DNA of 59,504 bases from Candidatus Aphodenecus pullistercoris (GTDB taxonomy: Bacteria; Spirochaetota; Spirochaetia; Sphaerochaetales; Sphaerochaetaceae). The DNA lies in contig JADIMU010000054.1 in the NCBI GenBank assembly GCA_017694495.1, positions 1-59,504 on the forward strand, written 5' to 3'. The notes beneath the pieces are model-generated. The model saw only the letters and a program-made list of their open reading frames with translations. It was not told where the DNA came from and did no database searches. This document shows positions 1 through 59,504 of the stretch, in pieces. The position numbers were made by a program, and so were the translations under genes. Within the stretch, counting starts at the first letter, position 1, and the number at the start of each line of letters is the position of its first letter.

Positions 1-304
1 GCTTGTCCTGGCGGGCGGCAGGAGAGGTGGCGGGGCGGACGGAAGCCGAACTCTTCGCATCCGGCGTCTTCGCCTGGGCGCACTCACCGGCTGCAGGCTG
101 GACGGGAGCGGGAGCCGCCTCTGCGGCCTCCTCCTTCCTGTCCTCCTTCACGCGGGCCTTGACCGTGACGATCTTCTTCTTGATCACGACGACCTTCTTC
201 TGGCCCTCGGCGGCGGGAGCCGAAGGAGCGGCAGGCGCCGGGGCGATTGTGCCCGGATTCGCCTTCTTTATAACTCTGATCTTGGTCTTTTCCTTATCTT
301 CCAT
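1..304 (-). CDS. infB: Translation initiation factor IF-2, N-terminal part (cut by window edge)
   Basis: Reading minus from the ATG at 304 gives 101 codons open to the window edge. IF-2 is the GTPase that places initiator tRNA on the 30S subunit. Only the variable N-terminal region is visible: a lysine-rich start (MEDKEKTKIRVIKKANPG), then an Ala/Pro/Lys/Glu-rich low-complexity linker with KKVVVIKKK and RPATSPAARQ. The GTPase domain lies outside the window, so the call rests on this N-terminal style and on position, 13 nt behind nusA in the conserved rimP-nusA-infB order. It is probably co-transcribed with nusA. Confidence 0.85.
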   Translation of the reverse strand, partial: MEDKEKTKIRVIKKANPGTIAPAPAAPSAPAAEGQKKVVVIKKKIVTVKARVKEDRKEEAAEAAPAPVQPAAGECAQAKTPDAKSSASVRPATSPAARQDK

Positions 305-317
305 AAACTTTCAGCAA

Positions 318-1808
318 TCACTCCTCGAACTCGAACTCGACGCCGCAGTTGGGGCAGACCGTCGTTCCAATCTTGACAGTGGCACCGCAGTTGGGGCACT
401 CGAACTCCTCTTCGGTCTCCTCCTCGACGTCGATGCAATCGTCGATGGAAGCCTTCTCCTCGTCGCTCAGGCCGATCTCGGCAAGCTCCTCGGGTGTGAG
501 GTTGAAGTACTCCTCGGCGGTGTAGACATCGTGGAAGTTGAGCTTCTCGACAAGCTGCTTCGAGATGTTCAGCTCGCTGAGCAGCGTCTCGTCCTCGCCC
601 ACTCCAAGCTCCTCCTTGGTCACCTCGGCATGCTCCTCGGCCGGCCTCATGACGGCCTCCTGAGGATTGGCGAAGATGGCCTCGGCCCTCTCCCTCGTCT
701 CCTGTGCCAGATCGAGGGCGTCGAACTGCTCCTGGGTCATGACCTCGATCATCCAGTCGCACAGGCTGTTGGCCAGGGTGACGTTGCTGCCCTTGGGGCC
801 GATGGCCAGTCCGACATCCTTCTGGCCGACGATGGCGATGGCCTTCTTGGTCAGCATGTCGACCAGGTAGACCTTCTCGACATGGGCGGGAGTCAGCGCG
901 GAGGCGATGAAGTTGATCGGATTGTCGTCGTAGGGAACGACATCGATCTTCTCGCCCTCGATCTCCGTGATAACGCTCTGGATCCTGTTGCCCTTCAGAC
1001 CGACGGTGGCGCCGACAGGATCGATGTCACGGCTGTTGGCGCGCACGGCGACCTTCGTCCTGATGCCGGCGTTGCGCACGATCTTGACGATCTCGACCTC
1101 ATGGTCGTAGATCTCGGGCACCTGGATGAAGAGCAGCTTCTCGACAAGCTTGGGACTGGTGCGCGAGAGGACGATCCTGACGTCCTTCTGCCTCCTGCCC
1201 TTCTGGTTCTGGAGCTGGGGGGTCTTCATGGAGTCGGCCTCCTCGACGCGCTCGAGGTAGCACTTGACCTCGGAGCCCATCTCATAGCTCTCGCGGGGCG
1301 ACTGGTTCTTGTAGGGAAGAGTGCCCTCGACGCCGCCACCAACGTTCAGCCTGATGTCACCATTGGGGAGGATGGAGTTGACGTAGCAGAGGATGATCTC
1401 ACCCTCCTTGGCCTTGAACTCCTTGTATGTGCGGTTGTTCTGGACTTCCTTGAAGCTCTGCTGGGCACGCTGCTTGGCGCTCTGTACGCTGCCGCGGTCG
1501 AAGGTGTGCAGATCGAGCGGGATGAGGACCTCGTCGCCGATCTCGACGTCCTCGACCAGCTCCTGGGCCTCGTCGAGGGGGATCTCCGTGACCTCGTTGT
1601 AGTAGTTGTCCTCGTCGACGACGGTCTTGCGTGCGCACACTGTCAGTTCGTCATCGTCGGAGAAGCTGATCTCCACGTTGGAGTCTGTGCCATAGCGCCT
1701 CTTGTAGGCGGCCTTGACGAACTCCTTGATGGTCTCGATGACCATGTCGTGGGTGTAGTTCTTCTCCTCTATCATCTGCCTTATGGCATCCTTGAGATCC
1801 GTTGCCAT
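318..1808 (-). CDS. nusA: Transcription termination/antitermination factor NusA with C-terminal zinc ribbon
   Basis: A 496-residue RNA polymerase-associated factor acting in pausing, intrinsic termination and antitermination. Visible parts in order: the N-terminal polymerase-binding domain (about 1-125), an S1 domain (about 135-200), two KH domains (about 230-345, with VGLKGNRIQSV and IGPKGSNV), and an acidic helix-hairpin-helix repeat (about 410-460). The last 30 residues carry two CPNCG knuckles (ECPNCGATVKIGTTVCPNCG), a zinc ribbon absent from E. coli and Bacillus NusA. The ATG overlaps the rimP TAA by one base (TAATG), which suggests translational coupling. NusA could feed back on the operon through the terminator before rimP. 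Confidence 0.95.
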   Translation of the reverse strand: MATDLKDAIRQMIEEKNYTHDMVIETIKEFVKAAYKRRYGTDSNVEISFSDDDELTVCARKTVVDEDNYYNEVTEIPLDEAQELVEDVEIGDEVLIPLDLHTFDRGSVQSAKQRAQQSFKEVQNNRTYKEFKAKEGEIILCYVNSILPNGDIRLNVGGGVEGTLPYKNQSPRESYEMGSEVKCYLERVEEADSMKTPQLQNQKGRRQKDVRIVLSRTSPKLVEKLLFIQVPEIYDHEVEIVKIVRNAGIRTKVAVRANSRDIDPVGATVGLKGNRIQSVITEIEGEKIDVVPYDDNPINFIASALTPAHVEKVYLVDMLTKKAIAIVGQKDVGLAIGPKGSNVTLANSLCDWMIEVMTQEQFDALDLAQETRERAEAIFANPQEAVMRPAEEHAEVTKEELGVGEDETLLSELNISKQLVEKLNFHDVYTAEEYFNLTPEELAEIGLSDEEKASIDDCIDVEEETEEEFECPNCGATVKIGTTVCPNCGVEFEFEE

Positions 1809-2305
1809 TATTTCTTCTCCTCCCAGCGGTAGGTAAGTTTCGCCTTCTGTATGTCGTCCAGCTGGAGGCTGACAGTCCCCAGTTCCTGGCTGCTGTCCAT
1901 GAGACGGGCCTGGGAAAGCGTCACCAGGCCATTGTCACAACTTTCGATCCTTCCTTCAAGATAGCCCTTGTGCGAGGTCGAGTAGACCTTGACCATCCTT
2001 CCGGTGAAGACGTGGAACTCGTACGAGTCCCTGAAGTTCCTCTGGAGTCCCGGCGAGGAGACCTCCAGAGTCAGGTCCCTGGTCTTCCAGATGACCTGGT
2101 AGCGGGGATAGACGACATTGTAGACGGCGGCAAGGTCGTCTGTCGTGATGTCCCCTTCCCCCTTCGCCACGACCACGGTGAGCTGTATGCCATCCCTGAC
2201 ATCGTTCCTGACGACGTCGACCAGGCGGTAGCCCATCGGCTGGATGAGGGCGTCAAGCTCAACAAAGAGCGGATTCTTCTCGATTCCTGAAGCTAGCATC
2301 TCCAT
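1808..2305 (-). CDS. rimP: Ribosome maturation factor RimP
   Basis: A 165-residue protein needed for 30S subunit maturation. The N-terminal alpha/beta domain (ALIQPMGYRLVDVV, about 20-90) with the LEVSSPGLQR motif (about residue 90) and a C-terminal SH3-like domain (about 100-160) match the family. I chose the ATG at 2305, with an alternative in-frame ATG at 2299, because this matches the family N-terminus; the open frame extends further upstream through the promoter and terminator. The Shine-Dalgarno is weak (GTGGG). First gene of rimP-nusA-infB. Confidence 0.9.
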   Translation of the reverse strand: MEMLASGIEKNPLFVELDALIQPMGYRLVDVVRNDVRDGIQLTVVVAKGEGDITTDDLAAVYNVVYPRYQVIWKTRDLTLEVSSPGLQRNFRDSYEFHVFTGRMVKVYSTSHKGYLEGRIESCDNGLVTLSQARLMDSSQELGTVSLQLDDIQKAKLTYRWEEKK

Positions 2306-2310
2306 CCCAC

Positions 2311-2339
2311 AAAAAAAGGAACCAGCACTTGGTTCCTTT
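2311..2339 (-). terminator. Intrinsic terminator in the rimP-nusA leader (candidate attenuator)
   Basis: On the minus strand a 9-bp perfect stem (AAAGGAACC / GGTTCCTTT, loop AAGTGCT) is followed by an unbroken run of seven T. The T run ends only about 5 nt before the rimP start codon and downstream of the rimP promoter. It should therefore stop most transcripts before rimP unless polymerase reads through, which is the layout of an attenuator. Confidence 0.75.
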
Positions 2340-2364
2340 CCTATAAGAAAATTGAACTGTCCCA

Positions 2365-2394
2365 AGAGTAGAGCTTTCATTCCCTTTCTGTCAA
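2365..2394 (-). promoter_or_regulatory. Sigma70-type promoter of rimP-nusA-infB
   Basis: Minus strand: TTGACA (-35, 2389-2394), an 18-nt spacer, TACTCT (-10, 2365-2370). The expected start near 2358 gives a leader of about 50 nt that contains the terminator hairpin at 2311-2339. Confidence 0.6.
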
Positions 2395-2495
2395 TACATT
2401 TAGGGAGAATTGATGCGACAGGGACGGACCATGGGCCGCTTGAATGCATGCAATGCTTTGCACCTAAAGGAGATGTTTCATTACCTACTGCGCCC

Positions 2496-4331
2496 CTAGG
2501 ACAGGAGCATTGCTCCCCAGACGCCTCCCAGTACTATGGCCAGGCAGCAAAGGAAGATGCAAAGGAAGAGGATCCTCAGCTGCGGCCTCACGCCTCTTAT
2601 GATCTTTCCGATCCTGCCCCTCTCCCTCATGTGCTGGGCCGAGTCGACCTTGTTGGCCTTCCACGTCCACCAGAGGACGAAGGAGAGGCAGAGGATGAGG
2701 AGGACGCATGAGGCGATGGCGATCATGAGGCGGGGCACAGTGGCCGCATCATGCACTCCGGCGTGGTCGACCAGGGACATGAAGAGGTCGCTGCCGTCCT
2801 TGACTGCCGAGACGATGGCGAAGATGGCTACGATGTTCAGCGCCGTGCCTACCCGTCTCTCCCTTCTCTGGCGCTCGGCCTCCTGATGGCTGTCGACGTA
2901 GTCTCCCATCGTCTTGATGAACTCCAGCGAGCCGTACTGGGCACGGTAGCTTTCACGCCAGCTCGAGAGCAGCTTGCGGTACTGCGCAAGCATGTCCAGC
3001 GTCTTCGTCGAGACGAGGTACTCGCCCGCTATCCTCCGGCCGAAGTCGTCCGAGAGCAAGCATGAGCTGACCAGATCCTCGAAGCGGTTGGCCTCGTCGA
3101 TCCACCTGGAGAAGCGGGCCTCCATCTCCATGATCCTTACTCCCGTGTCGCTGATCTTCTCGCTGAAGTCGGGCGAGGAGAAGCTCATGCCCTCCCTGCG
3201 GCTGAAGATCGAGTCCATGTCAGAGCGCAGAGTGTCGCCACTGACGAAGTCGTCCAGCTCCCTCTGCCTGTGGACCAGGAGGACCTTGCGCGCCGTCATG
3301 GCGTTGAGCGTGGAGAAGACATCCTCGATCTGGTCCACCCTGAGGTCCTCGATGACGAGTCCGCTGCCCGCCTGGAAGATATTCAGATAGCCCTTGCCCG
3401 GGATGTTGATGTTGGTCGGCGCGTCCTTGTCCGTGTCGAAGACGGTGTTCGTCATCGGATCAGACTTCGCGATGCGGTACTTGAAGACGTTGGCGAAGCC
3501 CTTCGTCGGCACTCTCCGCTTGACGGCAAGCTCATGACGCTGCCTTCCGCCATTCTCCCCATCCCCGCTGGCTCCTATGCTGTAGTCCTCCTGGAAGAGG
3601 CACTTCGTGTCGCCCGGCTCGCCCACCGCAAGCTCTTCGCTGAAGGCGGGAGCCGATGAGCCCTTCCTTATGTTCATGAAGCACACGGGCAGGAAGACCT
3701 TGTCTGTAAAGTAGATCCCATCGGTGAGCACCAGAGCGTCCTCGTCGAATGGCGTGAAATTGAATGTGTTGTTCTCAGTCCTCGCGACCTCGACCTGGGC
3801 CAATTCGACACAGAGCGTCGCGCACAGACACTCGAGCCTATGCGCCAGAGCAAGACGCAATGCGTTGAAATACTGTCCGTCGTCACCGTCAGTGGCCTCA
3901 TGCCCCGCAATGGCCTCGTAGTGGCCTTCGTGCCGCTTCAGCGAGAAGGCCTTGGCGTTGCACTCTCTTGAGAAGGCGGCGAACTGGTGGGCCGCATCCT
4001 CACCGGAGACGAGCTGGCGGGCCTTGAAGAGGTAGGTCACGCTCAGTATGTCTTCATGGTGGAAGAGGCGCACATCGACAAGGGAAAAGCTGTCGCGCTC
4101 GTAGTCGGCGGCCTTCGAGGACGCTCCTGACAGCCAGAAGTCCAGTGCCCTCCTCTCGGCCTCATCATCCCAGTCCTGACGGATGAAGCCTCCGTCCGAG
4201 TCTTCACCGAAGGCACTGTCCCACTTGTCGTCGAGTCCGGGAATCCTGAAATAGGCGGTGACGAAGAAGGGAGACGATTCTGCGTTCGTGTGCGGTGCGC
4301 TCCTGTCCTCGGCTCTGTATCTCGCACTCAT
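2496..4331 (-). CDS. Unknown 611-residue protein with C-terminal membrane segments
   Basis: I do not recognise this family. The first about 490 residues are soluble and mixed alpha/beta, with charged helices before the membrane region. The last about 118 residues carry hydrophobic segments at about 494-510, 536-557 and 587-609. There is no signal peptide at the N-terminus, so the large domain is probably cytoplasmic. The layout recalls CorA-type channels, but the GxN signature is missing. The start is well supported by GGGAGGAGAAGG directly before the ATG. It stands alone between the mutS terminator and the rimP promoter. Confidence 0.6.
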   Translation of the reverse strand: MSARYRAEDRSAPHTNAESSPFFVTAYFRIPGLDDKWDSAFGEDSDGGFIRQDWDDEAERRALDFWLSGASSKAADYERDSFSLVDVRLFHHEDILSVTYLFKARQLVSGEDAAHQFAAFSRECNAKAFSLKRHEGHYEAIAGHEATDGDDGQYFNALRLALAHRLECLCATLCVELAQVEVARTENNTFNFTPFDEDALVLTDGIYFTDKVFLPVCFMNIRKGSSAPAFSEELAVGEPGDTKCLFQEDYSIGASGDGENGGRQRHELAVKRRVPTKGFANVFKYRIAKSDPMTNTVFDTDKDAPTNINIPGKGYLNIFQAGSGLVIEDLRVDQIEDVFSTLNAMTARKVLLVHRQRELDDFVSGDTLRSDMDSIFSRREGMSFSSPDFSEKISDTGVRIMEMEARFSRWIDEANRFEDLVSSCLLSDDFGRRIAGEYLVSTKTLDMLAQYRKLLSSWRESYRAQYGSLEFIKTMGDYVDSHQEAERQRRERRVGTALNIVAIFAIVSAVKDGSDLFMSLVDHAGVHDAATVPRLMIAIASCVLLILCLSFVLWWTWKANKVDSAQHMRERGRIGKIIRGVRPQLRILFLCIFLCCLAIVLGGVWGAMLLS

Positions 4332-4411
4332 CCTTCTCCTCCCTTTCCTTCAATTCTCACACCGCACAAAGACATCGTCAATGACAGGAAAAGTGCTTGA
4401 ACAAGAATCGG

Positions 4412-4466
4412 CAAAAGAGTGGACTGCTCCATCCTTCGCCAGCGCTTAGAGGAAGGAGCAGTTCAC
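4412..4466 (-). terminator. Intrinsic terminator after mutS
   Basis: A 12-bp stem (4419-4430 with 4455-4466, one G-U pair) reads on the minus strand into TCTTTTG. It lies about 90 nt after the mutS stop codon and closes the tamB-bamA-mutS unit. The rest of 4332-4553 shows no gene. Confidence 0.6.
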
Positions 4467-4553
4467 ATTTCCTATCCCGTCAGCTGGGCGATCACCTTCG
4501 TCAGCCACCTCATATGCTTCTGCTTCATCGTCTTCTACAGGCAGACTAGGAAG

Positions 4554-7145
4554 TCAGTCCTCCCCGCCCAGCGCTGACAGCTCCTTCTGGAGCCGGCATA
4601 CAAGGTTGAGCGCGTCGAGCGGAGTCGATGCGCTGACGTCGAAGTCCGTAATCGCATCGACGATGGCGTCGAGCCTGCCCTCCTTCGCGCTCGATGTGTC
4701 GACGAAGAGGTCGAGCTGGCTGTCCTTCGTCTCGAGGCTGTAGTCGGCGAAGTGGCGCTTCTGGAAGGCTGCCGCCTGGCGGATGACGGAAGTGGGCACG
4801 CCGGCCATGCGGGCGACATGGAGGCCGTAGCTGCTCTGGCTGACGCCCTGGACGACCTTGCGCAGGAAGACGATGTCGTTCTTCTCCTGCCTTACGGAGA
4901 GCGTGAGCAGCTGCATCGCGCTCGTGTCCATCATCGTGAGCTCATGGTAGTGGGTGGCGAAGAGTGTCACGCAGCCCCTTTCCAGCAAGGCCTCCATGAT
5001 CGCGTAGGCAAGGCTCATGCCGTCCTGGGTGCTCGTCCCACGCCCGATTTCGTCCATGATGACGAAGCTTGAGCGTGTGGCTCCACGGAGGATGAAGGCG
5101 GCCTCCTGCATCTCGACAAGGAAGGTCGACTCTCCACGTGCGAGGTTGTCGCTTGCTCCGACGCGGCAGAAGATGCGGTCGCACAGCGGAATCACGGCCC
5201 TCGATGCCGGAACGAAGCAGCCGGCGTGGGCCATGAGTATGATCAGGGCGTTCTGTCTGAGGTAGGTCGACTTGCCCGCCATGTTCGGTCCCGTGATCAA
5301 GGCGAAGCGCGAAGCGTGGCTGTCGAAGCCGTTGCTCATGAACTCGCCCTTCTCGAGGAACTGTTCGACGACGGGATGCCTTCCATCCTCGATGACGAGC
5401 TCGCCGCCGTCCAGGATCTCTGGTCTCGTATAGCCGTACAGGGCGGAGACTTCCGCAAAGCATTGCACGACGTCCAGCCTGCCCAGGAGGCGGCCTATGG
5501 CCATGAGGTCAGAAGCATGGCTCCTGGCCTCGCCGACGATTGCGTTGTACAGGTCCCTCTCCCGCGCTGCGGCGTCGGCCTGGGCCGACTTGGCCTTCTC
5601 CTCCAGTGCGCTGAGCTCAGGGGTCGTGAAGCGCTCCCCTCCCACCAGCGTCTGGCGGCGCGAGAAGTAGTCGGGAACCTTGTCCAGCTGTCCCTTGGAG
5701 ACTTCGAGGAAGACGCCTATGATGCGGTTTTCTCCACATTTGAGGTTCGCTATCCCAGTCTCGGCCTTGACCTTCTCGAGGTAGTCGGACAGGAGCTTCG
5801 AGCCGTCCGCGTGGATCCGTCTCAGCTCGTCCAGCTCCTCGTCGTAGCCGGCGAGGATGATCCCTCCTTCGTCGCGGGCGTTGGTGCACTCCGGGTTGAC
5901 CGCCCGGGCGATCGTCGAAGAGAGTGAAACGAGGCCGTCCGGGTCTTGGAGGCGTGCGTCCTCCATCAGGTCGAGGTAGTCCTCATGCGCGATGATGAGC
6001 GAGAAGAAGCACTCGAGGCTCTGGCGCACGGCGATGAGGTCGCGCACGACGGAGCGGCCCATCTCGAACTTGGAGGAGAGGCGGACCAGGTCTGCCGAGG
6101 ATGAGAGGAGTCCCCTCACCCTCCGCCTCTCGTCGATGTCCTCGACGAGGCGGGCCGTCCACTCCAGCCTCTGGTCTATCTTCGCCTTGTCGCACAGTGG
6201 CTGGAGGAGGACTTCCTTCAGCCGCCTGCGGCCTGCCGCGGTGCATGTCCTGTCCAGGGCGGAAAGGAGGGTGTAGGCGCTTCCTCCCGCCTGGAGGTTG
6301 GAGACGATCTCGAGGTTGCGCACGGTCGAGTCGTCCATGAGGAGGCGGCCGCTGTCGTCTACGATCGTAAGGTTTGTGATCTGTGCAAGGTCGCTGTGGC
6401 TCATCTGCCTCGCGTATGAGAGCAGGGCTCCGATCGGGGACAGGAGGGCGTCCTTCTCGCCAAGGCCGAAGGAGGAGAGGCTGGCCGAGCCGAAGAGGAT
6501 GGAAAGCTGACGCCTCCCCTCCTTGATGCTGAAGGACCAGGATGGGAGCTTCGTGACGATGCTTCCCGACTGGTCCAGGACCTCCCTGAGGGCGCGGTCA
6601 GTGAAGTAGAGGTCGTCGCAGACGAGGATCTCTGAGACAGAGATGCGCGCCAGGAGGCTGGAGAGGGCCTGATAGGAGGCGTCATGGCCCAGCCTGCGCG
6701 CGTTGAAGACGGCCGAGGAGAGGTCCAGGCATGAGACGAGGACCTCGCCTTTCACGATGTCCAGGCTGAGGATGTAGTTGTCGCTGAAGGAGTCGAGGTA
6801 CTCGTCGTCGACGACTGTGCCAGGGGTATAGACCTGGATGACTTCGCGGCGCGCGAGCTCCTTCGAGTTCGTCGGCAGCGAGAGCTGCTCGCAGATTGCG
6901 ACCTTGCGACCTGCGTCGAGCAGCCTCTTGAGATAGCTGGACGCGGCGTGGAATGGGATGCCGCACATTGGTGCGTCCCCACGCCGGGTCAGCGTCAGGT
7001 TGAGCAGGCGGGAGACTTCGATGGCGTCCTCACCGAACATCTCATAGAAGTCTCCGAGCCGGAAGAAGAGCACCTCATCGGGGTGCTCCTCCTTTATCTC
7101 ATGATACTGACGCATCATGGGCGTCAGTTCCCTCTCCCCTGCCAT
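4554..7145 (-). CDS. mutS: DNA mismatch repair ATPase MutS
   Basis: 863 residues. It binds mismatches and starts methyl-independent repair with MutL. The N-terminal mismatch-binding domain has the GDFYEMF wedge motif (about residues 30-36). The connector, core and clamp domains follow, then the ABC-type ATPase with Walker A GPNMAGKST (about 618-626) and the GRGTSTQDG signature. The ATG at 7145 begins MAGERELTPMMRQY, the usual family start; the open frame runs a further 99 codons inside bamA and is not used. It starts 5 nt after the bamA stop, so it is the third gene of the tamB-bamA-mutS unit. Confidence 0.97.
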   Translation of the reverse strand: MAGERELTPMMRQYHEIKEEHPDEVLFFRLGDFYEMFGEDAIEVSRLLNLTLTRRGDAPMCGIPFHAASSYLKRLLDAGRKVAICEQLSLPTNSKELARREVIQVYTPGTVVDDEYLDSFSDNYILSLDIVKGEVLVSCLDLSSAVFNARRLGHDASYQALSSLLARISVSEILVCDDLYFTDRALREVLDQSGSIVTKLPSWSFSIKEGRRQLSILFGSASLSSFGLGEKDALLSPIGALLSYARQMSHSDLAQITNLTIVDDSGRLLMDDSTVRNLEIVSNLQAGGSAYTLLSALDRTCTAAGRRRLKEVLLQPLCDKAKIDQRLEWTARLVEDIDERRRVRGLLSSSADLVRLSSKFEMGRSVVRDLIAVRQSLECFFSLIIAHEDYLDLMEDARLQDPDGLVSLSSTIARAVNPECTNARDEGGIILAGYDEELDELRRIHADGSKLLSDYLEKVKAETGIANLKCGENRIIGVFLEVSKGQLDKVPDYFSRRQTLVGGERFTTPELSALEEKAKSAQADAAARERDLYNAIVGEARSHASDLMAIGRLLGRLDVVQCFAEVSALYGYTRPEILDGGELVIEDGRHPVVEQFLEKGEFMSNGFDSHASRFALITGPNMAGKSTYLRQNALIILMAHAGCFVPASRAVIPLCDRIFCRVGASDNLARGESTFLVEMQEAAFILRGATRSSFVIMDEIGRGTSTQDGMSLAYAIMEALLERGCVTLFATHYHELTMMDTSAMQLLTLSVRQEKNDIVFLRKVVQGVSQSSYGLHVARMAGVPTSVIRQAAAFQKRHFADYSLETKDSQLDLFVDTSSAKEGRLDAIVDAITDFDVSASTPLDALNLVCRLQKELSALGGED

Positions 7146-7150
7146 GGCGC

Positions 7151-9721
7151 TCAGTACAGGCTCATCGTGATGGCCAGGACGATGTTTCCACCGAGGATGG
7201 TGCCGTTCTGCCACTGGAAGCCGCCATCCTGTGTCAGCGTCGCAGTCTTGGCCCAGTAGAGGCCGAGCGGGAAGCCGGGGATGCGCAGCTTGATGCCGAA
7301 TCCGCCGGAGAAGTACCAGTCGAGGGCGCTGAAGCTGGTGAGCTTGTCCAGGTCGCCGATCGCGCCGTCGGCCGAGATGTAGCCCTCGACGTTGAGCACG
7401 TTCCTGACGACAGGATAGCTGAGCTCGACCTGGTTGTGCCACAGGAAGCTGAGGCCCAGGACGGGCGAGAAGCCGCGGCCCATCGTCATGCCGTCGATGT
7501 AGAGCATCTCATAGCGGGTGGCACCCTCGAAGGGCGAGTACCAGCCCCATCCTGTGTTGTCGTCGAAGTTGTTGTTCCAGAACTGGGGCAGCATGACGGC
7601 AAGCGAGGTCGTACCTGACAGGACGAGGGAGCTGGACTGGTTCTGGTCGTTCACATAGGTGAAGAGCGGGACGTAGCCTGCCGCGGAGAAGCTCAGCCTG
7701 TTGTAGTTGGACAGGCCGAAGAGGAAGCCTCCGGCATAGGTGTAGCCCAGCGAGAACATGTAGCCGCGTGTCGTGTCGGTCACGAGGTCACGGCCGTCCC
7801 AGGTCAGCGACAGCGAGATGTTGTTGGAGAACTGCCAGCCGTCGTGGTAGCGCATGATCTGCCTCTCGTAGGGGTCGTAGCTGTCATCGTAGGCGGCATG
7901 GGAAAGGCCAAGCGAGATTCCTCCCGAGATCGTCAGGTCGCCCGGGCGGAAGTTGAATGTGTAGCCCGTGCTGTAGCCCAGCGAGAAGGACAGGAAGTTG
8001 TAGGTCATCAGGTCGGTCGAGGCGCTGGTAAGCTTGCCTGCGGCGGCCCACTCAGCATTGCTCGTGAAGCCCAGAGGATAGGTGTTGTCGTCCTCGTTGC
8101 TCCAGTTGTAGTAGTCGGAACCCGTACCGCGCTGGAGCACGTAGTCCTCGTAGCTCCTCTCGAAGGAGAAGCTCAGGCCGTTGCTCCACCTCTGGTTGCC
8201 CACCCAGCCGTCGGACAGCGAGATCGAGAAGCTCTGGTTGTCGGGCGAAAGGTTGGTCGAGATCGAGAAGTCGCGGCCCGTTCCGAAGAGGTTCGTGTCG
8301 GACCAGGCGAGGAAGCCTGAGACGGGGAAGGAGCCGACGTTGCCGCCGAAGGTCGCTCCGAACTGGAGCTGCATCTGGTTGCCCTCCTCCACTGCGATCT
8401 CGAGGACGACGCCGTTCTCGCTCTCACCTTGGTAGAGTCCCGTCTGGATGTCGGTGACGATGCCTGTGTTGAGGATGTTCTGGCCGCTGGCCTGGAGGTC
8501 GGCCTGGCTGAAGACGTCGCCGACCTTCATCTCGAGCTCGCGCTCGAGGACGTAGGGCTTGGTCTTGGTCAGTCCAGTGATCACGATCCTCTCGATGACG
8601 GACTGTCCGCTCTCCGTGATGACAAGGTGGTAGCTGACAGTATGGGCCTGATCGTCGCGCACCGTCTGTGGGACGATCTGGGTCTGGATGTAGCCGTCGT
8701 TGTAGTAGAGCGAGGCGATGGCCTGGATCTGGGTCAGGACGTCCGTCTGGTTCAGCACGACGCCGCTCTTCAGGTAGACCTCGGCGGCGATCTGGTCATC
8801 GGAGAAGACGCTGTTGCCCTCCCAGGTGATCGAGCCCATGAGCCACTGGCTGCCCTCGCTCACCGTGATGTCGACGTCCACCATGTGGTAGTTGTCGCCC
8901 TCGGCGGTGACGTCCACCAGCTCGTAGCCCTCGATGACGGCGTCGATGTAGCCGTTGTCATGGTAGTAGGTCTGGAGCGTCTGGAGGTCGCTCTCGAGTG
9001 TGGACTGGACATAGTTTCCGGAGCGGAAGAAGCTGCGCTCCTTGCTCGTCATCTCACCCTTCAGGTCCTTCGCGCTGATCGCGCTGTTGCCTGTGAAGTT
9101 GATTGCACGGATCTTGTACTGCGGACCCTCTGTGACCGAATAGACGACGGTGACCGTATTGGTTGCCTCGTCGAACTCGCTGTAGGCGTCGACGACGGCT
9201 TCGGCATAGCCGTGCGAGAGGTAGTAGTCGCGCACGCTGGCCGCATTTGCCCTGAGCAGGCCGGGCGAGAAGAAGTCGCCCACCTGTATGCTCTGCTGGG
9301 CCTCGAGGGTAGCGCTCCTGACCTCGCTGTTGCCCTCGAAGCGGATCTGGGTGACCATGGAGATCTCCTGGAGGGAGATGCGGACCCTCAGGCCGCCGGT
9401 CCCAGTGGCAAGCATCTCGTAGCCTGAGATGTACTCGAGCCAGCTCTGGCTGTACAGGAGGCTGTCGATCTCGCTCTCCAGCTCAGGCGTGTAGGTCTCG
9501 CCGATATATGGTCTCAGCAGGGAGTCGAGTGTGCGTGGGGCGACGTTCTGCAGTCCGTCGTACTCGAAGCCTTCCAGCATGCGTCCATACCACCACTCGC
9601 CTTCCAGGACGGTGCTCTGGTCGACGGTGGCGGCCACGTCGGCGCCGGAAGTGGCCTCATCAGCAAAAAGGGGTACGATCGCCAGGGCTGCCGCCAAGGC
9701 CATCAGGATGATCTTTCTCAT
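7151..9721 (-). CDS. bamA: Outer membrane protein assembly factor BamA (Omp85)
   Basis: 856 residues. Inserts beta-barrel proteins into the outer membrane. A signal peptide (MRKIILMALAAALAIVPLFA, about 1-20) is followed by five POTRA-like repeats (about 80-430, for example the segment beginning IRFEGNSEVRSATLEA) and a C-terminal 16-strand barrel (about 440-856) ending in an aromatic-poor SLY. Start at the ATG with AAGGAG about 20 nt upstream. It sits 63 nt behind tamB; BamA and TamB are functionally linked in barrel assembly and lipid transport. Confidence 0.95.
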   Translation of the reverse strand: MRKIILMALAAALAIVPLFADEATSGADVAATVDQSTVLEGEWWYGRMLEGFEYDGLQNVAPRTLDSLLRPYIGETYTPELESEIDSLLYSQSWLEYISGYEMLATGTGGLRVRISLQEISMVTQIRFEGNSEVRSATLEAQQSIQVGDFFSPGLLRANAASVRDYYLSHGYAEAVVDAYSEFDEATNTVTVVYSVTEGPQYKIRAINFTGNSAISAKDLKGEMTSKERSFFRSGNYVQSTLESDLQTLQTYYHDNGYIDAVIEGYELVDVTAEGDNYHMVDVDITVSEGSQWLMGSITWEGNSVFSDDQIAAEVYLKSGVVLNQTDVLTQIQAIASLYYNDGYIQTQIVPQTVRDDQAHTVSYHLVITESGQSVIERIVITGLTKTKPYVLERELEMKVGDVFSQADLQASGQNILNTGIVTDIQTGLYQGESENGVVLEIAVEEGNQMQLQFGATFGGNVGSFPVSGFLAWSDTNLFGTGRDFSISTNLSPDNQSFSISLSDGWVGNQRWSNGLSFSFERSYEDYVLQRGTGSDYYNWSNEDDNTYPLGFTSNAEWAAAGKLTSASTDLMTYNFLSFSLGYSTGYTFNFRPGDLTISGGISLGLSHAAYDDSYDPYERQIMRYHDGWQFSNNISLSLTWDGRDLVTDTTRGYMFSLGYTYAGGFLFGLSNYNRLSFSAAGYVPLFTYVNDQNQSSSLVLSGTTSLAVMLPQFWNNNFDDNTGWGWYSPFEGATRYEMLYIDGMTMGRGFSPVLGLSFLWHNQVELSYPVVRNVLNVEGYISADGAIGDLDKLTSFSALDWYFSGGFGIKLRIPGFPLGLYWAKTATLTQDGGFQWQNGTILGGNIVLAITMSLY

Positions 9722-9784
9722 GTTCTTAAGGAAACTCCTTCGACAAATATATAGGAAAGGAGGCGCTTCGTCACCACAAAAGGA

Positions 9785-12700
9785 TCAAAAACGCCAGGTG
9801 CGCGTATAGCTGATTCCGATGTTGTCCATGATCGAATGGGGCGTGAGGTTGCTCGGGTTCGTGAAGAGCGTGATCGTGCCCAGCGGGTTCTCCCACTCGA
9901 GCGAGAGCTCGAAGTCCAGCGAGAGGTCGCTTGCCAGGAAGGGGTTCGGATTGTAGGCGGCCTCGATTGCCTCCAGCGAGATCATGGCCTGGAGGTAGAA
10001 GTCAGAGCCTATGTACTTTCCGAAGTACATCGAAGTGTTGTTCAGATAGGTGGCTATCGGGGAGAAGGTGTAGCTTGGATTCATGAAGATGGCGTCAAGG
10101 ATGAAGTTCTCGACCATGCTCGTGCGCATCGAGAACATGTCCAGTCCGAGCGACTGGCGCACGACGTCGGACACGTCCGTGTAGCTCGATGTGTTGATGA
10201 TTCCGGCGCGGTTGAGGACGTCGACGCCGCCCGTCAGCAGGCTGGCGATCGAACCCAGGCTCGTCTCGCCGTATGCCATCGAGGGCAGGATCGAGGATCC
10301 GAGGATCGACATGATCTCCTCCTGGTTCAGCTGCGGGATGCTCTCGAAGGTCGGCGAGATGTTGGACAGCGAGGAGTTGTTCAGGACCAGGTAGATGTCG
10401 ACGCGCTCTCCGTCCGCCGTGTAGTCGCGCAGCCGTGCGCGGAGGTTGAGCCTCATCGTGTCCAGCGCGTTGCCTCCGCCAGGCACGACGATCGAGCCTT
10501 CCGTGATCAGGAAGTTCTTCTGGAAGTAGTAGATCTCGCCGGAGCGGAAGCTGAGGATGCCGTTGAAATCGACCTCCTTCGAGCCCGAGTTGTAGGAGAA
10601 GTTGAAGTTGTTGCCCTCCTCGAAGTAGGCCTGGAGGATGGGGTTCGGTCCCAGAGGCATGACGAAGGAGCAGTTCTCATGGAGGCGGACGGTGTAGTTG
10701 TTGTCGTACTGGACGCGGCCGCCCTTCCCCGTCATCCATTCGGGCAGCTCGTCAGTGCCGATCGAGAAGACAGCGTTGTAGAGGTCGAGGTCGCCCGAAA
10801 GCTCGACGATGTCCAGGTCGCCATGGAGGGTGAAGGTGCCTGACACGTCCCCCTTGATCTGGATGCCCTGGCTCGCGACGGGTGCGAAGATGAAGATCTC
10901 CTCGCCCTGAGGCACCCAGACCTGCACGTCGTACCACTCGAGGATGTTGTCGTTCGAAAGCATGGCCTGGGCGACTGCGAAGCCCCTGTGGAGCTCGCCG
11001 TCGTCCTCGTCCACGACGACGACGCTCGTCATCGAGGTCGAGGCGTGGTTGTCGACGACTGTGGCTATCGTGTCGCCGATGTGGAGGTAGGCGTCCTTCA
11101 CCCACCATACGCGCATGTCGAAACCATGGCTGCCACCCTGTCCGTAGAGGTGGCTCTCCTCCACACTGCCATAGAGGACGAAGTCGCCGTAGACCCAGGC
11201 CGGCTCGTCGAAGGTCACGTATGGCACAGGATAGAGCCAGTTCATGACGGACAGGTCGTAGTGGATGTCGTCCAGGTGGAGGTCGAGGTCCTGTGGATCG
11301 AAGTGTCCACTGACGCTTCCGTAGACGACAGGGTTCTCCAGGATTGTCAGCTCGCACTCCAGGCTGGACAGGTCGGCCCAGCCCTGGATGAAATCGCCAT
11401 CGAGTCTCAGGAGCAGGTCGTCGTAGGAGAAGATGATGCTGCGTCCGCTCAGCCGCTGGCTGCCGTCCACCGTCAGCTGGTTGATGCCAAGGGAGCCAGA
11501 GAGGATGAGGGATGCCGGGTCGCTGAGAATGCCTTGCACAAGGCCGACGACGGAGTCGAAGGGCGTGAAGCTGACTGCGATGTCGGCGTCTGCGCTGACG
11601 GGATAGACCCTGTCGACGTTCACCTTCTGGTAGGACATCGAGGCCGAGAGGCTGAAGAGGCCTTCGGCGTAGTTGTAGCTCAGACTGTCCGAGACGAGGG
11701 AGAAGTTCTCCGTCGAATAGCTTATGCGGTCGGCAGACAGGCCCTCGTTGTCTATGATGACGTCGGCGTCCGCGCGGAAAGTCTCGACGCCGTCCCTGTG
11801 GCCCGTCAGGTTCACCAGTCCGGAGAAGGAGAAGTCGGCCTGTCCGGTTCCACGTCCTATGAGGCTGGCGGAGAGGACGCCGCCGGCAAGGCCGAAGCGG
11901 TCCAGACTCAGCTCGTCGAGGCTGAGCGTACCGCTGTAGTCGCCACTGCGGAGGATCAGGGAAAGGTTGGCGCGCTCCACATCGTCACCCAGTGTGAAGG
12001 CCAGTCGGCCGTCGTTGTAGAAGAGGGAGCCTGTGAGCGTGGAGGCGCTGTCGGCAAGCGTGATGTCGTCAAGCCGCAGCCCATCGTTGCTCAGGTCGAT
12101 CGTGAAGCTCAGCGAGGGCCGGCTCGCAAGGAGGTTGAGGCTGCTTATCGTGATCTCAGAGCTCTGGCCGTGGTAGCTCTGGGCCGCGAAGTCGAAGTCG
12201 AGGTCGAAGACGCCGTCGATCGTCGAGCTCTCGAGTCCGCTGGCCAGGCTCGGCAGCTCGAAGGAGCTGAAACTGGTGTTCAGATTGAGGTTCTGCGAGA
12301 AGTCGATCGAGATGACGAGACCGGAGCTCACGAGGTCGAAGCGGGAGTTCGTGAAGTCGAGGCTGAGGTCGAAGGGATAGACGATGGAGCCGCTCCTGAG
12401 CTCTCCGTTGCTGCTGATGACCCCTTCCCTCGCCCAGTTGACTGCGCCTCTGAGATAGCTTGACGAGAAGTATGGGATGCGGGCGTCGAGCCAGTATTCG
12501 TTCTCCCTTTCCAGCGTGAAGTCGATCGCGAAGAGCGGTGCGCCGCTGTCGGTGAGTTCGAGCTCGAGGGAGCCCTGGGGCATGAAGTTGTCCAGGCTGA
12601 TGGAACCGACGTAGCTCAGGCGGACCCACTGGGTCGTGAAGCTGAACAGGTCGATCGCGATCTCGTGCCTGTCGTAGGCCGCGCTGATCGAGGAGGCGAC

Positions 12701-14401
12701 GTTGAAGCGGTTCTCGTTGAAGACGATGCCGCTGAGGGCGAGTGAGCCTTCGAGGCTTCCCGACAGGCCGTCCTCCAGACTGTAGAGTGAGGTGAAGGAA
12801 CCGTTGGCCAGGGTGCCTGTATCGATGTAGGCCTCGAGCACTGGTGCGTAGAGGTCGATGAAGGGGTCGAACTGGTCGAGCCTCAGCGAGCTGATCGAGA
12901 GGCGGGCCCGGCTTCCGTCGAGCGCGGCCGTGAGCTCGTTGCCGTAGCGGGCCTGACCCGTGAGCTGGCTGCCGTCCCAGCGTGCCGAGAGCCTCAGGTC
13001 CTGGGGAAGCATGGGCAGGCGGAGATCGGCCTTGTCGATCCTCAGCTCATCCAGAGCGGTCCAGTCGGAAAGCGAGGCCGAGGCGGAGACGTTCAGCCTG
13101 GTGCCGTCCCACAGCGCAATGTCGGAGCCGGCCAGGATGACCGCTTCGAGATGCGCCTCGACATTCCCATCTCCGTCCGCCCGGAGGCTTGCCCTCAGGC
13201 TGTCCGACGAAGCGCTGGAGAAGATGGAGGAAGTGAAGTCCGCCAGCCCCTCGACCTGGGCCGAGCTTGTGAAGGAGGCATTGAGGCTTCCGTCCCACGA
13301 AAGGTCAAGCGTGGGCCGGCCGAGAGTCAAGGTGAGGCCTTGAGGCATGATGTCGACGACCATCTCGTCGCCACCCCCCACACGCACACCGGCCTGGTCG
13401 CCGATGAGGTCGAGACGGGCGTCGAGGCGGCCAGGAGAAAGCGTCATCTGGCCGTTCGAGATGCTGAAGCCCAAAACGACGAGGTCGGCCCCCGTGCGGT
13501 CGCAGCTGAGCGATAGGCGGTCCAGTCCTGCTGTGAGGCCAGAGGTCGTGGTCTGGATTGCGCCCGTCGAGAAGACGATCGGCAGATGCCTCAGCTCAAG
13601 CGATGAGAGCGAGGGGAAGTCGAGGCTGAGGGCGAGTCGTCTGGCGGAAAGAGAGGCCTGCTTGGCGCTGAGGGCCAGAGCGTCCAGGCTGACGCCTATG
13701 TGGTAGCCCTCCCCGTCCCTGTCTATGCGCAGCGCGATGCCGTCGGCCTCAGCCTGGCCAGTGCCGATGGCGAGGCTCAGCGAGGGTGCGCTGAAGGCGA
13801 AGGAGTCGAGCTCGAGGCCTGGCGAGAGGCTGAGCGCAAGCCTCAGATCATCAAAGACGAGGCCCCCTCCCAGGTCGAGGCTGAAGCCGTCCACGTTGAG
13901 CTGCCAGGCGATGCCGTAGAAGGGATAGGCGGAAAGGGCCTCGCCGTGGCCCTCTAGGCCGCGTATGATGTCGAAGACGGCCTGGCTGTCCATTCCGCTG
14001 GAGTTCTGTGAAGCGCCACCTGCCGATGAGATGAGGGATGAAGGAGAGATGGAGAGGCCCTCGACGTCGACTTCGATGCTGCCGCTGCCCGAGATGAGGC
14101 TGATGACGAGGGAAAGCGGATTCTCCCTGACTGTGACGGCATCGGCCGCAAGGACACTCTCGCCCTCCCAGGTGACGGTGACATCGTTCAGACGTACCCT
14201 GTCGGAGAGGGCCCGGTCAATGGATGCGAAGGAGAAGCCCAGCGGACCTGGGCTGTCGATGCCTGACAGGAGGCTGTCCACGATCATCTTGCCCGGAGAG
14301 CCTATGCCGAGCGAGAAGACGCACCAGAGCGCCGTAAGGGCGAAGCAGAGCAGTACGAGCAGGGAAATGATGATGGTCGAGAGTGTCGTATGGTACTTCA
14401 T
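9785..14401 (-). CDS. tamB: TamB/AsmA-family inter-membrane transport protein
   Basis: 1538 residues. An N-terminal signal anchor (about 8-30, TIIISLLVLLCFALTALWCV) is followed by over 1,000 residues of repetitive beta-rich sequence forming the long periplasmic groove. The C-terminal DUF490/TamB domain (about 1230-1538) includes a segment starting IPQLNQEEIMSILGSS. TamB-like proteins span the periplasm and move phospholipid to the outer membrane, and work with Omp85 proteins. Adjacency to bamA supports this. The ATG lies about 13 nt from a TATAAT -10 box, so its leader is short. Confidence 0.9.
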   Translation of the reverse strand: MKYHTTLSTIIISLLVLLCFALTALWCVFSLGIGSPGKMIVDSLLSGIDSPGPLGFSFASIDRALSDRVRLNDVTVTWEGESVLAADAVTVRENPLSLVISLISGSGSIEVDVEGLSISPSSLISSAGGASQNSSGMDSQAVFDIIRGLEGHGEALSAYPFYGIAWQLNVDGFSLDLGGGLVFDDLRLALSLSPGLELDSFAFSAPSLSLAIGTGQAEADGIALRIDRDGEGYHIGVSLDALALSAKQASLSARRLALSLDFPSLSSLELRHLPIVFSTGAIQTTTSGLTAGLDRLSLSCDRTGADLVVLGFSISNGQMTLSPGRLDARLDLIGDQAGVRVGGGDEMVVDIMPQGLTLTLGRPTLDLSWDGSLNASFTSSAQVEGLADFTSSIFSSASSDSLRASLRADGDGNVEAHLEAVILAGSDIALWDGTRLNVSASASLSDWTALDELRIDKADLRLPMLPQDLRLSARWDGSQLTGQARYGNELTAALDGSRARLSISSLRLDQFDPFIDLYAPVLEAYIDTGTLANGSFTSLYSLEDGLSGSLEGSLALSGIVFNENRFNVASSISAAYDRHEIAIDLFSFTTQWVRLSYVGSISLDNFMPQGSLELELTDSGAPLFAIDFTLERENEYWLDARIPYFSSSYLRGAVNWAREGVISSNGELRSGSIVYPFDLSLDFTNSRFDLVSSGLVISIDFSQNLNLNTSFSSFELPSLASGLESSTIDGVFDLDFDFAAQSYHGQSSEITISSLNLLASRPSLSFTIDLSNDGLRLDDITLADSASTLTGSLFYNDGRLAFTLGDDVERANLSLILRSGDYSGTLSLDELSLDRFGLAGGVLSASLIGRGTGQADFSFSGLVNLTGHRDGVETFRADADVIIDNEGLSADRISYSTENFSLVSDSLSYNYAEGLFSLSASMSYQKVNVDRVYPVSADADIAVSFTPFDSVVGLVQGILSDPASLILSGSLGINQLTVDGSQRLSGRSIIFSYDDLLLRLDGDFIQGWADLSSLECELTILENPVVYGSVSGHFDPQDLDLHLDDIHYDLSVMNWLYPVPYVTFDEPAWVYGDFVLYGSVEESHLYGQGGSHGFDMRVWWVKDAYLHIGDTIATVVDNHASTSMTSVVVVDEDDGELHRGFAVAQAMLSNDNILEWYDVQVWVPQGEEIFIFAPVASQGIQIKGDVSGTFTLHGDLDIVELSGDLDLYNAVFSIGTDELPEWMTGKGGRVQYDNNYTVRLHENCSFVMPLGPNPILQAYFEEGNNFNFSYNSGSKEVDFNGILSFRSGEIYYFQKNFLITEGSIVVPGGGNALDTMRLNLRARLRDYTADGERVDIYLVLNNSSLSNISPTFESIPQLNQEEIMSILGSSILPSMAYGETSLGSIASLLTGGVDVLNRAGIINTSSYTDVSDVVRQSLGLDMFSMRTSMVENFILDAIFMNPSYTFSPIATYLNNTSMYFGKYIGSDFYLQAMISLEAIEAAYNPNPFLASDLSLDFELSLEWENPLGTITLFTNPSNLTPHSIMDNIGISYTRTWRF

Positions 14402-14457
14402 CGCTCTTTCGTCTATTATATGTCAAAGCTGCTTTGAAAAGATAGCCAGAGGACCCA
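14402..14457. promoter_or_regulatory. Divergent promoter region between tamB and tmk
   Basis: The 56-bp gap carries a consensus minus-strand -10 (TATAAT, 14415-14420) for tamB. It overlaps a plus-strand TATTAT-like box for tmk. Beside it is an odd-length palindrome, CAAAGC-T-GCTTTG. No good -35 is visible for either side. Confidence 0.4.
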
Positions 14458-15069
14458 ATGAGCGACAAGAAGCTGGACAGATTCATCGTCTTCGAAGGAC
14501 TTGACGGTAGCGGCAAGTCGACACAGGCGCGCATGCTGGCCCGGCATCTGGCGGCGCAGGGCGCTTCGGTCCATCTGACGGCCGAGCCGACGGAGCGTGC
14601 GATAGGCCGTCTGGTCCGCCAGGCGCTGCGCAGGGACTTTTGCACGGACTCCCGCGCCCTCGCCCTCCTCTACGCCGCAGACCGGTCGGACCATCTGAGC
14701 GACCCCGAGGACGGCATCCTCGCCCACCTCTCGCGCGGCGGGACCGTCATCAGCGACCGCTACTTCTACTCCTCGCTCGCCTATCAGGGAGTCAGCGAGG
14801 ACGAAGGCTTCCTCAGGACGATCAACGACTACCCCCACCCGGAGACGGTCGTCTTCATCGACACGGACGTCAGGCTCTGCCTCGAGCGGATCGACAGCAG
14901 GGGCAGCGGACGGGAGCTCTTCGAGAAGGAGGACTACCTCAGGCGTGTGAGGGACAATTTCCTGAGGATCCTCACCACCCTTCCCCCCTCGGTTCGCCTG
15001 GTCCGTGTGGACGGAGCGGCGAGTGCCGAGGAGATCTTCAGCACGCTCCTTTCACAAATCAGCGGATGA
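14458..15069 (+). CDS. tmk: Thymidylate kinase
   Basis: 203 residues. Phosphorylates dTMP to dTDP with ATP. The P-loop is FEGLDGSGKSTQARML (about 12-27), the DR(Y/F) substrate motif is SDRYFYSSLAYQG (about 100-112), and a lid region follows. AGAGGACCCA precedes the ATG. It runs divergently from tamB and convergently into queA, whose 3' end it overlaps by 11 nt. Confidence 0.96.
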   Translation: MSDKKLDRFIVFEGLDGSGKSTQARMLARHLAAQGASVHLTAEPTERAIGRLVRQALRRDFCTDSRALALLYAADRSDHLSDPEDGILAHLSRGGTVISDRYFYSSLAYQGVSEDEGFLRTINDYPHPETVVFIDTDVRLCLERIDSRGSGRELFEKEDYLRRVRDNFLRILTTLPPSVRLVRVDGAASAEEIFSTLLSQISG

Positions 15070-16096
15070 ACATCGCGTCGCCGTAGCTGTAGAAGCGGTA
15101 GCGCTGGGCTATCGCATGCTCGTATGCGGCCATGATGTGCTCACGCCCTGCCAGTGCGCTGACGAGCATCAGGAGGGTGGACTCGGGTGTGTGGAAGTTC
15201 GTCAGCAGCCTGTCGACGGTGCGGAAGCGGTAGCCCGGGTAGATGAAGATGTTCGTCCGTCCCCAGCCGGGATGCACGAGGCCGTCCTCACCTGTAGCGC
15301 TCTCCAGCGTCCTCACGCTCGTCGTGCCGACTGCGACTATGGGACGGCCTTCGGCCTTGGCCCTGTTGACTGCATCAGCCGTCTCGTCGCTGACCGTATA
15401 GCGCTCGTAGTGCATGTGGTGGTCCTCGACCTTCTCGCTGCGCACGGGCAGGAAGGTTCCCGCCCCTACATGGAGGGTGACGGGCAGGATCTCGACGCCA
15501 CGGCCTTTGACCTCATCAAGCAGCTCCTTCGTGAAGTGCAGGCCGGCCGTCGGAGAGGCGACTGAACCCGACTGGCTCGCATAGACGGTCTGGTAGCGGC
15601 TCTCGTCGCTGAAGTCGTCCTCCCTCTTGATGTAGGGCGGAAGCGGAACGTGGCCACAGCGGGTGAAGAAGTCCTCGTCCAGAGGATGGGAGAAGGAGAC
15701 GCGTCTGGTGCCATCCTCGTTCTCGGCGACGATGACGGCCTCCTCCACAAGAGCGCCCTCCCCGTCCAGGAAGCGGTAGCGCCTGCCGACGCGCTGGCGC
15801 TTCGCCTTGCTCACCATGGCATTCCAGCTGTGGTCTGCGTTCTCCTCGAGGAAGAGGAACTCGACGGTGCCCCCAGTCTCGCTCTCACCATAGCAGCGCG
15901 CCTTGCGAACGCGCGAGTTGTTGACGACCATGACGCTTCCCGGTTCGATGAGCGAGGGGAAGTCCTTCATCATCATGTCCTTGTAGCTGCCGCTCTTTTT
16001 GTCCAGGACGAGGAGCCTCTCCTCTCCCCTCCTGTCCGTCGGCACCTGGGCGATCAGCTCGCCCGGCAGGTCAAAATAGTAGTCCCTGGTCAGCAT
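15059..16096 (-). CDS. queA: S-adenosylmethionine:tRNA ribosyltransferase-isomerase QueA
   Basis: 345 residues. Transfers the ribosyl group of SAM to preQ1 in tRNA, giving epoxyqueuosine. Begins MLTRDYYFDLPGELIAQVP, and has the family segments VVNNSRVRKAR, SPTAGLHFT and LTNFHTPESTLLMLVSA. The ATG at 16096 has an ideal AGGAGGGG 3 nt upstream; an alternative start 15 nt earlier is less likely. The start overlaps the ruvB 3' end by 26 nt, so it is the last gene of yebC-ruvCAB-queA. Confidence 0.96.
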   Translation of the reverse strand: MLTRDYYFDLPGELIAQVPTDRRGEERLLVLDKKSGSYKDMMMKDFPSLIEPGSVMVVNNSRVRKARCYGESETGGTVEFLFLEENADHSWNAMVSKAKRQRVGRRYRFLDGEGALVEEAVIVAENEDGTRRVSFSHPLDEDFFTRCGHVPLPPYIKREDDFSDESRYQTVYASQSGSVASPTAGLHFTKELLDEVKGRGVEILPVTLHVGAGTFLPVRSEKVEDHHMHYERYTVSDETADAVNRAKAEGRPIVAVGTTSVRTLESATGEDGLVHPGWGRTNIFIYPGYRFRTVDRLLTNFHTPESTLLMLVSALAGREHIMAAYEHAIAQRYRFYSYGDAMFIR

Positions 16097-17138
16097 CGCC
16101 CCTCCTTGCACCCTCCTTGATACCCAGCAGCTCGTAGGCCTTGGGTGTGACCATGCGCCCCCTCGGCGTCCTCTTCAGGTAGCCCTGCTGGATGAGGTAG
16201 GGCTCGTAGAAGTCCTCCAGAGTCTCGACGGCCTCGCCGACGGAGATCGAGAGCGTGTCGGCTCCCACTGGTCCTCCCTGGTAGAACTCGATGATGGTGC
16301 GAAGTATCGCCCTGTCCTGCTTCTCGAGGCCGTTGCCGTCGATGCCCAGCTTGTCCAGGCCGAAGCGGACGATCTCGGTGTCGATCAGGCCGTCCTTCAT
16401 CACGTCGGCGAAGTCGCGCAGCCTCTTGAGCAGGCGGTTCGCGATCCTGGGCGTGCCTCTGGAGCACTGGGCCAGGAGGGTCGCACCCGCATCGTCGATC
16501 CTGCATCCGAGGATCTTCGCTGAGCGCAGGATTATGCTCTTGAGCTCATCCGCATCATAGTATTCGAGGTGGCCTGTGATGCCGAAGCGCTCGGACAGCG
16601 GCGTCGAGACGGCTCCGGCCTTGGTCGTGGCTCCGATCAGGGTGAAGCGGGGAAGCGGGATGCGCATCGTCCTGGCGCTCGGTCCCTGGCCGATGACCCA
16701 GTCGATCTCGAAGTCCTCCATGGCGATGTAGAGCATCTCCTCCAAGGCAGGGCGGAGGCGGTGGATCTCGTCGATGAAGAAGATCGAGTTCTCGGTGACG
16801 TTGGTCAGGATTCCGGCAAGGTCCTTAGGCTTCTCGAGGGCCGGGGCGCTCGTCATCCTCAGCTCCGAGTGCATCTCGTTGGCGATGATCGAGGCCAGCG
16901 TCGTCTTGCCCAGTCCAGGCGGCCCGATCAGGAAGGTGTGGTCGAGGGCCTCTCCCCTCTCGCGGGCGGCCTGGATGAAGACGGAAAGGTTCTCCTTCAG
17001 CTGGCGCTGGCCCTGGAAGTCCTCCAGGTACTGTGGACGCAATATGTTCTCGACCTTCTCGTCGGCGCTCTGGAAGGTCACGGCGACAGGGCTGTCCGAG
17101 GGTGTGAAATCGAAATCCTCGTCTTCTTCTCTCTTCAA
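16071..17138 (-). CDS. ruvB: Holliday junction branch migration ATPase RuvB
   Basis: 355 residues. The AAA+ motor of the RuvAB branch-migration complex. Walker A is GPPGLGKTTLA, Walker B is FFIDEIHRL, sensor 1 is TLIGATTKAG, and the winged-helix C-terminus ends in YLKRTPRGRMVTPKAYELLG. It starts with TTG (17136-17138), which overlaps the ruvA TGA in a TTGA junction; AGGAG lies 7 nt upstream, suggesting coupled translation. Confidence 0.97.
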   Translation of the reverse strand: MKREEDEDFDFTPSDSPVAVTFQSADEKVENILRPQYLEDFQGQRQLKENLSVFIQAARERGEALDHTFLIGPPGLGKTTLASIIANEMHSELRMTSAPALEKPKDLAGILTNVTENSIFFIDEIHRLRPALEEMLYIAMEDFEIDWVIGQGPSARTMRIPLPRFTLIGATTKAGAVSTPLSERFGITGHLEYYDADELKSIILRSAKILGCRIDDAGATLLAQCSRGTPRIANRLLKRLRDFADVMKDGLIDTEIVRFGLDKLGIDGNGLEKQDRAILRTIIEFYQGGPVGADTLSISVGEAVETLEDFYEPYLIQQGYLKRTPRGRMVTPKAYELLGIKEGARRGDADQGLLF

Positions 17139-17761
17139 CTCAAGCTCCTAAGCAGCAGGGGGAAGACGTAGTTCTCGGCCTCCTCCTTGGAAAGTGTCCT
17201 CAGCTCGTCCGCGCTCTTGGCGAGGATCTTCTCGAGGGCCTTGACGACGAGCTTCCGGTCGAAGCCCATCCCTACAAAGGATTCTACCACATCCTCGTAG
17301 GCCTTGGCACTGTGCGGCGGAGGAGAGGCCTGCCCACTTTCGCTGGACTCGTCGTAGACGAGGGTGTCGCGCAGCTGGAGGACGAGCTTCTGGGCCGTCT
17401 TCGAGCCGATGCCAGGAATGCGGGAGAGCGTCGAGATGTCCCTGTTGTCCAGGGCCCTGATGAAGTCGTTGACGCTGATTGCGCTGAGGATCTTCAGCGC
17501 GCCCTTGCCGGCGATGCCTGGGACCTTGACAAGCTCGGTGAAGCACTCGCGCTCGGCCTTGTCGATGAAGCCGAAGAGGGTCATCGAGTCCTCCCTCACC
17601 TGGAAGACGGTCAGCACACGGACAGTTCCCTTGCCGATCGACGAGGCGAAGTGGGCGGCGCAGCGGCTGCTGACCTCGAGGGCGAACTCGACTCCGGAGA
17701 CATTGAGCACGAGAGAAGCTGCATCGGCCTGGACGACCTGGCCGTTGAGAGCGTTGATCAT
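17135..17761 (-). CDS. ruvA: Holliday junction DNA-binding subunit RuvA
   Basis: 208 residues. Tetramer that binds four-way junctions and recruits RuvB. It has the N-terminal OB fold (about 1-65), helix-hairpin-helix motifs (FTELVKVPGIAGKGALKIL and LSRIPGIGSKTAQKLVLQL, about 75-130) and a C-terminal RuvB-binding domain (about 160-208). Its ATG overlaps the ruvC stop by 4 nt, and its own stop overlaps ruvB. Confidence 0.96.
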   Translation of the reverse strand: MINALNGQVVQADAASLVLNVSGVEFALEVSSRCAAHFASSIGKGTVRVLTVFQVREDSMTLFGFIDKAERECFTELVKVPGIAGKGALKILSAISVNDFIRALDNRDISTLSRIPGIGSKTAQKLVLQLRDTLVYDESSESGQASPPPHSAKAYEDVVESFVGMGFDRKLVVKALEKILAKSADELRTLSKEEAENYVFPLLLRSLS

Positions 17762-18258
17762 TTCAGAATTCCTCCAAGTCTGCCCTTCGTCTGGTTCATG
17801 ACGGCATAGGTAATGCAGTCGGCCAGGGCGTCGGCCGCGTGGTCGGGACGGGGCACCTTGTCCATCTTCAGCAGGAGGGCGACCATCTGCTGGACCTGGT
17901 TCTTGTCGGCCCGTCCGATGCCGGTGATCGCCATCTTGATCTGCATGGGAGAGAAGTATTGCACGTCCAGTCCCCTGCCCTTCAGCTCATGGGTGCATGC
18001 CCCGATCACCTTGGCCACCGCGATCGATGAGGAGACGTTCTGAGCGAAGTAGATGTCCTCGATGGAGACGCACTCGACACTGAAGCGGTCGGCGATCTCG
18101 CCAATCTTCTGTGCGATCGCGTGTATCCTGTCGGGAAGGCTGTGGGCGGTGTCCGTCCTTATGACACCAAAAGAAACAGGCCGGTAGCGTTGGTTGACGC
18201 ACTCAACCACGCCCCAGCCTGTGTTCGCCAGTCCCGGATCTATGCCCAGGATGACCAA
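17758..18258 (-). CDS. ruvC: Holliday junction resolvase RuvC
   Basis: 166 residues. Endonuclease that cuts Holliday junctions symmetrically. The RNase H-like fold starts with ILGIDPGLANTGWGVVE (first catalytic Asp at residue 6), has SIEDIYF (catalytic Glu), and ends with the D-x2-DA motif DHAADALADC. It starts with TTG (18256-18258), behind GAGGAG. It lies 3 nt after yebC and overlaps ruvA. Confidence 0.96.
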   Translation of the reverse strand: MVILGIDPGLANTGWGVVECVNQRYRPVSFGVIRTDTAHSLPDRIHAIAQKIGEIADRFSVECVSIEDIYFAQNVSSSIAVAKVIGACTHELKGRGLDVQYFSPMQIKMAITGIGRADKNQVQQMVALLLKMDKVPRPDHAADALADCITYAVMNQTKGRLGGILK

Positions 18259-18261
18259 AGC

Positions 18262-19002
18262 CTACTCCTCTTCGTAGTCGTCGGGCAGCTCGAGGTTGGT
18301 GGAGACCTGCTGGACGTCGTCCAGATCCTCCAGCCTCTCGACGATCTTCATGACCTTGCCCGCCTTCTCCTTGTCGAGGGCGACGGTGGTGTCGGCGATC
18401 TTGTTCACGTCGGCGCTGTCCTGCTCGAAGCCGGCGGCCTGCATGGCCTCGAGGACGCTGGCGAAGTCGGAGGGCGAGGTCGTGACCTCGATCACTCCGT
18501 CCTCGGTGCTGACATCCTCGGCTCCGTTCTCGAGTGCGGCCTCGAAGATCTGGTCCTCGGTGTATTTGGATGCGTCATAGGTGATGACGCCCTTGGTCTG
18601 GAACATGTAGGACACGCAGCCCGTGGCTCCAAGCGATCCGCCAAGCTTGGTCAGGGTGCTCCTGACATCGGCGGCGGTCCTGTTCTTGTTGTCCGTGAGC
18701 GTGTCGATGATGATGGCGACTCCACCGGGGGCGTAGCCTTCATAGGTCAGCTCGTAGAAGGTGGTGTTGGCATCCTCTCCGCTGGCCTTCTTGATGGCCC
18801 TCTCGATGTTGTCCTTAGGCATGTTCTCGGCTCTGGCCTTGAGCACCGCAGTGCGGAGCCTGGCGTTGGAGTCGGGATCGCTTCCGCCCATCTTGGCCGC
18901 CACCGTGATCTCCTTGATCAGCTTGGTGAACTTCTGACCGCGCTTGGCATCGGCAAGACCCTTCTTGTGCTTGATTGTTGCCCATTTGCTGTGGCCTGAC
19001 AT
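18262..19002 (-). CDS. yebC: YebC/PmpR-family regulatory protein
   Basis: 246 residues. Opens with the family signature MSGHSKWATIKHKKG, and includes GYAPGGVAIIID. Members are cytoplasmic; some act as transcription factors, others help ribosomes pass poly-proline stretches. It is the first gene of the yebC-ruvCAB-queA set, an association seen in many bacteria. GAGG precedes the ATG by 7 nt. Confidence 0.95.
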   Translation of the reverse strand: MSGHSKWATIKHKKGLADAKRGQKFTKLIKEITVAAKMGGSDPDSNARLRTAVLKARAENMPKDNIERAIKKASGEDANTTFYELTYEGYAPGGVAIIIDTLTDNKNRTAADVRSTLTKLGGSLGATGCVSYMFQTKGVITYDASKYTEDQIFEAALENGAEDVSTEDGVIEVTTSPSDFASVLEAMQAAGFEQDSADVNKIADTTVALDKEKAGKVMKIVERLEDLDDVQQVSTNLELPDDYEEE

Positions 19003-19053
19003 TTATAACCTCTTTGTGTCTGTGAGTATAGCGTCGTGATTCGAACGGAGAGA

Positions 19054-19083
19054 AAACTACCACAAAGGAAAAACGCCTGTCAA
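19054..19083 (-). promoter_or_regulatory. Probable promoter of yebC-ruvCAB-queA
   Basis: Minus strand TTGACA (19078-19083), an 18-nt spacer, TAGTTT (19054-19059). A second possible -10 (TATACT) lies at 19025-19030, nearer to yebC. Confidence 0.45.
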
Positions 19084-19086
19084 CAA

Positions 19087-20217
19087 TCACAGCGCCAGGA
19101 AGAGGCTGACTATGATCTGGTCCAGGACGAGGAGTCCTTGTCGGGTGAGGCGGAAGCTCTCTGGCGTGTCGAGGCGCCACTCCTCCTCGAGGCTGGCAAC
19201 ACGGCTGGAGAAGATGGAGTCGAAGTCCTGGTCGAAACGTCTGAGGAATTCAGCCTTGTCGATGCCCCACTTCGTCCTGAGGGCCGTCATGACGACCTCC
19301 TCGACAGTCTCCTCCTTCGTCAGCGCGACGCTGTCGAAGGAAGGATGGGCCAGGTACTCGGCAAGGCTGTCCTTCTCCCTCGATGAGACCACACGGCCAT
19401 AGCCCACCGACGACTCGGCGCTCGGCCCCAGTCCTATGTACTGGCCAAGGTTCCAGTAGACGAGGTTGTGGAGGCAGTAGTGCCCATCCCTGGCGAAGGC
19501 GCTGACTTCGTAGTGCTCATAGCCCCTTGCGGCAAGCTCGTCCCACAGCCTCTCAAGCTCTGCGGCCTCTTCCTCCTCGCTCTTGGGATGCTCCCTCGCG
19601 ACGAGCCTCGTCCCCTCCTCGAAGGTGAGGCTGTACAGCGAGATGTGCTCAGGGCTGTAGCGCGAGAGGGTCTCGATGTCGGCGAGGCTGACCTCCAGAG
19701 GACGGTGTGGGATGTTCGTCATCAGGTCGGCGTTGAGGACGAGGCCGTCCATCGAGCTGAGGATCTCAAGGGCCCTGTGGGCCGCCTGTGGAGTGCTCTG
19801 GCGGCCGAGGATCCTCAGGCTCTCGCCATCGAAGCTCTGTATGCCTACCGAGACGCGGGTCAGCCAGGAGGAAAGGCCATCGAAGCTCTTCGTGACGTTC
19901 TCCGGGTTGATCTCCATGCTGACTTCCCTGGCCCTGCCCTTCCTCGAGGCCGTCTCGATCAGGCGGCACAGCCTCTCCTCACCGAGCAGGATCGGATTGC
20001 CACCGCCGATGTAGATCGTGTCGAAGGGAGAGTCGAGCTCCTTGACGAGCTCGCAAAGCTGGGCCGAGAGCGTACTGTAGTAGGAGTCGACGAGGTCCCT
20101 GTCCCAGGCCCCCTCGCCCAGCGAGTAGAAGGCGCAGTAGTCGCAGCGCTTCGCACAGAAGGGGACGTGGATGTAGAGGGACAGGGGCCGCCCCTCGGCC
20201 AGGTGCTCTCTGATCAC
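19087..20217 (-). CDS. hemW: Radical SAM protein HemW (heme chaperone family)
   Basis: 376 residues. Older annotation calls this family oxygen-independent coproporphyrinogen oxidase, but HemW proteins bind heme and a 4Fe-4S cluster. The CxxxCxxC motif HVPFCAKRCDYCAFY (about residues 18-32) marks the radical SAM core. The GGGNPILL loop and the C-terminal winged helix are present. It starts with GTG, overlapping the lepB stop by 4 nt, so the two genes are probably co-transcribed. Confidence 0.85.
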   Translation of the reverse strand: MIREHLAEGRPLSLYIHVPFCAKRCDYCAFYSLGEGAWDRDLVDSYYSTLSAQLCELVKELDSPFDTIYIGGGNPILLGEERLCRLIETASRKGRAREVSMEINPENVTKSFDGLSSWLTRVSVGIQSFDGESLRILGRQSTPQAAHRALEILSSMDGLVLNADLMTNIPHRPLEVSLADIETLSRYSPEHISLYSLTFEEGTRLVAREHPKSEEEEAAELERLWDELAARGYEHYEVSAFARDGHYCLHNLVYWNLGQYIGLGPSAESSVGYGRVVSSREKDSLAEYLAHPSFDSVALTKEETVEEVVMTALRTKWGIDKAEFLRRFDQDFDSIFSSRVASLEEEWRLDTPESFRLTRQGLLVLDQIIVSLFLAL

Positions 20218-21200
20218 TCGAGTCCACCTGCCCTTGTGATGGGCCAGAAGCGGAAGAGGACGCGTCCGTTGATCTCCTCCTCGCTGACAGGACCGAAGTA
20301 GCGGCCGTCACGGGAGTTGTCGCGGTTGTCGCCCAGGGGCAGGACGTAGTTCTCTGGGACATAGATGCCTGCCCTGTAGACGGAGGCCTGGCTGCGGGCC
20401 TCAGTGTCGCTGGGGTCGATGAGGGTCGAATAGAGGCTGCGATCCTTCTCGAAGGCGTACATGTCGCCCACATTCGTACCCTGGATCGTCCCATAGTCCT
20501 TGACGAGGTGGTTCGGTGCGCTGGTGATGCCCCTCTCCTGCAAGGCGTAGAGCCTCGAGAATGCGTCAAGGCCAGTGTAGTAGTCCTCATCCAGCAGGCG
20601 CTGGGGGGCAAGGGAGAGTCCGTTCGCCTCGCGCCAGTCCATCTCGCTGACGAAGTCGCCATAGCCTGCGGGCCGGATCATGACATCGCCGTCGACGAAG
20701 AGGACCTGGTCGCCAGGCAGGCCGGCGGCACGCTTGACGAAGAGCCTCTCGGCCACAGTGCCGTCGCTGTTGCGGTCTATGTTGACCAGAGAGAGTGTGC
20801 CCATGTAGACGATCTGGGAGAGGACGTCGAAGACGGGTCCCCTGGATTCGTATTCCGGATTGTAGAAGGTGATGACATCGTCCCGCTGCACGTCCTTGCC
20901 CGTGTCGAGGATCTTGGGCCCGGCCGGGTAGACCTCGCTGCCGTAGGCCAGCTTGCTTACGACGACCCTGTCGCCCACCTCGATGGTGTCGACCATGGAT
21001 GGAGAAGGGATGACGAAGAGCTGAAAGAGGTACTGGTTGATGAGAAGTACGGCAATGATGGCGAAGACGAAGGCATCGACCCAGCTGAGGACCTCGCCCT
21101 TGAGGGTGCGTTCCTTCTCTCTGGCCGCCTGCTTCTCGGCCTTGCGCCGCGTAAGGTATCTTTCCGTCTTCCGCTCGAGGAAGGCATAGACTCTTTCCAT
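20214..21200 (-). CDS. lepB: Signal peptidase I
   Basis: 328 residues from the ATG at 21200. Removes signal peptides from exported proteins at the outer face of the inner membrane. A Lys/Arg/Glu-rich N-terminal helix is followed by one membrane segment (about 40-62), the catalytic Ser in VIPSPSM (Ser68) and the catalytic Lys in FVKRAAGLPGD (Lys156), then the C-terminal GDNRDNSRDGRYFGPV box. An upstream in-frame TTG at 21236 overlaps the promoter and is rejected. There is no Shine-Dalgarno; the -10 ends 7 nt before the ATG, which implies a leaderless mRNA. Confidence 0.93.
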   Translation of the reverse strand: MERVYAFLERKTERYLTRRKAEKQAAREKERTLKGEVLSWVDAFVFAIIAVLLINQYLFQLFVIPSPSMVDTIEVGDRVVVSKLAYGSEVYPAGPKILDTGKDVQRDDVITFYNPEYESRGPVFDVLSQIVYMGTLSLVNIDRNSDGTVAERLFVKRAAGLPGDQVLFVDGDVMIRPAGYGDFVSEMDWREANGLSLAPQRLLDEDYYTGLDAFSRLYALQERGITSAPNHLVKDYGTIQGTNVGDMYAFEKDRSLYSTLIDPSDTEARSQASVYRAGIYVPENYVLPLGDNRDNSRDGRYFGPVSEEEINGRVLFRFWPITRAGGLE

Positions 21201-21207
21201 GGGCCCA

Positions 21208-21236
21208 AAAGTAGCATCTTGGCCTTTTGTTGACAA
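21208..21236 (-). promoter_or_regulatory. lepB-hemW promoter (leaderless)
   Basis: Minus strand TTGTCA (21231-21236), a 17-nt spacer, TACTTT (21208-21213). Transcription should begin at or within a few bases of the lepB ATG. The -35 overlaps the -35 of the divergent plus-strand promoter. Confidence 0.6.
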
Positions 21237-21258
21237 TACTTGACCCTTTGATTACCCT
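21230..21258 (+). promoter_or_regulatory. Promoter of the FGE-like gene and smpB
   Basis: TTGACA (21230-21235), a 17-nt spacer, TACCCT (21253-21258). The ATG at 21268 lies 9 nt after the -10, so the leader is a few bases at most. Its -35 shares five bases with the opposing lepB -35. Confidence 0.6.
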
Positions 21259-21267
21259 TGCTCCGTC

Positions 21268-22680
21268 ATGAGAAAAAAGAAGGAACTGCCAGACGTAGAG
21301 CCTGTAAGGCTCCCCACCATAAAGGGAATCCGTCCGGGCAAATACATATTCTGGCTGCTGGTCGCGGCCATCATCCTCATCATCTTCCTCGTCCTCTACC
21401 TCCCCGGCATCGTGAAGGGTGGACGCTGGGTCGACTTCTCATCCCCCCTCACTGAGGTCGGCATCGTCGTCGACGGAGCCTATGCAGGATCGACGACAGG
21501 CGGCCACGTCTTCATCAGCTCGGGAGAGCACAGCGTCAGCTACATCAAGAACGGCATCGTCATCGACGAGGGGACGCTGAGCGTCGACCACCCCGTCTTC
21601 GCGACGCTCTTCGTCAGACGGACGATGGATGTCGAGATTCCTGCGACGGATACAGACGGCCTCTACGACTCCATCGTCTCGAGGACCCTCTCCTCGCTTG
21701 CCGCCTACAGCGGGATCCAGAGCTGGCCGGACGGCTACAACTACCCGCCCCTGCTGGAGGACTATGCCAGGGACGTCGTCGCCCTCGGCATCGATGACGT
21801 CAGCGAAGACTTCCACCTCATGAGCCTCTTCGTCACGAACGACAGGATGCTTGCCGACCTGGGGGCTGCCAAGGCCATCCTCGACGCAGCCTCCGTCGAC
21901 TACACATGCATCGACGATGAAGCCATCGAGACCATGCTCGCGGGAGAGGGACCGGTGAAGGACATCGAGACGGTCCAGCCAACCATCTCCGTCAGCCGCA
22001 CGGACGACGGCTGGTTCCGCTACGAGGCCACCAGCCTCACCCTCGGCAGCCCTGCCGCGCTTTCGATCGAAAGCATGGCATCCCAGCCCTTCACGACCAG
22101 CACTTCCGCCTTCGAGATGGCCCCCGGCTACGTCAGCCAGTACGACTGGGCCCTCTTCGTCGAGGCCAATCCCTACTGGTCGCCCTCCAACAAGGACCAG
22201 CTCATCGCCGACGGCATGGTCGACGACTACTATCTTGCCGGAATCACGCTCTCGACGCTGTACGAGAACACGAGCCCTGTGCGCAATGTCAGCTGGTATG
22301 CGGCCCAGGCCTATTGCCATTGGCTGAGCGGAAAGACCGGTGTTGCCTACAGGCTCCCATCCGAGGCCGAGTGGACGCTTGCGGCCCTTTCCGCTGAAGG
22401 TGACGCCTACGCTTCCACGCTCTACGCCCCTTCCAGCGACGAGCACCCCTCCTCCCTCTACGGAGGACTGTGGGAGTTCACTTCGACGGCCTATGTGCCC
22501 CTCTCGAGATATGAGGGTGAAGTCTATGATGCCTCCTCAATAGACGAGGCGGACATCGTCGTCAAGGGAGGCAGCTACCTCAATGCAGGAGATGGCATCA
22601 GCGCCGAGACCGTCGGCGTCATGCAGCGCCAGACCACCAGCGACTACGCAGGCATCAGGATTGTGAGGGAAGTGAAATGA
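21268..22680 (+). CDS. Membrane-anchored SUMF1/formylglycine-generating-enzyme-like protein
   Basis: 470 residues. A cytoplasmic basic start, one membrane helix (about 27-47), then an extracytoplasmic part. A PEGA-like beta domain (about 60-110) is followed by a central helical region and a C-terminal FGE-sulfatase fold (about 270-470), recognisable from SPVRNVSWYAAQAYCHWLSG, AYRLPSEAEWTLAA and VVKGGSYLN. The usual terminal GFRC box reads YAGIRIV here and the copper-site cysteines are not apparent, so an enzymatic role is doubtful; a binding or structural role in the envelope is more likely. Overlaps smpB by 4 nt. Confidence 0.8.
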   Translation: MRKKKELPDVEPVRLPTIKGIRPGKYIFWLLVAAIILIIFLVLYLPGIVKGGRWVDFSSPLTEVGIVVDGAYAGSTTGGHVFISSGEHSVSYIKNGIVIDEGTLSVDHPVFATLFVRRTMDVEIPATDTDGLYDSIVSRTLSSLAAYSGIQSWPDGYNYPPLLEDYARDVVALGIDDVSEDFHLMSLFVTNDRMLADLGAAKAILDAASVDYTCIDDEAIETMLAGEGPVKDIETVQPTISVSRTDDGWFRYEATSLTLGSPAALSIESMASQPFTTSTSAFEMAPGYVSQYDWALFVEANPYWSPSNKDQLIADGMVDDYYLAGITLSTLYENTSPVRNVSWYAAQAYCHWLSGKTGVAYRLPSEAEWTLAALSAEGDAYASTLYAPSSDEHPSSLYGGLWEFTSTAYVPLSRYEGEVYDASSIDEADIVVKGGSYLNAGDGISAETVGVMQRQTTSDYAGIRIVREVK

Positions 22681-23147
22681 AGAAGGACGCTGACTTCAAG
22701 CTCATACAGAAGAACAAGAAGGCCTACTTCAACTATGAGATCCTCGAGGACCTCGAGTGCGGCATGGCCCTGGTAGGCACTGAGGTCAAGAGCGTCAGGG
22801 AAGGCCGCGTCTCCTTCTCGGACAGCTATGTCGAGATCAAGGACGGCCAGTTTGAGCTCATAGGCTTCATCATCCAGCCCTACTCCCATGGAGGCAAGGT
22901 CTTCAACCACCAGGGTGACCGCAAGAGGATACTGCTTGCCCACAAGCAGGAGATAAAGAAGTTCCGCCGCAAGGTCGAGGCAAAGGGCATGACGATCGTC
23001 CCCCTGGAGATCTACATAAAGCACAACCTCGTGAAGATGAAGATCGCCCTCGCCCGGGGCAAGGCCGTCTACGACAAGAAGGCCGCGATCAAGGAGAGGG
23101 ACCTCCAGAGGGACGCCAGAAGGGAGATGAAGAGTCTGGGCTACTGA
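22677..23147 (+). CDS. smpB: SsrA-binding protein SmpB
   Basis: 156 residues. Binds tmRNA and takes the place of the anticodon arm during rescue of stalled ribosomes. An OB-type barrel (NKKAYFNYEILEDLECGMAL and GTEVKSVREGRVSFSDSYVE) is followed by a basic C-terminal tail (RGKAVYDKKAAIKERDLQRD). Its ATG lies in an ATGA overlap with the preceding gene. The tmRNA gene follows about 710 nt downstream on the same strand. Confidence 0.97.
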   Translation: MKKDADFKLIQKNKKAYFNYEILEDLECGMALVGTEVKSVREGRVSFSDSYVEIKDGQFELIGFIIQPYSHGGKVFNHQGDRKRILLAHKQEIKKFRRKVEAKGMTIVPLEIYIKHNLVKMKIALARGKAVYDKKAAIKERDLQRDARREMKSLGY

Positions 23148-23720
23148 TCAGTAGCGCCTGATGTTCCGGATCTGGCCCGACTCGATCAGGTCCCCAAGCA
23201 TGTTGCCCAGAGTGTGCGCGTCCGTCTCATAGCCGCTCTTGACCCAGTTCTCGATCACTGACAGCGCGCCACCGACGCAATAGTGGTAGCTGATGTCGGC
23301 CTCCTGCTCGGTGAGGCCCTTCTCCACCCAGGCCTTCGTCGTAGGGCCCTTGAGCATCTCGACGATCTTGTTGATGAAGTGGCGGTTGCCATGGTCCGAG
23401 AGGATGATCTGGCATATGTCGCTGTTCTTCGTGATCGTCTCGAGGATGGGAATGACGAAGGAATAGATGTTCCCAACCTCGACGCTCTCCAGTTTGCCCA
23501 GCGTCTGCATCATCTCGCCCAGCAGTTCGTTCTCGATCTCCATAAGCAGGTCCACAGGCTCCCTGTAGTGTGCATAGAATGTGTTCCTGTTGATTCCCGC
23601 CGCCTTGCACAGGCAGGTGACGCTGATCGAGTCGATGCTGTGCTCCTTCATAAGGCCAAGCAGCGAGCTTTTGAGTTTCTCCATCGTCTTGACGATGCGT
23701 GCATCAGTCTTCCCGTTCAT
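23148..23720 (-). CDS. TetR/AcrR-family transcriptional regulator
   Basis: 190 residues. The N-terminal helix-turn-helix (about 8-55, ISVTCLCKAAGINRNTFYAH) is typical of the family. The C-terminal ligand-binding part has YCVGGALSVIENWV, as in the TetR_C_33-type Firmicute regulators. It ends immediately after smpB on the opposite strand. No target gene is adjacent, apart from the tmRNA on the other side of its promoter region. Confidence 0.85.
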   Translation of the reverse strand: MNGKTDARIVKTMEKLKSSLLGLMKEHSIDSISVTCLCKAAGINRNTFYAHYREPVDLLMEIENELLGEMMQTLGKLESVEVGNIYSFVIPILETITKNSDICQIILSDHGNRHFINKIVEMLKGPTTKAWVEKGLTEQEADISYHYCVGGALSVIENWVKSGYETDAHTLGNMLGDLIESGQIRNIRRY

Positions 23721-23808
23721 GATTGCCCCCTAGGTTTTCAAAGATAATGCACAGCCTGTCTGGCAATCAAGCACGGCTGACCCAAAGAAGGGAAAAATAC
23801 ATGCAATC

Positions 23809-23837
23809 TTGACTTTCTGCCAAAGAAACGCAATATT
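23809..23837 (+). promoter_or_regulatory. tmRNA promoter
   Basis: TTGACT (23809-23814), a 17-nt spacer, AATATT (23832-23837). Transcription would start near 23844, leaving a short 5' leader for RNase P to remove. Confidence 0.55.
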
Positions 23838-23860
23838 TTCATAGCATCCAAGCATGAAAC

Positions 23861-24232
23861 GGGGGTGTTCCAGTTTCGACTGCCGGCAGAGCAGGCTTGG
23901 GACTGCAGGCCAAGCGACAACTTGTAAAACTATCAAAACAATCAACTGCCAAGAAAGAAGACGATTACGTCTCTGACGAAGCACTCGCTCTCGCTGCCTA
24001 AGCAGTGACTGAGCAACGGCGCCAAGGGTGCTGATCCTAACCTGAGGCTGTCCGACACCAACAGGGTCTTGCCCATCTGAAGCCGTCGGCTGATGGGGAC
24101 GCTTGGACGGCTACCCTTCCAGAGGCCTTGCGCCGCGGGCAAGATGGAGGGGGAAACTGGAACGCGGGGCTAAGCTCTGTAGACGTCTCAGGATGCCACG
24201 GTAGGACGGGAGTGCGATTCTCCCCACCTCCA
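23861..24232 (+). ncRNA. ssrA: Transfer-messenger RNA (tmRNA)
   Basis: The 5' end GGGGGTGTTCCAGTTTCGAC pairs with the 3' end CACCTCC as a 7-bp acceptor stem with a G-U at the third pair, the alanine identity element. The T-arm is GGGAG-TGCGATT-CTCCC and the discriminator is A; genomic TCA follows, so CCA must be added enzymatically. The tag reading frame begins at 23948. Releases stalled ribosomes together with SmpB, encoded just upstream. Confidence 0.93.
23948..24001 (+). other. tmRNA proteolysis-tag reading frame
   Basis: Seventeen codons and a TAA give AKKEDDYVSDEALALAA. The resume codon is GCC (Ala), and the hydrophobic ALALAA end is the usual degradation signal for ClpXP-type proteases. 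Confidence 0.88.
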
Positions 24233-24234
24233 TC

Positions 24235-24268
24235 AAAAGGACCCTTTCCAAACGGATTGGGTCCTTTT
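24235..24268 (+). terminator. Intrinsic terminator of tmRNA
   Basis: A 10-bp stem (AAAAGGACCC / GGGTCCTTTT) with a 14-nt loop, ending in a T run; it begins 3 nt after the mature tmRNA end. Confidence 0.9.
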
Positions 24269-24385
24269 CTTGGCCCTTGCCCCAAAGTATCGCTCTTGGG
24301 ATTGCAGCAAATATAAGACACTGGACCTTCTCTTCGACATACAATCATGTAGCATCTTCCACCGTTCTGATCTAGAATACTTACA

Positions 24386-24922
24386 ATGAATAAAGAGCGG
24401 ATGAAGCAGTTCTGCAGAGATGGAAAGATACGCTGGTCAAGCCATGCCGCCTCACGCATGATGGAAAGGCTGATTTTCAGGCAGGAAGTGCTGGACACAA
24501 TCCTTTCCGGTGAGGTCATCGAGGACTATCCAGATGATTTTCCGTTGCCGAGCTGTCTTGTCCTTGGCCATAAGGAAGGGAAGCCATTACATGTAGTGGT
24601 AGCTCTAAGTGATTCTGAGATAGTCATTATTTCTGTGTATCGCCCAGACGAAAGACGATTTGAATCTGATTTGAAGACAAGGAGGAAATGGGATATGTGT
24701 GCTTATTGTAAAGGAACAGACTTGAGGGATTCTCTCACAACATATGTTGCTGTAATAAATAAGTCCACAATAATCATCAGGAACGTGCCTTGTCAGGAAT
24801 GTGTCCAGTGCGGAGAAAAGTACTATACCGACAAAGTCATGCAGGACATTGAAGCGATTATAAAGAAAGCCATCGAAATCCAGAGCGAATTCTATGTCAC
24901 GGAGTACAGCTCTGTCGCGTGA
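24386..24922 (+). CDS. DUF4258 domain fused to YgiT-type zinc finger (toxin-antitoxin-like)
   Basis: 178 residues. Residues 1-100 match the DUF4258 pattern (SSHAASRMMERLIFRQEVLD, then EVIEDYPDDFPLPSCLVLG and VVALSDSEIVIISVYRPD). Residues 104-165 are a YgiT/MqsA-type zinc finger with Cys105, 108, 136, 139 and 142 (CAYC; CQECVQCGEKYY). In many genomes these are two adjacent genes, read as toxin and antitoxin. Here they are one frame. An internal ATG at 24695 (Met104) has its own AAGGAGG at 24679-24685, so the zinc finger may also be made alone. GC is clearly lower than in the neighbours, which suggests acquisition. Confidence 0.75.
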   Translation: MNKERMKQFCRDGKIRWSSHAASRMMERLIFRQEVLDTILSGEVIEDYPDDFPLPSCLVLGHKEGKPLHVVVALSDSEIVIISVYRPDERRFESDLKTRRKWDMCAYCKGTDLRDSLTTYVAVINKSTIIIRNVPCQECVQCGEKYYTDKVMQDIEAIIKKAIEIQSEFYVTEYSSVA

Positions 24923-25018
24923 TTCAGAATTGCAATCCAGTCAGCACTTGGACTGAAGCTCAGGTGGCAGACAGCCTTCGTCTGAGGACAAGAATCCTGA
25001 TGCCGATGAGGTGCTGTC

Positions 25019-25171
25019 ATCAAGATTGACGGCACCTTCGACTTCAATACACTAACTTTTGGGTTCCAAGTCAAAGCTTTCGTCCATACCTCCGGTCGGC
25101 TGATGATGACCGACTTTGACAATGGCTTCGAAGTCCAGGTTCTACTAAAAACCCATCATAATTTTGCATGA
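25019..25171 (+). pseudogene. Possible gene remnant (51 codons, no start)
   Basis: The 262-bp stretch between the zinc-finger gene and the sirtuin has no gene with a start. One plus frame runs IKIDGTFDFNTLTFGFQVKA and onward to a TGA at 25169-25171; its alternating hydrophobic pattern resembles beta-strands of an outer-membrane or secreted protein. It may be the eroded tail of a lost gene, or chance. Confidence 0.2.
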
Positions 25172-25184
25172 ACCTTTTCTTTGA

Positions 25185-25976
25185 TCACAGTCTGTCCAGA
25201 TGCTCGTCCAGCGCCTTTGCGAACTGCTCAAGGTCGCGGAAGCGGAGGAAGGCGCTCTCGTCCTGGGCTGTGGGCTGGGCGTTGACGATGACGACCTTGC
25301 CTCCATAGTGGGCAGTGAGCTTGGGGAAGGCCGCCGCAGGATAGACGGTCAGCGATGAGCCCATGACGATTGCGATGTCCGCCTGTGAGAAGGAGACCTC
25401 AGCCTGGCGGAGGACGCTAGCCGAAAGGTTCTCACCGTAGAAGACGATGTCAGGCTTTATGATTCCCTTGCATGTCGTGCAAAGGGGCACCTGGCCCGAG
25501 CGGACGATTGGTGCGATCTGCTCGTAGGTGTACCAGGCACCGCAGTTCGTGCAATAGGCAGTCTTCGCGCTGCCATGGAGCTCGAAGACGAGCTTGCTTC
25601 CCGCCCTCTGGTGCATGAAGTCGATGTTCTGCGTGAAGAGTCCACCCTGGAGCCGGCCCTTGGCCTCGAGCTTGGCCAATGCGTAGTGCACGATGTTGGG
25701 TTCATACTCCTCGAGGTGGTACCAGACCTCCTCGGCCCACTCGTAGAAGATCTTGGGCTGCTCGTGGAAGTAGTCGATCGAGAGGATCTCTTCGACGTCA
25801 AGGCCATGCCAGGGTGAGTTGTAGACACCGTGTGCGCCTCTGAAGTCGGGTATGCCGGAGAGCGTCGAGACGCCGGCTCCAGTGAAGACGGCTACCTTCT
25901 TCGCCCCATCAAGGTACTTGGCGAAGGTCTCGAACTTTGGGCGGAAGACCTCCTCCCTCTCGCTGTACTCACTCAT
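25185..25976 (-). CDS. cobB: NAD-dependent protein deacylase (sirtuin)
   Basis: 263 residues. Removes acyl groups from lysine using NAD. The NAD site is FTGAGVSTLSGIPDFRG (about 31-47), the FTQNIDFMHQRAG box follows, the catalytic His is in FELHGSAKTAYC (about residue 135), and a four-Cys zinc module is CTNC...CTTC. GSSLTVYPAA completes the Rossmann fold. The start overlaps the miaB 3' end by 8 nt. Sequence cannot tell deacetylase from desuccinylase. Confidence 0.92.
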   Translation of the reverse strand: MSEYSEREEVFRPKFETFAKYLDGAKKVAVFTGAGVSTLSGIPDFRGAHGVYNSPWHGLDVEEILSIDYFHEQPKIFYEWAEEVWYHLEEYEPNIVHYALAKLEAKGRLQGGLFTQNIDFMHQRAGSKLVFELHGSAKTAYCTNCGAWYTYEQIAPIVRSGQVPLCTTCKGIIKPDIVFYGENLSASVLRQAEVSFSQADIAIVMGSSLTVYPAAAFPKLTAHYGGKVVIVNAQPTAQDESAFLRFRDLEQFAKALDEHLDRL

Positions 25977-27255
25977 CGCATTGCTCTCCTATGTAGGTGT
26001 TGCCCTTGAGGGCCAGAGTCCTCAGCGTGACAATGTCGCCCGGCGCGACCTTCGTCTTCGGATGGAAGCTCACCGTCTCGTTGTGGGCGTTGCGTGCGAG
26101 AAAGGCCGTCCTGTCGTCGCGCGTGGGAGAAAGGACGAGGGCCCTGAAGCTCTGCCCCACCCTGCCTTCCTTGATTCTGGCGGCCCGCTTTAGCTGCTCG
26201 TCGATCAGGCGCTCCAGACGGCGCGTCTTCTCCTCTTCGGGAATCTGGCCCTCCATGCGGGCAGCGGGAGTGCCCTCCCTGAGGTTGTAGTAGTACATGA
26301 AGGCCTCGATCGGAGCCAGATAGTCCATGGCTGACAGCGTCTCTTCGTACTCCTCCTCCGTCTCGGTGGGGAAGCCGACCATGACGTCAGTAGAGAATGT
26401 CAGGTCAGGGATTGACGAGCGCATACGGTCGACCAAGGAGAAGAAGCCCTCCCTCGTCGTCTTGCGGTTCATCAGAGAGAGGATGCGGCTGCTTCCCGCT
26501 TGCATGGGCAGGTGGATGTGGGAGCACACCCTCTCCTCCTCGGCGATGACGCGCATCAGCTCATCGGGAAAGTCCTTTGGATGGGGGCTGTCGAAACGGA
26601 CGAACTCGATCGAATCAAGCGATGAGGCGATGCGCCTCAGCAGCTCGGGGAAGCGGAGTCCCTCATAGTTGTAGCTGTTGACGTTCTGTCCCAGGAGCGT
26701 GATCTCCCTCACGCCTTTCGACTCGAGGAAGGCGACCTCATTCAGGATGTCGTCGACAGGGCGCGAGACTTCCCTGCCCCTGACGTAGGGGACGATGCAA
26801 TAGGAGCAGAAGTTGTTGCAACCGTTCATGATGGGCACGTATGAGGACTTCTCGCCCTCTTGGTAGTAGCTTGCCATGAAGTGGTAGCCGTCCTCCCTCT
26901 CCAGACGGTCCTCGCAAAGGAAGTCGACGATGTCCATCTTCTCGTTCGTGCCGATGACGGCATCGACGAAGGGGGCCTCCTTCTTGAGCTCGTCCTTGAG
27001 CCGCTCTGCCATGCACCCGGTCACGACGAGCTTCAGATGCGAGCCAGTCTTCTTCAGATGGTTGTAGTGGGACAGACGGCCCCAAATCCGGTTCTCAGCG
27101 CTCTTGCGCACCGAGCATGTGTTGATGATCACAGCGTCCGCACTCCTGCCGTCGTCCGTCTTCTCGAAGCCTGCACCGGAAAGCAGGAGGTCGAGGGCAT
27201 TGCCCTCCGCGATGTTCATCTGACAGCCGTAGTTCTCGAGGATGTAGCGCTTCAT
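25969..27255 (-). CDS. miaB: tRNA-2-methylthio-N6-dimethylallyladenosine synthase MiaB
   Basis: 428 residues. Methylthiolates i6A37 in tRNA. The N-terminal UPF0004 domain has three cluster cysteines (ENYGCQMN, INTCSVRK, VVTGCMAE). The radical SAM core has CNNFCSYCIVPYVRGRE (about 146-162), and a C-terminal TRAM domain covers about 365-428. It overlaps folD by 4 nt (ATGA) and the sirtuin downstream by 8 nt, forming folD-miaB-cobB. Confidence 0.95.
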   Translation of the reverse strand: MKRYILENYGCQMNIAEGNALDLLLSGAGFEKTDDGRSADAVIINTCSVRKSAENRIWGRLSHYNHLKKTGSHLKLVVTGCMAERLKDELKKEAPFVDAVIGTNEKMDIVDFLCEDRLEREDGYHFMASYYQEGEKSSYVPIMNGCNNFCSYCIVPYVRGREVSRPVDDILNEVAFLESKGVREITLLGQNVNSYNYEGLRFPELLRRIASSLDSIEFVRFDSPHPKDFPDELMRVIAEEERVCSHIHLPMQAGSSRILSLMNRKTTREGFFSLVDRMRSSIPDLTFSTDVMVGFPTETEEEYEETLSAMDYLAPIEAFMYYYNLREGTPAARMEGQIPEEEKTRRLERLIDEQLKRAARIKEGRVGQSFRALVLSPTRDDRTAFLARNAHNETVSFHPKTKVAPGDIVTLRTLALKGNTYIGEQCDE

Positions 27256-28136
27256 GCCGTCACCCCCGCCCTTCTTTCAGCCGCAATGAGCGTGTTGTCC
27301 ATGAGCATCGTGATCGTCATCGGTCCCACTCCACCGGGAACTGGCGTGATGTGGCTCGCCTTGAGGCGGACCGTTGCGTAGTCGGCATCGCCGACGAGGC
27401 GCCAGCCGCGCTCGCGACTGCTGTCCTCGACACGGTTTGTGCCCACGTCGATGACGACGGCACCCTCCTTCACCATGTCGGCCGTAAGCGTATGGGGATG
27501 GCCTGCCGCCACGATGATGATGTCGCTTTCCAGTGTGATCGAGGAAAGGTTCCTCGTATGGGTGTTGCACACAGTGACTGTGGCATCGCGGCCACGCTGC
27601 ATCAGGAGGCTGGCAATCGGCTTGCCGACAAGGTTGCTGCGTCCGATGACGCACACCCTACGCCCATCAGTCTCGATCCTGTAGTAGTCGAGGATGGCGA
27701 GGATGCCCTTGGGCGTGCACGAGACGAGGCTGTCGCGGCCCATGAGCGTGAGGCCTGCGTTTACAGGATTGAGGCCATCGACGTCCTTCTCCGGTGCGAT
27801 TGCGAGCATGATGCGCTCATCGTCGATCTGGGGTGGTGTCGGGAACTGGACAAGGATGCCATCGACCTCGGCATTGCCATTCAATTCTGCGACGAGGTCC
27901 AGGAGCTCTTCCTGGCTCGTATCAGAGGGAAGATGCCAATCCCTGTGGGCGATGCCGACTTCTTCGCAGGCGGCCTTCTTGCTCGTCACATAGCTCACGC
28001 TTGCCGGATCGTCGCCGACCAGGACGACGGCCAGCGTTGGGCGGTGTCCAGTCTTTTCAGTGAAGGCGGCGACACTCCGCCCTATCCTATCTCTATGGAA
28101 GGAGGCGACCTCCTTGCCGTCCATTCTGATTGCCAT
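27252..28136 (-). CDS. folD: Bifunctional methylene-THF dehydrogenase/cyclohydrolase FolD
   Basis: 294 residues. Interconverts 5,10-methylene-THF, methenyl-THF and 10-formyl-THF. Has the catalytic segment VSYVTSKKAACEEVGI (Tyr and Lys), ILVQFPTPPQID, the NADP fold CVIGRSNLVGKPIASLLM, and PVPGGVGPMTITMLMDNT at the end. There is no Shine-Dalgarno before the ATG, and a -10 box lies 6-8 nt upstream, so the mRNA is probably leaderless. First gene of folD-miaB-cobB. Confidence 0.96.
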   Translation of the reverse strand: MAIRMDGKEVASFHRDRIGRSVAAFTEKTGHRPTLAVVLVGDDPASVSYVTSKKAACEEVGIAHRDWHLPSDTSQEELLDLVAELNGNAEVDGILVQFPTPPQIDDERIMLAIAPEKDVDGLNPVNAGLTLMGRDSLVSCTPKGILAILDYYRIETDGRRVCVIGRSNLVGKPIASLLMQRGRDATVTVCNTHTRNLSSITLESDIIIVAAGHPHTLTADMVKEGAVVIDVGTNRVEDSSRERGWRLVGDADYATVRLKASHITPVPGGVGPMTITMLMDNTLIAAERRAGVTA

Positions 28137-28142
28137 GAAAAT

Positions 28143-28172
28143 ACATTATCCAAAAAGTCGAAAAAGAGACAA
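28143..28172 (-). promoter_or_regulatory. folD promoter (leaderless)
   Basis: Minus strand TTGTCT (28167-28172) with TAATGT (28143-28148, 18-nt spacer), or GATAAT (28145-28150, 16-nt spacer). Either puts the transcript start at or beside the folD ATG at 28136. Confidence 0.5.
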
Positions 28173-28200
28173 TTGGGTAGTTCTCGAGACGATTTTTCAT

Positions 28201-28206
28201 TATATT
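28201..28206 (+). promoter_or_regulatory. -10 element of the outer-membrane protein gene
   Basis: TATATT ends 7 nt before the ATG at 28214, with no ribosome binding site between. No convincing -35 is seen at standard spacing (TTGGGT at 28173 is too far). Confidence 0.35.
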
Positions 28207-28213
28207 CATTGAC

Positions 28214-28828
28214 ATGACACGCAAACTCACAAGCCTGCTCCTGGCACTGGCGCTCCTGATCGCAGTGGGCAGCCCGCTGTACAGTGTGCAGATCTACGAC
28301 AACGGAAGCCAGCGCTTCACAATAACGGCAGGACCGACCATGCCTCTGTCCACAACCGTCTTCAGCGGTGAGTATCAGGGCAACTACGTCGGCTGGGGCG
28401 AAGGAAAGTCGGGCTTCACTCCCGTAGGAGGCTTCGGCAGCATCGCCTACCAGGTCTTCATCAACCCCTATGTCGCAATCGGCGGCGAGATTGGCTACGG
28501 CTTCAACTACTACGTCGACGACGCTCTGCTGACGAACGTCCCCATGCAGTTCAAGCTCACGGTCATGCCTCTCCAGGGAACGGTCGAGATTCCGCTCTCC
28601 TTCGGCATTGGAACGAGCTACATGTCGATTTCCGACGGTGGCGCCTACATGCCGCTCTTCGCTTCCTTTGAGACGGGCCTCGACTGGTACTTCACCGACA
28701 ACTGGGGCGTCGGCATCAAGACGGGTCTGTGGGTGATCGGCGAGTTCTACTTCCAGCAGGACAAGACTGACCAGAACGCCCTTCAGACCATGATACCCAT
28801 CACCCTCTCGGTGACATACAGGCAGTAG
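28214..28828 (+). CDS. Outer-membrane beta-barrel protein, unassigned
   Basis: 204 residues. A signal peptide (MTRKLTSLLLALALLIAVGSPLYS, about 1-24) is followed by alternating polar/hydrophobic strands rich in Gly and aromatics (for example AIGGEIGYGFNYYVDDALLT, LDWYFTDNWGVGIKTGLWVI), ending SVTYRQ. This is the profile of a small OmpW/OmpA-type eight-strand barrel. No exact family is assigned. It precedes a lipoprotein gene by 9 nt with an AGGAGG between, so the pair is probably one transcript. Confidence 0.7.
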   Translation: MTRKLTSLLLALALLIAVGSPLYSVQIYDNGSQRFTITAGPTMPLSTTVFSGEYQGNYVGWGEGKSGFTPVGGFGSIAYQVFINPYVAIGGEIGYGFNYYVDDALLTNVPMQFKLTVMPLQGTVEIPLSFGIGTSYMSISDGGAYMPLFASFETGLDWYFTDNWGVGIKTGLWVIGEFYFQQDKTDQNALQTMIPITLSVTYRQ

Positions 28829-28837
28829 GAGGAAGAG

Positions 28838-30058
28838 ATGAAGATGAAAAGAATAAGCACAATCCTTCTTGCATTGCTGATGCTCATCTCTTTCACGGCA
28901 TGCAATCTGGACAACAACGGCATCCTCTACAGAGGCCCCAACCGTACTCCGTCCGACAACAAGAACAGGAACTATATCGGGCATACAAGCGATACAGTCT
29001 ATTTCGTCACAAGTGATGGCCTTTCCCAGGCCAAGCTCAATGGTACTTCTTTGACAGATGACCAGGTCATCTCATCGAATTCCATATTCCAGCACTACTT
29101 CCAGGGTCATGGATGGATGGTTGGCAACGACATAGTGTGGCTTGAGGACAATCAGGGGGAGCAGAACTATTATCTCATCACTCCGACTACTGATCCGGTG
29201 GGTATCACCAAGCTTGAAGTAAAGTATGGCACTGAGACCACAGAACTGAAAACACCCAAATATCTTTACCGCTACTACAGCGATGATTACGATCCCTATC
29301 TCGTTGTCAAAGAGGAAAAGGACTCGAATGCCGTCGTCTATACTGCTACAGTCGAGGCAAAAGCAAAAACTCTGACCCTTACACAGGTGCTCAATATGGA
29401 CACATCCTTTGATTCGTCTGAAGACTTGGACTTTAACTACTCCGGCAGTGTGAACGGCCTTCTCTGGAGCACAATAACGTCCAAAGACGACTCTGGGAAA
29501 GAGACCACTACCACCACATATATGTATGCATTGCCAGATTCCAATGGCAGCAGCACTACTCCTGTCACTGTGACATTCTCCCATGATGTCACAAGTGAGG
29601 ATGAGACACCCACCACGGAGGAAGTCACAGTCGCTCCTTCGACAATCAAGTCTGTCTATGAGAAGGATGGCTACCTCTTCGTCCTGACCTCATCAAGCAG
29701 TCAGATCACAATCTATTCGAACTATGTGACAACTGGAAATCCAGGAACCGCAACTGAAGGAAATCTCACGCTCAAAGAACTTGCCACTGTTTCTGCGTCC
29801 TACAACAGCTCCTTCCCAATTTATTATCGTGAAGGGAAACTCATCTTCCTCGACTACAACATCAGCGATTCGTCCGTCATGTACTTCGTCGACCTGACTA
29901 GAGAGAAAGAGACCGCCTCTGACAGCCTGTCAAGCGGAATTGAGGCTGAGGCTTTCATCGACCTCACCGGCGATGAAGACGACGATATCTATATGATGAC
30001 CAAGAACCACGGATTCTTTAAGGTCAGCCTTTCAAGCAATTCGGTCAGTGAAATCTGA
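28838..30058 (+). CDS. Lipoprotein of unknown function
   Basis: 406 residues. Signal peptide with a lipobox (LISFTAC, Cys about residue 22), then a beta-rich body with many Thr/Ser/Asp, suggesting a propeller-like or surface-exposed fold. Base composition is visibly lower in GC than the surrounding genes and codon choice is more relaxed, so it may be fast-evolving or acquired. It follows the barrel gene with AGGAGGAAGAG before the ATG and is closed by the hairpin at 30081-30112. Confidence 0.7.
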   Translation: MKMKRISTILLALLMLISFTACNLDNNGILYRGPNRTPSDNKNRNYIGHTSDTVYFVTSDGLSQAKLNGTSLTDDQVISSNSIFQHYFQGHGWMVGNDIVWLEDNQGEQNYYLITPTTDPVGITKLEVKYGTETTELKTPKYLYRYYSDDYDPYLVVKEEKDSNAVVYTATVEAKAKTLTLTQVLNMDTSFDSSEDLDFNYSGSVNGLLWSTITSKDDSGKETTTTTYMYALPDSNGSSTTPVTVTFSHDVTSEDETPTTEEVTVAPSTIKSVYEKDGYLFVLTSSSSQITIYSNYVTTGNPGTATEGNLTLKELATVSASYNSSFPIYYREGKLIFLDYNISDSSVMYFVDLTREKETASDSLSSGIEAEAFIDLTGDEDDDIYMMTKNHGFFKVSLSSNSVSEI

Positions 30059-30080
30059 GCGTTGTTTCATCAGATATGCA

Positions 30081-30112
30081 GAAAGGGAAGTCCAATCGGG
30101 CTTCCCTTTCTC
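30081..30112. terminator. Bidirectional intrinsic terminator between converging genes
   Basis: A 9-bp stem, AAAGGGAAG / CTTCCCTTT (30082-30090 with 30101-30109). It is T-rich downstream on the plus strand (CTCTTTG), after the lipoprotein gene. On the minus strand it lies after the phosphoribosyltransferase gene. Confidence 0.65.
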
Positions 30113-30147
30113 TTTGTCTGGGGAGGACTCTCCCCTTCTCTTCCGCT

Positions 30148-30765
30148 TCAGTCCTCGAGGATCTCGTGGAGGATGCGCTTGACTTCGTCGTCCTTGTAGA
30201 CCTCGTCCACTTCGTCATGGGTCAGGCCGATGAACTCGTGGCAGGTGTAGTGGATCCACCTCTCGTCCTCCGGCTTCTCCAGGACGTGCTTGCGGCACCA
30301 GTAATCGGGCTGGATTGGAAGGGGCTCCTCATGTTTGAAGAGTGGTACCTTGTAGTCGTACACGGCCACCTTGATGTCCTCTCTAGGGATGCCGCAGTCC
30401 ATGACCGTGTTCACAAGGGCGTTGACCGTCATTCCAGTGTCGAAGATGTCGTCGACGATGAGGACCTTCTGTCCCTTCTTCAGGTTCTTGGGCGACCAGG
30501 TCCAGCCGTCGATGTCGACGTGGCCGGCATGGTCCTTCACCAGATTGTAGCTGCGGGCGACGACGGCGGCGTAGAAGACGGGCGTCTTGCCCTGCTGCAA
30601 GGCGATGAGCTTGTAGAACTCGCTCATGACGTTGGCCATGTAGGCCCCTCCACGCAGGGAGTCGTAGATGACATCGGGAACGAAGCCGTCTTCCTTGTAC
30701 ATCCTGTAGACGAGCTTCAGCGCAGCGTCACGGATCATGTCGCAGGTGATGAATTCCTTGGCCAT
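30148..30765 (-). CDS. Purine phosphoribosyltransferase (hypoxanthine/xanthine type)
   Basis: 205 residues. Transfers the phosphoribosyl group of PRPP to a purine base. The PRPP loop is KVLIVDDIFDTGMTVNAL (about 105-122), with YDSLRGG earlier. The ATG at 30765 has AGAAGGAG upstream; the longer frame lacks one. The exact base cannot be told; relatives are annotated as xanthine/hypoxanthine enzymes. It starts 28 nt after the MATE gene, probably in one unit. Confidence 0.85.
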   Translation of the reverse strand: MAKEFITCDMIRDAALKLVYRMYKEDGFVPDVIYDSLRGGAYMANVMSEFYKLIALQQGKTPVFYAAVVARSYNLVKDHAGHVDIDGWTWSPKNLKKGQKVLIVDDIFDTGMTVNALVNTVMDCGIPREDIKVAVYDYKVPLFKHEEPLPIQPDYWCRKHVLEKPEDERWIHYTCHEFIGLTHDEVDEVYKDDEVKRILHEILED

Positions 30766-30793
30766 GAAAACTCCTTCTCTTTGTCTGGAAATC

Positions 30794-32164
30794 TTAAGGC
30801 CGCAAGCTGGCTTTTGCAAGCTGTCGGCGGAGCTTTCTGAAGATAGTCAGCCTCATTACGCTGTATGTCGCCATTCCTCCCACGACGTTGCTTATGGGTT
30901 CGGCAAGGACGACGCCGTCGACTCCAATGAAGTATGGCAAAATAATCGTCAGCGGCACGACTATGATGACCTTCCTGAAGAGCGAGAAGAAGACTGCCTG
31001 CTTGGCGTAGCCCAAGGCGACGAAGGTCTGCTGTCCCGACATGTGGAAGCTCATGAAGATGAAGCCGAAGAAGTAGATCTGGAGGGCGTGGTGGCTTGCC
31101 TCCATCAATGTCCCGTCAGTCGTGAAGAGCCTGATGAAGGGATCGGGTAAGATGTAGATCAGGGCCCAGATCAGGCCGGAATAGACGAGCATCATGACCA
31201 GGAGGAGCTGGCTGGCCTTCATGACGCGCCTTCCGTCTCCACGGCCATAGTTGTAGCTCATCACAGGGGTGGCGCCGGAGGAGAAGCCGTTCATCGGGGT
31301 CGAGAAGATCTCCCTGATCGAATTCAGGATCGTCATGACGCCGACATAGAGGTCCCCACCCCAGATGGCGGCGCACTTGTTGCACACGAGCTGGACGATG
31401 GAGTTGGTCGCGCCCATCGTGAAGCCGCTGGTGCCCAGCATGCAGATGCGTGCGACACGCCTCCCTTCCAGAGGCATGAAGCGCAATCGGATTGGAAGAT
31501 GGCCACGTCGCAGGAAGGCGATGCAGAAGATCGCCGAGATGCACTGGCTGATCACGGTCGCGATGGCGGCACCTCTCACTCCAAGGTCGAAGAGGAAGAT
31601 GAGGATGGGATCCAGGATGATGTTCGTTAGGGCTCCGACCACGACAGCGACCATGCCGACAGACGAGTAGCCCAGTGCGTTGATGAAGGGCGTTAGCGTC
31701 AGCGAGATGAGGACTGGCACTGAGCCGAGGACGTAGATGACGAGGTAGCTCTGGGCATATGGAAAGGTCTGGTCGCTCGCGCCGAAAAGATAGAGGATCG
31801 GGCGCGAGAAGATCAGGACGAGTACTGTGATGACGAGGCCTGTGACGACTGTAAGCGTGAAGGACTGGCCAAGATAGCGCTCGGCCTCCTGGTTGTCGCC
31901 CTTGCCGAGCTCAATCGCGCAAAGCGGCCCTCCCCCGTTCGAGCCGAAGAGCCGTGCGAAGGCGGAGATCAGGCTGATGATGGGCAGACAGAGTCCCACA
32001 CCTGTAAGCGCTACGGAGCCTATGCCTGAGATGTGGGCAATGTAGATCCTGTCGACCTGGCTGTAGAGCAGGTTCACAAGCTCTGCGATGATCAGGGGAA
32101 AGGATGAGGCGAGGATGGCGCGCCAGACGCTCTGCCTGGCGAAGTCTGTCTGATGTATCCTCAT
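30794..32164 (-). CDS. MATE-family efflux transporter
   Basis: 456 residues from the ATG at 32164, behind GAGGAATGGGCT. About twelve membrane segments in two MatE halves (for example IIAELVNLLYSQVDRIYIAH near the start; ALGYSSVGMVAVVVGALTNI; ALGYAKQAVFFSLFRKVIIV). MATE proteins export cationic compounds against Na+ or H+. The substrate is unknown. Upstream is map with its terminator; downstream is the purine phosphoribosyltransferase. Confidence 0.9.
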   Translation of the reverse strand: MRIHQTDFARQSVWRAILASSFPLIIAELVNLLYSQVDRIYIAHISGIGSVALTGVGLCLPIISLISAFARLFGSNGGGPLCAIELGKGDNQEAERYLGQSFTLTVVTGLVITVLVLIFSRPILYLFGASDQTFPYAQSYLVIYVLGSVPVLISLTLTPFINALGYSSVGMVAVVVGALTNIILDPILIFLFDLGVRGAAIATVISQCISAIFCIAFLRRGHLPIRLRFMPLEGRRVARICMLGTSGFTMGATNSIVQLVCNKCAAIWGGDLYVGVMTILNSIREIFSTPMNGFSSGATPVMSYNYGRGDGRRVMKASQLLLVMMLVYSGLIWALIYILPDPFIRLFTTDGTLMEASHHALQIYFFGFIFMSFHMSGQQTFVALGYAKQAVFFSLFRKVIIVVPLTIILPYFIGVDGVVLAEPISNVVGGMATYSVMRLTIFRKLRRQLAKASLRP

Positions 32165-32211
32165 AGCCCATTCCTCATGCACAGATTTGTAGCGCAAAAG
32201 GGGCTGATTGT

Positions 32212-32236
32212 GAAAGAGGCACCTCAGCGGTGCCTC
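32212..32236 (-). terminator. Intrinsic terminator after map
   Basis: Minus strand 8-bp stem GAGGCACC / GGTGCCTC with loop GCTGA, then TTTC. It is directly after the map stop codon and ends the long gapA-map stretch. The T run is short. Confidence 0.55.
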
Positions 32237-32242
32237 AATCTG

Positions 32243-33004
32243 TCAAAGTTCGGTCAGAACCTCTATGCCGTGGTCCGTCACTGCGATCGTGTGCTCCCAG
32301 TGGCATGCAGGCTTGCCATCTGCGGTGCGCACCGTCCAGCCGTCCTTACGGTCGTCCTTGATCCTCCAGGTGCCCATGTTGATCATGGGCTCGATGGCAA
32401 GCACGAGTCCCGGCTTGAGGCGCAGGTTGCTCGACATCGGCTCGACATAGTTGGGGACTGAAGGCTCCTCATGGACGTCGAAACCGACTCCGTGGCCCGT
32501 GTAGTCTCGCACGACGCCGTAGCCGTTCTCGGTGAAGGCGTGGCGGAAGACCGCCGCTCCTATGTCGTGGAGTCTGGCGCCCTTCTTACGTGCCGCCTCG
32601 ATGCCGAGGTAGAGGCACTCGCGGGTGACGACGTTCAGCTTGTGGACCTCGTCGCTGACCTTGCCCACTTCGTAGGTCCTCGTGGAATCGGAGACGTAGC
32701 CGTCAAGCGTGACGCAGATGTCGACGGAGATGATGTCACCCTCCTTCAGGATCTGCTTCTTCGAAGGGATGCCGTGGATGACGACCTCGTTGATGGAAGT
32801 GCATGTGGCGGCAGGATAGCCGCAGTATCCAAGGCATGAGGGGATGGCGTGGTGCTTCTTGATGAACTCGTGGGCGATCCTGTCGACATCCCAGGTCGAG
32901 ATGCCGGGCTTGATCACCTCATCCAGAGACAGGAGACACTCGGCCAGAATCTTTCCGCTCTCGCGGATCTTGGCGATCTCAGTGCTGTTCTTCAGCTGTA
33001 TCAT
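32243..33004 (-). CDS. map: Type I methionine aminopeptidase
   Basis: 253 residues. Removes the initiator methionine. The two-metal pitta-bread fold is seen in ISVDICVTLDGYVSDSTRTY (Asp ligands), TGHGVGFDVHEEPSVPN (His), AIEPMINMG (Glu) and HWEHTIAVTD (Glu). The ATG at 33004 begins MIQLKNSTEIAKIRESG; it overlaps the nusB 3' end by 26 nt. Confidence 0.96.
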   Translation of the reverse strand: MIQLKNSTEIAKIRESGKILAECLLSLDEVIKPGISTWDVDRIAHEFIKKHHAIPSCLGYCGYPAATCTSINEVVIHGIPSKKQILKEGDIISVDICVTLDGYVSDSTRTYEVGKVSDEVHKLNVVTRECLYLGIEAARKKGARLHDIGAAVFRHAFTENGYGVVRDYTGHGVGFDVHEEPSVPNYVEPMSSNLRLKPGLVLAIEPMINMGTWRIKDDRKDGWTVRTADGKPACHWEHTIAVTDHGIEVLTEL

Positions 33005-33443
33005 TCTTGGCGACTTCCTTCTTGCTGACGGCATCCAGCAGGCCGTTGATGAACTTGTATGTGACGTCCGTGCTGAGCTCCTGGGAGAGCTTCACCGCCT
33101 CGTCGATGACGATCGAGGGATGGAGGTCCTTGCTGAAGAGCAGGGAGAAGACCGAGATGCGCAGGATGTTCCTGTCGACCAGGTTGATGCGCTCCAGCGG
33201 TCTGTTGATCGAATAGCGCGAGATGATCTCGTCGATCTGGTCGAGCTTCTCCAGCGTGCCATGGATGAGGTAGCGTGCGTAGAAGAGGCTCTCCTCGGGA
33301 ATGGATGCCATCTCCTCCTCGCTCTTGCCGGGCAGGAGGGAGAGGTCGACATCCTCGCTGAGGTTGTTGTTGAAGTCCAGGGCGTAGAGTGTCTCCACAG
33401 CCAGCACCCTGGACATGTGCTTTGCAAAGTGTCTGTCGCTCAT
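32979..33443 (-). CDS. nusB: Transcription antitermination protein NusB
   Basis: 154 residues. All-helical factor that binds boxA RNA with NusE in rRNA antitermination. The family pattern is clear from RVLAVETLYALDF near the start to LVDRNILRISVFSLL, HPSIVIDEAVKLSQEL and YKFINGLLDAVSKK. The ATG at 33443 lies 3 nt after the preceding gene's stop; the longer open frame is not used. Confidence 0.93.
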   Translation of the reverse strand: MSDRHFAKHMSRVLAVETLYALDFNNNLSEDVDLSLLPGKSEEEMASIPEESLFYARYLIHGTLEKLDQIDEIISRYSINRPLERINLVDRNILRISVFSLLFSKDLHPSIVIDEAVKLSQELSTDVTYKFINGLLDAVSKKEVAKNDTAEEQH

Positions 33444-33445
33444 TC

Positions 33446-34474
33446 TCAGTTTCCGTAGACGATGCGGATGCGGGCCTCGCTCCTGAGCTCGTTGACCATG
33501 TCGTTGAGCTCCTCGTTCATGGCCGTCTGCATGTTGACCTGGGAAAGGTACTCTGTGATGTAGTCGCGCACAGTGTAGTCGACATCGGGCTGGATCCTGT
33601 CGTCGAGGCCCAGAAGCCTGGCGTCGTTGTGGACGTTCACGCGCACGATGTGGTAGCCGGCGGCGGACTCGATGCACTCGCTGACCTGGCCGAGGGGCAT
33701 GGCGATGACGCTGTCGACGAAGTCGTCACCCCACAGCTGGCGCACGACAGTGTTGTCGCTGGACAGCCAGCCCATGACACCGCCGCTTGCCTTGCTCTCC
33801 TCATCCTCGGAGTACTGGTTGACTGCGGCCTCGAAGGTGAGTGTTCCAGCCTGGATCTGGTCGGCGACGCCCTGCAGCATGGCCTTGTTGGCCTCGTCGG
33901 TCGCACTGTCTCCGGTCTTGCCGATGTAGACCTGGGCGAAGAGGACGTTCTCGGCCTGGGTGAAGCTGGTCGCGTTCCTTCTGTAGAAGGTCTCGACCTC
34001 CTGGGCGGAGGGAGCGTAGCTGCGGCTGTTGAGCGCGTCTCCCCTCTCCTGCATCAGGTAGGTCTGGAGGATGTACTGGTTGCCGAGGGCCTCCTTGTAG
34101 GCGTCGACGCTGCCATAGCTCTGGATGGCCATCTGGTCGAACTGCTCGTCGGTGACGGTACCGCCGGACTGCTGGATGTAGGAAGCCTTCTGCTGGCTGT
34201 AGAGCGCATCCTTCTGGGCGTCGGTGACAGTCACGCCGTCCCTCTCGGCACCCTGGAGGAAGACCTCATCGTTGATCATGATGTTCAGCACGGCAAGGGC
34301 CTGGTCCTCGCTGGCGCCGAGGCTCTGCATCTGGGCGTTGAGCTCAGCGTTCGTGATGACCTCGTTGCGGATCAGGTTGACGGTGGCGGCCGCACTGTTG
34401 TTGTTGGGCACGGCGAAGGCGATTGTGGCGCACAGGGCCACGACTAGGACGCTTAGAATCTTCTTGGTGTGCAT
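33446..34474 (-). CDS. Periplasmic SurA/PpiC-type peptidyl-prolyl isomerase and chaperone
   Basis: 342 residues. Signal peptide MHTKKILSVLVVALCATIAFA (about 1-21), a SurA N-terminal helical domain (about 28-190, including VNLIRNEVITNAEL), and a rotamase/parvulin domain (about 195-300, with EAVNQYSEDEESKASGGVMG and GYHIVRV). It likely helps unfolded outer-membrane proteins across the periplasm to BamA. AAAGGAACC lies upstream of the ATG at 34474. Confidence 0.85.
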   Translation of the reverse strand: MHTKKILSVLVVALCATIAFAVPNNNSAAATVNLIRNEVITNAELNAQMQSLGASEDQALAVLNIMINDEVFLQGAERDGVTVTDAQKDALYSQQKASYIQQSGGTVTDEQFDQMAIQSYGSVDAYKEALGNQYILQTYLMQERGDALNSRSYAPSAQEVETFYRRNATSFTQAENVLFAQVYIGKTGDSATDEANKAMLQGVADQIQAGTLTFEAAVNQYSEDEESKASGGVMGWLSSDNTVVRQLWGDDFVDSVIAMPLGQVSECIESAAGYHIVRVNVHNDARLLGLDDRIQPDVDYTVRDYITEYLSQVNMQTAMNEELNDMVNELRSEARIRIVYGN

Positions 34475-34478
34475 AATA

Positions 34479-34904
34479 CTAAAGGTTCCTTTCCACATTA
34501 AGTCTCTTGCCGAGGGCATAGGCCACATCGGGCTTCTTGAGGACGTCGGAGAACTTGAGGTACATTCCCTCGCCCTCCATGGCCTTCATGAGCAAAGATA
34601 ACGTTTTCTGGCTCCTTAGGCCACCCTTCACGACGAAGGCAAAGCACCTCTTGCCGCTGATCTGGCCGGCGCGGGAGAGCGTCGTCCTGACGACCTCGGG
34701 GATTTTGCCTCCCAGTCCGCTGGTCGTGTTGCATCCGACGACGATGTAGTCGTAGAAGCTGAGCTTCCGGTCGCCATCGGTGTACATGTTGAGGATGTCG
34801 ACGCTGTGCCCCTGCTCCTCAAGTCCCTTTGCAAGGGCCTTGACGACCGCATCGAGCGAGCTGTCGTTCCTGTCCTTTCCTGCATATAGGCAGCAGACTT
34901 GCAT
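34479..34904 (-). CDS. Flavodoxin-like fold protein
   Basis: 141 residues from the ATG at 34904, behind AGGAGGAAAAAAGGAA. The pattern is a small flavodoxin: a first strand MQVCCLYAGKDRNDSSLDAV with a phosphate-loop-like turn, YDYIVVGCNTTSGLGGKIPE, and a third strand KRCFAFVVKGG. FMN binding is plausible, but the first loop is atypical. It lies 4 nt before the SurA-like gene. Confidence 0.6.
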   Translation of the reverse strand: MQVCCLYAGKDRNDSSLDAVVKALAKGLEEQGHSVDILNMYTDGDRKLSFYDYIVVGCNTTSGLGGKIPEVVRTTLSRAGQISGKRCFAFVVKGGLRSQKTLSLLMKAMEGEGMYLKFSDVLKKPDVAYALGKRLNVERNL

Positions 34905-34930
34905 TTCCTTTTTTCCTCCTATGACGCAGA

Positions 34931-34954
34931 CGCCGACCCCACGGGGAGTCGGCG
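34931..34954 (-). terminator. Intercistronic hairpin after secG
   Basis: A GC-rich stem (CGCCGAC / GTCGGCG plus an inner CCC/GGG) between secG and the flavodoxin-like gene, without a T run on either strand. It may be an mRNA stability element rather than a terminator. Confidence 0.35.
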
Positions 34955-34975
34955 CCATGATGCATTACAGTTGTT

Positions 34976-35323
34976 CTACTCGCTGACTGTGGCAGTCTCG
35001 GCGGCAGCATCCGCGGCAGGAGCCGGGGAGGCGTTGTACCAGGCGTCGGGCTGGACACTGGCAGCCGTGTCGAGCAGGCTGGACGAAGCGTCAGTCTTGG
35101 TCGTCAGGCCAACAAGGAGGGCCAGAACGACGAAGGCGATCGCAAGGATCGTGGTCGCCTTGGTCAGGAACTTTGACGAACCGGTGCCGAAGGTCGAGTC
35201 GGACGAACCGCCGAAGATTCCTCCCAGGCCCTGGGACTTCTCGTCCTGGACAGCCACGAGGAAGATCAGCAGAAGTGCCGATATCACAAAGAGAACGAGC
35301 AGGATAATGCTTAAAACACCCAT
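34976..35323 (-). CDS. secG: Preprotein translocase subunit SecG
   Basis: 115 residues. Two membrane helices (about 3-25 and 58-78) flank the conserved loop QGLGGIFGGSSDSTFGTGSS. The C-terminal tail is Ala-rich. Part of the SecYEG channel. It follows tpiA by 15 nt, matching the common gapA-pgk-tpiA-secG order. Confidence 0.93.
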   Translation of the reverse strand: MGVLSIILLVLFVISALLLIFLVAVQDEKSQGLGGIFGGSSDSTFGTGSSKFLTKATTILAIAFVVLALLVGLTTKTDASSSLLDTAASVQPDAWYNASPAPAADAAAETATVSE

Positions 35324-35338
35324 TTCAATACTTCCACC

Positions 35339-36097
35339 TTACTTGTCATAAGTTATGATGGGCAGGAACTTCTCGACGGAAAGCGATGCGCCGCCGACGA
35401 GGGCACCATCGATGTTTTCCTTTGCCATCAATGCCTTTACATTCGAGGCATTAACGGAACCACCATACTGTATTATGAGCTTTTGCGCAATATCATCGCT
35501 GTACATCTTCGCGATCTGGCCCCTGATGAAGGCGTGGGCGCTGTCGGCGTCCTCGGGAGTGGCCGTGCGTCCTGTGCCGATGGCCCAGACGGGCTCATAG
35601 GCGATCGTGATGTGCTCCATGTCCTCGGCCTTGACGTCCTTCAGTCCGCCAACAAGCTGTGTGGAAAGGACTTCCTCAAGCTTGCCAGACTCCCTCTCCT
35701 CCAGCGTCTCGCCGACGCACAGGACGACGTCCATGCCCTCCTCGAGGGCTAGAAGGAGCTTGCGGTTGATGAATGCGTCATCCTCCTTGTAGTAGCTCCT
35801 CCTCTCGCTGTGGCCGAGGATGACTGTCGTGACACCCAGGTCCTTCAGCATCTCAGGGGCGACCTCGCCAGTATAGGCGCCGCTCTTGTGGTCGTTCATG
35901 TTCTGGGCGGCGACGATGATCGAGCTGCCGCGCAGGGCCTCGACGACCGCGGGAATCGTGACGAAGGGGGGAGCGACCATGATCTTGACGTCGGCTCCGG
36001 CCTCGGCTGCGGCCTTGGCCAGCTCGGCGGCGTATGCCGCTCCGGCGCTGGGCGTCATGTTCATCTTCCAGTTGCCGGCAATGTATGCTTTTCTCAT
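35339..36097 (-). CDS. tpiA: Triosephosphate isomerase
   Basis: 252 residues. Interconverts DHAP and glyceraldehyde-3-phosphate. Has AGNWKMN (catalytic Lys), VILGHSERRSYYKE (catalytic His), AYEPVWAIGTGRTA (catalytic Glu and loop 6) and YGGSVNASN. Third gene of the glycolytic run. Confidence 0.97.
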   Translation of the reverse strand: MRKAYIAGNWKMNMTPSAGAAYAAELAKAAAEAGADVKIMVAPPFVTIPAVVEALRGSSIIVAAQNMNDHKSGAYTGEVAPEMLKDLGVTTVILGHSERRSYYKEDDAFINRKLLLALEEGMDVVLCVGETLEERESGKLEEVLSTQLVGGLKDVKAEDMEHITIAYEPVWAIGTGRTATPEDADSAHAFIRGQIAKMYSDDIAQKLIIQYGGSVNASNVKALMAKENIDGALVGGASLSVEKFLPIITYDK

Positions 36098-36118
36098 TTC
36101 TCTACCTCAGTTGAAGTT

Positions 36119-36147
36119 CTCCGGCAGGCATGCGTCACCTGCCGGAG
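36119..36147 (-). repeat. Intercistronic inverted repeat between pgk and tpiA
   Basis: A perfect 10-bp inverted repeat, CTCCGGCAGG / CCTGCCGGAG with a 9-nt loop. No T run follows on the minus strand, so an mRNA processing or stability hairpin is more likely than a terminator. Confidence 0.5.
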
Positions 36148-36163
36148 ACCTGGTCAAAAGCCC

Positions 36164-37342
36164 TTACTTCTCCAGGGCCTTGATGCCGGGAAGGACCTTG
36201 CCCTCGAGGAACTCGAGGGAGGCGCCGCCACCGGTCGAGACGTGGCTGATCTTGTCGGCCAGACCGAACTTGTTGATGGCCGCGACGGAGTCGCCACCAC
36301 CGACGACGGTCGTCGCCTTGCTCTCTGCCAGGGCCTTGGCGACCTCACCGGTGCCCTTGGCGAAGGCGTCGAACTCGAAGACACCCATCGGGCCGTTCCA
36401 GACGACGGAAGCGGCATCCTTGAGGGCGTCCTTGATCATGGCGACGGTCTTGGGACCGATGTCCATGCCCATGAGGTCGTCAGGAATGTTGTCGCTGTCG
36501 ACAAGGATGGGCTCGGCAGTCTCGCTGAACTCCTTGGCGCAGACGTTGTCGACGGGAAGGATGACCTTGACGCCCTTCTCCTTCGCCTTCTCGAGGAAGG
36601 CCTTGGCTGTGTCGACATAGTCGGGCTCGAAGAGGCTCTTGCCGATCTTGCCGCCCAGGACGCTGATGAAGGTGTAGGCCATGCCGCCGCCGATGACGAT
36701 CGTGTCACAGGTCCTGACGAGGGACTCGAGGACGGTGATCTTGCTGGAGACCTTGCTGCCGCCGATGATGGCGACGAAGGGCTTGGCGGGGTTCTCGAGG
36801 AGCGGAGCCATGAACTTGACCTCCTTCTCGATCAGGAAGCCGGCATAGCTGGGCAGGTAGTGGGAGACACCCTCCGTGGAGGCGTGGGCGCGGTGGGCGG
36901 TGCCGAAGGCGTCGTTGCAGTAGATGTCGCCGTAGCTGGCCAGAGTCTTGGCGAACTCGGGGTCGTTGCCCTCCTCTTCCTTGTAGAACCTGACGTTCTC
37001 CAGGAGGAGGACCTCACCCGGCTTGAGGGCCTTGACCTCGGCCTCGACCTCGCTGCCGATGACATCGGGGGCGAGCTTGACGGGGACGCCGAGCAGCTTC
37101 TCGAACTCCTTGGCGATGGGGGCCATGGAGAAGTCGGGATTCTTCTGTCCCTTCGGGCGGCCGAAGTGGCTCATGACGACGAGGCTGGCACCCTGCTCGA
37201 GGATGTACTTGACAGTGGGCAGAGCCGCCTTGATCCTGGTGTTGTCGGTGACGACACCGTTCTTGAGGGGAACGTTGAAGTCGACGCGGATCAGGACTCT
37301 CTTGCCCTTGAGGTCGGCTTCCCTGATTGTGTTGAGCTGCAT
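36164..37342 (-). CDS. pgk: Phosphoglycerate kinase
   Basis: 392 residues. Transfers phosphate from 1,3-bisphosphoglycerate to ADP. Has [45 protein letters not shown] and [15 protein letters not shown]. The ATG at 37342 is preceded by GAGAGG. It starts 17 nt after an intrinsic terminator, so its expression should depend on readthrough from gapA. Confidence 0.97.
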
Positions 37343-37358
37343 GATATACCTCTCTTTC

Positions 37359-37387
37359 AAAAAAGGGCCCGCCTCGTCGGCAGGCCC
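37359..37387 (-). terminator. Intrinsic terminator between gapA and pgk
   Basis: Minus strand stem GGGCCTGCC / GGCGGGCCC (one G-U pair), loop GACGA, then six T. It lies within a same-strand run of glycolytic genes, with no promoter seen between it and pgk, and would lower pgk-tpiA-secG output relative to gapA. Confidence 0.75.
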
Positions 37388-37434
37388 ATTCGTCATTCGG
37401 GCTTTACGCCGGAATGTCGCACGATGGCTGGATC

Positions 37435-41170
<3,736 letters not shown>

Positions 41171-41173
41171 CGC

Positions 41174-41734
41174 TTAGGCGTCCTTGTCCTCCGAGAGGCT
41201 GACGGAAGAGGAGAACTTCTTCGCGACCAGGAGCAGGAGTGCGCTGCCGATGATGGCGATGATGACCGTGTTGGCGACTGTCGTGACCTGCTGCTGGACG
41301 AGGGACTTCATGAAGGGCTCGCCATAGGCGATGACATCGAAGACGACGGACACGCCGTAGCCGACGAAGTTGGCGACGAGGGCCATGACGGTGTTGATGG
41401 CGGTCTCCCTCCAGCCGAAGACGCCCTTCTCAAGGCTGTGCTTCGTGAAGAGGGGGTAAAGTCCCATCAGGGCGCCGACGATGGCGCTGCCGAGGGCCCA
41501 GCTGAACCAGATCTGGCCGTAGACCAGGTCGGTGATGCAGTGGCCGATGAAGCCGACCAGGGCGCCGACGACGGGTCCCCAGAGCGCGGCGAAGAGCGAG
41601 AGGATCGCCATCGCGGGCTTGAGGTAGGTGTTCGTGAACACGGGGATGGACAGAAGTCCACCGAAGCCGTAGAGGGCCGCGCCGATCGCGATGATGACGA
41701 CGGCCTTCACATAGTTGATGTTCTTGTTTGCCAT
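41174..41734 (-). CDS. ECF transporter substrate-specific component (UPF0397-like)
   Basis: 186 residues, about five membrane helices. The pattern AVVIIAIGAALYGFGGLLSI, then LSLFAALWGPVVGALVGFIG and HCITDLVYG fits the UPF0397 family of S components. TGGAGGATAGAT precedes the ATG at 41734; the longer frame is not used. It sits between the SAM hydrolase and the fused A-A-T module, so the substrate may be related to adenosine, methionine or SAM salvage (inference). Confidence 0.8.
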   Translation of the reverse strand: MANKNINYVKAVVIIAIGAALYGFGGLLSIPVFTNTYLKPAMAILSLFAALWGPVVGALVGFIGHCITDLVYGQIWFSWALGSAIVGALMGLYPLFTKHSLEKGVFGWRETAINTVMALVANFVGYGVSVVFDVIAYGEPFMKSLVQQQVTTVANTVIIAIIGSALLLLVAKKFSSSVSLSEDKDA

Positions 41735-41757
41735 ATCTATCCTCCAGATAGTGTGTT

Positions 41758-42636
41758 TCAGATCTTCTCCAGCCTGATGACCCAGCCCAGGCCGGTGCCG
41801 ATGCGGTAGCTGTCGGCGAAGGAGCCCTGGCTGACGGCGACGCCGACGTTCAGCAGGCTGTTGATGTAGACGAGGGCCTCGCCCTTCTCCACCTCGGTGA
41901 AGTTGCGGCACACGGGCAGCGTGTAGCCGTAGACTGTGCGCCCATCCTTCATGATCGTGACGCGGACCCTGTCTCCATAGTGGACGCCATAGCTCTCGAG
42001 CATCGTGTCGGGGATGTTCGTCCAAAGCGAGCCGTAGCGGGTGTCGAGGATGTCGACCGAGCCCCAGATCGCGCCGTCCTTGACGACGCTGTCCTGGACT
42101 GGGAGCATGACGGGCGTCCTCTCCAGCTCGGGACCGACCTCGTCGAAGGTGATTGTTCCGCTTGCAAGGCGCGCTCCGGTGTAGGCGTAGACGTCGCGCC
42201 CATGGAAGGTGTAGCTGCGCTGGCTGTCCTTGAGGCGGTTGACGGCCTCGCTGATGCGGCGGCGCTCGAGGATGCCGACCTGGCGCTCGACATGGGTCAG
42301 CGTGCCGTTGTCAGGCGTGACGACGATGTGTCCGCTGGCAGTAAGGACGGCCACGGACTCCCTGTCGCTGCCCACTCCCGGGTCGACGACGCAGACGAAG
42401 ACCGTTCCAGGGGCCCAGTAGGTCATCGCCTGGATGAGGCGGTAGCTCGCCTCCCAGATGTTGAACTGTGGAATCTCGTGGGTAAGGTCCTCGAGGCGCA
42501 GCGAATGGCACACTTCATCGGCGACGCCGTGCATGGCGCTGACCGCTCCGTCGGCCGTACCGAAATCCGACATGAAAACGACAGTGCCCCTCTTCGTCCA
42601 GGGGGCGCTCTTCTTCAGATCTTCAAGCTTTGACAT
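41758..42636 (-). CDS. SAM hydroxide adenosyltransferase (SAM hydrolase, DUF62)
   Basis: 292 residues. Family members hydrolyse S-adenosylmethionine to adenosine and methionine, related to fluorinase and chlorinase. Visible: VVFMSDFGTADGAVSAMHGV (metal/SAM Asp), ALT-like VCVVDPGVGSDR, VTPDNGTLTHV and TFHGRDVYAYTGARLASG. It begins the three-gene ECF unit, 23 nt before the S component. Confidence 0.88.
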   Translation of the reverse strand: MSKLEDLKKSAPWTKRGTVVFMSDFGTADGAVSAMHGVADEVCHSLRLEDLTHEIPQFNIWEASYRLIQAMTYWAPGTVFVCVVDPGVGSDRESVAVLTASGHIVVTPDNGTLTHVERQVGILERRRISEAVNRLKDSQRSYTFHGRDVYAYTGARLASGTITFDEVGPELERTPVMLPVQDSVVKDGAIWGSVDILDTRYGSLWTNIPDTMLESYGVHYGDRVRVTIMKDGRTVYGYTLPVCRNFTEVEKGEALVYINSLLNVGVAVSQGSFADSYRIGTGLGWVIRLEKI

Positions 42637-42644
42637 GACCAGAC

Positions 42645-43109
42645 TTATAGCACAGATTCGAGTTCTTTCAAAAGGGCCTCCTGCCGGATGAGCATGGGCT
42701 CCTTCTGGAAGTCGTTCGTCTCATGGTCGGCACCCGAGAGGTGGAGGATGCCGTGGATGATGAGCCTCAGGAGCTCCTCACGGTCGCTGGAGGCGAACTG
42801 GGCGGCGTTCTCCTTCATGCGGGCAGTGCATATCAGGATGTCGCCCCACTCCTTCTCATCCCCATCCATGGAGACGGGTGGAAAGTCCTCTCCGTCAGTC
42901 AGGGCGAAGGTCAGGATGTCCGTGACGCTGTCGATGCCGCGGTAGGCCGCGTTCTCGCTCCTCATCGTTTCCTCAGTCACGAAGCTCAGCGAGAAGCAGC
43001 CTTCGGCGAGGATCTTCTCCCCGACCCAGGAAGCGGCCTTCCTGACCAGGTCCTCGTCAGCGTCCTTCCTCAGCTCCTCGTCCTCGTAGATGATGTCGAA
43101 GTCAATCAC
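42645..43109 (-). CDS. ybeY: Endoribonuclease YbeY
   Basis: 154 residues. Single-strand RNase acting in 16S rRNA maturation and ribosome quality control. The zinc site is HGILHLSGADHE (about 115-126), with TDILTFALTDGE earlier. It starts with GTG at 43107-43109, overlapping the upstream gene by 4 nt. The PhoH, HD-protein and YbeY neighbourhood is conserved widely. Confidence 0.94.
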   Translation of the reverse strand: MIDFDIIYEDEELRKDADEDLVRKAASWVGEKILAEGCFSLSFVTEETMRSENAAYRGIDSVTDILTFALTDGEDFPPVSMDGDEKEWGDILICTARMKENAAQFASSDREELLRLIIHGILHLSGADHETNDFQKEPMLIRQEALLKELESVL

Positions 43110-45328
43110 TCCCCACCCTCCTTTGTGTACTGTATCCTCATGTGGTCGCGTCCGAAGGCCTGGTGGACGAAGACGCGCTTGATCTTCTCGATCTCGGCCA
43201 TGGAGAGCATGCAGTCGTCCAGCTGGTTGCCGTTCATCTTGCCCACCAGGATCGAGGTGAAGAGCTTCTCGTAGCGCAGCGTCGTCGGCTTCTTCAGCGT
43301 GCGGCTTGCCGCCTCGAAGCAGTCGGCCAGCATGACGATGCCGGCCTCGCGGGTCTGCGGAATCTCCGCGTTGTAGCGGAAGTCCTCCTCATTGACCTGT
43401 ATGGGCGTGCGGGAAGCCTTGGCCTCCTCCATCGCCTTGTTGTAGAAGAAGCTGATGATGTCGTTGCCGTGATGCTGCTCGATGATGTCGAGGACCTCCT
43501 GCGGCAGACCGACCTCCTTGCCCTTCTCCACGCCGAGCTTGACGTGGCTCTTGATGACCGCCGCAGAGAGCGTGTACTTCATCTCGTCGTGGACGTTCGG
43601 TCCACCACCCTGGTTCTCGATGAAGTACTCAGGGTGGTCGCTCTTGCCGATGTCGTGGTAGAGGCCGCCGACCTTGGCGAGCTCGGCGTTGGCTCCGATC
43701 TCCTTGGCGGCGTTGTAGGCCATGTCGGAGACGTTGACAGAATGGTTGTAGGTTCCGATCGCCTGGGTGCGCAGGCGCACCAGCACGGGGCTGTCCGTGC
43801 TGCTGAGCTCATGGAGGCGGAAGACCGTCGGGATGTTGAGGAAGTGCTCAAGCAGTGGCAGCAGCAGACCAATCAGGATGTAGCTCAGCGCCACGTTCAT
43901 CGTGACGGCGATGACCTCCTGGAAGAGGATGGCCAGAGGCTTGTCGAGGATGAAGTGGAAGACGACAGTGATGAAGATGTTGGCCAGGGCCGTGTAGAAG
44001 CCCTGGTAGAGCATGTCGAGCCTCGTGACGGAGAAGCGCATGAACAGGAGCGAGACCTCGATCGAGAAGACGAGGTAGAAGAAGGTCATGGCCCCCGTCG
44101 TCGGGAAGAAGAGGATGAAGCACGAGTAGACGGCTCCGGCGACGAAGCCCATGCGCTTGCGGCTGGTCAGCTGGCTCATCAGGAGGGGCAGGAAGAGGAA
44201 GGGGATGATCTGGTCGACCATCTGGGACTGCTGCTGGAAGAAGAAGGTCACGAGGTAGCTCAGGATGAGCACGATGGCCAGTGTGATCAGGAAGATGTAG
44301 GTGTAGACGATGACACGGTACTTGCGCTCGATGAAGCTCGAGATGAAGTAGAGCGCGACGTAGAGGATGACGGCAAGGAAGATGAAGCGGCCGATCAGCT
44401 GCAGCGGCGAGACGTCGACGCTGATGCCGTTGATCATCCTGATCGTCTGGAGGGCCTGCTCGGTGACGATCGTGTCATAGCGCAGGATGTAGTCGCCCCT
44501 GTGGATCTCGGCCTGGACTGTGGGAGTGCTCTCCCTGGCCTCCCTCCTGAGATCCTCCGTCGTCAGGGCGTTGTACCTGACGTTGGGCTCGACGAGGCTG
44601 GCCACGAGACGCGAGAGGAGGTCGAAGCCGCGGGCCGACATCTTGATGTCGTAGTCCTTGAAGTAGTCGATCAGCCAGTCGACGATGCCATCCTCCCCTA
44701 CGAGGGAGGCCGTGTCGACGATGCGGCGCGCGAGGGACGAGACGGCCTCGTCAGGCAGCTCGGCATCGACGCTCGTATAGCCTTCCTGGGAGATCTGGGC
44801 AAGCTCGGTTGACGAAAAGAGTCCAGTCTGCAGCAGGGCGAGTACGCTGTCGTCGAGGATCAGGGAGAGGGTCGTCCTCTCCTCGGCGTCGAGCGCGTTC
44901 CAGACCTCGAGGAAGGAGTTCCGGTCGATTCCATCCGATGGCAGGGCGGCAAGGATGCGCTCCTCATCACCGCTTTCGAGGGCCTGGACGAGGGCGCGCG
45001 TCAGCGCGAGGCTCCTGACGGACTCGGCGTATGAGAAGTCGAACTGGGGCAGGACTGCGGCGGCGCGCCGCTCGCGCAGCTGGCGGGTCGCGATCTCATC
45101 GTCGAAGGAGAAGTCGTAGGGCGCCACGACATCCTCATTGGCAAGCTCTCCCGGCTGGTAGTCGTAGACGAGCTCGACGCTGTACAGGGCGTTGGATTCG
45201 CTGAGGATTGGAATCAGGACGCCTAGGACGACGTTGAGGAGGAAGAGGAGACAGAGGATGAGCACTGTCCGGGGACGGTACTTGTCGACTCCGTCAGAGA
45301 GCAATGGGCTTGTAGTCTTCAGCGCCAC
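43106..45328 (-). CDS. pgpH: 7TM-HD phosphohydrolase (PgpH-like, c-di-AMP type)
   Basis: 740 residues. One N-terminal membrane helix (about 18-38), an extracytoplasmic 7TMR-HDED domain (about 50-290), a block of seven helices (about 295-490) and a C-terminal HD domain with HDIG in GGLYHDIGKSDHPEYF (about 555-570). Relatives degrade c-di-AMP. It starts with GTG behind AGGAGG and overlaps the phoH 3' end by 10 nt and ybeY by 4. Confidence 0.9.
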   Translation of the reverse strand: MALKTTSPLLSDGVDKYRPRTVLILCLLFLLNVVLGVLIPILSESNALYSVELVYDYQPGELANEDVVAPYDFSFDDEIATRQLRERRAAAVLPQFDFSYAESVRSLALTRALVQALESGDEERILAALPSDGIDRNSFLEVWNALDAEERTTLSLILDDSVLALLQTGLFSSTELAQISQEGYTSVDAELPDEAVSSLARRIVDTASLVGEDGIVDWLIDYFKDYDIKMSARGFDLLSRLVASLVEPNVRYNALTTEDLRREARESTPTVQAEIHRGDYILRYDTIVTEQALQTIRMINGISVDVSPLQLIGRFIFLAVILYVALYFISSFIERKYRVIVYTYIFLITLAIVLILSYLVTFFFQQQSQMVDQIIPFLFLPLLMSQLTSRKRMGFVAGAVYSCFILFFPTTGAMTFFYLVFSIEVSLLFMRFSVTRLDMLYQGFYTALANIFITVVFHFILDKPLAILFQEVIAVTMNVALSYILIGLLLPLLEHFLNIPTVFRLHELSSTDSPVLVRLRTQAIGTYNHSVNVSDMAYNAAKEIGANAELAKVGGLYHDIGKSDHPEYFIENQGGGPNVHDEMKYTLSAAVIKSHVKLGVEKGKEVGLPQEVLDIIEQHHGNDIISFFYNKAMEEAKASRTPIQVNEEDFRYNAEIPQTREAGIVMLADCFEAASRTLKKPTTLRYEKLFTSILVGKMNGNQLDDCMLSMAEIEKIKRVFVHQAFGRDHMRIQYTKEGGE

Positions 45329-46248
45329 TTTTCATCCTCCTGCCCCTGGTAGCATGCGATGATCGCCTTGACCAGGCGTGAACGGATTATGTCCGCACCA
45401 TTGAATTGTACCACAGCAAGGCCTTCGATGTCATGGAGGATGGAGAGGGCCTCGACCAGACCGCTGCCCGTCTTCGGCGGCAGGTCGATCTGCGACAGGT
45501 CGCCGGTGACGATGGCCTTGCTGTCCTCCCCCAGACGGGTCAGGAACATCTTCATCTGGCCCCTCGTCGTGTTCTGGGCCTCGTCCAGGATGACGATGGA
45601 ACGGTTCAGCGAGCGGCCACGCATGTAGGCCAGCGGGGAGATCTCGATCTGCCCCGCCTCCTCCATCCTCCGGATCTGGAAGGGACTGATGAAGTACTCC
45701 ATAGAGTCGTAGAGCGGCTTGAGGTAGGGATTGAGCTTCTGGGCCAGGTCTCCCGGAAGGAAGCCCAAGCTCTCGCCCGCCTCGACGACAGGCCGGGTCA
45801 GGACGAGCTTCTGCCTCCTGCCCGAGAGGACCTCGCTGAGGGCGTAGCCTATCGCGATGAAGGTCTTGCCAGTGCCGGCAGGTCCCGTGGCGAAGACGAT
45901 CTGCTTCTCCTCGAGGGCTGCAATATACTCCTTCTGCCTCCGGCTCTTGGGCCAGAGCGTGCGTCCTGCGACGGAGATGCCCTGCCTTTCAGGGCCTTCC
46001 TCCTCTTCGTCGAGGGCCTTCCACTCCATGTAGAGCTCGGCCTCGCTGAAGGGCTCGACCCGGTCCTCCGCCAGGCGCTGGAGGCGCTCGACGAAGGCAG
46101 GAAAGCGCGTCTGGTCCCGGCTGCCCGACAGCCGGTTGCCCTTGCTGTGCAGCTCTCCTCCGTAGAGGAACTCCAGATAGGCGAGGTTCGAATCGTTTAT
46201 TCCCAGAAGCTTCTCCATCTGGGCCATATCCTTGAAGTAGACGGTCAT
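45319..46248 (-). CDS. phoH: PhoH-family ATPase
   Basis: 309 residues. Walker A GPAGTGKTFIAIGYAL (about 119-134), Walker B IVILDEAQN (about 213), and the family segment AYMRGRSLNRS. PhoH-like proteins are thought to act on RNA together with YbeY. GGAGGTAT precedes the ATG directly. Confidence 0.93.
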   Translation of the reverse strand: MTVYFKDMAQMEKLLGINDSNLAYLEFLYGGELHSKGNRLSGSRDQTRFPAFVERLQRLAEDRVEPFSEAELYMEWKALDEEEEGPERQGISVAGRTLWPKSRRQKEYIAALEEKQIVFATGPAGTGKTFIAIGYALSEVLSGRRQKLVLTRPVVEAGESLGFLPGDLAQKLNPYLKPLYDSMEYFISPFQIRRMEEAGQIEISPLAYMRGRSLNRSIVILDEAQNTTRGQMKMFLTRLGEDSKAIVTGDLSQIDLPPKTGSGLVEALSILHDIEGLAVVQFNGADIIRSRLVKAIIACYQGQEDEKWR

Positions 46249-46256
46249 ATACCTCC

Positions 46257-49200
46257 TCAGTCCCCGTAAAGACTGTCGCTGGACGGCGTCCAGCCGCTTC
46301 TCCCCTCCTCCCAGGTCTGGTCGACCTTGAGGTCGGGGATCGTCTTCCAGGACAGGTAGATGGCGAAGGTCGGCACCCAGGTGTAGTCCCTTCCCTGCGA
46401 CTGGAGGGAGGCCGTGTAGCGCAGGTGGAGGTCCCAGTCGCCCATGTAGTGCACGAGCTCGACGTCGAAGGCCTCCATGTTGAACTGTGTATTGCTCCTC
46501 CCGTCCCCAATGAAGTCGAAGGAGCGCCAGAGGTCGGCGAACATCCCGCTGAACGAGAAGTTCCCCTCGCTGTCCGTGTAACGATAGAAAGCGTTGTTGG
46601 TCGTTGTCAATGCCACAGTCAGGTCGAGGAACTCGGCGATCGAGAATTCGAAGCCAGTCCTGATCCTCAGCGATGACGAATAGGGATTGAGGAAGTCGTA
46701 GCGCAGCCTTCCGTCCAGGACGAGGGAGAGGCGGATGCGGTTCTTCCAGGCGTAGAGCGTCAGGTCGTCGATCCGGCTCGAGAGCTGGAAGTACTCGAGG
46801 CGCAAGGCGTCCTCATCCGTCCTGAAGTTGACCGCCAGGTCGAGCCAGGGCATGGAGATCGTCGTGCTCAGCTCGTCGATCTGGTTGCGCCCACCGTCGT
46901 CCATCGCGTCGTAGACCAGGCGTTCGGTGATGGACCAGGCCTTGTCAGCCGTCCTCAGGGAGAAGGATGAGGACAGGTCGAGGGGCGCCCAGAAGTCGGC
47001 AGGGTCCCAGATTGTGCTGTCGTAGCCGAGGGCCAGGGAGAAGGTCACGTTTGGCAGGTTCAGTCCCAGGGAGAAGTCGATGTCGGCGCTCTGGTAGCCA
47101 CCCTCGTCCTTCTCGTCGAAGGACCAGCTCAGGGCGCTGGTGAAGCCCCCCACCCTATAGCTCAGGCGCGGCGTGAAGGAGCTCTGGAGCGGAGGCAGCG
47201 TATAGCTCAGGCTGGCCGTGACCTGGCCCAGACTGTCCACGCTTCCCAGGCTCTGGGAAAGGGAGATGCTGTGGCGGCGCACGTTTTCGCGGTCGAAGGC
47301 GAAGAAGAGGTTCTCAAAGCTCGACTCGCCTGCAACCTCATCGGCGCTGAAGCGGTAGAGGTAGGCCGACAGCTCGTAGCTGATGCCGAGGACTGGAATG
47401 GAGGCCCTGGTCGTCGACAGGAGGCTGAAGTCGTTTTCCTTGCTCTCCTCGTCGCCGTCGTAGCTGTAGCTCCAGCTCGGCGTCAAGGTCTCGCGCAGCG
47501 TGAAGAAGCGGCCAGCCTGGGCGTAGAGCTCGAGCGAAAACTGGCTCGTGCTGCCGACCTCCTGGCCGTAGACGCTCATGTCGTCATTGTCGATCTGGAA
47601 GTCGTTGCTGAAGCGCTCCGTGATGCTGTAGGTCAGGCTCAGCATGTAGTCGTCGAAGGACATGAGGTGATCTGTGGCGGGCTGGACGACGTAGAGGTCG
47701 TAGAGCAGTGGGTCACAAAGGAGGAAGAAGTCCGTGATGTCGACCTCCTCCTTCTCGGGTGCGGGAGCGCTCTCCACCTGCCCTCCGTCCAGACTGAAGA
47801 GCGTGCCCGACATAGTGAAGGTGAAGCTTGGCAGCGTGATGTCGCTGATGTCGTAGCGCCTGTCAGTACTGTTCCAGTCGAAGGAGGCGTTGGCCCTGAT
47901 CGAGGACAGCCGCAATGTGCTTACAATGTCGCTGCGCATTGAGCTGGGCAGCTGGAGCGAGCCTGTCAGATAGGCGTCGTAGCTCGTCACGGAGCTCGTG
48001 CCAGTCGTGGGGAAGCTCTGCGATGCGCCGAAGAGGGCGTCGATCGAGAAGCTCGTCAGACGGCTGCCGTAGTCGGCGTAGACCCTGGGGTCGGAATAGA
48101 GGGGAAGCGAGAGGTCGAGCGAACCGTAGGAGGCGTCCAGAGAGAGGGCGTTGAGGGAGTAGTACCTGAAGCTCTTGTCGTAGTTCGCACTCGTCGCCCT
48201 GTTGAGGATCAGGGATGTCCCGCTCGAGATGCTCATCCCATCCACAGGATTGATCTGGCCGTCCAGACCGATGAGGAAGCCGGCGTCGGAGTAGACGTCG
48301 GCCAGCAGGGCCAGGTAGCTGTCCGTACGCCTCGCCCACTCCTGGATGCCTCCTGCAGGCACACCCTCCTCGTAGTAGAGTCCGTTTGAGACCATGTCGG
48401 CGCTGTCAGCTGTGCGCAGGATGGATGCGAAGGAGCTCTCGTCTCCCGTTGAGAACTTGGGATAGGTGCCGAAGATCTCGCTCGTCGTGGAGAGGAACAT
48501 GCCTCTTGAGGAGTTGAAGCCGAAGGCCGGGTTGATGCTCAGCCGGCTGCCCGGATAGAAGAAGAAGGGAAGATAGAGGATGGGAACGCGCCCGATCGAG
48601 AGGTAGGCGTCCGAGAGGAACATGTCGCCTCCCGAAAGCAGTGCGATGCTGTCGGCTGTGATCGAGGAGTATGCCGTGTCGGGATTGCTCGTCAGGTAGC
48701 CGTCCTGGAAGAAGAGGCCCTCCTGGCCCGTGTTGTAGCTCAGCAGTCTGCCTGTCGTGTAGAAGGTGACCTCTTCGTCCTCGTTGTTCGTCCTCTCGCT
48801 CGTCGTCGTGCCCCCCGAGACGAGGAGCTCGCCCGTGTCGTAGAGGTAGCTTACGATGTCGGCCTCTATCTGCTCGAGTCCGCTGTCTGCTGCGCTGTCG
48901 CGGTAGGAGACGTTCCCGTAGGCCGTGACGCGGCCGCTTGCCGGGTCGAGGACCATATGGTCAGCGCTCAGCGTCTTGCCTGCCTCGTCGCCTTCCAGCG
49001 TGAACTCGACGGCCACGGAGCCCGAGAGCGTCACGAGCCCCTCCGGACTCAGGTCCATGCCGTCCGCAGACAGGACCGTGAGCTGATAGCCGCCCTCCTC
49101 CACCGGCAGGCTTCCAACCGCTGTGGAGAAGTCGTCCTCCCTCTCGAGGAGGGCCTGTCTGAGCTCAGAAGCGTCCACGTCCGTGTCCATGCCCCTGAGT

Positions 49201-49311
49201 GCCGCCATCTCGACAAGCGTCGCCTCGTCCGCGTTCTCTATGAACCAGCGGCTCTCAGGACTGGCCCAGAGCGCCGTGGAGAAGACTATGACAAGGAGGG
49301 CGGCCAGGAGT

Positions 49312-49322
<11 letters not shown>
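46257..49322 (-). CDS. lptD: LptD/OstA-like outer-membrane barrel protein
   Basis: 1021 residues. Signal peptide (about 1-20, MPRRLLAALLVIVFSTALWA), an OstA/LptA-like beta-jellyroll (about 85-250, with LSADHMVLDPASGRVTAYGN), the junction YLSIGRVPILYLPFFFYPGS typical of LptD, and a long barrel. It starts with TTG at 49320-49322, behind GAGGAAG, and overlaps uvrA by 11 nt. Spirochaetes such as Treponema carry LptD relatives despite lacking classical LPS, so the cargo is uncertain. Confidence 0.82.
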
Positions 49323-52136
<2,814 letters not shown>

Positions 52137-52137
<1 letters not shown>

Positions 52138-53177
52138 CAGATTTCCTCGATGAGGGCGAAGAGGCCCTCCTCGGCCTTGTCGGCCTCGACGTCGCGGTAG
52201 AGCTCGCCATGGCGGTAGAGGAAGACCTTGCGCCCGATTCCCGTCACCGCGACGTCTGCGTTCTTCGCCTCTCCCGGTCCATTGACCTGGCAGCCCATGA
52301 TGGCGACCGTGATGTCCTTGTCGATGGAAAGGAGTCGGTTCTCGACCTGGCGAAGGAAGCCCTGGCTGTCGAAGCTGTGGCGGCCGCATCGTGGACAGGA
52401 GACGATCCTCACCCCACCCTTCCTCAGTCCTGCGGCGCGCAGGATCTCGACGGCGGCATGGACCTCGTCCTCGATCGCTCCCGTGATCGAGACGCGCAGC
52501 GTGTCGCCGATGCGCCTTTCGAAGAGGCGGGAGAAGGCGTAGGTCGAGCGGATGCACGAGGAGACGACGCCGCCCGCCTCCGTCACACCGAGGTGGATGG
52601 GCACGTCGGCCTGGCTGGCAAGGCGCTCATTCGCCCTCAGCGTCGTCTCGATGTCGGAGCTCTTGAGCGAGACGACGGTGTTGTCGAAGCCCCAGGAGGC
52701 GAACCAGTCGAGGTATTCCAGTGCGGCGTCCACCATGACGTCCTCCGGCCTCTTTCCTTCCATGCCACGTGGCAACGAACCGTTGTTGAGGCCTATCCTG
52801 ATGGCGGCCCCGTGGTCTGCGGCCGAGCGGACGACCTCCTGTGTCTTCCACTTCGCCCCGATGTTGCCCGGATTGATGCGCACCTTGTCGGCGCCGGCCT
52901 CCAGTGCCTCGAGGGCCATGCGGTGGTCGAAGTGTATGTCGGCGACGATGGGCATGACGCGGCTGTGGCATATGGCCTCGAAGTTCTTCCTGTCGTCCGA
53001 CGAGACGTAGGAGAAGCGGATCAGGTCGCATCCCATCGCCTTGAGCACCCTGAGCCTGTGGATGAGGGCCTCGACGTCGCACTGGGCGATCTGGCTGTCG
53101 TACATCGTCTGGATTGCTATGGGACTGTCGCCTCCGATGACGAGGTCCCCCACTCTTGCGCTCTTTCTGCTGAACAT
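52137..53177 (-). CDS. ispG: 4-hydroxy-3-methylbut-2-en-1-yl diphosphate synthase IspG
   Basis: 346 residues. 4Fe-4S enzyme of the MEP isoprenoid pathway. Has the TIM-barrel segments [20 protein letters not shown] and [10 protein letters not shown], and the cluster cysteines in [12 protein letters not shown] and [16 protein letters not shown]. The ATG at 53177 matches the family start; the longer frame upstream is not used. It follows the YhcH-like gene by 4 nt. Confidence 0.96.
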
Positions 53178-53181
53178 GGTC

Positions 53182-53487
53182 CTACTCCAGTTTGACCAGT
53201 CTGACACGGCCCTCGCTGCGGCAGATGTACCTCTCCCCGGGAAGGAAGAGGACAAAGGAGCCCTTGTCCACGCTCAGCGCGGCGACGACATCATGCGAAA
53301 GGGGATCCTCCCTCCAGCCGCATGCGACCGTCGCCCTCTCCGTTGGAATGAGGAGGGTGCACATCGTGCGGTCGCACTCATAGTCCTCCATCTCCTCCAG
53401 ATATGTGGGAAGGAGACCCTCAAGCCTGGCGATGCCGGGCACGAGCGGCTCGTAGGAGGACAGCTTGTCCAGACTGTCTGAGATCAT
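53182..53487 (-). CDS. Short YhcH/YjgK (DUF386)-like protein
   Basis: 101 residues from the ATG at 53487. The N-terminus MISDSLDKLSSYEPLVPGIA and the late segment GSFVLFLPGE resemble YhcH/EbgC cupins (often about 150 residues, linked to sialic acid or sugar use). The middle of the fold appears missing and the metal-binding histidines of the family are not apparent. It may be a reduced, non-catalytic relative or a different small family. Confidence 0.4.
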   Translation of the reverse strand: MISDSLDKLSSYEPLVPGIARLEGLLPTYLEEMEDYECDRTMCTLLIPTERATVACGWREDPLSHDVVAALSVDKGSFVLFLPGERYICRSEGRVRLVKLE

Positions 53488-53577
53488 GGCACCGATTCTA
53501 AGGTTTTGGCCCTCTGTTGTAAATGCTCGCCCTTTACGACAGATGGAGGATTGTGACTGAATCCCCATTGTCGTCTT

Positions 53578-53604
53578 TTTGCAAAGATATGACAGATTTG
53601 CAAA
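53578..53604. promoter_or_regulatory. Paired TTTGCAAA palindromes in the divergent region
   Basis: Two copies of the 8-bp palindrome TTTGCAAA (53578-53585 and 53597-53604), with centres 19 bp apart, near two helical turns; a one-mismatch copy (TTTTCAAA) lies at 53620-53627. They lie between the divergent ispG-side gene and the P-type ATPase and look like an operator. Confidence 0.35.
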
Positions 53605-53684
53605 TTCCCCTCACTGCGCTTTTCAAAGATCGCAGTATGGAATAACTTGTCCAGCATACGATCAACTGGAGGAATTATTCCAAA

Positions 53685-56351
53685 ATGAAAGAGTATCTTT
53701 CGACTGCCGACGAGGTGCTCCGGAGCCAGAAGACGGGCCACGAGGGCCTGAGCTCCGCCGAAGCCTCGTCGCGTCTTGAGAAGAACGGCAAGAACAAGCT
53801 TGCGGAGGCCAAGAAGGACTCCATGCTCAAGAAGTTCTTCGACGAGCTGAAGGAGCCGATGCTGATCATCCTGATGATCGCCGCCGTCCTTTCGGTCATC
53901 ACCAGCCTTGCGGCCGGTGAGGTCGAGTTCACGGACGCCATCATCATCCTGGTCGTCGTCCTCTTGAACGCCATCCTGGGCGTGCTCCAGGAGAGCAAGG
54001 CGGAGAAGGCCATCGAGGCGCTGCAGCAGATGAGCGCCGCGACGAGCAAGGTCATCCGTGACGGCCACCAGATCACGGTCCACTCCGAGGACCTGGTCAC
54101 AGGCGACATCGTCGTCCTGGAGGCCGGCGACGCCGTTCCTGCCGATTGCAGGATCATCGAGTGCGCCTCGATGAAGGTCGAGGAGGCCGCGCTGACTGGC
54201 GAGTCCGTTCCTGTCGACAAGCAGGTCGAAAAGCTCTACAGCAGCGCCGATGCCGACGTCCCCCTCGGAGACCGCAAGAACATGGTCTACATGGGATCGA
54301 CCGTCGTCTACGGCCGCGGCCGCGCCGTCGTCGTCGCCACTGGCATGGCCACAGAGATGGGCAAGATCGCCACGGCCATCAGCGAGGCGAAGGAGGAGCT
54401 CACTCCCCTCCAGATCAAGCTGAACCAGCTGTCCAAGATCCTCACCTACCTCGTCCTCGGCATCTGTGTCGTCATCTTCGCGATCGACCTCATCCGCATC
54501 GGAGTCGGTCCCGAGGGCCTAAGCTTCGCCGCCATGCTCGACACCTTCATGGTCGCCATCAGCCTCGCCGTCGCCGCCATCCCCGAGGGTCTGGCCGCAG
54601 TCGTCACGATCGTGCTCTCGATCGGCGTGACGAAGATGAGCCGCAACAATGCGATCATCAGGAAGCTGACCGCAGTCGAGACGCTCGGATGCACCCAGGT
54701 CATCTGCTCCGACAAGACGGGAACGCTGACCCAGAACAAGATGACCGTCGTCGACAGCTGGTCGGATGACGAAGAGCTCCTGGCCCGCGCCATGTCGCTG
54801 TGCTGCGACAGCGAGCTCGACGAGAACAACGTCGCCATCGGCGAGCCTACCGAGTGCGCGCTGGTCAACTTCGCCTACAAGCTGGGCATCAACAAGAACC
54901 AGCTCGAGGCCGGTCCCTACAAGAGGGTCGGCGAGGCCCCCTTCGACTCCTCGAGGAAGATGATGAGCACCGTCCACACCGACAACGGCGGCGAGGACTT
55001 CATCCAGTTCACGAAGGGCGCTCCCGACGAGGTCCTCAAGAAGTGCTCGTCCATCCTCAAGGACGGCAAAGTCGTCCCGATGACGGATGCTGACCGCGAG
55101 GCAATCCTCGCCAAGAACAAGGAGTTCGCCGACCGTGCGCTGCGCGTCCTGGCGGCAAGCTGCCGCTTCTGGGAGGCCGAGCCCGTCAACTGCGACGCAA
55201 GCTACATCGAGGACAATCTGACCTTCATCGGACTGACAGGCATGATCGACCCGATCCGCCCCGAGGTCAAGGTCGCCGTCGAGGAGTGCAAGAGCGCAGG
55301 CATCCACGTCGTCATGATCACGGGCGACCACAAGGACACTGCCGTCGCAATCGCCAAGGACCTTGGAATCATCAAGAGCGCCGACGAGGCCACGACGGGC
55401 AGCACGCTCGACGGCATGAGCGACGAGGAGCTCGACAGGATGGTCGAGCACTACAGCGTCTACGCCCGTGTCCAGCCTGAGCACAAGGTCCGCATCGTCC
55501 AGGCCTGGAAGCGCAAGGGCAAGGTCACGGCCATGACCGGTGACGGCGTCAACGACGCGCCTTCGATCAAGAACGCCGACATCGGCGTCGGAATGGGCAT
55601 CACCGGAACGGACGTCACCAAGAACGTCGCCGACATGGTCCTCGCCGACGACAACTTCGCGACGATCGTCACCGCCGTCGCCGAGGGAAGGAAGATCTAC
55701 GACAACATCCGCAAGGCCATCCAGTTCCTGCTTGGAAGCAACATGGCCGAGGTCATCTCGATCTTCGTCTCCTCGATCATGGGCTTCACCATCCTGCGCC
55801 CCTCCCACCTGCTGTGGATCAACCTGATCACGGACTGCTTCCCCGCCATCGGCCTGGGAATGGAGAGTGGAGAGAAGGACATCATGTCCCGACAGCCGAG
55901 GAGCAAGGACGAGGGAATCTTCGCCGGAGGTCTGGGAGTCAACTGCTTCATCCAGGGCTTCGCAGTCTCGATCATCACTCTGATCAGCTACTTCATCGGC
56001 GAGTACATGGAGAATGGAGCCTTCCTGATCACGGACAGCACGGACGGCATGACCATGGCCTTCCTCACCCTGTCCATGGCGGAGCTCTTCCACTCCTTCA
56101 ACATGAGGAGTCTGGACAAGTCGCTCTTCTCGATCAAGGGCCACAACAAGTACCTGATCTACTCGATGCTCGGCTCCTTCGTCCTGACATGCTGCGTGCT
56201 CTACATCCCCTTCCTCAGGGAAGCCTTCAACTTCGAGCACATCTCCATCACGGAGTTCGTCGTCGCTCTGGTCATGGCCTTCCTGATCATCCCCATCGTG
56301 GAGATTCAGAAGTTCTTCCAGAGGATGATCGCAAAGCGCAAGCAGGCTTGA
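53685..56351 (+). CDS. Calcium-type cation-transporting P-type ATPase
   Basis: 888 residues. A P-type ATPase of the SERCA/PMCA class. It has the N-terminal cation-ATPase domain (about 1-70), actuator loop ALTGESVPVDK (about 170), phosphorylated Asp in CSDKTGTLTQNKMTV (about 345), FTKGAPDEVL (ATP site), TGDGVNDAPSIKNADIG (hinge) and ten membrane helices. Helix 4 has VAAIPEGLAAVVTI, with the PEGL of Ca2+ and other divalent pumps. GGAGGAATTATT precedes the ATG. Stands alone; exports Ca2+ or Mn2+ most likely. Confidence 0.93.
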   Translation: MKEYLSTADEVLRSQKTGHEGLSSAEASSRLEKNGKNKLAEAKKDSMLKKFFDELKEPMLIILMIAAVLSVITSLAAGEVEFTDAIIILVVVLLNAILGVLQESKAEKAIEALQQMSAATSKVIRDGHQITVHSEDLVTGDIVVLEAGDAVPADCRIIECASMKVEEAALTGESVPVDKQVEKLYSSADADVPLGDRKNMVYMGSTVVYGRGRAVVVATGMATEMGKIATAISEAKEELTPLQIKLNQLSKILTYLVLGICVVIFAIDLIRIGVGPEGLSFAAMLDTFMVAISLAVAAIPEGLAAVVTIVLSIGVTKMSRNNAIIRKLTAVETLGCTQVICSDKTGTLTQNKMTVVDSWSDDEELLARAMSLCCDSELDENNVAIGEPTECALVNFAYKLGINKNQLEAGPYKRVGEAPFDSSRKMMSTVHTDNGGEDFIQFTKGAPDEVLKKCSSILKDGKVVPMTDADREAILAKNKEFADRALRVLAASCRFWEAEPVNCDASYIEDNLTFIGLTGMIDPIRPEVKVAVEECKSAGIHVVMITGDHKDTAVAIAKDLGIIKSADEATTGSTLDGMSDEELDRMVEHYSVYARVQPEHKVRIVQAWKRKGKVTAMTGDGVNDAPSIKNADIGVGMGITGTDVTKNVADMVLADDNFATIVTAVAEGRKIYDNIRKAIQFLLGSNMAEVISIFVSSIMGFTILRPSHLLWINLITDCFPAIGLGMESGEKDIMSRQPRSKDEGIFAGGLGVNCFIQGFAVSIITLISYFIGEYMENGAFLITDSTDGMTMAFLTLSMAELFHSFNMRSLDKSLFSIKGHNKYLIYSMLGSFVLTCCVLYIPFLREAFNFEHISITEFVVALVMAFLIIPIVEIQKFFQRMIAKRKQA

Positions 56352-56374
56352 GGAAGTTCACACACCAATCCAAT

Positions 56375-56400
56375 GACAGGCGGCAGCGATGCCGCCTGTC
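56375..56400 (+). terminator. Hairpin after the P-type ATPase
   Basis: A perfect 11-bp stem, GACAGGCGGCA / TGCCGCCTGTC with loop GCGA, 23 nt after the stop. The following CTCGTCTC is only weakly T-rich. Confidence 0.5.
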
Positions 56401-56445
56401 CTCGTCTCAGGACACCCAAAGTGAAAAATGTCCAAATTCACAGAC

Positions 56446-56505
56446 TAAAAGAAGGGCCCCCATCCCCAACACTTGGAAGACATGATTACGTGGGGGAAGA
56501 GGGCC
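56446..56505 (-). terminator. Terminator of the candidate RNA
   Basis: A long imperfect stem of GGCCC/GGGCC and CCCC/GGGG blocks with a 17-nt loop, followed on the minus strand by CTTCTTTTAG. Confidence 0.5.
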
Positions 56506-56660
56506 AGAGGGGACAAATTCCAGCGCCGCTGGTCGCGACGCCCGCTATCATCTGGACTTTCGTCAGATGCCACAGCCAGAACCAGGAGGAGAAAAGCGAA
56601 CCTGTAGTCTGGCTGGCGGGGCCAACCTTGAGGATTGAATCCAAGCCTTTCCGGTCGACA
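56446..56660 (-). ncRNA. Candidate free-standing structured RNA, family not recognised
   Basis: No gene is visible in 56352-57004. On the minus strand a promoter (56667-56695) is followed by about 215 nt that folds locally: a long arm GCCAGCCAGA with TCTGGC-TG-TGGC closing an inner CAGG/CCTG; a hairpin CATCTGAC-GAAA-GTCCAGATG with a GNRA tetraloop; a small GGATT/AATCC loop; then a terminator (56454-56472 with 56490-56505, ending CTTCTTTTAG). It shows neither the SRP apical motif nor the conserved RNase P core; a diverged 6S-type RNA cannot be excluded. Confidence 0.45.
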
Positions 56661-56666
56661 GAACGG

Positions 56667-56695
56667 AATATAGCATGGTGGTTGATAAAATGCAA
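56667..56695 (-). promoter_or_regulatory. Promoter of the candidate RNA
   Basis: Minus strand TTGCAT (56690-56695), a 17-nt spacer, TATATT (56667-56672). No reading frame with a ribosome site follows. Confidence 0.6.
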
Positions 56696-56699
56696 TAAG

Positions 56700-57004
56700 T
56701 CTTTCAAAAAAAATTAGATGCTTGTTTACTTCCTGTTTTTGACATGGTCAATTGTGTTACATTGTCCATAATTTACTGCCTCCAGCCTACACTTTCCCAC
56801 TCATTTTCCACAGTATTCTCCCACTATGGCATCAGCTTCCCATTTCAGCCCTCGCGCGCGTGAAGTATATAGTGAATTCAATTTATAACAAGACTTCATA
56901 ATATGTTATTAAATGCTTGAAATATAAGAAATTATTTCCAATTTTCCATTTACATCAGCCCCATTCTAATGCTATCCTCCACGACCAGAAAGGAGAAAAC
57001 TGAA
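56700..57004. other. AT-rich intergenic stretch
   Basis: About 300 bp markedly richer in A and T than the rest of the window. Apart from the RNA-ligase promoter candidate at its right end I see no gene and no repeat array. A single TTTTCCACA at about 56810 differs from the DnaA box by one base and is not taken as an origin. The composition marks the edge of an accessory region. Confidence 0.6.
56949..56978 (+). promoter_or_regulatory. Possible promoter of the RNA ligase gene
   Basis: TTTACA (56949-56954), an 18-nt spacer, TATCCT (56973-56978), then AAAGGAG and the ATG at 57005. Confidence 0.4.
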
Positions 57005-58081
57005 ATGCATGACTTGGCAAAGATTGCGACGATCCAGGCCATCGAGCCCATTCCAGGCAAGGACAGGATCGTCCTGGCAACAGTCGAGAACTACAAGTCG
57101 ATCGTCAAGAAGGACGAGTTCAAGGAAGGAGACAGGGTCATCTACGTCTTCTATGATGCCATCCTCCCTCCCCGACCTGAGTTCGAGTTCCTGCGCACAC
57201 GCTGCTGGAGCGAGAAGTACCAGGGCTTCCGCATCAAACCGATGAAGATGGGTGGTGTCATCAGCGAAGGCCTCGTCGTATCGACCAGCCTGCTTGGAGC
57301 CAAAGGGGACAGCCTCCCCGTGGGAACAGTCGTGACGAAGGAGCTGGGGATCAGGGCCTACGACCCCGATGCCGCCGCACCGAAAATCGAACCTAGGAAA
57401 GCCTGGTGGATGCGCTGCAAACCCCTTGCCCGACTGTTGAGGAAGCTCGGCTTCGGCAAGCCGAAGAAGGCAAAGGGCTACCCTGCCCTGATCCCCAAGG
57501 CCGACGAGGAGAACATCGAGAAGCTGTGGGACAGCATCAGGATGCGCACTGACGAGTTCGTCATCACGGAGAAGATGGAGGGCAGCGCCGCGATGTACAG
57601 CCTCGACCGCAAGGGACGCCTGCACTGCTACTCCCACAACTGGGAGGTAGGCAACTCTGGCATCTGGGGCACAGTCGCCAAGGACAGGGAGATCCGCAAG
57701 GCCCTCCTCACCCTCAGGAAGGCCAAGGGCAAGGACTGGGCGATCGAAGGAGAGATCTGTGGTCCAGGCATCCAGAAGAACATCTACCACTTTTCCGGCT
57801 ATCGTCTCTTCCTCTACGCCGCCTACCGGATCTCTGATGGCAGGAGGGCCAGCTGGAAGGAGCTGAAGGAGATCTCGGCGATCACGGGACTCGAGACGGT
57901 GCCCTTCATCAGGAAGGGACCAGTCCTCCCCTCTCTGGACGAGATGCTCAAGGACTGCGAGGGCAAGAGCTGCCTTCCCGGATGCGGCGATGTCCCCCGC
58001 GAGGGCCTTGTCTGGCGCACCGAGGACGGCAGCCTCCACTTCAAGTGCAAGAGCCGCCCCTACAAGGTATGGTTCGCATAA
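57005..58081 (+). CDS. ATP-dependent RNA ligase, Deinococcus Rnl5 (DraRnl) type
   Basis: 358 residues. The N-terminal OB-fold region (about 1-110, LAKIATIQAIEPIPGKDRIV and EGDRVIYVFYDAILP) is the added domain of this family. The nucleotidyltransferase domain has motif I EKMEGSAA with the AMP-accepting Lys190, motif III-like YRLFLYAAY, motif IV AIEGEICGPGIQKN and motif V FKCKS. DraRnl seals nicks with a 3'-OH RNA end, so a role in RNA repair is likely. AAAGGAG precedes the ATG. It stands beside an OMEGA element in the accessory end of the window. Confidence 0.85.
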   Translation: MHDLAKIATIQAIEPIPGKDRIVLATVENYKSIVKKDEFKEGDRVIYVFYDAILPPRPEFEFLRTRCWSEKYQGFRIKPMKMGGVISEGLVVSTSLLGAKGDSLPVGTVVTKELGIRAYDPDAAAPKIEPRKAWWMRCKPLARLLRKLGFGKPKKAKGYPALIPKADEENIEKLWDSIRMRTDEFVITEKMEGSAAMYSLDRKGRLHCYSHNWEVGNSGIWGTVAKDREIRKALLTLRKAKGKDWAIEGEICGPGIQKNIYHFSGYRLFLYAAYRISDGRRASWKELKEISAITGLETVPFIRKGPVLPSLDEMLKDCEGKSCLPGCGDVPREGLVWRTEDGSLHFKCKSRPYKVWFA

Positions 58082-58093
58082 ACAAAGAAAAAA

Positions 58094-58128
58094 CTGTAGT
58101 CCCCGGCGAAGGAAGTCGGGGGCTACAG
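58094..58128 (-). terminator. Strong hairpin with minus-strand T run
   Basis: A 12-bp stem with one G-U pair (CTGTAGTCCCCG / CGGGGGCTACAG) right after the RNA ligase. A T run (TTTTTTC) follows only on the minus strand. It may end RNA-ligase transcripts poorly while blocking antisense transcription from the right. Confidence 0.5.
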
Positions 58129-58173
58129 TACTCATCTTCCATAGAGGAAAAACAGCGAAGCAAAGGAGGCGTC

Positions 58174-58707
58174 ATGGGTACATTCATCTATATCCAGCCT
58201 GAGGATTGGAAAGGCGTCCAGGGACCAGAGAAGAACACATTCATCAGGCAGGCAGAGAAGCTTTTCCACTTCGGAGGCATGCTGAACTTGAACAACCTGT
58301 GGATTTACGACAAGCCACTATCACTCCTTGATGAGAAATACGAGACGGAAGATGTGGTCTGTTGGAACTACAACGTGATCGATCAGGAGATATGGGAGGA
58401 TGCAGGAGTCGACAAAAAGAGAGGCTGCATATTCAGTGGAAAGGTCGGCTCAGGAATGTTCAACCATGTCGTCACCGCGGCAACCATCCTTGCGGGACAT
58501 TACTCCGAAGAGCCAATCCTGGTCTATGAAGGCTTCAGTAGGATCGCCTCAGACATCTTCATGACAGGTTGGATCAATCAGGTGCTTGGAGAGCATTTTC
58601 CCAGACTTGTCCTAGATGGATGGACAGCCTTCAAGATCAATCACTATGGGAGTCAACGACCTGCAGCACGAGGCTGCAGGCATGAGGAGGAGACTTCGGA
58701 TGCCTGA
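58174..58707 (+). CDS. Unknown protein, 3' end replaced by the OMEGA element
   Basis: The ATG at 58174 has AAAGGAGG upstream. About 159 codons look like a native soluble protein (MGTFIYIQPEDWKGVQGPEK at the start, VSTT-free aromatic-rich body, FPRLVLDGWTAFKIN at the end). I do not recognise the family. From about 58651 the frame continues into the omega RNA and stops at 58705-58707 after about 19 foreign codons (SQRPAARGCRHEEETSDA). The gene therefore appears interrupted; its natural C-terminus would lie beyond the element. Confidence 0.6.
   Translation: MGTFIYIQPEDWKGVQGPEKNTFIRQAEKLFHFGGMLNLNNLWIYDKPLSLLDEKYETEDVVCWNYNVIDQEIWEDAGVDKKRGCIFSGKVGSGMFNHVVTAATILAGHYSEEPILVYEGFSRIASDIFMTGWINQVLGEHFPRLVLDGWTAFKINHYGSQRPAARGCRHEEETSDA
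58631..58650 (+). other. Predicted omega RNA guide segment (host flank)
   Basis: In IscB systems the guide is the 5' end of the omega RNA and derives from the sequence flanking the element's left end. The bases just before the first scaffold stem belong to the interrupted gene and are the expected guide. Length and exact edge cannot be fixed here (family guides are about 16 nt). Confidence 0.45.
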
Positions 58708-59026
58708 CGTTGACTAGCCCCAGTGATGAGGCTCAGTCCTCTGAACTACGTTGGTCGGGAATACATAGGCACCAGTGGATGTGGCTCTAGTCCACTGCTT
58801 CTGCGGTGCATGGCCAAACAGTCCTGTCAGGTAGGGACAGCGCCATGCACGACAAACCCCCTCCAACATGGGCGAAGGGCGACGGAGAGAGAGACTCCGT
58901 GACGGCAGCGGAAAGCCGGCCAAGAAGGCGACATTTCCGCATCCTCCACCAGACGCGCATCAGGGGGCGTCTGGACAGAGGATTGGAACATCCCCCTGAG
59001 ACCCGCCGGCAAGGAGGCATGACGAC
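58651..59026 (+). ncRNA. Omega RNA (HEARO RNA) of an IscB/IsrB element
   Basis: A 376-nt non-coding stretch that folds densely and leads into the nuclease gene. Stems seen: AGTCAACG / CGTTGACT (58651-58658 with 58708-58715) enclosing CCTGCAGC / GCTGCAGG (58660-58667, 58673-58680) and GGCAT / ATGCC; GAGG / CCTC (58728-58741); GTGCATGGC / GCCATGCAC (58806-58814, 58842-58850); ACGGAG / CTCCGT (58882-58900); ATCCTC / GAGGAT around CCAGACGC / GCGTCTGG (58941-58983). Size, position and structure match HEARO RNA. The 3' end overlaps the ribosome site (AAGGAGG, 59011-59017). Confidence 0.85.
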
Positions 59027-59504
59027 ATGGTATACGTACTCAACAGCGACGGCTCTCCCCTCATGCCATGCACCGAGGCCAAGGCGAGGCATCTGATTGA
59101 GAGCGGGAAGGCGAAGGTGGTGAGGAGGACTCCATTCATCATACGCCTCACCTTCCTCGTTGGGGGAGAGGTCAACACAGAATCTGTCACGCTTGGCGTC
59201 GATGCAGGCTCATCCGTGATTGGAGTCAGCGTGACGACGGAAGGCAGGGTCCTGTTCGAGGCGGAGGTGGAGATCAGGCAGGACGTCCCACAGAACATGG
59301 AGGGGAGGCGGTCGAAGCGGAGTGGCAGGCGGAACCGCAAGACCCGTTACAGGGAACAGCGGAGCGACAACAGGAGACGTTCCAAGGGCTGGCTCACTCC
59401 CACGATGGAGACGAAGGTCAGGACCCATGAGAACGTCATCGACAAGGTGTGCTCCATCCTGCCCGTCTCGAGGATCGTCATCGAGAGCGCAACCTTCGAC
59501 ATCC
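59027..59504 (+). CDS. iscB: IscB/IsrB RNA-guided nuclease, N-terminal 159 residues (cut by window edge)
   Basis: AAGGAGG precedes the ATG at 59027. The frame is open to the window end. The PLMP domain is seen in MVYVLNSDGSPLMPCTEAKA (PLMP at 11-14) and VVRRTPFIIRL; the RuvC-I motif TLGVDAGSSVIGVSVT has the catalytic Asp59; an Arg-rich bridge helix covers about 94-120 (RRSKRSGRRNRKTRYR); the RuvC-II strand RIVIES has Glu153. IscB is the IS200/IS605-encoded ancestor of Cas9. The HNH domain would come later, so IscB and the HNH-less IsrB cannot be told apart here. Confidence 0.9.
   Translation, partial: MVYVLNSDGSPLMPCTEAKARHLIESGKAKVVRRTPFIIRLTFLVGGEVNTESVTLGVDAGSSVIGVSVTTEGRVLFEAEVEIRQDVPQNMEGRRSKRSGRRNRKTRYREQRSDNRRRSKGWLTPTMETKVRTHENVIDKVCSILPVSRIVIESATFDI

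What the first reader, a model, noticed from the sequence alone, without database searches (positions are those of the whole stretch)
58631..59504. OMEGA system: omega RNA plus IscB/IsrB nuclease at the right edge
Seen: a PLMP domain, RuvC-I Asp59, an Arg-rich bridge helix and RuvC-II Glu153, directly behind a 376-nt, heavily base-paired non-coding region. Established: IscB proteins use a HEARO/omega RNA encoded just upstream as a guide for DNA cleavage. Inference: this copy is intact as far as visible, since it has a good ribosome site, no stops and both visible RuvC residues. The bridge region is short (no extra zinc insert as in OgeuIscB), which suggests a compact variant. An active IscB in a spirochaete-like genome would be worth characterising.
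Basis: partly seen in the sequence, partly recalled or inferred. Interest (0 to 1): 0.85.

Follow-up and report, generated by a model that had tools for sequence, protein, structure and literature searches.

The report
IscB element inserted at start codons
The window ends inside a genuine IscB/omega-RNA mobile element (a relative of the ancestor of Cas9), and comparison of its copies shows that such elements very often slot in exactly between a host gene's ribosome-binding site and its start codon, so that the host's own leader could supply the guide RNA.

Summary
A HEARO/omega RNA (RF02033, 103.9 bits, cutoff 83) lies at 58652-58887 and the open frame from 59027 is IscB (NCBIfam guided_IscB 194 bits, cutoff 175). 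The gene stops only because the contig stops. Other contigs of the same genome carry the missing HNH and RuvC-III parts, and at least six copies of the element. It is an ordinary, compact (about 419 aa) IscB, already a known kind. What I did not expect is where these elements sit. Both ends were mapped for 62 insertions in Spirochaetales, Sutterellaceae, Firmicutes, Desulfovibrio, Methanolobus and others. The element lies immediately before ATG(A/G). A strict gene caller puts that ATG at a host start codon in 29/62, against 2.2% of all ATG(A/G) sites and 10.6% of those outside genes. The left flank ends in a Shine-Dalgarno at start-codon spacing, which repeats in an independent set. Two empty sites show exact insertion without duplication. 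Host genes include ligA, lepB, nadD, recR, serC, hflC. Inferred: the guide lies outside the element, so host transcription must make it; insertion between SD and ATG supplies that plus the TAM. Activity is untested; prior publication of the pattern could not be excluded.

The parts
58636..58651 (+). putative 16-nt omega-RNA guide: host DNA abutting the element's left end (ATCAATCACTATGGGA)
   Evidence: Copies C42, C2, C58 and C36 are alike from 58652 on and differ upstream; a 5' guide of about 16-17 nt is established for IscB (PMC9640706). Inferred for this copy.
58652..58887 (+). HEARO / omega RNA scaffold; 58652 is the left end of the element
   Evidence: RF02033 103.9 bits; left boundary shared by all copies and confirmed by two empty sites of related copies
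58652..58714 (+). left-end stem (GTCAACG...CGTTGAC) closing the first HEARO helix
   Evidence: MFE fold -29.4 kcal/mol for 64 nt
58888..59026 (+). 3' part of the non-coding region up to iscB
   Evidence: conserved in the C2 and C36 copies
59011..59017 (+). Shine-Dalgarno AAGGAGG of iscB
   Evidence: sequence
59027..59503 (+). iscB, first 159 codons (PLMP, RuvC-I, bridge helix, RuvC-II), cut by the contig end
   Evidence: NF040563 194.1 bits, PF14239 182.9 bits
59201..59203 (+). codon of RuvC-I Asp59
   Evidence: alignment A1
59483..59485 (+). codon of RuvC-II Glu153
   Evidence: alignment A1
58174..58651 (+). host ORF whose 3' part meets the element (no family; no homologue in 15 congeneric genomes)

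Best explanation
A compact IscB mobile element (omega RNA followed by iscB), cut at the contig end. It moves as a single unit with exact joints and no target duplication, landing immediately 5' of ATG(A/G), which is also the expected 3' TAM of its nuclease. IscB loaded with omega RNA would cut the empty site left after excision or present on a sister chromosome (guide = the nucleotides left of the element, TAM = ATGA/ATGG), so that the element is copied back or kept. Because the guide lies outside the element's left end, it can only be made by transcription that starts in host DNA. Insertion between a gene's Shine-Dalgarno and its start codon therefore gives the element a promoter, and the host gene stays translatable through iscB termination next to, or overlapping, the host ATG, or through a Shine-Dalgarno in the right end. 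Shown: HEARO, IscB, copies, exact joints, ATG(A/G), enrichment of SD and start codons at the joints. Inferred: cleavage, retention, host-promoter dependence, translational coupling, and the transposase acting in trans.
For: HEARO and IscB models; full-length relatives match OgeuIscB structures by sequence (E 2.1e-45) and by predicted fold (E 5.5e-26). Own-genome copies. Empty site 1: hflK-hflC is uninterrupted in all 15 congeners (typically GGAGGTGCAAA|ATGAAAAAG) and the two flanks of G000:C10 restore it exactly. Empty site 2, for the window's own element family: a flavodoxin gene intact in G008, its halves found at the left end of C36 and the right end of C19. 62 insertions: 51 open for at least 60 codons at the junction ATG (background 33%); start-like 39/62 against 9.0% of 5524 ATG(A/G) sites, p 4e-25; strict caller 29/62 against 2.2% of all and 10.6% of non-interior sites, p 2e-30 and 2e-15. 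SD binding is strongest exactly at the left boundary in 88 loci (p 3.7e-7) and in 37 independent IMG/VR loci (p 4.6e-7). The junction ATG begins full-length LigA, LepB, NadD, LolC/E, RecR, SerC, RecG, NtrC. The iscB stop overlaps the host start (TGATGA or ATGA) in several families, and right ends of HEARO-only elements carry an SD. TAM NNRR of OgeuIscB fits ATGA/ATGG (PMC9640706).
Against: No cleavage, RNA or transposition data. The window copy's own right end is not in the assembly, and its left flank has no clear SD, so this copy may sit inside a gene. In the window's own family the right end has no SD and the iscB stop lies about 24 nt before the host ATG. About a third of the insertions are not at start codons. 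No transposase is encoded in the element.
Confidence: 0.8

Rival explanations
1. The start-codon pattern is only survivorship: the element needs ATGA/ATGG as target, insertions elsewhere are lost by selection, and start codons are the sites that are tolerated.
For: All junctions carry ATG(A/G); host genes at the junction are intact; the background rises from 2.2% to 10.6% when gene interiors are removed.
Against: Among sites outside genes, start codons are still enriched (29 of 49 against 10.6%, OR 12, p 2e-15); insertions at other intergenic ATG(A/G) sites should be at least as harmless.
Confidence: 0.4
2. Target choice itself favours start codons, e.g. the transposase prefers DNA exposed by transcription or a longer motif that includes the SD.
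For: SD signal exactly at the left boundary in two data sets.
Against: Many insertions have no SD on the left; the SD is what any start codon would have, so it adds no separate motif.
Confidence: 0.2
3. A dead IscB remnant without activity.
For: Truncated and deleted copies exist (C36, C67, G015:C1); copies differ by 1-9%.
Against: All catalytic residues that can be read are intact in the window, C2 and C6; no stops; several congeners carry intact copies at different sites.
Confidence: 0.15
4. IsrB or another HNH-less nuclease.
For: The window part alone does not reach the HNH.
Against: C2 and C6 copies and the full-length relative have the HNH domain (PF01844).
Confidence: 0.02

Closest known systems
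OgeuIscB and its omega RNA (PDB 7XHT, 8CSZ, 7UTN)
   Same: Domain order PLMP, RuvC-I, bridge, RuvC-II, HNH, RuvC-III, C-terminal region; HEARO RNA directly upstream; ATGA/ATGG fits its NNRR TAM
   Different: About 419 against 496 residues, about 30 fewer between bridge helix and RuvC-II; 25% identity in the structural alignment
HEARO elements of Rfam RF02033 and ISC transposons
   Same: HNH ORF plus RNA as one mobile unit; HEARO-only copies; from memory, HEARO insertion 5' of ATGA/GTGA has been described (not checked, paper not held)
   Different: The enrichment at host start codons, between SD and ATG, is measured here; I found no statement of it in the papers held
DtIsrB (PDB 8DMB)
   Same: NTGA TAM (PMC9581776), related fold
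   Different: No HNH domain in IsrB
IS200/IS605 elements with TnpA and TnpB
   Same: Exact insertion without target duplication, hairpins near both ends
   Different: No tnpA in the element; in TnpB elements the guide is at the right end, so a promoter inside the element can make it, whereas here the guide is outside the left end

Membership tests
IscB (OMEGA nuclease) | PLMP domain and split RuvC (I, II) with bridge helix | tested here: met
   Window protein passes NF040563 (194.1 against 175 bits); D59, E153, PLMP in conserved columns
IscB (OMEGA nuclease) | HNH domain and RuvC-III | tested here: met
   Not in the window (contig ends) but in sister copies C2 (HNH) and C6 (HNH, RuvC-III) and in L091
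IscB (OMEGA nuclease) | Omega RNA encoded immediately upstream | tested here: met
   RF02033 103.9 bits, 58652-58887
IscB (OMEGA nuclease) | RNA-guided double-strand cleavage next to a TAM | not testable with these tools
   Only the genomic flank (ATGA/ATGG to the right of the element) could be read
IsrB | Absence of HNH | tested here: not met
   PF01844 in C2, C6, L091
ISC / IS200-IS605-like mobile element | Exact insertion without target duplication | tested here: met
   Empty sites at hflC (15 genomes) and flavodoxin
ISC / IS200-IS605-like mobile element | Hairpins near both ends | tested here: met
   Left stem and right-end stem fold
ISC / IS200-IS605-like mobile element | Y1 transposase TnpA acting on the ends | tested here: inconclusive
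   None in the element; four Y1_Tnp hits elsewhere in the genome, two as tnpA-tnpB pairs

The most novel reading that the evidence does not exclude
IscB elements in many phyla are adapted to live between the Shine-Dalgarno and the start codon of host genes: the host promoter and leader produce the guide-bearing omega RNA, the start codon is the TAM, and the element's right end keeps the host gene translated.
Probability: 0.45. Interest if true: 0.7.

Novelty: new member of a known kind. Interest (0 to 1): 0.5.

Why it matters
IscB is the likely forerunner of Cas9 and is being developed for editing. How its guide is made in nature is not obvious, since the guide lies outside the element. A bias to sites just downstream of host ribosome-binding sites gives a simple, testable answer, lets natural guides and TAMs be read from insertion sites, and would explain how such elements can sit in front of genes such as ligA, lepB and nadD.

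Tried and rejected
Finding the window copy's right end by homology of the flanking ORF 58174-58650: no homologue in 15 congeners, so the copy could not be joined to C6, C40, C61, C13 or C19. Joining C42 to C6 by overlap: the last 167 nt are only 95.8% alike, so C6 is not its exact continuation. Reading C36 as a simple internal deletion: its left flank belongs to the flavodoxin site and its right flank to xerC, and in congeners xerC has a different upstream neighbour, so it is a recombinant of two copies or a misassembly. A replacement SD at every right end: true for HEARO-only and C28-type elements, not for most iscB-bearing ones. Several papers are not held (Weinberg 2009, Altae-Tran 2021, Kapitonov 2016, Meers 2023).

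Full report
What is in the window. The right edge carries a HEARO/omega RNA at 58652-58887 (RF02033, 103.9 bits, all 211 model positions) and, after a further 139 nt, an ATG with a good ribosome site opening a frame of 159 codons that runs to the last base. That fragment alone passes the curated IscB model (NF040563, 194.1 against 175 bits) and RRXRR. The window is the whole contig C42 of a 2.07 Mb, 70-contig, 98.6% complete genome, so the gene is cut by the assembly. The likely reason is visible: other copies of the same element also lie at contig ends.

Copies in the genome. Left ends of the same element: C42 (window), C2, C58, C36, 96-99% alike. Right ends: C6, C40, C61, C13, C19, C36, plus a decayed one in C67; the first five are 91-95% alike. 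C2 reads on through the HNH, and C6 from the bridge through HNH and RuvC-III to a normal stop. More distant relatives are a HEARO-only element in C10 and an IscB in C28. Seven of the 15 congeneric genomes searched have a HEARO match. The closest full-length protein (G015:C7 = L091, 419 aa, uncultured Spirochaetales) has PLMP, D59, Arg-rich bridge, E153, HNH and H297/D300, is related to OgeuIscB in sequence (2.1e-45), and its predicted model (mean pLDDT only 67.5) still finds IscB structures first (5.5e-26). It is shorter than OgeuIscB by about 30 residues between bridge and RuvC-II.

Ends and empty sites. All copies of the family begin with GTCAACGACC; the right end is CCATGAATTTT or a close variant, followed by ATGAA of the host. 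Two empty sites prove the ends. In G000:C10 a 355-nt HEARO-only element splits hflK from hflC; the 15 congeners have the site whole, and the flanks of C10 restore it without loss or duplication, the joint lying between GGAGGTG and the hflC start codon. For the window's own family, the flavodoxin gene whole in G008:C17 is found as two halves at the left end of C36 and the right end of C19, again split exactly before ATGAA.

Insertion at start codons. From one scan of 84,980 species genomes and from the genus, both ends were set for 62 insertions (left end from the Rfam model; right end from copies that share it, 51 cases, or by analogy, 11 cases). The junction ATG opens at least 60 codons in 51/62, against 33% of 5524 ATG(A/G) sites in the same flanks; it looks like a start (long frame to the right, short to the left) in 39/62 against 9.0% (OR 17, p 4e-25). 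Without the 11 single-copy right ends it is 36/51. A crude but strict gene caller, which misses some clear cases such as lepB and ligA, gives 29/62 exact starts, against 2.2% of all sites (OR 40) and 10.6% of sites outside genes (OR 12). By the ORF map about 40 are at a start (my count). Family models confirm that the junction Met is the true start of LigA, LepB, NadD, LolC/E, RecR, SerC, RecG and NtrC. Independently of any choice of right end, binding to anti-SD is strongest exactly at the left boundary: -4.7 against -2.2 kcal/mol in 88 loci (p 3.7e-7) and -5.0 against -1.6 in 37 IMG/VR loci that had played no part in forming the idea (p 4.6e-7). No clear antisense insertion into a host gene was seen.

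Mechanism. The IscB guide is the 5' end of the omega RNA (PMC9640706), that is, host sequence left of the element, so no promoter inside the element can make it. A site between SD and ATG of a gene is transcribed in the right direction. ATGA and ATGG fit the NNRR TAM of OgeuIscB, and ATGA the NTGA of IsrB. That insertions in front of ligA, lepB and nadD persist suggests that the host genes are still translated; iscB stop codons that overlap the host ATG (TGATGA in L097, L099, L125, L126, L145; ATGA in L098) or SDs in the right end (C10, G003:C49, G005:C15, C28, G001:C10, G012:C13) offer a way. These functional steps are inferences. Selection against other sites may explain part of the bias, but by itself it does not obviously account for the excess over other intergenic ATG(A/G) sites.

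Limits. The window copy's right flank is unknown, and its left flank lies in or next to a hypothetical ORF without an evident SD, so this copy may be one of the minority not at a start codon. Right ends of 11 loci rest on analogy. The insertions are separate events at different genes, but they are not a random sample of all IscB elements. Prior publication of the start-codon pattern could not be excluded; key papers are not held, and from memory an ATGA/GTGA insertion motif for HEARO has been described.

Noticed in passing
L141 1655-4738 (Butyrivibrio MAG); also L143, L118, L179: Several HEAROs close together: four in L141 with one iscB, two each in L143, L118 and L179.
   Followed up: no
L083, G015:C1:219930-220621: iscB copy with an in-frame internal deletion leaving a 115-aa frame, complete HEARO, in front of an ATPase start codon.
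   Followed up: partly
L015, G000:C36:3957-4368: HEARO plus about 13 iscB codons fused at a TCCCCTC microhomology to the right end, with flanks from two different sites.
   Followed up: yes
G000:C20:6198 and G000:C33:21746: Two IS605-like tnpA-tnpB pairs in the genome, a possible source of TnpA in trans.
   Followed up: partly
window 56969-58081: Protein with PHA02142 OB-fold and RNA ligase domains, followed by an orphan ORF 58174-58650 found in no congener.
   Followed up: partly
window 23861-24232: tmRNA with tag AKKEDDYVSDEALALAA.
   Followed up: no
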